From NCBI RefSeq assembly GCF_026210795.1, contig NC_089430.1, forward strand, positions 4,774,001-4,838,000: DNA of 64,000 nt, read 5' to 3'. Below the pieces are notes generated by a model. That model did not search any database and was not told where the DNA came from. It saw only the letters and a list, made by a program, of their open reading frames with translations. A program made the position numbers and the translations under genes. Of this stretch, positions 1-64,000 are shown piece after piece (the stretch's first letter is position 1; each line of letters starts with the position of its first letter). This DNA is from Rhizophagus irregularis (taxonomy: Eukaryota > Glomeromycota > Glomeromycetes > Glomerales > Glomeraceae).

Positions 1-737
1 ATTTATTTATTTAATTATTGATTTATTTGCATGAACGAGTTTAAAAAACTAGATTTTATGATTAAGTTTATTAGCATAATGGAATACGATCGATAAATCA
101 ATAACTTATTTGACGAAGTTAAATTATTTAATTGGACAAAAAAATTAAAAATTAAAATTTTGTAATGCATAATGCATATGCATGTGTTTAGTACAAAATT
201 TTGCGCCAGAGAGAACAATAGATAAAATTCTTTTTTTTATTGTAGCTTTTTTTTTATTGTGTAGGATAAAATAGGAAATTGAAATTATACGATCCTATAA
301 AAAAATTTCTGGGAAAATTGATCAATTTTCTAAAAAATTTTTATAGGGAGAATTCATGTAAAAGAACAGTTCCAGTTTAATTTTGTTATTCTTGAAATTT
401 ATTTATTTAGTTATTGATTTATTTATAAACGAGTTTAAAAACTAAATTTTAAGATAAAGCTTAATAGCATAATGAAAATATGCACGGTAAAATCAATTAG
501 TTTATTTGACGAAATTAACTTTTAATTGAACAAAAAAATTAAAAATTAAAATTTCATTATGCATAATGCAGAGTACAAATTTTGTGCGATAATTTTTTTT
601 TATTGTGGCTTTAATTGTGTAGGATAAAATAGGAAGACAAATGTTGTTTAGTACAAAATTTTGCGTCATAGATAATAATAGAAAAAAATTCTTTTTTTAT
701 TTTGGCTTTTTTTATTGTGTAGGATAAAATAGGAAAT
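1..737 (+). repeat. Three degenerate tandem units ending in an intron-like TTGTGTAG motif
   Basis: A unit of about 250 bp starting ATTTATTTA-TTGATTTATTT at position 1 recurs near 400 with the same order of motifs (GAGTTTAAAAA, TTTATTTGACGAA, the run TTAAAAATTAAAATTT and then GCATAATGCA). A third, shortened copy covers about 643-737. All three end with the shared string TTGTGTAGGATAAAATAGG (about 257, 615 and 715), which reads like a polypyrimidine tract plus AG acceptor. The block lies directly before the hairpin-intron array and may be a diverged part of it. No coding frame is visible. Confidence 0.6.
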
Positions 738-890
738 CCATTATTCATAAAAAAATCAATAAGTTCTCTTCTATAATTCTATTACATGCGAAACTTTAAT
801 TTGTTTATGTTCGAATGCATGCATGAATGAATTAAAAAACACCAGATTTAAGTTTAATATCAAACTATCTTGTCTATGTATCTAATAAGG

Positions 891-2318
891 ATCCGAAACG
901 GGTATATGATAAGTTTCGCATCTCATTACATACAAAACTTTAACATTTTTATAAAAGAACGTTTCTAGCGTTCTTTATTCTTTTTTTTTTGTAGGTTTCG
1001 GTACTCCAAGGTTCCCGAAACGGTAAGTTTCGCAACATCTTGTTGCGAAACTTTAAAATTATTTTTTTATTTTTTCAAAGAACGTTTCTAACGTTCTTTA
1101 TCTTTTTTTTTTGTAGGTTCGGTACTCAATATTTCCAAACTTTAACATGGTAAGTTTAAACTTGAATTTTTTTATATTTTTTTTTCGCTAAGAACGTTTT
1201 ACTTATGTTCTTATTTTATTTTTTTTAGAGAACGGTAAGCCGGGGAAAGGGATTTTATTTTTTTAAAAAAAAATCTTTTCGTTAAGAACGTTTTACTAAC
1301 GTTCTTTTTTTAAATTTTTTTAAGGAACGCTTCCTGGACCATTCAAGGTGAAATTGATGCAAGGTAAGCTAGGGGAAGGGATTTTTTTTTTTCTCTTTTT
1401 TTTATTTTTTTTCGCTAAGAACTTTTACTGACGTTCTTCTTTGATTTTTTTAGATGGATACTATAACCAAAGAAATGCAAACCCAACGAAAAATTTATAA
1501 TACAAAAAAAAAAATAACGTGGTGAGAACGGCTTCCTAAGATGGAACGGATCAAGGTAAGCCGAGGGAAGGGGAATTTGTTTTTTTAAAAATTTTTTTTC
1601 GTTAAGAACGTTTACTAACATTCTTCATTGTCTTTTTTTTTAGAGAACGGCTCCCCGGACGAAATGGATATGAGGTAAGTTGGAGAAAATATAATATATT
1701 TTTTATTAAACAAAACGTTGACCAACGTTTCGATTTTATTCTTTTGTAGGTCCACGGTCCTGTTAGTTTCTGGGCGGAATTTGAAGGTAAAACTTCAAAA
1801 TTCTTTTTTTTTTTACTTTATTTAAATGAGACATTAGCTAACGTTTCAATTTTATTTTTTGTAGGTTTTCAGCTTTCCGGACGCCTCTTGGACGGAATTT
1901 CGAAGGTATTCCTTCGAATAAATTTTTTCTATTAATTTTATCTAGTGAACGTCATGTTCCTTTTTTTGTAGGTCCAGAACACCGCCAGACTCCATTTCAA
2001 AGGTATACCTTTCAAAATTTTTTTTTATCGAATATTAACTAATGTTCATTTTTCTTTTATTTTAGGTTCTGGGTTCCCATTTTGCTAAAAGTCTTCTGGA
2101 TGCTGAACTGTAATGGTGAAGAACTTCGAAGGTAAACACTTTGAAGTTCTTTTTTTGTTTTGCTTTCTTTAACGAACATTATACTAATGTTTGTTTTCTT
2201 TATGTTTAGGTTCCGGGCTGCTGGGTTATATATTTCAAAGCTGTTTATTTCAAAAATTTTTTCCATTTGTAGATCTGTTTGTTGGAATCGAACCAACTGG
2301 AACAACATCCAAACCATG
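891..2318 (+). other. Array of micro-exons separated by short hairpin-bearing introns; unrecognised spliced transcript
   Basis: About eleven consecutive GT...AG introns of 63-94 bp can be drawn at 902-994, 1023-1116, 1150-1228, 1235-1324, 1364-1453, 1556-1643, 1675-1749, 1787-1864, 1906-1971, 2003-2065 and 2132-2209. Most have a GTAAG-like donor and a T-rich tract before the final AG. Most of the intervening exons are only about 28-41 nt; one may be as short as 6 nt and two are longer. The exon lengths are not multiples of three and several carry stops, so a continuous protein is not evident. The exons look related (GGTACTC, CTTCCTGG, CCGGACG and GGAATTTGAAG-like strings recur), suggesting growth by tandem duplication of an exon-intron unit. 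Each intron carries an inverted repeat around its branch-site motif (CTAAC, CTAGC or ACTAAT), and several have the donor in a second hairpin. It could be a noncoding RNA gene, an effector-like repeat gene in decay, or an introner-derived array. Confidence 0.6.
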
Positions 2319-2340
2319 GTAAGAAATGTGGATTTTTTTA

Positions 2341-3480
2341 TAAATGTATTATATATGTAATATTATAAAGGAAAAATTTACTTTATGAATTTATAATTAT
2401 TTTTTATTCCTTGCTTTGGTTCTAGAATTGTTATTCTCGTTTCTAGTTTGTTCAATAACCTATTCCTACAAGTCATGTTTAAAATAATAAAATAGCTATA
2501 AGCAATACCTTTTAAGATAATAAATTTGGATTTTCACAGAGAATTGACGTTAACAATCGTTTTACTGTAGACTTATTATTAAGAACAAAAAAAAAATTAG
2601 AATTATTTTATTTTATCAAATATTCTTTAAACGTTTGATTAATTAAGCAGTTCACCAAATGCAACTAAGAATCAAGTACAACTGATGTTTTGCATAGTAA
2701 TAATTTTACTTAATAAATATATTTCATTATCATTTTAAAATAAAGAATTATAAATTATATGGTATTTTTCTGTACTGTAACTCATTTATTCAAGAAGTCA
2801 CGTTTAATAATAAGTAGAAACTGAACATGCATTTTTTTTACATTTTCGTTTTTATTAATTGCATTATATTAATGAACTTTTTTTCGATATAAAAAATAAA
2901 TTTTATGAATTGTATTAGATTTCTCGTACCATTTAAAAAATCCACATGACAAGCTTTTTCCTGTAGTTTGATTAAATTATTGATGATAATTATAAAGAAA
3001 GCATTTTAATATTTTGGTTGTACTTTACAATTTAATAATTTTAAGAAGTTTATTGTTGTGGTATTGTTCACTTTTAATTATAGAAATCGTTAAAAAAAAA
3101 ACTGAAGAAAGAAAAATGTCTAAAATAATAAAAAATTAAAGTATCTATAATACTGCACTGTATAAGTTTATTTAAAGAGGTTTTAAATATAGTGTAAAAA
3201 TGATATGACTTTAGTACGTAATTTGATGAGTTTACATCATTTATTTTTTTGCTAATGAAATTTGTGAAAATTATATAATATTTTATCCCTGTTTAATTTA
3301 ACAAATGGGGTACAAAAAGTTTTATATATGTATTACGTATATTAATACATAAAATATTTAATTTGTAAGTTATTTTTATAATATTATCTATTATCTATTA
3401 TATATAATAACTAGCCAATATTTTTTTGGGGAACGTATTAATTAATAGCATCACGGGATCAACGATCGGGGATCATATTA
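2341..3480. other. AT-rich non-coding stretch
   Basis: No open frame, splice-like pattern or clear repeat was seen here apart from short A/T runs. Confidence 0.5.
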
Positions 3481-3879
3481 TATTTTAATAATAAACTAGC
3501 AGTAACCCGTTGCTTCGCAATGAATTTGTTTAAATAGAAAAATTTAGAATTAAAGATGGTTACAGTAGTTTTTTGTCTATAATTAGGAATTTAATATGGT
3601 AATAATTAGTTAAGAACCTATATAATTTGCACTCGCGCGGTTTGTATCGATCTTCACCATATAAGGAACAAGTGACATTTAAGTGTCACTGATCACGTGT
3701 AGCCACGAGTTCAGTATCTGAGGGACTCGGTTTTTTTAGTGTCAAAAATTTATTTGTCACACCCGTGATACAAAAAACCACGCCCACAAAACTTGGGTGC
3801 ATATAATTTACCCGGTGATATCAAATTTGTGCATTATATTTTATTGGCTAATTATATAATATTTTATTTTTATTTAATA

Positions 3880-4540
3880 ATAAAAAAAAATTTAAAAAAA
3901 AATTTGGGGGGAAGAAAAAGGATAAAGAAAGAAATCAGTTTAAAAAAAAGGGAAATTTCAAGAAATAAGTACGAAAAAAATTCTGAAAAAAAAGGACAAT
4001 AATCCGATCCAAAAGAGTGAAAAAAAAATTTTTTTTTAAAAAAATAACAATATGGTCTAAAAAAAAAGATCAAAAAAAATAAAAAAAAAAATTGGTCTTA
4101 AAGACCAAAACAAATGGGATAATTTAATAAAAAAAAATATAATTTTTTCAGTTTGGGAAAAAAATTAATCCTAAACGGGAAAAGAATGAGAAAAAACAAA
4201 ATTTTCAGGTTGAAAAAAAAAACTAAACTATTAAACTAAAAGAAAAGGGAGAAAAAATTTTTTCGGTTTGAAAAATTTTCAAAAAAATATTTGAAAAAAA
4301 AAAATTTGGACAAAAAATTACTGAAATTGGATTAGTTGATTGGAATCGAATATAAATAGATCAGGCGGAGGCATGTCACGGGTTTTAATTCGCCGCAACA
4401 TTGATCTGATTATCGATCCAAATCTAAATAGTGAAAGAATGTATTCGGGAAAAAAAAATTCGGTTTGAAAGAAAAAAACTAACCGAAAAAGGAAAAGGGA
4501 AAAAAAATATAGATCGGTTGGAAAAAAAAAATCATTAGAT
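3880..4540 (+). repeat. Purine-rich (A/G) low-complexity tract
   Basis: For roughly 650 bases the plus strand is mostly A and G, with runs such as GGGGGGAAGAAAAAGG and AAAGAAAGAAATC, and few pyrimidines other than scattered TT. Open frames called in this tract (K/R-rich on plus, F-rich on minus) reflect composition only. Such strand asymmetry can form triplex or R-loop structures, but nothing else indicates a function. The flanks, 3481-3880 and 4540-5394, hold no gene that I can recognise. Confidence 0.6.
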
Positions 4541-5394
4541 ATACAACATGACTTGCCGATCAAGCGAGTCTTAACTATAAAGAACATGGATCAGCAATTC
4601 AAAATTAATTTATACAGGCTAATTTAAACGTTAGTCACACAAACACTTTTTTTTTAATTATACGGATCCAAGTTCAAATGTAAGGATGCTTATTTTTATA
4701 CGAGATTATCGAGATTATCGTAAATGGTGTAAATCATCATTAGAACAATGAAGGAAAATAAATCGCACCTGATGTATTGTTTTAATTTTATTTATTATTT
4801 AAAAAAAAAAAATACAATAATTAAAAAAAAGAATATTATTAATTTCCATTTTATTGGTTTAATTTTGAGTCAATAATAGCCATATAAAGTTTATTTTTAG
4901 TAATATATCCATTATGTAAATATACACTATTTTTTTGTATTTTTTATTATTTTTAAATATTAGTTCTTTATTTTGTATACTTTAAACAAGTTTAAAACGT
5001 AAGAATAAATAAATCATTTTAAAGACTCTTTAAACATATCAGATATGATATTTTTAAATAATATTGGATTTATTTATTACCTTTGTTTTTTCTCTGTCTT
5101 GATGTCTTCGTCGCGGTCGCGCTGGTTATTTTAAATGTTACACAATGACTGATTTCATTTACCGTTAAATTATTTAACCGGTTGTTTATCTGTCACATGA
5201 CACAAACCCCAGTGGACATTTGCTATAGTAAAATTTAACTAAGGAGGATATTCTACCCTTAATATGTCACTTATTAAATCGACTTTAATTATGAAGTTAT
5301 TTGAAATTGCTATATTTTATTAAATAGGTGTTTAATCGCTCTCACTATATTCAAGGATCCGATTTACTGTAAAATATGAAATTCAAGACGAGAT

Positions 5395-6655
5395 GATATC
5401 ATGCCACCAAGTGGTCCACCTAGAACTTGCATAATAAGGATTATCTTATATTTATTTATCATTTATCATTTTTATTTTTCATTATTTTTCATTTTTTCAT
5501 TTTTTTTATTTTTTATTTTTTTTCTTTTTATTTTTTGTTGCTTTTCTTGTTTTTTATCTTTTTTTGTTATTTTTTTATTTTTAAATCCCCACTGTGTAGT
5601 CCTTTGGTAAACCACTAATAATTTATGACAGCAACCATAAGAGCCAGGTACATAGGCTAATCCTCCTAAAAAAATCATTTAATTATTGAATTCAATTCCA
5701 ATTTACAAAAAAAATTTTAAGAACAACAAAATAATCACAAAAAAAAGTTTATCAATTCTAGTTAACTTTCTAAATAAGGGACTTTCTTAGTAGTTTCCTT
5801 CTGTAAATCCTGTTGCAGTGCCACCAATAATACCAATCTCAATTGAATTTTCAGTCATTTTCCTTCAAACCCTCTTTAAGAGTAAGAATTGAAGTATGAA
5901 CAGCATCTTCAAGTTCAATATCATCATTATAACATTTTTCTAGGAATGTTTTGGCATTAATCATATTCTTCCCGATTGCAGATGCCTTCCATGCCCAATA
6001 CGATCCTGAAGGATCAACTTGATATAATGCTGGACCAGTTTCATCATAACCAGCAATTAAAAGGGAAATACCAAACGGATGAACACCTCCACTCTGAGTG
6101 AATTTTTGCATAACACTGGCAACTTCTTTTACTAAAATTCCTGTTGGAGGATATTCATTATATATTCTTTTATATCTTTGTGCTGCCTTTCTTGCCTTAG
6201 ATAATAAGATCCTAAAATCAGGGCCCATTCCAGAATAAACCATTTCAATATTTGGGCAAACATTTGCAACTTTTTCGAGAGAAGAACCATCAATAAGTGG
6301 TGACGCACTTTTCTTCTTGGTTGTGATAACAATACCATTGGTTGCTTTGATGCTGATGCTCGTTACACCTTGAGCAACAGCATTTAATGCATATTCAATT
6401 TGAACAAGTTTTTCTGACGGTGAAAAAGTCGGTAAAGAAAAACTATGTCATTGTACCAGCAGGAAAGCCAGTTTCTCCTATATTCTTACTTCTTTCAGCT
6501 TTTTTTATCTGTAAACCAGTATCATTAAAACTATGCTAAGCAGAGAGTGCAAATCTTTCTTGGTATAAAAAGATATGAAATTCTTGTTTATATTTATTTC
6601 AACCATTGTAATGTCAACATTCCGAAGTTTTAGACTACCAGGAAGTCTCGCCTAG
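5395..6655 (+). repeat. Duplicated segment, copy A (interrupted)
   Basis: Blocks 5395-5440, 5590-5668 and 6462-6655 match 7935-8236 in the same order and orientation. Shared strings include ATAAGAGCCAGGTACATAGG, GGAAAGCCAGTTTCTC and TAAACCAGTATCATTAAAAC. In copy A the match is broken twice: by a T-rich tract (about 5455-5585) and by about 790 bp at 5669-6461 that contains the proteasome-like sequence. In copy B these points are contiguous or nearly so. The identity of the duplicated unit is unknown. On the minus strand it has short open stretches but no complete gene. Confidence 0.7.
5787..6444 (-). pseudogene. 20S proteasome subunit alpha-2 retrocopy-like pseudogene
   Basis: The reverse strand encodes about 219 codons matching the proteasome alpha-2 subunit (PSMA2, yeast Pre8), a structural subunit of the outer ring of the 20S core. 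Visible hallmarks are the N-terminal [20 protein letters not shown] segment, [12 protein letters not shown], the [17 protein letters not shown] strand, [14 protein letters not shown] and [17 protein letters not shown]. The reading runs without introns through nearly the whole family length of about 234 residues, whereas genes here normally have introns, so a retrocopy is likely. Two lesions suggest it is dead. The initiator end is missing (a TGA lies two codons before the homology). Near 5850-5870 the frame shifts and meets TGA at 5851, while the expected tail (IEIGIIGG, GFTEGNY) continues in another frame to 5787. A truncated expressed protein cannot be excluded. Confidence 0.75.
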
Positions 6656-6682
6656 AAATACTATAATGATGCAAGAGAAGCA

Positions 6683-6898
6683 ATGGGTTTAGGCAGAGTG
6701 AGAGAATTGTCAGACATAACAAATGATATAGATGTACAACAAAGATTTATGAGTGCCTATTCGATATTGTATAATATTATAAATATAAATTTACTTACTG
6801 AAAAGTTCTTTGTAGCAGAACTGCAGGAGGATCTTCTCTTTGTTGATATTGATCATAATGTCCAATCCGGTTTTACCACAAATCTTTTTGGTTCATAA
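6683..6898 (+). CDS. Short hypothetical ORF (71 codons)
   Basis: The frame MGLGRVRELSDITNDIDVQQ... ends in TNLFGS and a stop. It is longer than chance ORFs in this AT-rich setting and reads with mixed, non-repetitive composition, so it may be an exon or a gene remnant. The open frame extends a little upstream of the first ATG (YNDAREA), so the true start or a splice acceptor may lie earlier. It sits between the duplicated segment and a TIR element. I do not recognise the family. No domain, signal peptide or membrane segment is apparent. Confidence 0.3.
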   Translation: MGLGRVRELSDITNDIDVQQRFMSAYSILYNIININLLTEKFFVAELQEDLLFVDIDHNVQSGFTTNLFGS

Positions 6899-6935
6899 TT
6901 ATTTATCTATTAAATTATTTGTTTATTTTGAATAT

Positions 6936-7659
6936 TTAATTGCCGATCCGCATGTGATCGATAGAATTTATATAATAAAATGCGGCGCAACATTTATATA
7001 TAAGCCATGTCGATCATGTTTTTATATCAAATAAAATGCAACCATATTGTTATACAATTACGTAATTTAACACCTGCAATATACGTTTAAGATCTTAGAA
7101 AAAAAAAATTTTTTTATAAAAAGTTTTTTTTCTTTGCAGTTTATAAAGTTTTATATGTGGGAAACGGAGATTTCATAGTATTTACTACTATTTTACTTCT
7201 ATGGTATAAATGATTTCTAGCTCTTTAACTTTTCTTTGACGCTTATAAAACTTTTTTTGATTATTATTTCTGTCAACTATTACATTTTTAATAACACTAC
7301 GCACTTTTATATCTCTTTTTCTTTCACAAATATGTCCAGTTTGTAAAAAATATGAATATAATGAAATATATGGATAATAAAAAGGACTTTTATTAAGTTT
7401 TAGCGTAATCTCAAAATAGGAATAGTTATCTTGAATTTTTTTTAAAAAAATAATAAACAAGTCATATAAATATGGACATAATAATGAAGTTCTGATATAA
7501 TAGCGCCAGTTGCAACAAGTTTTTTAGGAGTTATGTATGTATTTGACGTTGTTGTTTCTTGGGGAAACAGAGATTTCAAACGGCATCTTTTTTATTAATT
7601 AACATAACGCCGCATTTTACTATGTAAATTCTATCGATCACATGCGGATCGGCAATTAA
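6936..7659. mobile_element. Non-autonomous TIR DNA transposon with TTAA flanks (716 bp)
   Basis: A 48-bp terminal inverted repeat runs from 6940 to 6987 (starting TTGCCGATCCGCATGTGATC) and in reverse from 7608 to 7655, with only two mismatches. Both ends are flanked by TTAA (6936-6939 and 7656-7659), the target site of piggyBac-type elements. The interior is AT-rich with no transposase, so it would depend on an enzyme in trans. The reverse-strand ORF inside (7188-7460) shows no known domain. A TA-target family whose repeats include the TT/AA bases is a possible alternative. Confidence 0.75.
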
Positions 7660-7934
7660 AAGAAACAGCTTCTATATATATACGTTTATATAATAAAAAA
7701 TTGAACAATGAATTTTTTTACATAATTAAAAAAAAAATCTGCGTATAATACCCGATAGAAGTTTCTAATGTTTTGATACAAAATGGATCCTACATTGTTT
7801 ATAAAATTGATTTTTTTAGCCTAATATCATTGATTTATTCCATATAAAGACCTAAGATAATCTAAACAAGATAAAAAAAACGTTAGTATGATTTGCACCA
7901 TACTCCATAAAAAAAAGCTTCCAGAAAGGTGTTA

Positions 7935-8236
7935 ATATCATGCTACCAGTGGTTCACCCTAGAACTAGTACAATACACTGTATAATCCTATGGCAAACCA
8001 CTGATATCATGACACCAACCATAAGAGCCAGGTACATAGGCTAACCCTCTTAAGGGAAAGCCAGTTTCTCTTATATCTTACTCCTCAGCTTTTTTTATCC
8101 GTAAACCAGTATCATTAAAACTATGCAAGCAGGGAGCGCAAGCTTACCTTAATAAATAAAGATTATTTTATTTATTTCAACTTTGGTAATGCTAAACTTC
8201 CAAAGTTTCAGACTGTACTGTCAGGAAGTCTCACTT
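7935..8236 (+). repeat. Duplicated segment, copy B (uninterrupted)
   Basis: This is the contiguous counterpart of 5395-6655. Here the block ending GGTACATAGGCTAACCC is followed at once by GGAAAGCCAGTTTCTC, with no proteasome-like sequence between them. It therefore works as an empty site for dating the insertion in copy A. Confidence 0.7.
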
Positions 8237-8279
8237 AAAAAAAATTTTTTAAGAGTAAAATAATAAAATATGTAATATA

Positions 8280-8410
8280 ATGTGTATTAGGAAAGAAGTG
8301 TGTAATTTTTAAAGAAAGGGAAGTGTATATTTTTAAAAATTTTTTAAAGAAAGGAAGAAGGGTGTATTTTTTAAAAAAAAAGAAGTGAGGGTGTATATAT
8401 ACTTTTAAAA
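8280..8410 (+). repeat. Degenerate A/G-rich tandem repeat
   Basis: Three to four loose copies of a unit of about 40 bp of the form AAAGAAAGGAAG-GTGTATTTTT-AAAA. No coding potential. The rest of 8241-8680 holds nothing I can identify. Confidence 0.45.
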
Positions 8411-8683
8411 AACCCTTTCGGTTAGGGAGTTTTGTTACAATATTACATCATTTTTTCCCATATGAAAGTTGGCGTTGGCATTATAATTACATAATTATTT
8501 ACAAAACGCGTCAATGATTAATCAATAGTTATTGTAGTTATCGAAAATATCACGCGTTTTTAGATAATCTAGATATCTGTTAAAAGTCAGACTAATCTAG
8601 ACAGCCTGTCGTATATTATTACAGTAGCATCAGTAAGATTTATTACAATAATCTTGCATACTAATACAATTGTTTGGCAATAT

Positions 8684-9004
8684 TAGTCTTTTTTTTTATG
8701 GAAAGATAACGTCATTTTGACTTTTTAATAAAAACAATAGATACCATAATACTTTATTACATAACAATATACTACTGTACGTATGTTTAATAATGAGTCA
8801 TATTTATAAAAAAACAAGTGCTGCGTATTGAGATCCTTTTTAGTAGTTAAATAATTCTATATTACTAAAAAATGCAGTTTATTATACGTTCTCACATAAT
8901 TTTATTAATTCTTTCCATAATAAAAAAAATTTTTTGTATGTCATATGAATAAAACTAATTAATGAATAAAATTATTTGATAAAAATATATACATTATATT
9001 AATA
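8684..9004 (+). repeat. Dispersed direct repeat, first copy
   Basis: It shares an ordered series of motifs with 9462-9725: TTTTTTATGG, TAACGTCATTT-GACTTTTT, TGCTGCG, TACTTTTTAGT-like, TCTCATAATTTTATTAAT, AAATTTTGTATGT and AATGAATAAAATTATTTGAT. The two copies differ by many small indels, so the duplication is old. The identity of the element is unknown. Confidence 0.55.
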
Positions 9005-9330
9005 CCTATTCCTAAATTAAAAAAGTTACGAAAAGATACTATTGATGATTTATTTATGTTAAATATTATTTTTCGTAGAAAAAAAATCGAATGCATGGTG
9101 ACTAATAATAATAAGAGGCGGATAAGAGTAAATCAAATTGATTACATATTACATCATTTTCTAATACTCCGATTTTCAACACATGGACGTGATGAAGATC
9201 CTTTTGGTATTTGTTCGGAATGACTCATGATTTGAGTAATATAACAAACCGCAGCCATAAAAAAAACTATTGGAAAGATTACGCAAGATACTATAAATCA
9301 ATATCAACCGGCAATCCCAATTTAAGCGTA
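9002..9330 (+). pseudogene. Possible decayed HMG-box-type gene fragment
   Basis: An open stretch without a start runs from 9002 to the TGA near 9226 (PIPKLKKLRKDTIDDLF, then a basic NNNKRRIRVNQ patch). A shifted continuation contains LSNIT and, in a third frame, AAIKKTIGKITQ. The order basic patch, LSNIT, then a KxW/K-rich helix loosely recalls the fungal MATA-HMG family, which is expanded in this lineage, but the diagnostic PNAFILYR motif is absent and at least two frame changes are needed. I see a plausible coding relic and only infer the family. Confidence 0.22.
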
Positions 9331-9461
9331 TTGTTTTGCCAGAAATAGGATGAAAAATAATCTAAAATGGATTGAATTTGAAAAAAAAATTTCATTTCAT
9401 AGGCTAGCGCTGTTTATATTTATATCAGTGACTTGGTTTTTTCATCAGTATCTTAGGCAAT

Positions 9462-9725
9462 ATAAGTAATTTTTTATGGTAATAACGTCATTTGACTTTT
9501 TTTAGGCCAGTCATCATCATATTTTAACATCATGTGCTGCGGTTTGTTGAGCAGAAATACTTTTTAGTTTTTAAAGATTAACTCAATTATTTCTATGTTA
9601 TTAAAGTGCACGTATCATTAAGTAAATACAATTTATAGTATATTCTCATAATTTTATTAATAATAATAAATTTTGTATGTATATAATGAATAAAATTATT
9701 TGATAAAAAGATATATTAATGACCT
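9462..9725 (+). repeat. Dispersed direct repeat, second copy
   Basis: Counterpart of 8684-9004 in the same orientation, ending in AATGAATAAAATTATTTGAT followed by AAAAGATATATTAATGACC. Confidence 0.55.
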
Positions 9726-9729
9726 AACA

Positions 9730-11083
9730 ATTTTTGGTTTACAAGATTAATTGAAATTCACTTTATATCTATAAATAAGTTTAAATTACGTGTCTAACTG
9801 TCTAACTTGGAAGTTGTCAATTTCGCAGTTACTAAATAACAATTTAACGCTTTTTGAGGAGTATAATATTGTTATAAAGCTGTGTACCAATAGCATAATA
9901 TGTGAAGATTGCACATAATGTTTAATAAATTTTACAAACTAGATCGTAAAATATTAAAAGTATTAAAAATATCGTGATCATCGTGTGATTCCAAAAATCC
10001 GTGGATATGTGAATACGTTACAACTGTTATGAAGAATATAAGAAGAAATACACGTGTTAAAGAATTCGTTAATCAGATTTAAATTGATTTATTAATTTCT
10101 GTAACTGAATTTTTTCCTGTATATTTCGTATTTGCTATTTAATGGGTAACGTAAATGTGCTCATAAGGGGGATGTGACTATATCTGGGGTGATTATAGAG
10201 AGGGTCGACTGTATATGTTGTGCCTCAGGTGTCGATTTGCGTCATGTGATAACTGACATGCGTCAGATACCTGACTGCGTCACTTGTCACATAAATTAAC
10301 GCAATTTGCGAGAGACAGATTGATGATTGACGGAGAAATTATATACTGTATATATATATAAATTTATTAGTACTCATAATTTGGAGCCAGTTCCTAAATT
10401 TCTGGCTATCATGAGAATATCTTCAAAATTGCAAAATTCAAATGAGAGCTGAAATTACGAAATTAGACATTTTCGTTAAATTTTACTATGATATTAAAAA
10501 TTAAAATCGTCGACTGGAGATTATGGGAATTTTTTTTAGGAAGCATCACCAAATTTATTATACACTGACTTTTTTGGATTGTTGAATAAGAGATTTATTT
10601 ATATATATTTTTTATTTTTATATACAATGTTATATGAAATTTTCTTATCTGTAGTTCAAAAATTATTATAAAGTACAATCAATTTTTAGATGGAAAAATA
10701 AATTATTTATTTTCTTCAGCAAAAAAATAAAAATATGCATAATCGATAATCTAACTTTTCTATATTATTCATTTAATGAATGTAATACAGTTCAGCCGAA
10801 ATTTTACAATAGTAGGAAAAAATTTTTTTTCCCATTACATTTTTTTTTGTTATGCATAAAATGGAGTATAAATCTTTTCTTTTTCTTTTCAATCAGTTTA
10901 TTCTCAAAATTTTATAAGATGTATCACTCAAGTTTACTGTACTTTGGATCATTGTAATTTGAATAAGAGGTATCTTACATTTTTCTCATTGCATAAAAAA
11001 AGTATTAATATATATTGTTCGATTATTCCATTTATTTGTTTGAATACAAAATTTATTACAACCATAATAATATTTTATTTATA
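9730..11083. other. AT-rich non-coding stretch
   Basis: No gene recognised. Around 10240-10300 there is a cluster of TGACG/CGTCA and GTCAC/GTGAC motifs. A small ORF overlapping the next element appears spurious. Confidence 0.45.
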
Positions 11084-11085
11084 TA

Positions 11086-11207
11086 CAGTGAAATTCGATA
11101 TAATGGAACCATCCGTTCCATTAGTAAAATTTGTCAAAAATCCGTTATATCAAGAAATTTGTTATATCTTAATTATACCCAATTCCGATATATTAAGACT
11201 TTACTGT
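11086..11207. mobile_element. Short Tc1/mariner (pogo/Tigger)-like MITE relic
   Basis: The left end CAGTGAAATTCGATATAATG has the CAGT-start and GATATAA content of pogo/Tigger-type inverted repeats. The right end, reading inward as ACAGTAAAGTCTTAATATAT, is a diverged inverse. Both are next to TA. At about 122 bp it has no coding capacity. A small ORF (10944-11219) runs through it and is probably not a gene. Confidence 0.4.
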
Positions 11208-11821
11208 TATAGGGTTTGATTTTAAAGATCGTAGAATTACTAATCATTCAATGCGTTGTTGAATCTGGTGCTATTCTTGATGAGCAGATGACCTTTTCAC
11301 GATATAAAACAATTTCAGAAGTATCTGCTTATCAACATCAATCTATCAAATAAACGTAAACGAGACAATGTTTCTCTTCTAATTTCTACCAAAAATCAGC
11401 ACTAAAGGATTCAACTAACTATACAAATAAATTGGTATGTAAATAATCATTTGTTAAAACTTTTAATTTTATTGTTCAGAACTAATCATTTATTTTTTTT
11501 TTTTCAGGATTTTCCAAAGCATCTGATTTAATTGGACAACATGACGAAAATAACATGATTGAAAAGAGGAATCAGAATTAGGCAATTAGTAATCGAATAA
11601 AAATTTTTAATAAAGTATGTCATTTAGTACTGAAATAAAAATAAAATAAAGCGCAAATTGTTAAGTTATTATGATTTTTTAAATAATACTTATAAAATTA
11701 GGGATTTCACAGTTATCTATATGAGACCGGGAAATAAATATGCGAAGATTCTCGGTCATAGTTATCACATGAAAAATTAGTATGAAGGTAACTATGAGTG
11801 ACACTTAGCGCGACAGGAGAT
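11208..11821 (+). other. Weak coding-like remnant and otherwise featureless DNA
   Basis: One frame reads VVESGAILDEQMTFSRYKTI and ends after HQSIK, and a GT-rich region followed by a T-run and CAG at about 11509 could be an intron. This may be a decayed exon. No family recognised. Confidence 0.2.
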
Positions 11822-12262
11822 TAGGGATGGTGAATCGATTCCCACAATTAGAATCGATTTTAGAATCGACTAATCGCGATTAATCGTTTCTCAAATTTCG
11901 ATTCTAAAATTCGATTTTCGATTTCGATTAATCGTTTTTAATCGATTGTGCATCATTAAAGTTGTGGCAGGAAAATTTCCAATGATCACAAATTCAACAT
12001 ATAAAAATCATTTGGTTATTAAAATTTTATGGATTTGCAAATTAAAATAAAACGTTTATTGCATCGAATAATCAGTGATCGGCGGTAACTCTGGCCAAGC
12101 TTATAATTCTGGCCGGAATTAAAACTTTAGTATAACAATTCATATCCGATGTCACGTGGTTTATAATCTCGTAATTCGGGCCGGTACTATAGTTTCGATT
12201 TTTTATTCGATAATCGAGATTCTGGTTGGATTTTGTTTTTGCAGAATCGATTCCAATCCACA
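11822..12262. mobile_element. AATCGATT-rich element, hAT/MITE-like
   Basis: Starts TAGGGATGGTGAATCGATTC, a typical hAT-like opening, and ends with GAATCGATTCCAATCC, a degraded inverse. Subterminal regions are filled with variants of AATCGATT, GATTAATCG and TCGATTTTCG. No protein frame. The right boundary is uncertain because the CATCCCTA end is not preserved. Confidence 0.4.
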
Positions 12263-13063
12263 CAGAGGATTAATTTATAATCACATTAAAAATACGTAAT
12301 CCTAAAATATCAGATTGATTAGACTTTAAATTACAAGACATAAATCAAATACGGTAAGTATAAAATTTCCATCATATGTGTAGTTTATTTATTTACTTAT
12401 AGAATAAAAAATAATTTCATCAATAAAAAAAGTGATTATTATGGAATACTTGGTTGTGCCATTTTATAAAGTTTATGAATACAGTAGTATTTTCGATACA
12501 GGTAACACGTCTCCAGGTATCAATTTACATCTCACAACATATAAATTATTCAAGTACAAACTCTATTAATCAAAAGAAAGGAATAAACAATATTTAAAAT
12601 AAAAATTTTAACTATTGCAAAATATCAGAGAAAGATCTTAAATGTGCAATGTCTACACTTATCAGGACTTAGGATCGTGAATATTACCTATTATTTTGTC
12701 TGATTGACACATTATCTGAGGTTATTAACTATCCACTTAAATAAAATAATAAATCATTAAAATTTTTTCCAGTTAAGAATTTTTATCTTAAATAAACACA
12801 ATAAGTCTGATTGAATATTAATAATTCGTTATCTGTTATAGCAAAACCACTTTTTAATTAAAAATTTTAATCGTGAGAATAAAATGATTGTAAAACTTAT
12901 TTCAATTTAATACAATCATATGATGCCAACTTTATCGAATTATCCTATCACTCAATATAACATTATAATAAAGACAAAGAGAAGAGATAATATAAATTAT
13001 GAGAAAAACTTTACCGTAATTTAAATAAATAACCAAAAGTTGGGAAACTAACTAATTTAATAA

Positions 13064-13200
13064 ACTAAATAATAATCTTTGATTTTCCTGTAATATACAG
13101 TAAGAGATAAAATGAGCTTGTTGAAAACGTTTTACATTACATGCTTTACAGCATCCATCTCCAGTATATTCTTGTTTGCAATATTTACAAAGCATAGTTT
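13064..13200 (-). pseudogene. Kinase pseudogene reduced to its first and last exon ends
   Basis: The reverse strand at about 13120-13196 encodes MLCKYCKQEYTGDGCCKACN, the zinc-ribbon start of the kinase at 57080-58635. It is joined directly to the last-exon region at 13064-13105 (the CTGTAATATACAG acceptor and AAATCAAAGATT). Everything between, including the whole catalytic domain, is gone. The lesion is a clean internal deletion relative to copy B. Confidence 0.7.
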
Positions 13201-13498
13201 AATAGATAAATTTAGAAAACTTTATTTAATGGTTAATAAACTCAACAGCAACAGAAAAAGCTGAATGTTACCTTGAAAATTTTTTTTTCCGATTTACGTT
13301 ACACATGAACGACATAAGTGTAATAAAATAATGAATTTTAAAAAATTTTATTTTTTCTTTACTGTAATTACTTATATGTTCAAAAGTTCAAAAGTTTAAG
13401 AAAGTTTATTTGATAATTTTATATTTCTGGCTTTAGAGATCCCAAATAAATTAATATTTATTATGCATTTGAATGATATATGGTAAAATACATAATTT

Positions 13499-14888
13499 CT
13501 CATAATAATTTATTAAAAAATTTTTATTGCGACAAGTCAGGAATTCGAGTGTATAACAAAGCACGTCAACTTTTACAAAGCCATGTTCAGGAAGGCAATA
13601 AGGCCGTATGGATCTTCAATATATTTTCACAATGAATTTAAGATGATGGGAGCGATTTATAAATCAACGATGGAAGAAGATATAGGTTGCGGTTTACAAA
13701 TGAAAAGTCAACAAGAGCTATTCGGAAAGAAGGAGAAATTTATCTTAAAGCAATCGAAAGAAAAGAAAAAAGTTCATTTCAAGTTCAAGTCAACAAATAT
13801 CTCACCTTCGCAAAAGTCGAATGACGTTTCAGATGGCGGTGAAGAATTATATTTCGACGCGATGGACCAGAACGTGAATATGGATGAAATGCCAGCGACA
13901 GCAGTTACGCAGATACAATCAACATCTTCATCACATATAGGAAATAGCCGAGAAAAATTTGAAGAAATTAGTACTCTTAATGTTTTAGCAAAAAGACTAC
14001 CGTCACGACCTTTAGCGTCTACGAAATCGTAAAAAGAGAGTACCAATTCGGATGACTCGAATGAGATAACAACTGCACAGTATTTTTTTATCCAAATATC
14101 ATGACATCAAAATAATCGATACTAAGAATAAATATTCCTTCAAAACTAATGATCAGTTAATGAAAAACTAGACACGTAAAGCTTACTTTAATTATCTCCA
14201 TATACAGTACCCTACAATAAGTCACCTGGTACCTACAAATTAATACAAATATTGAATAGGAAGAAACGCAAGAAAAAGAAAATGATTACGCGTGCGGATG
14301 TAGAGTAAGATTTAGATTTAGATTAGAGATTACGTTATGTAATGATGAATAAGGACGGTCAGGTTTCTATTATGGATTGACGATTCATTGGTCCTTGTAG
14401 AGTATAACTTACGGCTTTAATAGAGAAAGTTGTATTGAGCCGATAACACAGTTCAACCTGGAGAGACTAACTAGATTTTCTTATTCATTAGAATTTTTTT
14501 TTTAATTTAGCTTTTCTTTTCTTTTTTTTATATCTTGCATTTTAATTTACGATTTATTTAGCATTAGGTGTTTCTTATTAGTAGATAGATACTTTATTTA
14601 ACGGATGTTCTAGAAATGTCTACATTGTAATAAATTACAAAACGTAAATATTACAATATTAATAAAGTTATAAATTTAAAAAAAAATATTGTAAATCAAT
14701 TGGTGCATCAAAATTCTTTTTCTACAATAAATAGGAATTTCAATTTAAGCTTCTGTTTTGGGAATATGAATTTCTTTTCTGATGTATGAGTTCAAACGCA
14801 TTAGTATAAACCTGCTTATTATTCTATATAATAAATAAATTCTACTTTACTAAAAATAAGATGGCCACAATAATTTATAACATAATTT
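13499..14888. other. 1.39-kb block present only in duplication copy A, flanked by ACATAATTT
   Basis: Copy A has this block where copy B reads straight through (near 58945). The 9-bp string ACATAATTT lies at both edges (13490-13498 and 14880-14888), as expected for an insertion with a 9-bp target duplication. I see no terminal inverted repeats. It holds one 149-codon ORF with higher GC than its surroundings. Loss from copy B by recombination between the 9-bp repeats is the alternative. Confidence 0.5.
13583..14032 (+). CDS. Hypothetical hydrophilic protein, 149 aa
   Basis: An uninterrupted frame from ATG 13583 to TAA. The protein is charged and looks disordered: a K/E-rich patch (GKKEKFILKQSKEKKKVHFK, residues about 49-68), then an acidic and Ser/Thr-rich C-terminal half ending in RPLASTKS. 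No signal peptide, membrane segment or catalytic motif is visible. Just upstream another frame reads YNKARQLLQSHVQEGNKAVW and stops near 13617, so the annotated ATG may be internal to a longer, frameshifted gene. It lies in the block unique to duplication copy A, so it may be cargo of an insertion. Family not recognised. A reverse-strand ORF over the same span is a shadow. Confidence 0.45.
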   Translation: MFRKAIRPYGSSIYFHNEFKMMGAIYKSTMEEDIGCGLQMKSQQELFGKKEKFILKQSKEKKKVHFKFKSTNISPSQKSNDVSDGGEELYFDAMDQNVNMDEMPATAVTQIQSTSSSHIGNSREKFEEISTLNVLAKRLPSRPLASTKS

Positions 14889-15966
14889 AACTCGTTTAGC
14901 AATTTAATTTACGTGCGCTTATTTAAAATAAACATGCAATTAAATTCAGTTTAATCATGAGAAAATCGACGTCTTCAGCAGCAAAATGGGATTGTTCACA
15001 TCAGAGTCTTGCTTTCAATGTGATTAAATAATTGTGTAAATTGAAAATAACAACTTTTAGTAAAAATTTAATAAAAAATTTTCATTTTGTAACTTTTCAA
15101 CTATTGTTTCAATACATCAAACCCTCCATAGTTATAGTATATTTATTAAAACTGATACACTAGACTTTTATTTAATATGGTTCGATGGGCTCTATTAATT
15201 TTAATGAATCAATTTTATGTGATCGGTAATTTTATTTAAATATTACACTTCATTCTTTTCTTCAAATTAAAAAGTCCAAGCAATTAATATTATCTCCTGT
15301 TTCAAATTAGTGTATCAGGTGATTTTTCGATCAATTATAAAAAAAATTACCAGAAAGCAACCAAAACAAATTAAGTACAAATAATAATATAAATTTATTT
15401 CACACATTAATCAAAAAAATAAATTTATTAAGGAAGAACAATAAATTATATAAAAAATTAAAATTTTTTGTTAGATTATAACGAAAGGTAAAATTATTCC
15501 TTTAAAAAAAAAACTTCCCTTATATACAAGAATGTATGAACCATTAAGGAAATTAAATTAAAATAAAAAGTTTAAATAAAAAAGATAAATCTTCTCTTCA
15601 TAATAAAACCAAAGTATCAAAAACTTCTATAATAAAACTTACGGTAGAACCGTTGGAATCGATTGAAATCGAAATAAGGAACTTAAAGAAATCTTTCATA
15701 TGGAATACTCCCTAAAAAAAATAGACTTTAAAGTCGTACTGATCGACAAATCACTAATATCTTTAATCAAGAAAAAATCATCATTTAAAATTTAATAAAG
15801 CTCGAAACCAAAAATTTCCCTCTTTCATTGTATTTTTTATCATGTATTTTTTTTAGTACAAATTAAAGAGAGAATGTATCATTATGATGCAAGTTTGCTG
15901 CAAAATTTAGCCGCAGGAGCAGTAATTTTATCATAATAATTATTCATTATTCTTATTCAATATTCA

Positions 15967-16174
15967 TAGGGATAGGAACAACTCGCTCAGTCCGTTCGGC
16001 TCTGAACCGATACTACTAAATGGACTGGAGCCGCTTCGAATCGGATGAACCAGTTCGGTTCTATAATTGGTTCTTGATCATTTCAGTCCAGAACTGAGTC
16101 AGTTCATATCAAAAATTTATCAGAACCGTTTCGGAATCAAAAGTACTGACCCGAAAGGAACGTTTCCATCCCTA
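15967..16174. mobile_element. Small hAT-like MITE (208 bp)
   Basis: Begins TAGGGATAGGAAC and ends GTTTCCATCCCTA, which are near-inverse. The interior repeats GAACCG/CGGTTC and CAGTC/GACTG words, a typical non-autonomous hAT composition. Flanking 8-mers (AATATTCA and GGTATTTA) are at best weakly similar, so the target duplication has decayed. Confidence 0.55.
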
Positions 16175-17289
16175 GGTATTTATGATCCAAATAATTTGAA
16201 TACAGTATCTATAACAATGATACCTGAAGTTATTTTTTATTAAAGAATTAATTGATTCTTCTTCTTCAGGAGAAACCTGTTATTCGTTGTGGATTATTTT
16301 AGCCAATTCTAATTTTAAATTGCTAAAATATTCTTTATTACGACATGTTGAAAGCTTTAAAGTGATTCCATTTCTAATGTAGTAAGATGTTAATATTCAT
16401 AATCTGAAGTCACATGAACTTTCAATTAATATTATGTACAATTTACTATAAAGAAATAAAGTACAGTAACAATTTAACAAACGTTCGTATTATACCGAGT
16501 GCTACTTTTGTGAAAAAAATTATTTTTTGTTTTTACTATTGTAAAAAATAAAACATTCCACTAAAATTTATCATTTTATGTTTTGTATGTGACGATTTAT
16601 GATTTAGATACAAAATTAAATAATAGTAAATATTTTATTATAAAGTTCTTTTCAATTATTATTACTATAGTCCTCAACTTTTGATAGAGTGCTATCAAAA
16701 AAAATATTGTATCGCACAAAGCAAGCTTTTAAAGTTAGTGTCACATGAACTAAATTTTTCGCTAATGTCGTATGTCGCATTATTAATGAGCAGAACGGCC
16801 TATAAAGTAAAAGCAATTGAAATTTATTGATTCCTATCCTTAAGAATGTTTGAGTATCAGATAAGATTAGCTTGCACTTATCAAATGAATTTAATGACGG
16901 AAGCTAAATATATCACGTACGTATGTCTTCATGTTGTATAATATCTGATATAATAATTGGTAAAATATATTGATTTATTAATGTTAAAAGTTATTTGTAT
17001 ATTTTTTATATTTATAAAATTTTATAATATATAAGTGGTGTTAAAGTAACTTCCATTATTAATTTCCACCTCACGTGACCTTAAAAATTTGTCACTGGTA
17101 TTACATCCCATTTCTACTATGTATTCTAGAGACAGAGATATGTAAAATCCTATTTGTCATGCCTTATTTGTCACATGTTTAATTTTTAATGCCGGCCAAG
17201 ATATATATATTACTAGTTTTAGATTAAATAACTATAAATATCATGTAGGGCTGAAAATTTTTTGTGATAAATATGATCATCGCTGGTAT
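16175..17289. other. Non-coding stretch
   Basis: No gene or clear repeat recognised. Several CACGTGA and GTCACATG words occur, a common background motif in this window. Confidence 0.4.
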
Positions 17290-17293
17290 CATA

Positions 17294-17583
17294 TAGCAAT
17301 AAAAATTTTATTATTATAAAACATTGAAATATTTGGTGCTCATCAATGAGTGCTACTTATATAGCAATAAATATTTTCATTATTATAAAACTCTGAAATT
17401 TTTGGCGCTCATTAATGAGCACTAAAAAATCCATTCTTATATAGCAATAAAAATTTTCATTGTTATAAAACTTTGGAATTTTTGGCGCTCATTAATAAGC
17501 GCTAAAAAATCCATTTTATATAGCAATAAAAATTTTCATTATTATAAAACTTTTGAAATTTTGGTGCTCATTAATGAGTGCCA
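17294..17583 (+). repeat. Four tandem units of 65-80 bp with a palindromic core
   Basis: Units start at about 17294, 17359, 17439 and 17518 with ATATAGCAATAAAAATTTT and carry a palindrome of the form GGCGCTCATTAATGAGCGC. Variants in one palindrome arm (GGTGCTC against GAGTGC) are often matched in the other. Related palindromes, CTCATTGATGAG, recur at about 17750 and 17805. No coding frame. Confidence 0.65.
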
Positions 17584-17584
17584 A

Positions 17585-17890
17585 TCCATAGAGTATACTA
17601 GAATTCCATGGGTAATAGGAAATATAACCCATGGTGTGACTGAGGTGGTATGCTCATGATTCCATTACCAGAAAAAATATTTGATATACTGCCTCAGACT
17701 TTTGAACTGAGTAATAAACAAACATAAAAAATTTTTATAATTATTCATGCTCATTGATGAGTGTGAAAATTTTTATAATCTTTTCTTTTATTGGCATTAG
17801 CGCTCATTGATGAGCGCGAAGATTTTCTATTTTCTTATTAATCACCCATAGGTCACTTATAGGTCACCCATGGGATATACTATAGCCTTT
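17585..17890. mobile_element. Possible small element with CCATGGGT-type inverted ends
   Basis: The left edge has GTATACTAGAATTCCATGGG and the right edge CACCCATGGGATATACTATA, an imperfect inverse. No target duplication was found. It is immediately next to the palindromic tandem repeats and may share their origin. Confidence 0.3.
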
Positions 17891-17910
17891 TATAAAAGGT
17901 AGCTGGTTCA

Positions 17911-18440
17911 TCTCAATTCCTCATTAGGAAGGAGCCTTCATAATCAGGGTCACTGGCAATACGTGCTAGAATATAAATGGCAGTATTCTTACTTTTACCC
18001 GATCCTCGATCAGTAATTATTACCCTAGTGTCTTCTGGGCGACTAAATAATCAGATTCATTTATGAAACATTTTGCGGTATTAATCAATATCTGGAGATA
18101 CATTTTTAGGACAGTCAGAAATGAGTAGATTTTTTACAACATTACTTAGGTCTATGGGTTCTCCAACTGCATCATCTTCATTTGTTATGTTTTCAGAAAG
18201 ATTACTTTCATTAACTTCAGTGTAAGATGAAGAATCATCTTTTGTATTTTGATTTTGTTTATTAGTATTATCTTTTCGATGTATATTATTTCGGATTGTT
18301 GTTGAGGGTCAGCTGGGTCATAACAGCTCTCACACACCAAAATTTTATTACCACTAAGGTTTATTATTGAGATATGATCTCCGCTTTTTTACACATGAAA
18401 CACATCTGCCTCACATAGATTAAAATTTGAGCTTAATTAT
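17911..18440 (-). pseudogene. Decayed protein-coding gene, unrecognised
   Basis: The reverse strand has coding-like text in alternating frames: CEADVFHV with an in-frame stop, then SGDHISIINLSGNKILVCES, CYDPADPQQQ; after a frame change SSSYTEVNESNLSENITNED and NVVKNLLISDCPKNVSPDID; then VIITDRGSGKSKNTAIYILA. Cysteine pairs in the first part suggest a small zinc-binding segment. Frame changes and internal stops indicate a pseudogene, though introns might explain some of them. I do not recognise the family. Confidence 0.4.
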
Positions 18441-18602
18441 AAAAAGTATTTTATTAAATCTTATTGACTTATTTTTTTTTTTATATTAAAAAACTTATTT
18501 AATTGTTATTTTTTTAAAAGTGCTAAAAAATTAATTTTCAAGCTAACGAATTTAGGAAAATTTAAATAACGAACGCAATATGATTGGTGTACTTATAACA
18601 TA

Positions 18603-18727
18603 ATTTTTCTATCTCTTTTTTTTTCTGTTTTTGTGTTATTTTAATTTGGATTCGAAAAAAAAAACTTTTTCTATCTCTTTTTTTCTATGTTTTTGTGTTA
18701 TTTTAATTTGGATTCGAAAAAAAAAAC
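18603..18727 (+). repeat. Two direct repeats of about 62 bp
   Basis: The string TTTTTCTATCTCTTTTTTT followed by TGTTTTTGTGTTATTTTAAT and TTGGATTCGAAAAAAAAAAC occurs twice back to back. It lies beyond the 3' end of the reverse-strand gene at 18953-19861. Confidence 0.8.
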
Positions 18728-18952
18728 GAAAAAGAGTGACAATATTTGGGAATAAGTTATAGCTAGAACAAAAATTTCTTTGTATAAAATTCGAACGATA
18801 GTGGGAAAGATATTTCTAGAGTTTCATATATTTCTTTCGTCCTAAAAGAGATAAATAAAGAGTGAGTTTATCAAATAAAATTGGAATAAATCGAAGTTGA
18901 AATACGAATAAAAAATATAATTGAAAGCAATGTAGATAAGATGCAAACCTTA

Positions 18953-19861
18953 TTAATCAATTAATGCATTAATACTAATTGACTTTTTAGAACGTTTTGG
19001 AGAAGGAAGAGGACCTAGAGTTTCTTCATTTTCATCACATCGTCTTTTTGAACTAGTTTCGTTGTCTTGTGATTCGTTTGTGGAACCCAATTCATGACTA
19101 TTTTCTATTTTTTCATCGTCATCACTATCAACAACAATTGGTTCTATAGTCGTTGTATTATTAGAAATTTGGACGGCAAAATTAATTTCTTCGTTTCTTC
19201 TTGGTTTTTCCAAGGCAAAAAACAAATTTCTATTATGTTGGGTATAAATTTCGTACCATACTTTATGAATGTAACTACTGGCGACTTGTGATTCGTTAAC
19301 TAGTTTCTCTACTTCGAGGAAAGCTCTTATTTCTTTTTGACAAAATAATCGGAAGAGCATATAACCATTCAATCCTTTAGTTTTTGTATTAGGATCCAAT
19401 GGTTGTTCATGACTTTGTAAATTTTGTAAATATCCCGGGTATTTCGAGATTAATACTTCTGCATTATGAGCAATCTTATTATTATTTAATAGATCAACAA
19501 TAGATTGTTGTTCGATTGAAAGTACTATAGGTTCTTTACTTTCTTTTCTACTTTTTGCTTGTCTTTTTTTCTTATTTATATTTGTATTTGTACTTTTCTC
19601 TTTTTTTTCATTGTTTTTTATTTTAATACTCTTTAAGATAATGGCATTTTGTTCCTTTATAGTATCCACAGTACTATTCAATTCGGCATTTTGTTCCTTT
19701 ATAGTATCCACAGTACTATTCAATTCGGCATTTTGTTCCTTTATAGTATCCACAGTACTTTTCAATTCGGCAATTTTTTTAAGAAGTTCTTTAATAAGTT
19801 TGGAAAAATTATCATTTTTTTCATTTTGTTTCCCCTCGTTTTTTTTATTTTTTTTGCTCAT
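18953..19861 (-). CDS. Coiled-coil protein with HMG-box-like domain, 302 aa
   Basis: A single-exon frame from ATG at 19861 to the stop at 18953. Residues 1-28 are strongly basic/polar. Residues 31-72 are three exact or near-exact 14-residue units of the form AELNSTVDTIKEQN (42-bp DNA repeats at about 19643-19768), equal to two heptads each, so a parallel coiled coil is expected. Residues 83-108 are lysine/arginine rich. Residues about 163-220 (LNGYMLFRLFCQKEI, then VASSYIHKVWYEIYTQHNRN, LFFALEK) follow the three-helix spacing of a divergent HMG box with the conserved N-terminal aromatic motif and central Trp. Residues 240-249 (IEPIVVDSDDDE) look like a SUMO-interacting motif. SKRR and PKRSKK near the C-terminus look like nuclear localisation signals. 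A nuclear DNA-binding, dimerising role is inferred, not shown. Confidence 0.75.
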   Translation of the reverse strand: MSKKNKKNEGKQNEKNDNFSKLIKELLKKIAELKSTVDTIKEQNAELNSTVDTIKEQNAELNSTVDTIKEQNAIILKSIKIKNNEKKEKSTNTNINKKKRQAKSRKESKEPIVLSIEQQSIVDLLNNNKIAHNAEVLISKYPGYLQNLQSHEQPLDPNTKTKGLNGYMLFRLFCQKEIRAFLEVEKLVNESQVASSYIHKVWYEIYTQHNRNLFFALEKPRRNEEINFAVQISNNTTTIEPIVVDSDDDEKIENSHELGSTNESQDNETSSKRRCDENEETLGPLPSPKRSKKSISINALID

Positions 19862-19904
19862 GATGGTGATTCCTTCCCTATCAAAATAATTGAAAAACCA
19901 GGTC

Positions 19905-19912
19905 TTTTTATA
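19905..19912 (-). promoter_or_regulatory. TATA-like element upstream of the coiled-coil/HMG-like gene
   Basis: TATAAAAA on the reverse strand, about 44 nt before the ATG at 19861. In such AT-rich DNA a TATA match has low specificity, but its context (ACTATAAAAAGACC in a less AT-rich patch) and spacing are suitable. Confidence 0.35.
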
Positions 19913-20940
19913 GTAAAATGGGCTTAAAAAAAAGATGTTCTAATTTTTTTATCTAATTTGTCTATTATTGGCAAGAATCAACAAACTTAAATGGTGGGCA
20001 ATAAGCCTAATCATTTTGTTTCTTTAAATACTTTTTGAGGAAAGAAAACAACTGATTTTCAAACAATAATCATGAGAAGATCAGCAATCTAATTTGTTGG
20101 TGTTACAAGTCCAACTAATAAAGTAGTTTTATGGTTATTTTTGGCGCTTTATTGTGTTTATTAATATTGTTCTTTTGTAATATTGGTGACTAGTTTGTAC
20201 TAGCTAAATTTTATTTATAATCAAAATACTGAACACATATTTGCATTTTTTTTGTAGTACAAAATGTCCTGGTTATACTTGCCCCCATTAATGGGGTTGG
20301 GAGAATCCCATATCCTATCCCATCCCAAATTTATTTTATTTCAGAAAGGAGTAACCAATGACAAGTACATAAAAGAAGTAAACAACTATTACTAGTGGAT
20401 AACTATACAATTAAGAGTGCTGTGGTTAAAAATCCTGTAAACTAGATTTAACATCATGTCTAAAAGACCTCACCCTCCGCCCATCCCAAATACCCATTTA
20501 ATCCCATTTGCGTCGGAGTCACGTGACGTTACACAAATTTCCAAAAGGAAATTTTGCTCCCGGAAAATTTTGGAAAATCTCGAAATTTGGTTACACAAGT
20601 TTCCAAAAATGGAAATTTCATACCGATCATTTAATTCTGGCCTGAATTAAGGAATTAAGATTTAGTCTCATCCATCCCATTTAAATTTACAAATTATGGC
20701 CGAATCCGAAAGTCCAAAACTTAGGTCCGAAACCTCAGCCAAAATTCGAAAATCAAGCCAAAATCTGAAATTGTGGTCGGAGTACGAAAATCTGGACAAA
20801 ATCTTTATTACGTGGTCCGAAATATAATTTCTTTTTAATGGGGTCCGAAAGTTTTTGTAATTCCGGCCAACATTGTAGTGCCGGCCAGAATTATGCCCTG
20901 CGTGACTTCGGATAAAAGTTTAGCCACCAGGTAAGAATGT
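19913..20940. other. Non-coding; 20450-20930 is a degenerate repeat rich in CCGAAA words
   Basis: From about 20500 the sequence is filled with variants of CCGAAATT, GGCCGAA and TTTCGG in both orientations, as in subterminal parts of hAT-like elements, and similar words resume at 21320-21470 beyond the kinase fragment. This suggests that the fragment is enclosed in or captured by an element. No clear terminal repeats were located. 19913-20450 has nothing recognisable. Confidence 0.4.
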
Positions 20941-21282
20941 TACACAAGGGAATGCGATGAACAATATACGAATGATTTAAATGCAGAGTATGAATGGTGT
21001 AAACCATGTCAAATAAAATATTTCAAAGAAAATTCCACTAAGTGGACCAGTGGAAATGAAAAAATTGATGATTTGATTCAATCAAAAATTAATGATCCGA
21101 ATGATATTATATTTGAATGGATCCCATACGATCAATTTAACAATGTTGAAGAAATAGGAAAAGATGATTTTACTATAATATATTCAGCAAAATGGAATAG
21201 TGGTCCATTAAGTTATAATTATTTTAACAAAGAATTAATGAGAGTATCAAAAAGGAAGGTTGCCTTAAAATGCCTACGCGAT
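20941..21282 (+). pseudogene. Kinase N-terminal fragment (zinc-ribbon plus N-lobe start)
   Basis: One open frame of 114 codons begins TRECDEQ and contains WCKPCQIKYF, NSTKWTSGNEKIDDLIQ, EWIPYDQFNNVEEIGKDDF and KVALKCLRD. This matches the zinc-ribbon, linker, glycine-loop region and the lysine-bearing strand of the intact kinase at 35469-37330. The glycine loop is degraded (IGKDDFTIIYSAKW in place of a GGFG core). After CLRD the homology stops abruptly and the following sequence is element-like. It lacks the rest of the catalytic domain, so it is a fragment. Confidence 0.7.
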
Positions 21283-21649
21283 GGAATTTTGTGTGTTACA
21301 CAAATGTTACATAAACTTGTAATGCGGGCCGAAATTCAATAATGCTGGCCAGAAAATTTCGGCTCAGTTTTCTACTTTCGACCAGAGTTTCGTTTCGGAA
21401 TGATTGGCCAAAGGTCGAATCCTGAAATTATGCCGAAATTGCCGAGTTTCGGCAACATGTATAGTCCTGATTATGGCGTAAACCTAAAATAGTGCTTAAT
21501 GAGTTAAATCATTAAATGAATAATTATTACACATGTTCATTCATCATGCATTGATAAAAAAAATTTCTTTGTTATCTTTAACAATTAATAAGTACACAAT
21601 TGTTTTTATTGACAGAGTTCTAAAATTATATTTTTCCCCATTAAATGGT

Positions 21650-22790
21650 TGTTAATTGATGAAAACATTTTCAACTCCAGTGTTTCTCAATCAGTTTAAG
21701 GAGACATCTTCACATTCTACAATAATAACTGTTTTTAATGAAGGACAATTTTGTGCACCTTTAATATTGTCCCATTTGCTTTTTTTTAAGGTTAGTTCTT
21801 TTAAACTCGTTAGATTGGTTAAATTTATTTGGATTAAATGATCAAAATTTCTATGATTAATTTATTTATGTTACTAGATTTATCTTTAGAACCAAATAAT
21901 ATTTTAGTATTTCTATTTAATTTATTGCCATCCACGCAAACTTCATTAGATAAAAAAGATTGTTTGTCTATATGATATGTTCTTTTAAACTATTTATTAA
22001 TGATTTATTTTTTTTTTTCAAGAGCGATTATTTTATTCTCTGATTCTGACTTTATTTTTGAAGTAGATTGTTGAGCAGAATTATTATCATTATTTTTTTT
22101 GATTCTAATTGATTGTTAAGTTTTTTTATTTCTTCTTCTTTCTCTTTAAGCAAGATTCTAAATCTAGCGTTTTTTTCTTTAGCTTGTGATTTAATTCATT
22201 ATCATAGAGGTCATTGTAAAAATATCCTCTTTTTCATACTCCTCTAGTATTTCTTCAGTTTTTGGCCAATCATTTATCATATTGTATACAGTTTCTATTC
22301 TTTTTATTTGTTGAGTGTTTTTGATAAAAATTTTAGTAATATCTTTTTTTCTTTCTAGAGTAAGTACATAGTCAGTGCCGTCAATGATATAGTGAAAATG
22401 TTTGGCTGTTGGAGTAACCTGTTTTTTGTAAGGATCATAGTCTTCTAAAATCTAAACTATTTAATTCTTGCAATACTTGTCTCACGTTTAGAAGAATTAT
22501 GAAATCAAAGACACTAACTAGATTCATAATTAAACCTCTTAAACCTCACTCTTCTGTGATGCATTCTTTTAAAAAATTGGTGGTTATTTTTTTATCAATA
22601 AATAATTGAGAAAATTTGTTTTACTGAGGACTAATTAATTCATTTAAAAAATCAAGGTCAGTTTTTAATTTTTTCTTTGTAGAATTTAATTCATTATAAC
22701 TTTCACCAGTATCTAATTTTTCTGATAAAAAAGGAATGATAAATTCTTCAATTTTCTCAATATTCTTTTCTTATTATATTTAAATTGTTT
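21650..22790 (-). pseudogene. Decayed coiled-coil/LRR-like protein gene
   Basis: The reverse strand, read from about 22790 downwards, gives coding-like text interrupted by stops and frame changes. It begins NIEKIEEFIIPFLSEKLDTG and KKKLKTDLDFLNELISPQ, with a stop after SPQ. It continues with HYIIDGTDYVLTLERKKDIT and TVYNMINDWPKTEEILEEYE. Next is a coiled-coil-type stretch (KLNNQLESKK, SESENKIIALEKKNKSLINS). The end is LRR-like, with LTNLTSLKELTLKKSKWDN and NCPSLKTVIIVECEDVSLN. The terminal part resembles leucine-rich repeat proteins. With at least five disruptions it is a pseudogene. I cannot name the family. It lies tail-to-head with the start of the kinase array. Confidence 0.5.
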
Positions 22791-22837
22791 TATTAGTTCT
22801 AACTTAATTAACTTAGTCCTAACTTAGAAATATTTCA

Positions 22838-23242
22838 ATGGATTCTTTTATTGGGCGTATTAAGAAGCTAACCAAGTTATTACATGTTAATAAAAGATGT
22901 AAAAAGTGTAAATATGTGTGTGATGCAAAACATTTTCAGCATTGTTTTAAAAAATGGTCTAGTGGTAATAATAATACTATTGATAAATTTATTAAAAGTA
23001 CTCAGCTATCAGCTCATAAATATACAGACGAAACTATTAGAATGGATACCCTATGATAGATTTTATGACATTAAATGTATCGCAAAAGGTGGGTTTGGCA
23101 AAATATATAGAACAAAATGGGTTGATGGAATTATTAGTAAATGGGATAATGAAAATAAAGATTGGGAAAGAGTAAATCAAAATATGTTTGTGATTCTGAA
23201 AAATTTAACTAGCTTAAAAAATGTTACATTAGAGAAAAAAAG
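22838..23242 (+). pseudogene. Kinase array module 1: zinc-ribbon and N-lobe exon, frameshifted
   Basis: ATG 22838 opens MDSFIGRIKKLTKLLHVNKR and a zinc-ribbon-like CKKCKYVCDAKHFQ. Near 23035 the frame is lost (a TGA follows MDTL). The next frame continues with LEWIPYDRFYDIKCIAKGGF, GKIYRTKW and KNLTSLKNVTLE, so one nucleotide is missing relative to paralogues. The glycine loop KGGFGKIY is intact. The expected catalytic lysine context VALK reads VILK. The exon ends at 23242 with a GTATAA donor, and a 64-bp intron to 23306 follows. No C-lobe follows. Instead the hinge leads into another N-terminal module. Confidence 0.75.
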
Positions 23243-23306
23243 GTATAAACATATTATTTAATAGACTTAAAAAATTGTAATTTTCATTAATATATTATGT
23301 TTTTAG

Positions 23307-24173
23307 ACTACATTAGGATCCAAGAACGAAAGATTATATGATGATGGTTTTGGATGAAAATGCTAGCGGTAACAATGATATTGATAAATTTATTCAAGAT
23401 ACTCAATTATCAGTTCGATATGATACAAAGGAAGCATTAGAATGGATACCTTATGATAGACTTTTTAATATCGAATATATTGCAGATGGAAAGTTTGGCA
23501 AAGTATATAGAGCAAATTGGATTGATGGATGTATAGATAAATGGGACAATGAAAATCAAAATTGGAAAAGAGTAAATCAAAAAAAGCCTGTAATTCTGAA
23601 AAGTTCAAACAATATTACATTTAGGGATGCCAATGGTTGGTTCAGTTCGGTTTCAGTTTTAAAACCGTGGTTTTCAGCTGAAACTGAACTGACCGCAAAA
23701 CCAACCGATAAGACCGAATTGCAAAACCGATCGCAAAATTACTGCAAAATTGAATGAACTAATGTTAGAAGTGTTAATTATAATTTTATTTGATAATATT
23801 CCTTAAAATTATAATTTTTTTTATGATAATGTCAATTTTGCGATTTTTTTCAGCGGAACGAAAAATCACGTGATCAACGTGTAAAAAATTTTCCTATTAT
23901 TTCAAAAATAAGAATACTATATATATAAATAAACACCAAAATCATAATTTTTAATAATATTCTCAATATAATTAATGAAAGAAACATTTTTTTCTTTTGG
24001 AATATATGATTAACTGATCAGTTTTTTTGTCGGTTTTTTTTATATATAAAACTGACGGTTAACCGGTCAGTCTTGGACTGAAACTGAACCGTAACCGAAC
24101 TTATAAAAACTGGTTATAATCGGTTATAACTGAACTTTTGGCATCCCTAGTTACATTAGAATATATTAATGAG
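23307..24173 (+). pseudogene. Kinase array module 2, interrupted by a hAT element
   Basis: After the intron, the hinge peptide DPRTKDYMMVLDENASGNND joins directly to a second N-terminal linker (IDKFIQDTQLS), LEWIPYDRLFNIEYIADGKF and GKVYRANWIDG. The exon reads to KSSNNIT and is then broken at 23622 by a 528-bp element. After it, ITLEYINE resumes and a GTATAG donor follows 24173. The ORF that runs on into the element (to 23757) has a tail made only of element sequence. An N-lobe without a C-lobe would not be a functional kinase. Confidence 0.75.
23622..24149. mobile_element. Non-autonomous hAT-type element inside a kinase exon
   Basis: Ends TAGGGATGCCAA and TTGGCATCCCTA are perfect inverses. 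The flanking 8-mers are ATTACATT and GTTACATT (7 of 8), as expected for a hAT 8-bp target duplication. Subterminal sequence repeats GGTTTTCAG, AACTGAAC, CCGGTCAG and CGGTTATAA words. No transposase frame. Confidence 0.85.
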
Positions 24174-24427
24174 GTATAGTGAATTTATTATTCTTTTAAA
24201 CGAAAATTTTAAGAATTATGATTTATATTATTAATATTAAACTATATGGTAGTTCTTGATAATGAAGGTAATAAGATATGTAGAGCGTGTAATAATGTAT
24301 GTAATGCAATGCATTTTCAGCGAAATTTCAAAAATTGGACCAGTAATAATGATGATATTGATAAATTTATTCAAGTTACCCAACTATTTGCACATTCTTT
24401 TAATAATTCAATAAGAGCACTAGAATG

Positions 24428-27400
24428 CAGTGTTCGGCAAATGACTTGAAATAAACAAATGACTCAAATGACAAGTCATTTGTCATTTGTCATTTGCAAC
24501 TCAAATGACCTGTCATTTAAGTCATTTGAAAAATATTAAATATTCTGAGAATTTTTATTAATTATTTTGTTTATTTTAATTAAGAAAACAAAAATATTAA
24601 AACAAAATTGGTTTAATATATATAATCAAAAAAGTTCCAATAGTAGTAAAGATTTTTTAATCACGTGATTTTGTTATTATTTTACAGGTTATTATTTGTT
24701 AATAATATTATTATAGACAGGATTATTTCACTTATAATTATTTCACTAATGATCATTTTATCCACACAGATAAAAGTTAATTGATTTTGCAATAAAATAT
24801 TTAATTGTAACACATGTAGTGGATCCCATTTTTCACCATTTTTATATATAATTGTTGTCTTTATTTAATCATAAGATGGCCATAATATTTATTTATGCAT
24901 ATAATTATATAATAAAATTATATATAATAAACAAGTTAACATTAAACATGGCAGGGAGCTATAGTCATAGTATAATTAGAACTGTAATAATTCTGACTTT
25001 TTTTTTAATTAAGTTGGTTTATACTACCATACAGTATCATAATTATTATGATAAATAGTTTTTAAGATTTAAAGAGAATTTCTAAATTTTAACTGGTGGA
25101 AAAATTACTGGTAGATCATGTGATTGTGTATTAAATATTCATGTGATTTATTATGATGATGCAATTTCATTTGGCTCGCTTCGCTCGCCGGGCTTTTCTA
25201 GCCAAACCATAACTTTCACTTTATTTGCAAAATTTTTGATTATATTTAACATATCTATAAAAAAAATGAGAAATTACTCTTAACTAGCTATTAACATAAT
25301 TTTTTTCTCATTTGGTAAAGGATGATCATTTTCGGTTTATTTTGCTTGTTAATCATTTTTGGCTTAGTTATTTCACTTGTTAATCATTTTAAGGTTAATT
25401 ATCTTGATTGTTGTTTATTTTTTGGTTTAAAAATAAAAAAATATATATATCAGAATATGTGATTAACTTTAAATAACAATACAGAAAGATTGTTTATTAC
25501 TTGATAAAGCATTTATTTAATATTTACCATCATCATTTTTGGAATTACGGCTCTGGAAAAAAATTTTTCATGATTATATTGTAATAAAACAATTCTACTA
25601 TCCGATTGTTAATCATTTTTAGTTCTGGAAAATTATGATAACTGAATATCATAATAATAAGACAATGATAATGAAATTTTACCATTTAGTTGTTGTTTAT
25701 TGTTTTGTTTCAAAATAAAAAATTACTTGATATAACATTTATTTAATTTTATCATCCAATTGTTGAGAAAAAAAATTTTATGATAACATTATAATAAAAC
25801 AACAATCTTATTATCTGATTGTTAATCATTTTTAGAATTACTACCCTGAAAAAATTTTCATGATAGCATTATAACTAAAGTTGCCTGCCAAAACTCTACA
25901 GGCTATTGTCGAAATGTCGAAACTAAAACCTGTAGAAATGCCGAAATGCCGAAATAGTTTCGACATGTCAAAATTGTCAAAACCTAAAAATATTACGTTT
26001 CACGTAATAACTCGGCGTCCAATGATCATAGAAAGATGCACCATAGCTCGTTGGAATCGTCTCATAACGACGAGTCGAATGGTGGTTAGATCGTTTTTCT
26101 ACGATCACTGGATGCCGAGATATTGAGCGAAACGTCAAAAATCAGCATTTTGTATTTTGCGATACTGCGCCATTTGACGTTTCACTTAATAACTCGGCAT
26201 CCAATGATCGTAGAAAGATGCACCATAGCTCGTTGGAATCGTCTCATAACGACGAGTCGAATGGTGGTTAGATCGTCTTTCTACGATCACTGGATGCCGA
26301 GATATTGAGCGAAACGTCAAAAATCAGCATTTTGTATTTTGCGATACTGCGCCATTTGACGTTTCACTTAATAACTCGGCATCCAATGATCGTAGAAAGA
26401 TGCACCATAGCTCGTTGGATTCGTCTCATAACGACGAGTCGAATGGTGGTTAAATCATCTTTCTACGATCATTGGATGCCGAGATAATAGACGAAACGTC
26501 AAATGGCGCAGTAGCGCAAAATACAAAATGCCGATTTTTGACGTTTCGCTCAATATCTCGGCATCCAGTGATCGTAGAAAGACAATTAGCAACCATTCGA
26601 CTCGTCGTTATGAGACGATTCCAACGAGCTATGGTGCATCTTTCTACGATCATTGGATGCCGAGTTATTAAGTGAAACGTCAAATGGCGCAGTATCGCAA
26701 AATACAAAATGCCGATTTTTGACGTTTCGCTTAATATCTCGGCATCCAGTGATCATAGAAAGACGATTTAGCCACCATTCGACTCGTCGTTATGAGGCGA
26801 TTCCAACGAGCTATAGTGCATCTTTCTATGATCATTGGACGCAGAGTTATTACGTGAAATGTAATATTTTTAGGTTTCGACAATTTTGACATGTCAAAAT
26901 AGTTTTGACAATTTTGACATGCCGAAACTCCCTAATTTTGGCAGGGAACTTTAATTATAACGATAATGTAATGACGACGATAATGAAAATTTACCATTTG
27001 ATTATTGTTTATTTTTTGGTTCAAAATAAAAAAAAAATGTATCTATATTTAAATAAGTAATACAAACAAATTGTTTATTTACATAATATTAAAATTTGTC
27101 ATCCGGTTGTTGATCATTTTTGGCTAACAAAAAAATTATTCAGTTTTCACATGATTTGCTAAAAATTTTATCCCATAATTTTTAAGCAAGAAAGATCATT
27201 CTATATAAGTGCAATATCACCCTATGGGTGGGTGGGTGGCGCGTCACGTTATTGTTATGACTTGAAATGATTGACATGTCATGATAGGTTAACGTTAACT
27301 TAACGTTAACATAAGATTAGTTTTTGAGTGATTTCCATTTTAAGATGCTGATCCCCCATCTTTGGTATTGATTTGCTGATTATATAAATACATTTCAAAT

Positions 27401-27808
27401 CAAGCTTTTCTATTTTAGTACGATCGGCAACCAACAAATCTTTTAGTGTTTTAATAACATATCAGATATTATCACTTTAATAATTATGGTTGTGTTATTT
27501 ATTATTTTCAGATTACAGTAAAAAATAAATAATTTGGTGAAATTGATTCTGTTTGTGATTATTTCGATTACGTCCTTCCTTTTTTGTACATCACGGGATT
27601 ATAAATTGTCCAATAATCTTTAAATATTTTAATGACAAATGACCAAATGACAAAGGACGCAAATGACAGTCAAATGATACCCAATCATTTGGCATTTGTC
27701 ATTTCGCGAATAATTCAAATGCCAAATGCCAAATGATGGGGTGTCATTTGACCAAATGACTCCTAATCCGAAAAATGGTCAAATGACCAGGTCATTTCCG
27801 AACACTGC
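24428..27808. mobile_element. 3381-bp non-autonomous hAT element with perfect 8-bp target duplication
   Basis: The left end CAGTGTTCGGCAAATGAC and right end GTCATTTCCGAACACTG are inverse over the first 10 bases, and both subterminal regions are packed with CAAATGAC/GTCATTTG words. The target duplication CTAGAATG is perfect (24420-24427 and 27809-27816) and matches the kinase codons for LEW at the break. No transposase is seen. The interior is AT-rich, with diverged repeats of the form GTTAATCATTTTTGG and GAAAAAATTTTTCATGAT-like text between 25320 and 27180, and it hosts a nested fold-back element at 25876-26953. Confidence 0.9.
25876..26953. mobile_element. Nested fold-back element (1078 bp) with palindromic tandem units
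   Basis: Ends TAAAGTTGCCTGCCAAAA and TTTTGGCAGGGAACTTTA are near-inverse, and ATTATAAC flanks both sides perfectly (25868-25875, 26954-26961), an 8-bp duplication. The inside is about three direct units of about 182 bp followed by inverted units, making a large snap-back structure. Each unit is itself an inverted repeat (CTCGGCATCCAATGATCGTA against TACGATCACTGGATGCCGAG). Overlapping ORFs of 60-85 codons on both strands (25881-26889) are translations of this palindrome and not genes. Confidence 0.9.
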
Positions 27809-28046
27809 TAGAATGGATACCTTATAATAAATTTTATGATATTAAATATATTGCAAAGGAAAATATTTATAGGGCAAATTGGATTGACGGATGTATAAAA
27901 AAATGGAGTGATAAAAATCAAATTGGGAGAGAGTAAATCAAAATATGTGTGACTATGAGAAGTTTATCTAGTTCAAAAAACGGTATTCATGAGGATAATA
28001 AATTTATAATGTTGCAAATTTTAATATTAATTTACTTTATTTCTAG

Positions 28047-28485
28047 ATTAAGTTATACCATAAATTGTATAAATTGTATGGAATAACTCAAGATCCAGAA
28101 ACAAAATGTTACATGGTGGTTTTGGATGATATATGTGAAAAATGCAATCGTGTATGCAATTCAATATACTTTCAACGAAATCAAAAATTAGACTAGTGAT
28201 AATAATGAAATTGATAAATTTATTAAAGATACTCAGTCATCAGCTCATAATGATGTGAGGGGAGTATTAGAATGGATACCTTATGATAGATTTTATGGTG
28301 TTAAATATATTTCAAAAGATGAGTTTGGTGAAGTATATAGAGCAAATTGGGTTGATGGTTATATATCGAATTTTCAAAGTTGGGATGATGTAAATCAAAA
28401 TTGGGAAAGAAATAATTTTAATATGTTTGTGAATTTGAAAATTTTAAATACTCCAAATGATCTTACATTTGAACTTGCAAATAAG
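28047..28485 (+). pseudogene. Kinase array module 4: hinge fused to zinc-ribbon and N-lobe
   Basis: An acceptor TTTCTAG is followed by LYGITQDPETKCYMVVLDDI, then CEKCNRVCNSIYFQR and, after a lesion giving TAG/TGA near 28194-28200, a clean frame with IDKFIKDTQSSAHNDVRG, VLEWIPYDRFYGVKYISKDE and FGEVYRANWVDG. The glycine loop is altered (KDEFGEVY for KGGFGKVY) and the lysine strand reads FVNLKIL. The exon ends at 28485 with a GTAATA donor and a 61-bp intron to 28546. The hinge-to-zinc-ribbon fusion repeats that of modules 2, 3 and 5. Confidence 0.75.
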
Positions 28486-28546
28486 GTAATAAATAAACTT
28501 ATTGCTCAATAAAATTTATTCTTCTAACACATTATTACATTTGTAG

Positions 28547-28812
28547 ATTAAAATCGAATATGAATTTTATGGAATGACTCAGGATCCAGAAACAAAAAAA
28601 TACATGGTAGTTTTGAATAATAAATGTAAAAAATGTAACACATATAATGCAAAGGGTGGATTTAGCACTGTGTATCAAGCAAATTGGATTGATGGGTATA
28701 TAGATGAATGGGATAATGAAGAACAAAATTGGAAAATGAAGGGCAAAATACATTTGTTGCATTGAAAACTTTGAATAATTCAGAAAGTATTACACAGAAA
28801 TTTATTAATGAG
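28547..28812 (+). pseudogene. Kinase array module 5: shortened hinge/N-lobe
   Basis: Reads FYGMTQDPETKKYMVVLNNK, CKKCNTYNAKGGFSTVYQAN, WIDGYIDEWDNEEQNW. The segment from the zinc ribbon to the glycine loop is collapsed: the linker and EWIPYDRF are deleted so that NAKGGF follows directly. A one-base frame change after NWK leads to TGA, while paralogous text (NTFVALKTLNNSESITQKF) continues in the next frame to a GTATAA donor after 28812. Confidence 0.7.
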
Positions 28813-29628
28813 GTATAATTAATTCATTATTTAATGAAGTTTGAATTATAATTTTAATATTAATATTCTTTATTTTATGCATTACATTATAAAGCAGAAG
28901 TGAGCAATGGGTACATAGTTGGATTTTATGCTGGAATATCACAAAATCCAAAAACAAAAAATTATATAATGGTATTTGAATATGCCAAGAATGGTAGTTT
29001 ACGAAAGTATTTGGAATGAAAATTATAATAAATTAAGTTGGAGAGATAAACTTTATCACTTACTTAATATTTCATGTGGACTACAACATATTATTCATGA
29101 TAATAAATTAATTCATCGAGATTTAAATGTTGGAAATATATTAGTAGACGATAACATTATTATAAGTGATATGGGATTATGTAAACCTGCATATTATAAT
29201 GTATCAACAGATACAGAAAACAATGTATATGGAGTTTTACCTTATACAGCACCTGAAATTTTGCTAGGACAGATTTATACAAAAGCTGCAGATATTTATA
29301 GTTTTGGTATAATTATGTATGAAGTAATTTCTGGATTACCTCCATATCATGATCTAATTCATGATGAATATTTAGCAACTAAAATTTGTTTGGGACTTAG
29401 ACCAAGGTTTAATACAAAAGTACCCCCAATTGATTATCGTGCATTTAATTAAAAAATGTTTAGATGCAAATCCATTAAATCGACCGACAGCTAAAGAAAT
29501 TGAAGAAATTTTGCATAAATGGTTTTATAAATTAACTGATAACCAAACAAAAGAATTACAAAGACAAGTTAAAGAAGTAGAAGAAATTAATAATAATTTA
29601 ACTAATACGCTTTCGGTCAGTTCGAACT

Positions 29629-30303
29629 GTAGAGCTCCGCAAACTGACCTTACAGATCGGGTGACCCGACGGGGTGACCCAAAATATTCAGGTCAGGTCA
29701 TCAAATTCATGACCTGATACGGGTCGGGTCAGTGCTGGTCGGTACCCGACCCGACCTGTTGACCCGACATATATTTGGGTCAAATAAATTAAAAACGCCG
29801 AAACTAATAATGATTCCGGCATTTTTACATGTAAAATCGAAAAAAAAACGCCGAAACTGATAGTTTCGGCGTTTTTACATGTAAAATCGAAAAAAAAACG
29901 CTGAAACTGATAGTTTCAGCGTTTTTTACATGTCAAATAAAAAAGAAAAATGCCGGAACTAATTATTCCGGCGCTTTTACATGTAAAATCGAAAAAAAAT
30001 GCCGAAACTATCAGTTTTGGCGTTTTTACATGTAAAATCAAAAGGAAAAATGCTGAAACAAATAGTTTCAGCGTTTTATATATAAAAACAAATAGTAAAA
30101 AACGTTACAAAACGTTTTTTTACAATATTTAATAATAAAACTTTGGGTAACCTGAGTTACCCGAAGTGACCCGAATACTTTCAGGTCAAATGGGTCGGGT
30201 CGGGTCAGAACGGTTTACCCGACCCGACCTGACCTGAAAAAAATTTCAGTTCGGGTTAACCAGGTAACCCGACCCGACCCGACCCGACCCATGCGGAGCT
30301 CTA
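29629..30303. mobile_element. hAT-like element in the kinase tail, rich in GGGTCGGGTC words
   Basis: Ends TAGAGCTCCGCA and TGCGGAGCTCTA are perfect inverses. Both subterminal arms are tandem runs of GACCCGACC/GGTCGGGTC. TTCGAA lies next to both ends (about 29620 and 30306), but a clean 8-bp target duplication is not visible. The centre holds a hairpin satellite at 29791-30085. No transposase. Confidence 0.75.
29791..30085. repeat. Six tandem hairpin units of about 48 bp
   Basis: Each unit has an inverted repeat of the type CGCCGAAACT...AGTTTCGGCG followed by a spacer TTTTACATGTAAAATCG that is itself palindromic. Arms differ between units (CGCCGAAACT, CGCTGAAACT, TGCCGGAACT, TGCTGAAAC), mostly with matching change in the partner arm. 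This lies inside the hAT-like element and is not a CRISPR array. Confidence 0.8.
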
Positions 30304-30660
30304 GACTTCGAAGTTATCATATTAAACACATTCGGAAGCAATTTATACAAGTAAACTACTTAATTTTAATAATCTTCCTGAACAGATAAATTCAGATGAT
30401 TATTATTATGAAAATGATAATATAATTAGCATGAAATTGTCAGGTATTAATTGCATTGAAAAAGTTGTAAAAGATACTAATAATATTTCATCTAATAAAT
30501 AGCGCGGTTATCTTTACAAATTGATATTTCTCCATGGAATATTAATGAGAGCGGTAAGCCGGTAACACAAAAATTTGCTTTTTTATTCGTACCTAGTATT
30601 AGCTTAATTTTAATTTCTATTTATTTTTTTTAGGTTAATATTGCAAGTCCAATGGTAAAG

Positions 30661-33600
30661 ATAAAAAAGGTTTCACCTTATAATGCATTCTGTTTATATC
30701 AAATACTTTGCTTTTAACCATTATAATCCACAATCTGTATTCTTAAAAATAAAACGAATGAGATTCACATATTTTTTTACTAACCTATTAAGATTTTATG
30801 GCAGATTCTCTTTTTTGGTTTTCTACAAACATTTTACATAGTGAAAACGTTAATTTATCAATATTATATGTTTACTAAAGGTGGACGAGAATTGAGCCTT
30901 ACTGTATTATCCTATTATTTTTATTTTTGTTTTTATTTTTGTTCATTTTATTATTAAATAATGCATTAAATTAAAATGCGTGACGTGACAAATGATAACA
31001 TTCCGTGCTTATAATTTTGATATAAATACGCTTTAATTAATTATTTTGTAGGTGTATGAACAGTATATATTGCGATTAATAATTCCGGCCAAAATTATCG
31101 TCTACTTAGATCACGTTATTCCTTAACTTGTACTATGGAGTCTTTTGTACACACTTTTTAAATACACTAGAGAAACGGAACCCGGTATTAAGTACGAAGT
31201 GGCGCTAAAGATGAGCAGAGTAATTGGGAATTACCGGACAACGTGGATGTCGGATCATTTGTAATACCAAATGTTCCCGTAAACTTAACTTGCCCAAACT
31301 TGTAAGTTGTAATAGCACCTGATTACTTCTTGTTTCGAAGAAGTTCTCGGCCTTTATTTTTTGAGTAAGCTTCAGCTTGATCTATTTCTTATTCAAGATA
31401 CGATACTCAGATGTAAGCTCACAAACTTCACGTTGTCTTAAAAAAATCGATTTGGCATGACGTCATCATCAGGCGTAGAAGTATATAGTCCTTCTTACAC
31501 TTTGGACTATAATTAGATTTTTTTTGACCTAAAAAAAAATTTAGTTAAAAATTAAAAAAAATTATGATTTTAATTTCTTAGAACTATTGTTCACGATTAA
31601 AAATTTCAAATAAGTAGTCTAGTAGACTTTCAAAATTAACTCTACTTGAAATTATTTTAACCAAACATCGATTATTCTTTTTATCATTTATTCATATATA
31701 CATAAAAAGGTACGGGTAAATAATCACGTAGATTTCCTTTTATAGATAATGTCAACGAGAATTTATTTCTTTTTTTAGACGCTTGCTGGAAAAATCGTAA
31801 TTCCGGCCCTGAGAATTTAAGCTCTGTAAATTCATTAAGTCATTTTTTTTCTATTCATCCATTTATGCATTCATGGCGGATTTATGAAATACCCTAAATT
31901 TGTCCGTCATGTCAAATTAAATAAATATTTGACAGTCTTTTAGTCACCAAATTTCCCAAATTTATTAGTGAACAGTCAAAAATGAGCCCTAAAAAATTTT
32001 TTTGTACCCCAAATCTTGCGTCTAACCAATTTTTCCGTTACCTAACCATGTTTCTGTAAGTCAATTTTAATTCCCGAGGGCGCAGCAGGGTTTTTGCCAA
32101 ATTTCATAAATCCGCGCAATGAAAATAAGAAATGTTATTTTATTTATTATTTTATTTATTTATTTATTTTTAACCTCTTACTTTTATAAAAGCCAATATC
32201 TTAGGCTCATCATATAAATTTAGAAAATTCTGCCAATCAGTCTCAAAGAAAAAATAATGACAAAAAAATATTGCTCTGGCTTTAATTCTCTTAAGTAAAA
32301 TATGAACGTTGATTAACAATTCCAAGATCATGGAAAAAATAAAACTAGAAATATATTTAATGATAATATTGAGTAGTTGTCAAATGATTTGTTTGTATTA
32401 TGTATAATAAATTGGAAATAAATATTTGTAATTAAATTTTACGTGTTTTATAAATAATTTTTTGAATTAATAAAAGCTTTTATCTAGGTGTATGGATATA
32501 CGATATTAATATTCGGCTATATAGGTATATCATGTACATGTTGTGCATAATTTGATATTAAAATTTGAAATCTAATATTGGATCTAATATAAAGCTTATG
32601 AAAAGTATGAAAAAGCTTATGATGATCGTTCTGGTCCGTATATTAATATTGTTATTACACGGGTATCGTGCTTGATAAATGGAATATATTTGAAACGAGC
32701 TGAACTTTCTTTATTTAGCCACGTTAATCAGCTTGACACGTAGATTTTTTTAATAAAACTTGATTTTTATGTTTTGATATATTCTTTTGTGGAATGTTAA
32801 TTCTTATAAGAATTTCTGTGCACCAAAATAATGGAAATTAATGTAGTTGCACGGGATAGTACTATTTAAGATCCATTTATGGTTAAATTCGGATAATTTT
32901 TATTCGGAAGACTATGGAAAAAAGTTAACTCCAAAATAAAAAGTATAATGCTTGTAAATAATTTTATTTTCTTAAAAAAAAGTAACTGTAAAAAATGTCA
33001 CTTACTATAAAAATTGTTAAGGACGGAATCAAAAAGTAATTACTAATTAGCTATTAATTAGTTGTAATTTTTCTTTAAAATGAGTGATATAACCAACTTT
33101 ATTGTACCTATACACATATACCTCGTGATTTTTAAATATATCTATTATAAAAAATATGCTAAATAGAATTAAATAAAACTACACCTTCAGCAATATAATA
33201 AAACAAAGAACTAATATTTATGATAGCCACATGGAGTCATGGTTTCGAAGACGCAATAGAAAGAATTTAAAAAAAAATCTAATTCTATTCGTGAATATTT
33301 ACAAATACTGGATGACGTGTAATCGAAATCATTTGAAAAAAAGAAATTATAAATAGGGGTATGGATGCCATCAGCATTACCAAATTATAATTACGACATT
33401 ATGATTATTTAACGTATTATCGTTATGGTATAAGTTTCATATGCCAAGGAAATAAAGAAAGAAGAGTGAAAAAAAAGTTTAAAAAAGTTTAAAAAGTAAA
33501 GACTTGATCGAACTGCGGCTGATCTTAATTTCTTGCCTATAATTCACTAATAATAGAATGTATTAATTTTTTATTGCTTACAATCCTCAGTTTACTGATA

Positions 33601-35468
33601 ATAGCTTATAATTGATATTTACATCTAATTTCACGAATTTTTAACAATTCAAAAAAAAAAACTATTTTAATACAGTTGTATACTCGCAGACACATCACAC
33701 AAATGTCTCAGATTAATTTGCTCTGATCGATGTTTGATGTCATTTGCTATCTTTTAGCGATTATTCTTCCAGCTCGCTACAGTACTATTTTAAGACTGGT
33801 TTTCATCAAAGCTTTATCTAAAATATTATTGAAACCTTAGCAAAAAATATCATCACAAGATAGATACGAATTTGGTGATAAGCACGTGACTGTTAGGTTG
33901 CAGAAACCACTTTCTTTAATATTTAATCTTCCTTTTAAAATAATGATGTTAATAATGTAGTAAGAAATAAATTTGTATTTTCTGACTTTTTCTTGATAAA
34001 TAACAACGGAATATTATTTTATTTACTTCTGTTGACATCAATAAATAATTTATACACATTTCAGTCATTTCACACAAAAAAAAGCAGAATCAATACAATT
34101 TATTTAATCACAAAAATACTTTTTTCTAAAATTATATAATACATTGGTCTAATGAAAATATATAAATGTTACTGTAATATAGTATAAATGTATTTTTTCC
34201 TAATAATGGAACTTGGCCTTTTGATGCTTTATGTAATGTGAAGCAACAGTAAATTTATATATTTTGATTATAACCTAGACTATTACTTGCGTTCGGTAAA
34301 AAAAAAATGTTTGACAACTCATTCATTATAAATTTTTTTTAATAGAATATAAATAAATGATGTGATTTATTAGATGTTGTTGCATGGAATCAGTATGCGT
34401 ATATAGTTTTTACGAAAATAAGAAAAAGTGTACAGATATCCGAAGTGTGGTTATATACCTCGTATAATTTAGTATAACTTAAATTTTATAAGAATATACA
34501 AAGTATAGCTTATACCAATGATAACTTATACGAATCGAAAAAGTAGTATAGTATATAGAAGGAGATTCTTAGTTTTAGTTTTTTAGTCTCTATTGGAATA
34601 TTTCAGGAAGGCAGCAATATTTTTCGTTTATTTTATGATTTATTTCTTTATTCATTGTTTATTAGAATTTATTATACACATTTGTTGTTATAAATTGTTA
34701 ATGTTTATTTTAAATAAAGTATATACCTTAAATTTGCATATATGTTCGTTCTAAACTTCTTTTTACGCTCAAAACTATAAATTATTTTGTTACTATCACG
34801 AAAATGCAAAGAAAAGTGGTGTTAATAAATCTCGTAAAATTTGTTTTAGCTGAAAATAAAATAATAGAAAATTAAAGATGAGATATTTTTTTTTTTGTAT
34901 AAAGTACCAAATGTTTTAAAGTTTTGGAGTCACGTAATTTTCTATTTCGTTAATAATTAATTAAATCATGCCAATCTGTCAAATTTGCCGCACAATTACT
35001 ATTAAGTATATACAATACGAATTTGATATTTAAAATTTTGGTCAAAAAGTATTAAAATAATATAGATAACTAAAAAGTTTTAGAGAATAATAATAGTATA
35101 CAACATGATGATGTATTTATTTTATAGTTTAAATTTTTATTTTTCTTTGATCAAATAAAGTCACGTCGCTACATTGTATAATAAAAATAAAAAATTTATA
35201 AAGAAATTTGCTAAGATAATATAATAATAAAAGTACTGAAATCAAAAAGAATTTATATAAGAAAATGGAATAATATATAATAAAAAGAAACTACTAAATT
35301 TTTGAACAATATACTAATTTAAAATTGAAAAATTTATTCATCATGCGTGCGATGTCATCGCTACCTTTGTCACCCGTGTCACTCTCCTTTATTTTGGTTG
35401 TTATTACGTAATTTTGCCCAGAGGCGATGCATCGCTATGGGCGATAAATAAATTTACTCCTTAAAAAT
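30661..35468. other. Long non-coding stretch with one MITE
   Basis: No gene recognised over about 4.8 kb. 31180-31330 is a slightly GC-richer patch without a frame. 32150-32170 is a TTTA/TTTATT run. 34450-34560 is rich in TATAACTTATA-type words. Frames of useful length are absent on both strands. Confidence 0.5.
31875..32116. mobile_element. Short MITE with GCGGATTTATGAAAT inverted ends
   Basis: GGCGGATTTATGAAAT at 31875-31890 is mirrored by ATTTCATAAATCCGCGC at 32101-32117. The span is about 240 bp and non-coding. Target duplication not resolved. Confidence 0.5.
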
Positions 35469-37330
35469 TTATTCATCATCGTCTTGATTGAGATCTATTT
35501 TTTTTTTAAAAAAAAATAATAATTAAATTAAATTAATAATTTCATATATCTAATAAACAGATATCTTACCTAATTCATTTAATTCACAATCCAAACATTC
35601 AGAAACTATTAATAAAATGAAAATAAATATTATTATATAATAATCACAATAATCTTTAATAATGCAAATATATACTTACTTGGATTTGCTGATGACGATG
35701 AAATAGTTTCTATTAAGAAAATAAAAAAATCAATAAATTATATTTTCATATTAATTTTTTAAACGTGTATTTACCTTGAAATGAAGATGAATAATCGGTT
35801 GAATTAACTGGTTCTGGAAGATTTTCAAAATTTAAAAGTCTGCTAGTATAAATTGCTTGTGGGTGTGTTTGAAGATTTTTAGATTTATTTTCATTTGTTT
35901 TGTTTTTTAATTTATTCTCTTTAATTTTTTCACATTCTTTTATTTGATAACTAAATTCACTATTTTCATCATCCATTTCTGTTACATATTTAATAAATAT
36001 TTGACGTAATTCTTTAGCAGTTGGTCTATTTTCTGCTTTAGCATCCCAACATTTAATAATCAAATCTACAATTAATTTTGGTGTATCTTCAGAAATTTTT
36101 GGTCTAAATCCTTTACATATTTTAACAACCAAAAAATGATCATGAGGAATATCATTATAAGGAATTTCTTCTGACATAAGTTCATTCATTATTATTCCAA
36201 ATGAGTAAATATCTGCTGCTTTTGTATATTGATATCCACGTAAAACTTCGGGTGCCATATAAGGTATTACTCCATAAATTCCTTTTCGCTCATTATCATT
36301 TACTGGTTGACACATTCCTAAATCACTAATTGATAGTACATCATTAACATTATTATGTAATATATTGCCCGAATGAAAATCTTTATGAATATTTCCAGCA
36401 TCATGAATACCTAAAAGTCCATCTATAATAAAAAATAAATATTTTATTTTGGTTTTATAATTTGAACCTTTCGTTAAAATATTTCTCAAATTTCCTCCCT
36501 CAAAATATTGTAAAACCATCATATAATCTTTAGTATTTGGATCTTGAGTTATTCCAAAACACATAACAGTATTAGAAAAATGAAAATGACCTGAAATGTA
36601 ATATTTAATCTAAAATCATTAAAAAGAGAAAGTTTGTTAATAAATTATGTATTAAAATACAAATATTAATAAACAAGATTTATTTTAATTACCTCATTTA
36701 AAAAATCATTACTTATATTATTAGATGAATTATTTAAACTTTTCAATGCAACTTTTTTTGAAGATCGTACCCATTCTTGATTTTCAATATCCCATTGCCC
36801 AATATTTCCTTCGGGCCAGTCAGCCGAATAAATTTTACTAAAACCACCTCTAGTAATATAGGTAACATTTTCAAAATTTTCAAAAGGTATCCATTCAAGA
36901 CATTTTGTGCAATAAAAAGCATTAAGTTGTGATTGTTGTATAAATTCATCAATATTTTTATTTCCACTAGTCCAATTTTTAAAATTTTCCTTTAATCTTT
37001 TAGCATTACAAGATTGACACCAAACACCTCCTGTACCTGGTTCATTACACTCTCCACATACTCCGTATACTTCTTTTCTTTTTTCTAAATCCATAATATT
37101 TACTTTTTTAAAAATGGTAGTAGTTTCATCTGATTCAGCAGTTGAATCAGTTGAAAAAATTGTAGCGTGGAACTATCAAAATGAAAGATTAAAAAATTTT
37201 AATAAATATCTATATTGTTTATTATATTATTATATTATAATATTTTTACCTGATATTCACCATCACATTTTTTCCATAAATTTTTAGCATCAGTTTTAGT
37301 TGTATCTGAATTTTGTTTTGAAGTATCCAT
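35469..37330 (-). CDS. Intact TKL-type protein kinase with N-terminal zinc ribbon, six exons, 495 aa
   Basis: Exons on the reverse strand: 37330-37250, 37172-36693, 36609-35775, 35709-35680, 35605-35570, 35494-35469. All junctions are GT...AG and phase-consistent, giving 495 codons plus stop. Residues 66-82 hold CGEC...WCQSC, a zinc-ribbon-like pair. EWIPF is at about 120-124, the glycine loop RGGFSKIY at about 135-142, and the ATP-binding lysine VALK at about 171. The catalytic loop is HKDFHSGN (262-269; HKD in place of HRD, Asn present), then DLG at 283-285 in place of DFG, APE at 306-308 and the helix AADIYSFGIIM. The tail has the family motif AIYTSRLLNFENLPEP and three tiny last exons ending in an acidic DLNQDDDE. 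A Ser/Thr or Tyr kinase of the expanded mycorrhizal-fungus family, presumably cytosolic. Its substrate is unknown. The small ORF in another frame at 36743-36967 is a shadow. Confidence 0.85.
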
Positions 37331-38473
37331 TTTATTAATATTTTTCTAAGTAAAAATATAACACTTATAATTTAGCGAATATAACTCAATTGAAAAAAAA
37401 ATATTTTTTTAAAAAAAAGTAATTCGAATAAAAAAAAAAATTGGACGTTACGTTAAATCTTATTCGTCATTAAATGCAAATCTTCCCTAATTGATATTAC
37501 ATAATGAACCTTAATTTAGAATTTTTGTGTTAATGTTATGACCTCATGACTAAGGGTTTCTTTTTTTTTTTTGGTCATTTAAATAAAATTCGGATTTTAA
37601 AGTTTCAGAAAAAAAAAATTTTTATCTGGTTTATTTTAATTTTTTCCTTTTATAATAATACAAGTAAACATTATGTAAATGATAAAATTTTCCTTTTTTA
37701 GGTAGAACTTATATCCTGATAAAATTAACTTTTTTTACTTCATTGATAAAAAAAAAAAAATATTTAATACTGTAATATACCTTAACAGTTAATGGCTTAA
37801 TCTTTTGATACTGTAAGCAGGTAATAACTATTTTTATTTCTTGTGTTTGGAAAAAAAATTAATTACTGCGGTTTTCAAAATTATGCCGATCATGTGTTGA
37901 TCAATTCTAAGCCACATCAAGTTCGTTTCTTACAATAAAATTTTAATATTTTTTTGTCAAATTTATTTTGATATTTGGATAAGTAGACACTTTATTGGAC
38001 ATATTTAATAAGCGCACAAAGTTTTTATCCGTTATTATAACTTTTAAGAGTTTAAATCTCAACTTTTTTTAAAGTTTTAAGGTTCACAATAAATCATAAA
38101 ATCATAAATAGGAAACATAATGAAATTTTCAAAAGTTTGCTCTTTAACCTATTTAGAAGTGATATAATGGATATTTGAAAATGTTTACTGCATATTCTAA
38201 AAATAATTGGTGAGTTAGGATAAGTCTCATTGTATAAAATAATATAATTTAATAGCAGATTATAGTAGGTGCTATTGTATAATTAATTAATTATGAGTTT
38301 ATTTATTTTGTTAGTTGTGAAAATTGTCTAGAAGTTAGTACATTTTCTATTAGTGCTAGATATTGTATGACAAACTTTTGGGAAACTAATGAAAACCATG
38401 TTAAATAACTTAGGTAACTAATTAATTGATATAAGTTAAATCGTATTTTATATAAGAAATTTTTACTTATCAC
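37331..38473. other. Non-coding stretch upstream of the kinase
   Basis: AT-rich with several runs of A and T. It should contain the kinase promoter (reverse strand), but no motif stands out. Confidence 0.45.
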
Positions 38474-38715
38474 TTCTTTTTGTCTCCCATCAATCCTTTT
38501 CGTCTCCCATCACTCCTCTTCATCTTCCCATCACTTCTTTTCGTCTCCCATCACTCCTCTTCATCTTCCCATCACGCCTCTTCGCCTCTTCATTTTCTTA
38601 TCACTCCTTTTTGTATCCCATCGCTCCTCTTCATATTTCCATTACTCCTCTTCATCTTTTCATCACTCCTTTTCGTCTCCCATCACTCCTCTTCATCTAC
38701 CATCATGCCATATTT
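38474..38715 (+). repeat. Pyrimidine-rich minisatellite, unit about 19-20 bp
   Basis: About twelve variants of TCTCCCATCACTCCTCTTCA, alternating TTTTCGTCTCCC and CTTCATCTTCCC halves. The plus strand is almost free of G. Reading frames across it (38480-38938, 38611-38892) are by-products of the repeat. Confidence 0.8.
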
Positions 38716-40289
38716 CTCCTTTTTGTTTCCTATCACTTCTCACTACTCTTTTTTACTCCCTTTCATCTTCTATTACTTTCCATTACTTCATTGTTATTTC
38801 ATTTTTTTATTAGCATCTTTCTTCTTGATCATTGTAATTTACTTATCTTTTTATTATTGCTATTGTTTCTTTTATTTGTATCACTTCATTAAAAATACAG
38901 TGATTTTTTTCTTTAAAAATTGTAAATGTGTAATTTAAATTTTAATATTTGCAAATAAAATTTCATTAGATAAGATTATTTTGAATAAATATGTTTGCAA
39001 AAAAATTTTTTTTTAAAATATCTTTTGCAATCAAAAATTAGCTAAGTTAAAAAAATCAGCCGTCAGCCAATTAATAAATTTACTCTACATCATGTGACAT
39101 ATTTGAAAAAAAACCCCAGGCGACGCCACGTTTAGCAATTCCCTCAAATTTTTACTATTTTACTATTTTTAACTTATAATAAACTGAAATCTTCCATTTC
39201 TCTATACTTAATTTACTCATTATAAATAGAAAAAATCATTTGTTTATTCATTTTATTTAAGAAAAAGCTAGATTTAAAAAAATTTATTTATTTTAACGAA
39301 GCTTATTTATAAAGGAGAGATCAACAATTTGTATATTTATAAATTGTAGTCAATTTTTTTTTCAATAACTTTCACTTAAAAGATCTTTTAAAAGCATGTC
39401 AAGGTTGTCAAGCTCCCCCATGAAAATGACCTCTTGTTATATTAAGATAAAATTTATAAAACATAATTTAAATATTTATTGCTTTATGTCTAAATCAAGA
39501 CTCCATTCGGGACTTAACTTAGTAATAATATATTATCAGTTATTCAATTTCAGAATAATAAATCGCTCTATTACATGTAGTTATAATTTAAGTCTGTAGA
39601 TTGAAATGGTGAAACTCTCTTATTTTTAGTTCTTAAAATATGGTAAACATATTTTTTTAGGAGCTGGTTTATCTTCAAATTTTAATCAATTAATGATATC
39701 ATTTCACACTATGTATTATTTTAAGAGCAGCAATTTTAAAGAATCTTTTTTTTTGGTCTCCTTTTTTTGTCTTTTTTTTTAGACTAGATCATTTTTTTTA
39801 ATATTATTTTTTTTGGTTTCTTTTTGTTAGACCGGATTTTTTTAATATTTTTTTTTTAATTTTAAAACCGAGATTTTCTTTACAATTTTTTTAAAACTGA
39901 ATTTTTAATATTTCTCATCCCGATTTTTTATTTTCTATAATCCATAGAAACAATAAATTTCACTAAACTCAACCTAGGTAACTCATTTACATTAACTTTC
40001 TTACTACATGGTTAATTTTACCTAATAATATTAACAATTTACTTTAATAATTCGTTTTTATATAAAAACAACTAAAGAAAAGAAAGAAATTTGACTTACG
40101 CACTAACGCTGCAATCCTACAGTAAGTATGATTTTTTATTTTTTATTTTAATAATTTTTTTTTCTATTTTTTCTTTTTTTTTCGTTCTTTCACACCTTTA
40201 TTATTTATCTCAACGATAAAATCCTATTTATGTATAAATAAATTGAGAAATGAAAAATTAAAAATAAATTGAATGTAATAAAGATAGAA
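38716..40289. other. Non-coding, including T-rich tract 39740-39900
   Basis: No gene recognised. The T-rich tract has loose repeats of TTTTTTTGGTCTC/TTTTTTAGACC. A small ORF at 39396-39599 shows no family features. Confidence 0.45.
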
Positions 40290-42328
40290 TCCATTTATTA
40301 ATTATTGTGTATTCTTCCAACACTCGCAACAGGTTCAAATTTTTTTGGAACAATGTTTTTTCCGATATGTCTTTCAAAAATGCAAACATACGAGTAAGGA
40401 ATTGGAATTTCAGTTGGTTTAAATACTTCATCAAGTCGTTTCATTTTTTTTTTTTGAATTTACGATAGTAAATATATTTTTTTTAAAAAATAAAAAAAAT
40501 TTTTAAATAGTTAAACTTACTTAAATAATTCAAGTGATCTAAGATTTTCTTCAAACTGGGCGACTGCTCTGGCACCAATTGTAGAAGAGTTTTTGTTGAA
40601 CCCAATTTAAAGCAACTTATTTATAAATTTTAAAACTATAATTTTTCATATTTTTGTCCGGAGGACAATATATGAAAAAAAAATCGATCACATGAATTTC
40701 TCTGTCCGCCACGTGATCGTCACCCAATGAAATCGCAAATTTTAGTTTTCTTACAACGGTTCTCGTTTCCTAGTTTTAATATAAAAGATTGAATGCGATA
40801 ATTACCTGAACAGGAGTTCTACCAATATCTTTTGAATGGCAGTAATTTCGTCTAAAATTTTCCAATGTTTGAATGTTTTATAACTGATAGACCGCGAGAT
40901 ACTGGTTTAATACAGCGGCTGATTCTCTCGTATATTTTCCGGTAAGAAAACTATTATAGAACAATCAATATAACGTTATTATTTTAACATAAAAGAATGG
41001 GATAATAATTAATTATTACCTTTCGACAGTGACACCCCATAGAAGAATTCCAACCTTTTAAAATATGTATTTAATTCTTATATATAGTTCAAGTGTAAAT
41101 TTAGTTTATACACACATCAAGTTCACACAAGCAGGTTGTAAGACAAATTCTAAAGATCGATCCAACAAGTTATAACGTGATTGAAGTCCAATCAATGAAA
41201 GGCCTAAAGTACAGTTGATAAATGAGCGTTTACTTAACATCTTTAGTTTCTACCAAGTAAAAGTAATTATTAAATTTCTACCTCCATCCACGTAATTCTG
41301 CAATAGCATTAGCTCGAGCGAGTTCCCAAGATGGAGTGTTGCTTATAGCAACATATAAAACCTAATATTTATTTTTTAATAATATTTCAGTTAGAGAACA
41401 AACTTATTTTGAATTAAAAACGATTAACGATCTCATAAATTCTTCAATCGGAATAGCAATGAACATATAAAATATCAACATAACTCATATTTAACCGTTT
41501 AAAACTTTCATCTAAATTTCTATAAGACTCTTTCGGTGATTTCCTCTTAAATATACATATATAAGTTGTCAATTAATTTGCCGTCCCTGTAAAAAATTTT
41601 TCAGACAAATGATCATGTGTCTGAGTTTCTTCGGAATAAAAACTAGAAAAATGTAAGTTTTTTCCAGAATTTTTTTTTTATAAGGACGTTATTCGGATTG
41701 AATCTCTTATCCTTTTGTATAGCACTAAGAATTAAATTTCAAATTTTGAAAATTATCGAAATTCAACTAAAATTAAAGATATTACATAAACAGTTTGTTG
41801 TAATCACAACATCGGATCGTTTATCGAAACATAATCACCGAGGAAACGTTCACTCTGAGTATTTTATTAATAAATATTATTATTGTATTTAACTAAAAAC
41901 ATTTGCCTTTTTATTACTTACTTCATGTAGGTATCTAAAGATAAAGTCAACTGATTGCGTAACTAAAACAAAAAAAAATTCCGCCCTTTTCATAATAAAG
42001 ATCAAAAACTTTTTTCATTTCCTCTTTATTACTACCATATCCCTATTTATATAACGTTAAAATATTGAGAAATCATTTTTTTTTCTTTTTTAATCACTAA
42101 TTCAAATTAATATTCAACTTACCCATTGTTCTCCAAAAGTCTTCAAATATATGTTAACAATATATAATGTTATTAAATATTATAACTAATTATTTATATC
42201 ATAATTTTGGCAAATTTTAAAAAATGTTCTTATCGAAGTTTCAAGACATATTGAGGAACTCTTAATCCACTACGTCCCAATAAATCATAATCATCGAGAG
42301 CTTTACTAGTGGAAGTATCGTGAGTCAT
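40290..42328 (-). pseudogene. Aldo-keto reductase pseudogene, copy 1
   Basis: The reverse strand from ATG 42328 reads MTHDTSTSKALDDYDLLGRS and GLRV, matching the start of aryl-alcohol-dehydrogenase-like aldo-keto reductases (NADPH-dependent carbonyl reduction, cytosolic). One base is then lost (LRVPQYVL for LRVSPLCLG). Further exons align with copy 2: the region around TTTGGAGAACAATGGG, CATCGGATCGTTTATCG, the LARANAIAELRGW segment (near 41300), FLTGKYTRE (near 40935) and the C-terminal EIPIPYSYV-like end near 40400. Compared with copy 2 it has exon losses and an enlarged intron at about 40640-40805. It keeps the start codon and the GKYTRE frame that copy 2 has lost. Tandem with copy 2, 4.5 kb apart. 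Confidence 0.6.
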
Positions 42329-43536
42329 TTTCTTAAAATAAAAATTTTGATAACTTTCAAGATTTCAACTTTCGTAGTTTCGTAAGTTTTAATTATTTAT
42401 GTAATTTGTATATATTTCAATAATTTACTTTAAAAACCGTGGCCTTTTGGTGAGTATTTCTGTATTTAATTCTTAGCAAATTTACCAGCGTTACACGGTT
42501 AATCAAAAGTGATAAAAGGTAAAAATAAAATTGAAACAAAAGAGATTTAAAAGTAAATTGACCAAGCAATTAACGTGTATATAAAACACAAATTAAACAA
42601 AAAAGTGATTGAGTAAATTGACTAAGAGAAATTTTGACAATCATACAGTATCTTGAATTGAAATTGGGCGCATTTTTTAGTATTTTTGGGTGAAGATGTA
42701 GTTCAAGTTGCGTCATTTGTACGGTTTTGACGTATCAAAATATTATTTATTTTTTTGTGCTTATCACTCTTTTAATTAACGGTATATACAATATATTTAT
42801 CTCTCTTTGGCTTATTCTTCTAAAGTTTTCTCTTTTATTTAATTACAAGCATAATTATGATAGATGATTCATAATTTTTGGGATCAAAAATTTCACTTTT
42901 AAACCGTTAAATTATTATTTTAGCTGCGCCTTATAAATTTGTTTTTTTTTTTAACCTGCAGAACACCGATCTCACATGAATTATTGTCGAGACGAGATGT
43001 TCCGCGTTTGCCCATAATTTTTTTGATAATAGGGATCACTTTTTTTTAATCAAAAAGATAAATCGTTTATTGAAAACCATTTTATCAGAATTTTGGGCAG
43101 AATTAAAAATGGCATGAAACTCAGCCCGCAAATATTCGCTAATGCCGGTGCGGAGATGAACGTTACGTAATACATGAAACGAAAAACGAATTATGCTTGT
43201 AATAAATTATCGAATAAATTTACAGTTGCCCGAAAGCGTTTGTCGATTGTCGATTTTGCCTTGATTAAATTATAAAATTGTAAATATTAAAAATATTTAT
43301 TGGTCATTTATCATCATTTTTGCAATCAATATTTTCACTATAATAGATAGAAGACAAACATTTCATTCTTATTGTAATTTCTAGTTGTAAGAATTACGAA
43401 TTTTTATAAGTTTTCTAAATTTTGACATTTTACTTACCGTCCAAGTTCCAAGAACCCTATGAATCTAATTCCATAGGGTCCCAATTGTTAAGAACAATAA
43501 AGAGCGTACTCAAAAGGGTCGTCGTTTTTAAAAAAT
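42329..43536. other. Non-coding stretch between an aldo-keto reductase copy and a small zinc-ribbon remnant
   Basis: No gene recognised. 43455-43480 contains CCCTATG-AATCTAATT-CCATAGGG, a near-palindrome. Confidence 0.4.
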
Positions 43537-43735
43537 TTTCAGTTATTTATGATTTCTTCTATTTTATTTACTTTACTAAAAAGTAAATAAACGAATTTAC
43601 TTATTTCATTACAATTAGGACAAAACTTTGGAGGAGTTTTTTTTATCCTCTTGTCAGAACGAATTTTTTGAACGTATGGGCGGTATGGCGGTGTTCTACC
43701 AGTTTTTGTCCATGATAATTTTTTTTTCAGTTGTT
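43537..43735 (-). pseudogene. Small coding remnant with a CPNC motif
   Basis: The reverse strand reads KKKLSWTKTGRTPPYRPYVQ, KIRSDKRIKKTPPKFCPNCN and EISKFVYLLF, then stops after NN near 43537. There is one CxxC pair and a strongly basic stretch. No start codon is visible at the 5' side. It may be an exon of a zinc-ribbon protein or an element-borne gene. Family not recognised. Confidence 0.3.
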
Positions 43736-44369
43736 TACCAATTTAATGAGTTAAATGGATGTTTGAATACCTAACTCCGATTATATTGGTATCATAAAAA
43801 TTGTATCGAATCTTTGTATTATCCGGCCGGTAATAAATAATGTTAATTTTTGATTAGTTTATGTATATTATTTTAATAATTACTAGTAATTAAAAAATTT
43901 TATTTTTTCAGGTTTGAAAAAGAGGACCAAAAATAGAAAAAAAAAATGATGCGATCAGCCGCAGTATATCGGAGGATTAATTTTTTTTTATTTCCAGTTT
44001 TTTTTTCATTGTCAAAACAATTGTATTGTCAAACAATTGTATTATGCATGATACTATACTCCCTAACTATCTTATTATAGTCACTGTGTATTCGAAAAAG
44101 TATTTATATACCCTTAATACCCCCTTTTTTTTTCATCATCTTTTTTTTCGTCAGCTAACAATATTATATATACACACTATACTTTCGTCATTTTTTTTTT
44201 CAAGGTCTATCTTCTTTTCTTTATTATGTCTTCTATCTCTTAGGCCATTTTCTTTACGTCTTCCTTTAGAGAGTGTGGGTTGGGTTTGTGTGTGGTTATA
44301 TCATATTTTTTTTCATCTTTTTTTTAGGACTATCTTCTCTCTATCTAGGTTTTCTATTAGGTCTTCTTT
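43537..44369. other. Mostly non-coding; pyrimidine-rich from 43990
   Basis: Apart from the remnant at its left edge no gene is recognised. The long frame 44026-44553 (F/L/S-rich) is produced by pyrimidine bias and the tandem repeat that follows. Confidence 0.4.
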
Positions 44370-44780
44370 TAGACTCTTTTTTTTGTTTTGTTGTCCTTTT
44401 TTTTATTTCATCATCCTTTTTTTTGTTTCGTCCTCCTTTTTTTTAGTTTCGTCCTTCTTTTTTTTTGTTTTGTCATCATTTTTTTTGTTTTGTTGTCATT
44501 TTTTTTTAGTTTCGTCCTCCTTTTTTTTTAGTTTCGTCCTCCTTTTTTTTTAGTTTCGTCCTCCTTTTTTTTTGTTTTGTCATCATTTTTTTTTAGTTTC
44601 GTCATCATTTTTTTTGTTTTGTTGTCATTTTTTTTTAGTTTCGTCCTCCTTTTTTTTTAGTTTCGTCCTCCTTTTTTTTTAGTTTCGTCCTCCTTTTTTT
44701 TTGTTTCATCATCTTTTTTTTATTTTTTTACTTCATCATCATTTTTTTCGTTTCGTCATCTTTTTTTGTTATCTTTTTTT
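44370..44780 (+). repeat. Tandem array of (T)n-AG-TTTCGTCCTCC units
   Basis: About eighteen units of about 22 bp, variants of CCTCCTTTTTTTTTAGTTTC and CATCATTTTTTTTGTTTTGT. The plus strand is almost purine-free. Many units contain a polypyrimidine tract followed by TAG, resembling 3' splice acceptors. No coding function inferred. Confidence 0.8.
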
Positions 44781-44984
44781 TCATCTTTTTTTTAGGTCTA
44801 TCTTCTCTCTGTCTGGGTCTTCTCTTTATTAGGTCTTCTTTTGGCCTCTCTCTCTTTAGGTATGTGGGTTGGAACTCGCAAAAGGTTGAACAAGATATAT
44901 GAGAGTCATTCCTAAAAAATAGGGAAGGTTACATATATCATTTTTATCTAATATTAAAGGTATGTTGAACTGTTTTCGTAAAGC

Positions 44985-45546
44985 TATCTGGTGAAGGTGA
45001 ACAAGTGGATGCAATGATCAAGGAAGTTACGGCAATCTTGTGAGCTGGCAGGTCTATCTATGATAACTCTGTTAACTGACGGACCTGGCTGAGATACGAA
45101 TAAGATCTTCTCAGTGTTGAGGTCTACTATTCCGCAATGAGGAATAGTTATGTGCCTTCCTCAACTTTGACTCATGCAATTGATTTGTTCTCATTGAGGA
45201 CTTTTGAATTCAGAGAACTGGAAGCGCTTCGTGGCCACAGTTTTACTGTGAACGTCCTTCTCTGTTTTCAGAATTTCTGGATGATAACAAATCTCTTGTG
45301 TGTCCAGGAGAGATGTCAGTGAACGGACACAATAACCTAAAGCTGTGTTTTTGTAAGTTCTTTCAAATAGATGCTTGTAGCTATACCTTTTATTGTGCAG
45401 TTTTCAGGAACGGACGGTGAAAATATCGACACTAATATATAGGAAGAAGATCCGGACTGCTTCGTTATGTTACTTGATACTTTAGAAGGATACTGCCTCA
45501 CGTCACTACCAGATAGCGGGATGAAATTCGTACTTAGCGAGAGCTA
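44985..45546 (+). CDS. Candidate multi-exon gene fragment, unrecognised
   Basis: GC content rises and coding-like text appears in exon-sized pieces. About 44985-45041 reads LSGEGEQVDAMIKEVTAIL and is followed by GTGAGC. After a TTCTCAG acceptor near 45114 comes FVEVYYSAMRNSYVPSSTLT, HAIDLFSLRTFEFRELEALR and GHSFTVNVLL. After a TTTTCAG near 45271 comes FLDDNKSLVCPGEMSVNGHN, NLKLCF. After a GTAAGT donor at 45353 and an ACTAATATATAG acceptor near 45440 comes EEDPDCFVMLLDTLEGYCLT, SLPDSGMKFVLSES. The last joins are not cleanly in phase, so boundaries are provisional and a pseudogene is possible. I do not recognise the family. Confidence 0.4.
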
Positions 45547-45565
45547 ACCATCCTTTTTAATTTAT

Positions 45566-46443
45566 AGATGTCCCACAAGAAATTTGTAAGAACAACATTT
45601 AGTTATAATGAAGTGTTGGATGATGATTCTGAGGGTCATGTGATATATTATATAATATAGAGTTGATTCCGATTTTAAAATCAAATATTAATTCAGATGC
45701 AGTAATGCAGTATCATTACAGGGTGAATTAAAGTAGTAAAGTTAAATTCTAAGGTAAATTAAGAATTAATCATCTGCAGGTTAAGTATTCGCTTATTTCA
45801 GCAAGAATAAATAGTATTGACACGAACAAATGTTTAAGATTGATTATTGAAAGATCTCTTACGGTAACATACAAAGAAAAAAATTAAAAAAATAGTAAAA
45901 TTTTTTTGATTGTAAGAAAAAGAACATGATTTTAACATAAATTTTACCGTACTTGTAACTGCGTACATATATCGATGATTTGTAACTATGACTTCATCAC
46001 CATCACTGCCACTATTCGTCTGAACTGCATGTACTAAAATTTAAACAAATATGATATTTTATCCGTATATACCATAGTCAATTATCATCTGAGGCTGAAA
46101 TTAATAAAATGATTCGAGAAACTTTATACCGTGTATGCAGTATACATATTTTCTGGAAATATTTGTTGAACATCTAATGAAATTTTTGAAAGGTCATTTT
46201 ATTTTCATGCTGAACAAAATTTTTTCGTCAACGTCTACATTTTTAAATAATTTTTAGCCATACCGATCATTTCATCTACCTAACCCGCTTAAACAGATCA
46301 CTCGTAAATACCACGGCCTTTAATCCAATATCAAAAGAAAAATTCTATTCGAAACATTCTTCCAAAGAAGCATTTGAAAAAAGTGCAATATTAACTAGAC
46401 CAGTAAATAGTCTGAACACGAATGATGACAATAATAAACTGAT
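45566..46443 (+). other. Possible further exons of the upstream unrecognised gene, or remnants
   Basis: After CTAACC, a T-rich tract and TTTATAG, a short frame reads MSHKKFVRTTFSYNEVLDDD and SEGHV, then stops. 45661-45729 reads ELIPILKSNINSDAVMQYHY. After TTTTTAG near 46258, HTDHFIYLTRLNRSLVNTTA, FNPISKEKFYSKHSSKEAFE and SAILTRPVNSLNTND end in a stop at 46443. Each looks more coding-like than its surroundings, but I cannot link them with confidence. Confidence 0.25.
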
Positions 46444-46802
46444 CTAATTTATAGAAAAAATAGTGAGTTATTGGATAAAGGAAAATCTGGAAAATAATGA
46501 AAACAATGATAATAAATAAAACTATTGATAAAAATAATATATATATATAAAAAAAATAAAAAAAAATTTCCCAAAAATGAGAAAACCTTCGGCAACGTCT
46601 TCAGCTTAAAAATAATAAAAATAAAAAGAAAAAGAAAAATAATATAAAAGAAAATTCAGTAAAAGTCACTGGAACGTCATTTCAAAAGAAGTAAATTCTT
46701 CAAGAGGATCGTGTCAAAAGTTCTGAATATTTTATTTTATTGAAGAAAAAATATATTTATAAACAATCGAGAGAAAACAAAAATTGAGCCTTGTGAAATA
46801 AA

Positions 46803-48826
46803 TTAAAGATTTATTCTTCCAAAGTTACATGAAGTCGAGATAGCTTCAAATTTACGAGGCACTTCAATGTTTTTTCCGATGAATCTATCATAATTGCTAA
46901 CAAACGAATTAGGGAATGGAATTTCAGCTGGTTTAGATGCTTCATCCAGTCTTTTCACTTGTTCAGGCGTCAATCTGATAATATTAGAATTTTTTTTTTT
47001 AATTTACGTTAGTAAACAATTTTTTTTTTAAAAAAAAAACTTTCAAACAATTATACTCACTTGAATTCAAGTGATTTAAGATTTTCTTCGAGCTGAGTAA
47101 CTGTTCTAGCACCAATTAAAGGAGAAGTAATTCCAGGTTTTTGTTGAACCCAATTAATATTCAATTGTTGAAAACGATTAAAAACTATAGTTTTAAGATT
47201 AAATACCACCTGAACAGGAGTTCTGCCAGTCTCTTTTGAAACAGTAATTACTTCATCTAAAATCTTCCAATTTTTTTCGACTTTTGAATGATCTGCTACT
47301 TTATGACTGCGATGTTCCGATTTTAAGTTAGCAGCTGATTCTCTCGTATGTTTCCGATAAGAAAACTATTATGAAAATAATTAATATTATGAGTATGATA
47401 TTATAATATAAAAAAAAAGAATCAATAATTAATAATTACCCTTCGGCAACGGCACCCCACGGAATAATTCCAACCTAAAAGTTTTTAAATAAATATAGAT
47501 TTAGTAACTTTAGTAACCGTACATAATTCAAATAGAGTATAATTTTATAATACATACATCAAGTTCAGCACAAGCAGGTTGTAAATCAAATTCTAATGAT
47601 CGATCCAATAAACTATACCGCGTTTGAAGTCCAATGAAAGAACTAAACACGTTTGATGAAAATGTATTAACTTGAAGCCCATCTTTAATATCTACAAATC
47701 AAAATTAGTGTACCTCCATCCACGTAATTCTGCAAATGTATTAGCGCGAGCGAGTGCCCAAGATGGAAAATTGCTTGCAGCAACGTATAATACCTATATA
47801 TATATATATATTTTTAATAATGATATTTAGAAAAATTATTTCGAGCAAACATTATAAAATAATAGTTTATTTACTTTTCCACTTCGAACGGCGTCATCTA
47901 ATGATCTCATAATTTCTTCGATTGGAGTTCGAAACTCATAAACATGAACATATAAAATATCGACATAGCTCATGTTCAATCGTTTCAAACTCTCATTAAG
48001 ATTCTCCACAAGACTTTTTCGATGATTTCCTCCTATGTATTTAACAGTTAAGTTACATTTATTATCAATCAACATAAAAAAATATTTAATTTTGTATTAT
48101 GAATAGTCTACTAGCTCACCTAAATTCGGATTGAGTCTCACATCCTTTTGCATAGAAGTTGTATTACCTAAGAATTAAATCTAAAAAATTATTGAAAATT
48201 CAAATTTGAAACGACATTATTTAGTTAATTCATGGTTCATACACGTATATTTTGTTGCAATCACAACATCGGATCGTTTATCGGAAACATAATCTCCAAG
48301 GAAACGTTCGCCCTAAATATTTTATTAATGGACATTAATATTTAGTTAACTAAAAAAAATTTTTTTTTTTTTATTACTTACTTCACCATCATTATAATTG
48401 CAGGCAGTATCTAAAGATTTGCGTATTATTAAATAGGAAATTTTCTATAACATTAAATCAAGTGATTGCATAACTGAAAAATTACCAAAAAAATTTCCGC
48501 CTCTTTCGTAATAAAGATCAAAAACTTTTTTCGATTCTTCTTTATTAGCGCCGATTCCCTATTTTGAAGTGTTAATATTCAGAAATTCAGAGATCTTTTT
48601 TTTATCATCAATTCAAATTATATAAATAACTTACCCATTGTTCTCCAAAAGTCTTCAATGTATAGAATATGTTAACAATATATGTTTTGTCAAAGATATT
48701 TATTTAGCTTACAAAAATGATCTTACCGCAGTACCAAGACATAATGGAGAAACTCTCAATCCACTACGCCCCAATAAGACATAATCATCGAGAGCTTTAG
48801 CGGTTTTAGTAGACGAAGTATCTTGA
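46803..48826 (-). pseudogene. Aldo-keto reductase pseudogene, copy 2 (many introns)
   Basis: About eleven exons on the reverse strand reconstruct most of an aryl-alcohol-dehydrogenase-like aldo-keto reductase. In order: KALDDYVLLGRSGLRVSPLC, TFGEQW, GIGANKEESKKVFDLYYERG, DTACNYNDGE (the catalytic-Tyr segment), RFLGDYVSDKRSDVVIATKY (the conserved Lys), GGNHRKSLVENLNESLKRLN, MSYVDILYVHVYEFRTPIEE, MRSLDDAVRSGKVLYVAASN, FPSWALARANTFAELRGW, GLQTRYSLLDRSLEFDLQPA, VGIIPWGAVAEG, NWVQQKPGITSPLIGARTVT and a C-terminal NIEVPRKFEAI. Lesions: the start codon is lost (the position of ATGACTCAC in copy 1 reads AATATCAAG after an in-frame TGA), and one A is missing in FLIG-K, where copy 1 keeps the GKYTRE frame. 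Introns are short with T-rich AG ends. Confidence 0.75.
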
Positions 48827-50842
48827 TATTCTCAAAAATAAATATTCTTAAAATTTCTTGTGATTTATATTTATATATAAATGTTTGCTTGTTTCTTTTT
48901 TTATAAATTAAATTAATTGTGATGGCTCTTTGATTTTCTGGATAATTCTTTGCCCGAGTTAGCTTAAAAAAATATGAGCAAAGTAACCAAAATGATAAAT
49001 TTATAGAAATAAAAATGTGACATAATACTGCCCTTAGTATTGGTTTTTGATGACGTTGGAATTTCTCATTGGCTTGAGACTTAAAAAAAAATGGTCTTTA
49101 GAAACTTTCATCGAAGGAATTCGAAAGTGGGTAAAGTGGGTTGAGATGGCTAATATGGTTAATATGGTTAATATGGGGAAACCCTTAATATGGTTTCACA
49201 GAAAAACATGATTGAAATCCAATCTAAACAAGTAAGGCTAACCACATTTACCATACTAGTAAATCACCAGACTTTCCTTTTTTTCATCTTTCGTTCTATC
49301 ATGAAAAAATTTTTTAGACTTAAACCTATTTATAAACTCTCAAATATTTTATTGAATGTCTCTCAATAAACTTTTTATTATTTTTCAATTTTTCATCAAA
49401 CTAACTGTAGCATTCGTCATAGAAATATTTTTTTTTATTTTCAGTGCGATTTCAGTTGGCAGCAGGTTTAAAACTTAATTTTCCCCGAGCTTGATTAAAG
49501 TAAATAGCCTTTGGAAGATTAAGTGAAGTTGCCCAGTAGACCCGAAACTACTTGTATCTCTATTTTATAATGTTGGAGTAATACTCGTGATTTAGGTGAA
49601 GTCGCTCAACAGTTTTCATATATATTTGGAACAAAATCCGTGTAGAAATTAGCGTATTAGCGTAGCAGTACTAATTTTTTAAAAATAACTAAGATATTTT
49701 TTGTAATTATATTAAAGGATATTTTAGGACACAGTATCTGGTATATTTAAATCAATCGCATATAAAAATTTTTAAATGTGAAAATCATCGCTGTAACTAT
49801 ATATCAATCTGATGTGACACCAATTTTTCTAAAATCAACCCTAGTCTGATGATCTCAAGCTATGTATATGTAATCTTATCGGATAATTTGACGGAATCCG
49901 TCAAATTATTCGCCGAAGCGCAGTCTTTTAAAATTCTTTTCAACATAAAAAAATTTTTTTATTATGAAAAAATTAGACTGGGTGAAAAGGATAATCCAGA
50001 TATAGTAGTTCGTTCAATCCGACCAATTCGACCAATGCGCAGAAGATAAGTGACTTTTTTAGAAATTTTTTAAACGAGACTCCACGAATTCCTTTTAAAC
50101 GTTTATTATATGTAAGTAAAAATCATTTGATTCGGATTCGGTCATAAGAATTTTAACACGCTATCAAAATCCTACATTTTTTCATGAATATATAAGTAGA
50201 AATGAATTTTAATTTTATACATGAAACAATTCTTTCGAAAAACTTAGTTCAAGGTACGATTTAAGGCCTTTCTATTTGTTAAGATTTTTTATTTTAGCTG
50301 CGCCTTATTAATTCTTAATCTTTGCGAAAATAAGTCATTTTCACCAAGACTAATTGCAATCATTGAATAATTAAAAAAAAATTATATTTATATATAATTA
50401 AAATATTAAAATAAAAAATATATGATATTTATACGAAATTTTTTTTTCATTTCATTATTGTTTTTGATAGATGGGAATTAATTTTAATGTATTTTCCTAA
50501 AAAAAAGTAAATAATAAAAGTAAATAATAAAAGTAAATAATAATATTAAAATAAATTTTAATCAAATAAAATATTTACCATTATTTTCATAAGAATTAAT
50601 ATTTAATTCTTCAATATTTCTCTTAGTTCCAAGTACGTTTGATTTGTTACTTATATAAAAATTGTGAATTATTTGGATTTAAATTATAAATAACTTAACA
50701 AATATTTTTTTTATCTTTTAAATACCTTTCGATATCTATGTCAAATTCTAGCTCTTTTGAAATATAATCTATAAAAAAAAAAAGTAATTTAATTAATTTG
50801 ATTTATTCATCGAAAAAAAAAGATGACTTTTATTTAAATAGT
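48827..50842. other. Non-coding stretch
   Basis: No gene recognised. 49140-49200 has repeated GGTTAATATGG words. A 66-codon ORF (49849-50049) spans a perfect palindrome and shows no family features. 50510-50550 has three AAAAGTAAATAAT copies. Confidence 0.4.
49883..49909. repeat. Perfect 13-bp-arm palindrome
   Basis: ATAATTTGACGGA, one spacer base, then TCCGTCAAATTAT. It stands alone in non-coding DNA and could be a relic of an element end or a binding site. Confidence 0.6.
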
Positions 50843-52334
50843 TTAGTACGTATTATTTAATGTAAAATTGGTAGATGAACATTTAGAAATGTAAGAACTT
50901 AAAGGTCTACTTGTATAAACAGCTTTTGGATGAGGTTTTTCACTAAACTTGGGACCAAGCTTCTTTGAGTCTATTAACATTATCCTTTTAAATTCAGCTT
51001 GATAAAATTGATAAATAACATTTCCTCCAAGATTCCATGAATAACAAATCTTCTCAATCTCATATATAGAGGGTCTTTTTTGGGATCAGGATCCCAACAA
51101 CTTTTCATTAAATCAGCATAACATTCTGGTGTATCTTCTGTAATTTCAGGTCGTACACTATCAATAATATTAAAAATAAGAATATGATCATGTTCAACAT
51201 TAGCAAAAGGCTTACAACCTGTTGTAAGTTCCCACATAATCATACCCAAACTATAAATATCAGATTCTTTAGAAAATGCAGACCCTTTAAATATTTCTGG
51301 TGCAATATAAGGTATCACACCTAGTGTTTGGATCCGAATCCGGTTTGACCCGGGTCAATCCAGATAAAGTGCGATTATCCGGGTAAAAACCGCGGTTTTA
51401 TCCGGATTTCGTCGGATTTTATCCGGATTGCAGATTTCGGATAAACTGTTGTATTTCATGAACTAATGATCAGAACTTTATGATTTATGGCTTGTTTGAA
51501 AGCTCTTAGTGTTACAAATACGATCATAGTACTCAAATTTGTTGATAATTGGATTTAATTCCACCTTTTACAAAATTAAAGTTTTTATCCGGATTGAGTA
51601 ATTATTTTATCCGGATAACGGTTTTTATCCGGATCCAAACACTAATCACACCATAAATTTCATTATCCGATGAGGTATCATTTGCAGATCGTGATAATCC
51701 TAGATCTCCGATTTTACAATTTACGTAATATTTGCTTGGCAAATCTACCACATCTTGATGTATAAAATTTGCATTATGAATAGCCTCAAGTCTAAAGTAA
51801 AAATAATGAATTTAAATTTATTATCGTGAATTATTTATTAACCAATAAATTTAAATAATAAATACCCAATTAAAATATTAATTAAAATATGTATTTTCTG
51901 TTGCCAATTGATTTCTGCAAATTACTTTTGTAAATACTTATGTAAATCTCTTTCTGATGCATATTGTATAACTAATATATAATCATTCAATTTTGGATCT
52001 TTTGTAAAACCAAATGTTTTAATAACATTATATATAGATTTATAACAATGATGATTTGTTTTCAACTATAAATTTCGATTAGAATTAAAATATTTTTAAT
52101 AAACATTAAGTGAATAAATGTAAATTATTAAAATATTTACCTCACTCATAAATAATTTTTAGCATATTGAGAGTTTTTAAATCTTTTTAAAATGACAAGC
52201 TTATCTCTATTTTTCGTATCATAATTCGTTAAATATTTGGAACCATCTATCAAAGTTGCTAGATATACAATACCAAATCCTCCTTCTGTTATTTTTTTTA
52301 CATTTGTAAATTGAGAATATGATATATATTTCAT
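50843..52334 (-). pseudogene. Kinase pseudogene split by a hAT element
   Basis: ATG 52334 opens MKYISYSQFTNVKKITEGGF and GIVYLATLIDG, so the zinc-ribbon part is absent. The lysine strand is LVILKRF. An in-frame stop follows NYL before the donor; another follows YLQK in the next exon. The catalytic loop is ruined (FIHQDVVDLPSKYYV: HRD is HQD and the Asn segment is lost). GDLGLSRSAND (DLG) follows. At 51645 the EIYGV/IPYIAPEIFKG junction is broken by a 323-bp element. A run of six A near 51082 shifts the frame after DPDPKK, while the paralogous tail (RPSIYEIEKICYSWNLGGN, HPKAVYTSRPLSSY) continues to a stop at 50843. This is an inactivated copy on several counts. Confidence 0.8.
51322..51644. 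mobile_element. 323-bp hAT-type MITE with perfect 8-bp target duplication in a kinase exon
   Basis: Ends TAGTGTTTGGATCCG and CGGATCCAAACACTA are perfect inverses. ATCACACC lies on both sides (51314-51321 and 51645-51652). The interior repeats TTTTATCCGGAT and CCGGATAA words. Removing the element rejoins the kinase codons for YGVIPYIAPE. Confidence 0.92.
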
Positions 52335-53642
52335 TAAAAAACTTTACCACATAAAGAATAATCACAAATTTTGGATGGAACGAAATATTTATCAATATTT
52401 TTTAAATCGTGAAATTGATATAATGACGATCATTAAAATCACAAATCAGAAAACCGCAATCATCCATAATAAAATGTCTATAAACTGTCAAAACATTATA
52501 TTGAGTTTCGTTATAATACAAAAAAGACTCATTTTATTCAAATATGGTTTTCCGTAGTAGTTAATTATCATTAAAAACTAAAATATTATTTTTTCATTCT
52601 TTTTTTTTTTTGAGATCCATAATAAAAGTTCGTGATTTCAAAAAATTAATACATAGGACTTAATATAGTACTGTACTTATAAAATGAATTAAATGTTAAT
52701 ACATGTGATAAAAAGATTTCATATCCTTGTTTTATTAACTAATGGTTTATATCGTAATAATCTACTGATTTTACAAGAATCAAGGAAATAATGATTAACA
52801 AATTAAAGATTTTAAATTTTTTTGTTGATTGGATTTTCTCGCTTACAACTAAGGACCAGTTTAGAATTCTTTACTTGAATATTCATTAATGAGTTACTAT
52901 CTACATTAATAACATTATTAATCATATCCATATTTATTTTTAATTTCAGCATACAGTACATAGATTAATTTTAAACGCTCTTTTTTTAAAAAAAAATTGA
53001 TCACATGGCCGGTCATGTCGATCATTACATAATTAATACGAACCAAATTTTTTTTTGTTATCCAAACTAGAAGTTAAAAAAAAAATACACGTGATTTTAT
53101 ATTTTTTAACGTTAGATTAATAATTTGTCATTATCTTTTATCCTCTAATTTACTGGCGAGAAATATACTGTTAAAATCAAGTGATAAGCTAAATTTACGG
53201 GGTGGTTACTTGATGTCATACCAATATCCAATCCGAAATTTTCACAAAAAATATTTCTTTTTATTTTGTCATAATTTCAACATATTACACTAATATATAA
53301 TTTTCTTTATTACATACGCCAATTTACTAGTGTGGATCTAATAAATAATGTCAAAGATTGCAGTTAATTATTGTACGAAGAGTAATATAATAACACTTTA
53401 ATGATTTATAGACAAATTCATATGAGTTAGAAATAATAATACTTTTAAATATATCTAGAGCTTCTGGTCAGATAATTAATATATTTTTAACACAATCTAT
53501 TATTAATGATGTCCAAATCTCAGATTATGAGAATCAATTGCATATAATCTACAATCTTTAACATTGATTGAGATTTACATATTTTACAGTACATTAATAA
53601 ATTAAAATACAAATTCCATTTTTAAACTCAGGTCTTTATTTA
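52335..53642. other. Non-coding stretch
   Basis: AT-rich, no gene recognised. The 60-codon ORF at 52375-52557 has no family features. Confidence 0.45.
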
Positions 53643-55304
53643 TTAATATTGTGAATAATTATTAATTATAAAATCATATGGATTAATAATATATAAATCA
53701 GAAAATTTTTTAACTATAATATTATGTAATTTAAATTCATTTACTTCGTTTTTTAAAGTAAATAATTCAAAATTTGAATCATTATTATCAAAAACCAAAT
53801 ATTTAACCCTTTCCTTCTTCATAATATATTTCTTTATATAAAATAAAACTTCATCACCTTCATCATACAACTTATAACTAATTACTAATTTCTTAATAAA
53901 AGTATTTTGTGAATTTTTTAAAAATATTTCCAGATCACTTGTATTAATACAGAGTCCTAAACATAAGTATTCTAATTTAGAAGGAAGAATCTGTCCTAAA
54001 TTTTGTAATACACTTGAACTTAAATCACTTAAATCAGTATGATCATTAAAAAGGTCCACTTCAATATTAATATAATTAATACTATGTTGATTATTTTCAA
54101 TTAATTGATATATATTATTATTATCAGGTGTACCCGTTTTAAAATATCTAATCTTTTTACAATATTTTATAATAAATTCAAGTAATCGTTGTTTTGATTC
54201 ACTATATTCTCTTGTATCACTCCTTTTAAATTCAAGATTCTCTAACCAATTACTAATTTTCTGTACAAATAATTGTAATGATTCAACATGTAATATTTCA
54301 TCCATAAACAAAGTTCTCAATTTAAAAGGTTTAATGACCTTAATAATTTGTTGAACAAAATCTGAATTTAAAGAATTACAATAAAAAATGTGTATAGATT
54401 CTAAAACATTCAATTGATCAAAAACCTCTTGTAAAATATTAATTATATTTTTAAAATCAATGAAATAAAATATAATTGTATTTAAAGTATTTGAACAATT
54501 AGAATTTTTTAATGCTAAAAATTGGTTATATATCATATTATATTCAAATGAAATTTTTTTAAGATTATGTTGGGAAATTATTAATTGTGATAAATATTTT
54601 TCAACTAATGATGATCGATTATAAACACTTATATAATGAAAACTAAGAACAATCGTTGAGATTGAATTGCAATTAGTAAATAAAAATTTCAAAAATTGTG
54701 TAAAATTTTGACATGAAATATCTAATTTTAATTTTAATTTTCGGATATTGTATGTAAAATTCAGATTTTGTAATATCAAGTCCGTAATATTATTAAAATA
54801 TTCAAGGTTTGACATTACTTCAAAAGAATCTAAAATTCCTTCATTTTCAATAAAAACTTTCAATAATAACCCATAAATTAAGTTTACTAGTTCATAATCA
54901 TGGTTTTTATCCACTAAAGTATTAAAAATCCAACTCTTAATATTAAAAACAACTTCTCGTGTATTTAAATATTTAATAAAACTAGGATAATTAAATAATG
55001 TACTTGATGGAGATAAATTATAATTAAATCCATATTCATTTAATTTTATTTTGTCATCTTCATTTAATTTATTTAAGTAAATTTTAATGAAGTGGTAATT
55101 TTTGGAATAACTTATTGGAAATGGATTTTCCCATAATAATGGAATTGCTAAGCGACACCATAATCTATTAACTAAAATACATGAATATAATGTTGAAAAA
55201 TCTTTTCTAAAATATTGTATAATTTCATTTGTTAATTCGGGCAATTCTCCTGAAAATATTTTTGAGCATGCCATGTTGAAAAAGGAGATTGGACTTTCAT
55301 TCAT
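53643..55304 (-). CDS. F-box/LRR-type protein, up to 553 aa
   Basis: An intact single-exon frame. The N-terminal F-box occupies about residues 19-60 (ELPELTNEIIQYFRKDFSTL, SCILVNRLWCRLAIPLLWEN). The first Met gives MNESPISFFN. The second, MACSKIFSGELPEL at residue 11, is a plausible true start because it lies directly before the F-box. After about residue 130 the protein is a series of Leu/Ile/Asn-rich segments with irregular leucine-repeat spacing (ITDLILQNLNFTYNIRKLKL, LKKISFEYN, LEYLCLGLCINTSDLEIFLK). F-box proteins recruit substrates to SCF ubiquitin ligases through Skp1; the repeats would bind the target, which is unknown here. The family is very large in mycorrhizal fungi. No lesion is visible, unlike most kinases in the window. 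Confidence 0.85.
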   Translation of the reverse strand: MNESPISFFNMACSKIFSGELPELTNEIIQYFRKDFSTLYSCILVNRLWCRLAIPLLWENPFPISYSKNYHFIKIYLNKLNEDDKIKLNEYGFNYNLSPSSTLFNYPSFIKYLNTREVVFNIKSWIFNTLVDKNHDYELVNLIYGLLLKVFIENEGILDSFEVMSNLEYFNNITDLILQNLNFTYNIRKLKLKLDISCQNFTQFLKFLFTNCNSISTIVLSFHYISVYNRSSLVEKYLSQLIISQHNLKKISFEYNMIYNQFLALKNSNCSNTLNTIIFYFIDFKNIINILQEVFDQLNVLESIHIFYCNSLNSDFVQQIIKVIKPFKLRTLFMDEILHVESLQLFVQKISNWLENLEFKRSDTREYSESKQRLLEFIIKYCKKIRYFKTGTPDNNNIYQLIENNQHSINYINIEVDLFNDHTDLSDLSSSVLQNLGQILPSKLEYLCLGLCINTSDLEIFLKNSQNTFIKKLVISYKLYDEGDEVLFYIKKYIMKKERVKYLVFDNNDSNFELFTLKNEVNEFKLHNIIVKKFSDLYIINPYDFIINNYSQY

Positions 55305-55423
55305 TTCAAAATGAAATAAATTTATAAATTTTCGGAGTTATACAATTTTCCAAAAATAACGTAAATCATTCCTTTTTTTAAGCCATCCATTCCTATATTA
55401 TCTACTATTAAATTATTACCGTG

Positions 55424-55740
55424 GCGCAGTACAAAATTAACACATGCTTGGAACAGCAAATTTGGAAGTTTTGGATTCCTGTCGGCACCAATCATTTCTT
55501 TTTGTGATGGCGTTATTGATCAGCAGTCTCCACGAATTGATAGCACAACAGCAGGTTTTTTTCAGCCATCAAGTCACGAGACCTGGATTAGAACTAGATA
55601 AAATGAAGCCATGTGTCGATCATCATATCCTACTGGCGGGATCTAACCATGGAGTGGTTACGGGAAGTTCAGATACTAATTGTAGTTCGCATGACTTGTT
55701 AATTTTTATTTTTGAAAAGTAGCACTAGTTGTAGATAATT
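55424..55740. other. GC-richer patch, possibly tRNA-derived SINE remnant
   Basis: The reverse strand contains GTTCTAATCCAGGTCTCGTG, similar to a tRNA B box with a foldable T-arm, and the plus strand has TGGCGCAGT near 55426, an A-box-like word. The orientations do not agree, so a SINE is only a guess. The 92-codon ORF at 55444-55722 includes VTRPGLEL, a typical by-product of translating an inverted B box, so I do not treat it as a gene. Confidence 0.25.
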
Positions 55741-56070
55741 TTTTTTTTTTAGTTTTATATTTTATGTATATGTTGATGACTTAGTCTGGTGTACTATTTA
55801 TTGTAGATAAATTGGTTAGTTATAGGGTTATCATTAATTTAGTTAACTTTTGCCTCTATGCATTTTATAAAATTATGTATTGCTCTTCGTATATCATGAT
55901 AATAAATAAAATGTGCTGCTAATTACATAAACTATTAAATTATTAGGCTAAAATGTTACACTTTATATTGTATATATTTAATAATTGAAATTTAAAGTCT
56001 TTTGTTAATCTTTTTTTGTTAAATACTAAACCATTTTTGTGCAATATTTGTCATATATTATATTAATAAT
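55741..56070. other. AT-rich non-coding stretch
   Basis: Nothing recognised. Confidence 0.45.
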
Positions 56071-56343
56071 GGTGTAGTTAGCCGAAAAATTCAGCCGAAG
56101 GCGCAGTAAATTTCGGCTAACAACACCCAGCCGAAAAAAATTCATGTTGATTTTAAATATTTTATTGGTTCAACATCTACTATTTTCGGCTGAATATTTT
56201 CGGCTAACTACACTATTATTTAAAAAAAAGTGTATTTAGCCGAAAATATTCAGCCGAAAATAGTTTCATGAATTTTTTTCGGCTGGGTGTTATTAGCCAA
56301 AAATTTACTGCGCCTTCGGCTGAATTTTTCGGCTAACTACACC
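56071..56343. mobile_element. Fold-back MITE (273 bp), near-perfect palindrome
   Basis: The left arm starts GGTGTAGTTAGCCGAAAAAT and the right arm ends with its inverse, ATTTTTCGGCTAACTACACC. The arms pair for more than 75 bp, and the inner part pairs again (TTTTCGGCTGAATATTTTCG against its inverse). AGCCGAAAA/TTTTCGGCT words repeat throughout. Flanks are AT-rich (TTAATAAT / ATTTATTAA), so a target duplication is not certain. Confidence 0.85.
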
Positions 56344-56623
56344 ATTTATTAATAAAAAATAATAGCAATAATAATAAAGTAAATATAAATACAATGTTGA
56401 TGTCATTCTTGATCAAAACTTTAATACTTGAAGATTTCATATTCATTATATCATCATTATTTCGAAAGTTTTTTGAATCGGGAAGATTAATATATAGCAT
56501 CAATATATTAGTACATATTAGTACGTTTTATAAAAGATTATTATCATTAATATAATGATATTTCGCCAAAATGTTTAACATATTAGGATTAAGAATTTGA
56601 GAAAACTGAAAGTATGATTCAAG

Positions 56624-59600
56624 CAATTTTAAAATGTGCAATGTCTACTCCTGTCAGGACTTAGAATCGTAAATATTACCTATTATTTTGCCTGATCTTA
56701 ATATTTGAAAATAACTGATACATTATCTGGAGTTATTAACTATCTACTAAAATAAAATAATAAACCATTAACATGTTTTCCAGTTAGGAATTTTTATCTT
56801 AAATAAACATAATAAGTCTGATTGAATATTAATAATTCGTTATCTGTTATAGCAAAAACACTTTTAAATCAAAAATTTTAATAGTAAGAGTAAAGTGAGT
56901 AAAGTGATTGTAAACTTATTTCAATTTAATACAATCACATGATGCCAAACTTTAATAACAATAGAATTTTAATCATACAATAATAAAAACAAAAAGATAA
57001 TACAAATGTTGTGTACTGTAAAAGAATATAACTTTAAATAAATAAACCCAAAAGATGAAAAACTAACTAATTTAATAAACTAAATAATATTCTTTGATTT
57101 GCCTGTAATATAAGAGATAAAATGAGTTAACTTTTAACTTTTAAAATTATTTCTTAAAAAAAAATTGAAATATATACGTACCATCATTATCTTCAATAGT
57201 CAATTGAGAAATATCAATTTGTAAAGATTCTATTTAATGAGATAAGATATATTAGTATTTTTACATTTAATTCATACAAAATTATTACAGTATTTACCTG
57301 AAAATTTTTCACTAATTATATTGTCATTTTGTTCATCATAATAATCATCTGAATTTTTTGGTTCTGGAAGATTATTAAAATTAAGTAGTCTACTTGTATA
57401 AACAGCTTCAGAATGTGTCTTGTATGATAAACTAGTTGATGGTACACTGCTAGTTGGTAAACTATTATTGATTTCTTCTGCTTCTTTTATTTGTTTTTTT
57501 ATTTCTGATCGATTGTCATAAGTCCCATAAGTCCATTGATATAGAACACTTTGAACTTCATTTGCCATAGGCCGATTTAATGGATTTGCATCCAAGCATC
57601 TTTTGATTAAATTCACAATCAATTGAGGTACTTTAATATTAATAAATCTTGGTCTAAGTCCTTGACAAATTTTTATTGCTAAATTATTGTCATGGCTTAC
57701 ATCATGATATGGGGGAAGTCCAGAAATTACTTCATACATAATTATACCAAAACTATAAAGATCAGCAGCTTTAGTATAATTTTGCCCTCTTAAAACTTCG
57801 GGAGCAATATAAGGTAAAATACCGTATATACTGTTTTTTGTATTTTCCGATGCATTATAATCTGCAGGTTTACATAATCCCATATCAGTTATAATGGAAT
57901 GATATTTGAAATGCAGTATATTTCCAATATGTAAATCTCGATGAATTAATTCTTTTTCATGAGTACTCTTAAGTCCGAGTGAAATTTGGTATAAATTTAT
58001 TAGCTTAGTATTCCAAGTTAATTCATAATGATTTTTATCCAAATAAGTTCTTAAACTGCCATTTTCTGCATATCTCAAAACCATCATGTAATTTTTTGTT
58101 TCTGGGTCTTGTGTAATTCCATAAACTCTAACAACCGAAATTATTCCATCTCCAATAGTTTTACAATGCATTGTTATCTAAATATACATTTAAAAAATCC
58201 GTTAGTAAAAATCGTATTTAAAAATTTCATTAAATTAAGAAACTAGGCAATACCTCATTGATAAATTTTAATGTAACATTTTCTGAATTATTTAAACTTT
58301 TCAGAGCTACAAACTTATCTGGAGTATAGTGACATCGTTCCCAATTTTCATTTTTATTATCCCAATCATTAATATATCCATCAATCCATTTTACTCTATA
58401 CACTTCTCCAAAACCACCTTTTGCAATATATTCAATATCATATAATTTATTGTAAGGTATCCACTCTAATACTTGATCATAAAAATTCGCTGATAGTTGA
58501 TTATCTTGAATAAATTTGTCAATATCGTTATTTACCACTAGCCCAATTTTTAAAATTTCGTTGAAAACGTTTTATATTACATGCTTTACAGTATTCATTT
58601 CCAGTATTTTCCTGTTTACAATATTTACACAGCATAGTTCAATAGATAAATTTAGAAAACTTTATTAAATGGTTAATAAAAATGTGCAACTCAACAATAG
58701 CAGAAAAAGCTGAATGTTACCTTGAAAAACTTTTTTTCCGATTTACGTTCTCCCTATTTACACATACACGACATAAGTGTCGACAAAATAATTACTGCGT
58801 CAAATGTTAGACAAAAATGATATACAGTATTGAATTTATTTTTTCTTTATTGTAATTACTGTAAGCTTTAGATCCTAAATAAATCAATTCTACAAAAATA
58901 CATTATGCATTTGAATGATATATGATAAAATACATAATTCTCGTAAATCTAATTTACGTACGCTTATTTTTAAAAAAAACACGCGCTTAAATTCAGTTTA
59001 ATCATGTGATTGTTCACATCAGAATCTTGCTTTTCAAACACATCAATGTGATTACATAAGTGTGTAAATTGAAAATAACAACTTTTAGTAGAAATTTTCA
59101 TTTTGTAACTTTTTAACTATTGTTTTAATACATAGTTTATTTATTAAAACTGAGCCTTCGTAATACACTAGACTTTTTTTATCTTCCATTATCATATGGC
59201 TCGATGGGCTCTATTAATTTTATAGAATCAAATTTGTGTGATCGGTAGTTTAACTAAATTTAATTACTCTTCATTCTTTTCTTCAAATTAAAAAGTCCAA
59301 GCAATTAATATTATCTCCTGTTTCAAATTAGTGTATCAGGTGACTTTTCGATCAATTATATACCAGAAAGCAACCAAAAACAAATTAAGTGCAAAACCAA
59401 ATAATAATATAAATTTATCTCGCACATTAATTAAAAAAATAAATTTATTAAGGAAGAACAATAACTATATGAAAAATTAAAATTTTTTGTTAGATTATAA
59501 TGAAATAAAATTATTCCTTTAAAAAAAAAAAACTTCCCTTATATTAAACATTTAGATATTTAGAGACAAGAATGTATGAACCATTAAGGAAGCTAAGTTA

Positions 59601-59830
59601 AAATTAATTATTGTAAAAAATTGCAAATTTACAAAAAAACTAAATAAGTCTTCTCGTCCTAATAAAAACAGACTCAAAAATAAACTTTTATAATCAAACT
59701 TACGGAGTTACGGTAGAACCGTTGGAATCGTTTGTAGGAACCTCAAACTTAGTATTACCTTTAAAGAAATCTTTCACATGAAAACCTAACTAAAAAATAA
59801 ACTTTTAAATAAATTTGATTAATAAAAGTT
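56624..59830 (+). repeat. Segmental duplication, copy B (partner 12632-15793)
   Basis: Collinear with copy A. This copy keeps the kinase gene at 57080-58635 and lacks the 1.39-kb block seen at 13499-14888. The last clearly shared part is CTTACGG, GTAGAACCGTTGGAATCG and TTTAAAGAAATCTTTCA (about 59700-59780). Confidence 0.85.
57080..58635 (-). pseudogene. TKL-type kinase, four exons, one frameshift (about 443 codons)
   Basis: Exons on the reverse strand: 58635-58254, 58177-57298, 57229-57182, 57102-57080, all with GT...AG introns. ATG 58635 gives a zinc-ribbon start (MLCKYCKQENTGNEYCKACN). One extra A in AAA at 58531-58533 breaks the frame after WASG relative to paralogues that read SGNND. The rest is open: LEWIPYNKLYDIEYIAKGGF with GEVYRVKW, FVALKSLNN (ATP lysine), ITQDPETKNYMMVLRYAENG, LIHRDLHIGNIL (HRD and Asn intact), IITDMGLCKPA (DMG), ILPYIAPEVLRGQNYTKAAD, the family tail SEAVYTSRLLNFNNLPEP, and short last exons (ESLQIDISQLTIEDNDG, KSKNII). 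Apart from one base it looks like an active kinase, so a sequencing error or recent inactivation are both possible. Confidence 0.75.
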
Positions 59831-59849
59831 AAGTTGTAAAGAAAATGAC

Positions 59850-61950
59850 GTCGTGAAAACTAGTACGCACTTAAAATATCACACGCGTTCCATACAGATC
59901 TACATTGTTTATTATCAAATAAGGAAAGGCCTAGGACCGTTCTATTGTGTACACGTGTGTCACGTGACCTTTTTATATGTGATGTTTTACCACACACTAC
60001 ATGTCTCTGGCGGAGGTAAAACCGCCAATATACTCGTTACTATCATAACAAAGTTCTTCCTTATTTTAAACAACTAGTCAATATCGACGTGTCCGCTTGT
60101 ATAAGATGGACGACTTGTAATTTTTTACATAGTGGTACTTGGGAGTCATATAGAGATAGTCTCTTGTTTAATTTAGATCAGTTTTCACCAGTTCAATCCT
60201 TTTTAGACTCACATAATCCACCTAGAACTTAGTCCTTTAGCCTGTTCTTTGGTTTTTTTCGGGATTGGTGTCGTTATTGGGACCCACCCTTGTTTCGTTT
60301 TATTTACCAGAGTGGCGCCGTCCTCGGGCGGTTTGATTATAGCTTAGTATTAGATAGCGTTTGACTTTTGTTTTATCTTTTGTTCTTGTCTATCTTTCTG
60401 TAATCTAGTTCACGTGGATTTTAAAAATAAAAATAAAAACTCTGGCGGAGGTAAAACTGTGGCGGTTGATTCAGCGGCAGAGAAATATGATAGATCACTC
60501 ATGGTTGTAGTAGAGTCAGATTCTGGAGGTGTTCGTCTTAAAAGTACGTCCGGTCGTTGATAATAGATTGATCTTTTTTAGAAATGATATAGCTTGCTGT
60601 TCGCTCTTGTGGTCACGTCCTGAATAACGGTTAATTGTTGTCGTTGCTGCAACTAGCGACTTCTCATGTTTAGTCGTAGCCGTATTGGGGATAGACGTTA
60701 CGTTGAATCGTCTTCTAACCTTGTGGTCAAACAGATTGATATTATAAGTGTCACGATAATAGATTCGTAGGTCTCCATTTATGCCTGGTGGGATCGGAGG
60801 AAGGAGTTTCTTTTGCTTGTTGCGTTTATTGTTGCGTCTTATCCAATTCTTTTCACACCGTCTTTCTCTAATTTCGTCCGCTCGGGTGTGTGCATTTAAC
60901 GAAACATAGGAGTTTCTAAGTATTTTTCAGTATTTGTTTGATGACGGTAGGATTAAAAAAAATTCGGGTAGATACGTGTAGTAAATATGGTTTGTCGGAA
61001 TAATTGGTCCTAGATTTTGTTTGATGATACTTTTTGTCAAGCGATTCCATCACGTTGATTGTTTGGATGAGCGTATGACGTCGAAACGCAAATTGGAATA
61101 TTCTTTGTAGTTATATGCGTCTTCTGCGTGCGTGTAGGTTCTGGTTAAAAGTATCCGCTGGGTAATGGTCATTAATGATGTCAATTTTTTGGTTTTTATA
61201 TTTTTTGATGGTAACTGTAACTAACGCCTAAGCGATTAGAATGAACTTCTTTTTTGCTGTGGGCTTGTTGTGAAATGGTAGGTGTCAAGGTTGTCAAAGT
61301 TTGTTTATTTTCTGCTTTCGCTTGCTTTTTATTTTTATTATTAGCGGCCAGATGTTTTTCATTTGGTCTTTACGGTTCAGTGGCTAAGCCGGTACCAGCG
61401 TGGCGTAACGAGGTTGGATTGAGTATATGTTTTCCACATCTCCAACGACAATGCTCATAACGTAGGCACAATTTAATCCGCATCGGATATACAGTAAAAT
61501 CCCAGGTAGATCACGTGGGGTCCGGAACTAAACCGGATGAACGTATTGGTACGTCTATTATTATTAGTCTTATCTGAAATATGTCTATTGTTTATGGAAA
61601 AGTATTATTCTTTGAGTAACTCTCGTGGGCGTTTGAAATATTTGGTGACAATTTCATTTGAAAATTGTTTATTTAAGGAAAATACGTAGTTGAGATATGT
61701 CCCGATGAGGAAGGTATGTTACTTGTAGATCGGTTTGTATGTAGATGGTTATCAGATAAATGAATATCATTGGTGTAGAAAATTGATTGTTGATCGTCAG
61801 GGGGTGAATCTGCACTTTATGATAAAGAAAAGAGAAAATATCTTCCTTTTTTAGTATTATAAAGCGTTCCGCTACTCCGTGTGTCACAGTTTGTGTAAGG
61901 GCGTATATTTTTTGTGGCGAAGTTAAAAATATGAAGATATGGCCGGACGA
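59850..61950 (+). mobile_element. GC-richer eroded block, possible LTR-retroelement remnant
   Basis: Base composition changes here (more G/T, CG-containing words) compared with both flanks. At about 60305-60330 TTTACCAGAGTGGCGCCGTC resembles an LTR end followed by a TGGCGCC primer-binding site. Downstream a frame from about 60437 reads NSGGGKTVAVDSAAEKYDRS and LMVVVESDSGGVRLKSTSG, then stops. CTCTGGCGGAGGTAAAAC occurs twice (about 60004 and 60440). No reverse transcriptase, integrase or protease motif was found. Small ORFs (59853-60077, 61254-61460, 61669-61887) have no recognisable domain. Confidence 0.35.
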
Positions 61951-62196
61951 TATAGCCGAAGAACAGCCGGTATGGTAGAAGTGAGATCGTATTTAAAATT
62001 TTAATGGCCGACTGCCGATATTATATCATGTTTATTAATCAATTTATCAGATCATCACATGATAATTATTAGATTAGTGACCGCATGACCTTTATGATTG
62101 TAACACAATCAACAAACTTAAAAAACAACATTTCCTTTTAAATTCTTTTAAATTAAAAAAATTTAAAACTTTTTTTCGTTATTTTTAAAAAAAACA
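61951..62196 (+). promoter_or_regulatory. Upstream region of the F-box gene
   Basis: AT-rich leader with A/T runs directly before the ATG (AAAAAAAACAATGTC). No specific binding motif can be supported. Confidence 0.3.
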
Positions 62197-63648
62197 ATGT
62201 CTCAGCTTCCTGATGATTGCTTGAACGAGATTTTTGAACACTTAGAAGATGACAAATTTACTTTAAATTCATGCATATTAGTTAATCGTTATTGGTGTGA
62301 TGCATCTGTGAGAATTTATTGGAGGAATGTTCAGAATTATAGTACTTCGAATTTTAGTACTTTAATTGCTTGCCTTCCAAAAGAATCAAAAGAAATTTTA
62401 TATAATAATGGAATTGTTATTTCAACCCCAACTTTAAAATCTCCCATTTTCAATTATGCATCATTTTGTAAAATTCTATCAGTTAATCAAGTTTATAACA
62501 AAATTGATAAACTTCTTAAAAATCAACAAAATATTTCACCACAAAATATTAAAAATTATAAACTTATAGTAGCGCAAGAAATATTTCAAATGTTCATGAA
62601 AAAAATCTCTTCTTTAAAAAGTTTAACTTTTTATCAATTTCCAAATATGACTTTTAACTTTTATCCTGGAGCAAAAGATTGTTTTAAAAAACTCACAATA
62701 TTATGTTGTAGTTCAGCGATTCCAACAGAATTATTTTATCAATTATCTCAAACATGTTATAATATACAATCACTTAATATAGAATTTGATGCAATTATTT
62801 CTAATGGAATAGAAGATTTAATTTCTGTTCAAAGAAATTTGAAACTATTTGATATGACACTTTGTCGTGATCTTACATTTGGTGGACCGACAAGTATAAT
62901 TTTATCATCATTAATGTCAAAAATTCCTAATACTTTAATTAAATTAAATGTTTATGGAAGAGATAATTATTTTTTATTATCATCTATCGCAAATTTCTCA
63001 AATTTACAAGAACTTAATTTATCATTTGATCATGATGAATATTTTATGAAGTTAGAATATGCCATTTTTCCACAATTAAAAGTTTTAATAATTCCAAAAG
63101 AATATCCAAGAAATGAGTCATTAATAAAATTCTTAGAAATTAATGGGAAAAATTTAAAAGAAATTTATATAAGTGAGGTTACAGGATATAATGATAATTC
63201 ATTAAATTTAGCTATTGCTAAGTTTTGTCCAAATCTTAAAAAACTTTCTGTTGGAATTGAATGTAAAGAATTGGAAACATTAAAAATAATTTTTAATAAT
63301 TGTAAAAATTTAGAAAGTATTAAAATTTGGTGTGGATGGAAATTCTTGAGCGAAAAAGAAGCGTTGGAAACATTTGCGAAATATTCACAAAATATTCATG
63401 AATTGATATTATATCATCAATTTAAAGAACGATTCGAATTACTTCCAGAAGAATTAGAATCTTTTTTTATAAAATGGATAGATCTTAAACCACAAAAATC
63501 ATTTTCATTAGTAGTTGTTAATTACGATGCAAATAGTTTAAATACAAATGATGAAAATATTGAAATAATTAACAAATATATTAAATTAGGCGTTATTAAG
63601 AAATTTAAAGTTACAGATTTCAAGGATAAAGAATATAATATATTTTAG
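62197..63648 (+). CDS. F-box/LRR-type protein, 483 aa
   Basis: An intact single-exon frame. The ATG is immediately followed by the F-box (residues about 2-45: SQLPDDCLNEIFEHLEDDKF, SCILVNRYWCDASVRIYWRN), so the start is well placed. The rest is leucine-rich-repeat-like (LKSLTFYQFPNM, NIQSLNIEFD, LIKLNVYGRD, FSNLQELNLSFD, LKEIYISEV, CPNLKKLSVG, CKNLESIKIWCG). This is the usual architecture of SCF substrate receptors: the F-box binds Skp1 and the repeats bind the target. Target unknown. It is on the opposite strand and only distantly similar to the F-box gene at 53643-55304. No signal peptide or membrane segment. No lesion. Confidence 0.87.
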   Translation: MSQLPDDCLNEIFEHLEDDKFTLNSCILVNRYWCDASVRIYWRNVQNYSTSNFSTLIACLPKESKEILYNNGIVISTPTLKSPIFNYASFCKILSVNQVYNKIDKLLKNQQNISPQNIKNYKLIVAQEIFQMFMKKISSLKSLTFYQFPNMTFNFYPGAKDCFKKLTILCCSSAIPTELFYQLSQTCYNIQSLNIEFDAIISNGIEDLISVQRNLKLFDMTLCRDLTFGGPTSIILSSLMSKIPNTLIKLNVYGRDNYFLLSSIANFSNLQELNLSFDHDEYFMKLEYAIFPQLKVLIIPKEYPRNESLIKFLEINGKNLKEIYISEVTGYNDNSLNLAIAKFCPNLKKLSVGIECKELETLKIIFNNCKNLESIKIWCGWKFLSEKEALETFAKYSQNIHELILYHQFKERFELLPEELESFFIKWIDLKPQKSFSLVVVNYDANSLNTNDENIEIINKYIKLGVIKKFKVTDFKDKEYNIF

Positions 63649-64000
63649 TTATTGGGTAGGTGGTTGAAATATTACTGAACTTCGAAGTTTCCTAATTTAG
63701 ATTTTGATCAATAAATTGATTATTTTCGAATAATTAATCTATGTCCAGTACCTAATAATTATGTTACTTTTATGTAGACACTCATGATCATGCTTTTATG
63801 CATCATGGTATTGTGAGAATAAATAAACTCATTAATAAATTATTTTAAACTATATTTTTTTCTCTGTCTCTTTTCTTATACTTATCGTTATATATTCAAA
63901 TAAAATGTCTCAAACGAAACAAAAAATTTAAAAAGTAAAAGAAATAAAGTACTACATGCCTTTAATTCATTTTATTTTATTTTGCGTTTTTTGGCCCTTT
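63649..64000. other. 3' flank of the F-box gene
   Basis: Non-coding in this window. AATAAA-like words at about 63820 could serve polyadenylation. An ATGTCTCAAACG at about 63905 opens only a very short frame. Confidence 0.4.

Follow-up and report, generated by a model that had tools for sequence, protein, structure and literature searches.

What kind of sequence consists of very short exon-like pieces alternating with introns whose branch motifs lie in hairpins? The question is raised by positions 891–2318 of the window, that is, the whole 64,000-nucleotide stretch analyzed here (C2:4774001–4838000 of a 146.7-Mb Rhizophagus irregularis assembly in 32 contigs). The explanation that we favor, with moderate confidence, is that we are dealing with the decayed remnant of a noncoding exon–intron satellite dispersed through the genome, many complete members of which are the cargo of non-autonomous PlavakaB-like DNA transposons, and whose palindromes would have been copied as DNA and left to drift.

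The original prediction described eleven consecutive short introns, and eleven intron-like units are indeed found, with the features collected in the table. All eleven end with a T-rich tract and an AG following a branch-like place, at positions ranging from 994 to 2209, and the exon-like pieces between them are 6 to 102 nt long. A GT donor is readable in ten units (the first positions listed for units 2 to 11), exact CTAAC is present in four, and CTRAY in seven. That most units carry a branch hairpin translates into seven of eleven with a branch-side inverted repeat, for arms of at least 7 bp with G.U allowed, and the five inverted repeats originally quoted are located at the branch hairpins of units 2, 4, 7, 10, and 11. 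Such structures are far more frequent than in 100 dinucleotide shuffles of 891–2318, with seven perfect Watson-Crick hairpins of arms ≥7 against a mean of 0.42 and a maximum of 3, and 11 against 3.79 (maximum 10) when G.U is allowed. A second class of hairpins, missing from the original prediction, covers the 5′ splice site at four donors (units 2, 8, 9, and 11) and pairs the exon end with the intron start; that of unit 11 spans both, and in some relatives of the array the donor GGTAAA is wholly paired. Hairpin cores with up to two substitutions number 10 in window 1–2400 and 21 in window 2401–64000. The GC content of the window is 0.21–0.38 in 2-kb steps, and searches of the window return no Rfam family at the gathering score and no tRNA with ARAGORN.

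Features of the array in the window (forward strand; positions are those of the window)
Feature	Position	Strand	Remarks
Whole micro-exon/intron-like array	886..2335	+	blocks 886-1233, 1276-1459, and 1574-2335 match other family loci
Unit 1	954..994	+	branch hairpin 954-976, T tract, TAG acceptor; GT donor not readable
Intron-like unit 2	1023..1116	+	donor-side hairpin 1025-1053; branch hairpin 1077-1099
Intron-like unit 3	1150..1228	+	branch hairpin 1189-1213; motif changed
Intron-like unit 4	1235..1324	+	branch hairpin 1284-1306; preceded by 6-nt exon-like piece 1229-1234
Intron-like unit 5	1364..1453	+	branch motif CTGAC; hairpin partly decayed
Intron-like unit 6	1556..1643	+	branch motif CTAAC; one mismatch in hairpin
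Intron-like unit 7	1675..1749	+	branch hairpin 1713-1730
Intron-like unit 8	1787..1864	+	donor hairpin 1780-1799; branch motif CTAAC
Intron-like unit 9	1906..1971	+	donor hairpin 1899-1918; branch motif lost (1944-1971)
Intron-like unit 10	2003..2065	+	branch hairpin 2030-2047
Intron-like unit 11	2132..2209	+	donor hairpin 2118-2152; branch hairpin 2171-2195

The array belongs to a dispersed family. Compared with its own genome, 891–2318 gives 265 matches (itself included), and the matches listed fall at 38 other places with 65–88% identity, in agreement with the suggestion that the hairpin had been copied repeatedly and would be found elsewhere. The 41 loci studied are the window, these 38 places, and two array elements picked by their ends. 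Complete family members are flanked by 16-bp terminal inverted repeats, CATCGGGAAATTTTTT, which begin with CAT and occur exactly 48 times forward and 53 times in reverse in the genome (0+0 for the reversed-letter control). With up to two substitutions, at least one end is present in 28 of the 41 loci and both ends in 10, a count that includes the two loci chosen by their ends and many stretches that end before the element's other end; 13 loci show no terminal repeat within the stretch examined. The window copy resembles the family only over 886–2335 and no terminal inverted repeat was found for it, which suggests an old fragment.

Both ends were read by eye in 12 elements, including two longer ones that bear a transposase; 11 of them have identical two-base flanks, the exception being C9:2691629. 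The two longer elements, L043 and L044, are 6.4–6.5 kb long, have the ends of the array elements, and contain pieces of a Plavaka transposase: PF18759 is above the Pfam cut-off in both (E = 6.6e-25 and 4.7e-10, respectively), and L044 has a C2H2-like stretch below the cut-off. They are the two examined among at least five end pairs of that size, and array matches lie inside at least one other such pair (C21:2883890-2890438). The single array element checked for open frames, L045, has none of transposase size. PlavakaB, in the available part of its description, has CATCA..TGATG ends and 2–3-bp target duplications (PMC12730594). The array carriers, with CAT-type ends, 2-bp flanks, and Plavaka in longer relatives, hence look like non-autonomous PlavakaB-like DNA transposons. 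In terms of that partial description, they have in common with PlavakaB the 2-bp target duplications, the CATC..GATG termini, and the Plavaka transposase, the latter present here in L043 and L044, whose ends are those of the array elements; they differ by termini in CATCGGG instead of CATCA and by the exon–intron array, which is absent from that part of the description (PMC12730594). One array element also has many CCGAAA/TTTCGG inverted repeats concentrated in a single stretch (L006:1530-1990).

The hairpin core is itself widespread: the genome contains 1,121 instances of the pattern AACGTT-N(1-3)-CTAACGTT, against 16 of the reversed pattern. Since the 41 loci contain 152 exact and 785 loose cores, a rough extrapolation (1,121 x 785/152) suggests a genome total of ~5,800 intron-like units, or perhaps several thousand. 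One could then suppose an introner-like element, where the mobile unit is the intron itself, inserting copies with their own splice signals. This would fit the arrays on C1, where exons are unlike between arrays and introns are alike, and the fungal examples, which are repeated introns with stable folding in the portion of that work available (PMC9024468). It fits poorly with the position of the isolated cores, as all 15 of those read by eye on C1, picked from the first 100 places listed of the 1,121, are in micro-exon arrays or remnants of them (some poor), outside recognizable genes, and no gene insertion is seen among them. Exon and intron are moreover duplicated jointly, and whole arrays travel between transposon ends. 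We consider an introner-like element, one of the possibilities originally put forward, very unlikely, and the cores read give no support to introners spreading into genes. Further array families exist. The 46 matches of the L069 array all fall outside the places of the first family, and seven other full-length copies are 93–96% identical (e.g., C25:679429 and C7:5138023), which points to a separate dispersed micro-exon array family, probably recently active. The array of L065 has 109 matches, many inside first-family loci, and is hence a relative of that family.

The assignment of the units to introns depends on the sequence around the hairpins, as the hairpin itself is nearly symmetric, whereas its flanks are not. 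Among 188 oriented cores (101 others with ambiguous loops being left out), the first AG is found 15–19 nt from the hairpin in 89 sites on the branch side and in 19 on the mirrored side, with T fractions of 0.58 and 0.20, respectively; sites without AG within 60 nt number 36 on the branch side and 12 on the other. When the majority sequences of each of two young groups of copies are read by eye, a donor, a branch motif, and an acceptor are seen in most of 32 units, and GTAA donors are present in 513 of the 669 parsed introns, the parser having favored such donors. The signals of U2 spliceosomal introns are thus present, i.e., GT donor, branch motif, T tract, and AG at a fixed distance. On the strength of these signals, the units are taken as intron-derived, and they probably are, or were, recognized as introns when transcribed and could be spliced.

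A simple palindromic minisatellite, with GT, branch, and AG motifs arising by chance, would agree with the 36 of 188 cores that lack a branch-side AG and with the trains of alternating hairpins CGGAACGTTGGCTAACGTTCCG / CGAAACGTTTTTAACGTTTCG, ~50 bp apart, of L066:200-1000 and L067:370-1480, which have neither exons nor splice acceptors. A palindromic satellite is what the original prediction had set as its own refutation, and to that extent it applies; but the polarity is fixed, with AG at 15–19 nt and the T tract on one side only, and GTAA donors predominate even if helped by the parser. The fixed intron polarity implies that the array is not a simple satellite, and we see this reading as extremely improbable. 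The train of L067 starts with a donor-type hairpin, as if hairpins had filled one intron.

Copies resembling spliced products are not apparent. A first junction pattern (one mismatch allowed) has 36 sites in the genome against 7 for the reversed control, of which 30 are unspliced acceptors, and no joined copy is found among the four sites read of the remaining six; a second junction pattern has 0 sites in the genome. Ordinary introns, represented by ten gaps between family-matched exons in actin and chaperonin loci (L071, L073, L074, and L076), are AT-rich, and in this small set no AACGTT hairpin is seen by eye. These four loci are among six on which automatic intron parsing proved too loose to be used.

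The exons do not behave as coding sequence. Exon lengths modulo 3 are distributed as 158/118/149 among 425 parsed exons, so that the frame is not kept, and stops occur in 158, 168, and 171 of the 425 in the three phases, none of which is much freer than the others. Stops per codon (0.037–0.040) are rarer than in shuffled exons (~0.06), and this in every phase. The commonest length is 42 nt (98/425), and 88 of these 98 exons are open in phase 0, which makes an ancestral 14-residue repeat possible. One may therefore think of a family of micro-exon protein genes carried by transposons, with the 42-nt exon encoding a 14-residue repeat and most members now being pseudogenes, and an element on C17 does have a first exon that is open by eye. 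Yet lengths of 40, 41, 42, 29, 31, 32, and others break the frame, no phase stands out for its lack of stops, and none of the junction sites checked is an as-if-spliced copy, which makes this origin quite improbable. The micro-exon genes of schistosomes also consist of runs of very short exons, but these keep the frame, and the array exons break it. As judged from the sequence, no reading frame is maintained along the arrays, and the exons are best described as noncoding.

The original prediction also held that the arms change along the array while pairing is kept. This is the case as regards complementarity: in 22 of 22 loci, own arms pair on average better than swapped arms for both hairpins, and at most 5 of 500 swaps equal the own-arm score in 15 loci when the donor hairpin is considered and in 10 when the outer branch arms are (the 22 loci, which are related, are those of the 41 with most parsed introns). 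When the core is kept constant and the outer letters may vary, outer branch positions 1–3 form Watson-Crick pairs in 111, 81, and 88 of 130 sites, against 65, 38, and 48 expected, a count in which a few cores with self-complementary loops may appear on both strands. Position 1 alternates between G-C (55) and A-T (56); position 4 is weak (63 versus 54), and nothing clear is seen further out. The excess is smaller in the 369 donor contexts, with 207 versus 188 expected at position 1, 200 versus 173 at position 2, 273 versus 229 at position 5, 170 versus 129 at position 7, and 117 versus 78 at position 8, little at position 3 (326 versus 319), and none at positions 4 and 6. Arms are also lengthened by one base on both sides together, GAACGTT..AACGTTC being found beside GAAACGTT..AACGTTTC. 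The arms are thus complementary unit by unit, and are kept so by descent.

Complementarity of this kind could result from structure-controlled splicing, in which hairpins would mask or expose the donor and the branch site, making the splicing of a long transcript (coding or not) a matter of RNA folding, with the pairing maintained by RNA selection. Many units do have the donor and the branch site within or next to a hairpin, the outer arms covary, and the intron together with the exon end folds stably. The wobble pairs originally cited hold for the chosen examples, but they do not extend to the family: over 785 sites, G.U and A.C number 192 and 222 at the two central CpG pairs, and 245 and 271 at all six core pairs. 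The same is found for the three outer branch pairs (32 versus 42, 130 sites) and, over 369 sites, for the two variable pairs on the inner side of the donor hairpin (130 versus 149), even if these two differ when taken singly (89 G.U versus 50 A.C at one, 41 versus 99 at the other). Compensatory change, as in structured RNAs, is present, with A.C mismatches found as often as G.U pairs. Folding of 120 of the 669 parsed introns, each with its exon end, gives a mean z of −3.13 on the + strand, a stable predicted folding such as that of introner-like elements, and of −3.26 on the − strand, i.e., both strands fold equally. The hairpin trains of L066 and L067 further indicate that such hairpins exist without splice sites.

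The decay of young copies points the same way for most sites. Substitutions were counted in five copies of a first group and six of a second, with stems chosen loosely and homopolymers left out; L034, one of six in the first group, was omitted for its poor alignment (0.90 to the majority). Conservation of the acceptor AG does not exceed that of exons (5/247 A sites and 11/247 G sites changed). Branch-stem A/T sites change less than exon ones (20/3079 versus 40/2194, p = 1e-4), but at a rate similar to that found elsewhere in the element (54/7769, p = 0.9). An earlier non-CpG stem rate of 2/912, from stems defined by the exact core in the majority sequence, was replaced because such a selection favors conserved columns. 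The dominant changes are C-to-T and G-to-A at CpG, which neutral decay of methylated CpG would yield. The donor hairpin departs from this picture: its CpG changes number 23/263 in the exon-side arm against 37/216 in the intron-side arm (p = 0.008), changed cells in the 369 donor contexts are 90 and 186, respectively, and the donor GT is seldom changed (0/151 and 2/178). Plain neutral decay does not explain this unequal decay, and the slower exon-side arm and the rare GT change could reflect either constraint around the donor or uneven methylation. It slightly lowers our confidence in the favored explanation and slightly raises the probability of structure-controlled splicing, which we nevertheless hold to be unlikely. 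Present copies mostly seem free of selection on RNA structure, contrary to one of the causes first proposed, and the sequence analysis found no sign of a working splicing switch. Because most of the copies studied are probably dead, selection for structure-gated splicing may still operate in a few active ones.

We return to the preferred reading, that of a dispersed exon–intron satellite. Its unit would combine an exon-like and an intron-like piece and bear two short palindromes, located over the donor and over the branch motif, respectively. Units would multiply through tandem duplication inside the element and through transposition of the element. In active lineages, the palindromes would be copied and held exact at the DNA level, probably by template switching, with one arm corrected from the other during replication; after insertion, copies would drift, chiefly by C-to-T and G-to-A at CpG. 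Template-switch copying would explain why the arms covary by Watson-Crick pairs with no wobble intermediates, and why both of them can be lengthened by one base together. The hairpins have the look of palindromes inherited as DNA and at present in decay. A combined reading, that of a mobile self-expanding splicing array, would have dozens of hairpin-capped introns per transposon with sequestered donor and branch site, a long noncoding RNA processed solely upon hairpin opening, and palindromes regenerated by template switching; we find it rather unlikely.

Similar systems have been described in part. Fungal introner-like elements and the sister stwintrons of Hypoxylaceae share with these arrays repeated intron-like sequences that have internal symmetry and a branch site hidden within a predicted stem (PMC9024468). 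As described there, stwintrons interrupt gene transcripts and have one long terminal stem, whereas here one finds tandem arrays of noncoding micro-exons, many in transposons, with two short hairpins per intron (PMC9024468). The SP7-like effector genes of Rhizophagus, compared by description, also have repeat units and were considered for this reason; they were set aside on gene structure, since the available part of their description gives a conserved intron before the first repeat and not one intron per repeat (PMC11333574). Perfect stems and multi-base compensatory changes without G.U intermediates are shared with template-switch hairpins, which have been described for RNA genes (PMC8794818), the pattern here being consistent with them. 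No description of such arrays was found in the literature searched, which lies mostly outside subscription papers.

Intron birth, transposon cargo, and palindrome maintenance are joined here in one place, in a 147-Mb fungal genome. Whether perfect stems with compensatory change can arise without RNA selection is a standing question that becomes testable. The covariation observed here, having neither wobble preference nor strand bias, indicates that covariation alone is no proof of functional RNA structure. Gene predictors may mistake such arrays for multi-exon genes, and if the reading as a mobile splicing array were true, new introns would arise ready-made.

Other repeats are found in the window. 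Directly upstream of the array, at positions 1–735, blocks are present in two to three diverged copies in direct orientation, spaced by ~390–460 bp and with TTGTGTAGGATAAAATAGGAA pieces. A 42-bp tandem repeat (19643–19777) lies within an open frame on the minus strand (18953–19939) and encodes repeated VDTIKEQNAELNST, and a GC-richer stretch (25995–26859) has ~4 copies of a 182-bp tandem repeat. A long array of the 22-bp TTTTTTTTGTTTCGTCCTCCTT (44377–44793) shows higher-order periods of 107 and 129. At 29791–30092, a tandem array with a unit of ~51 bp that is itself palindromic (GCCGAAACTAATAGTTTCGGC) constitutes a further hairpin satellite.
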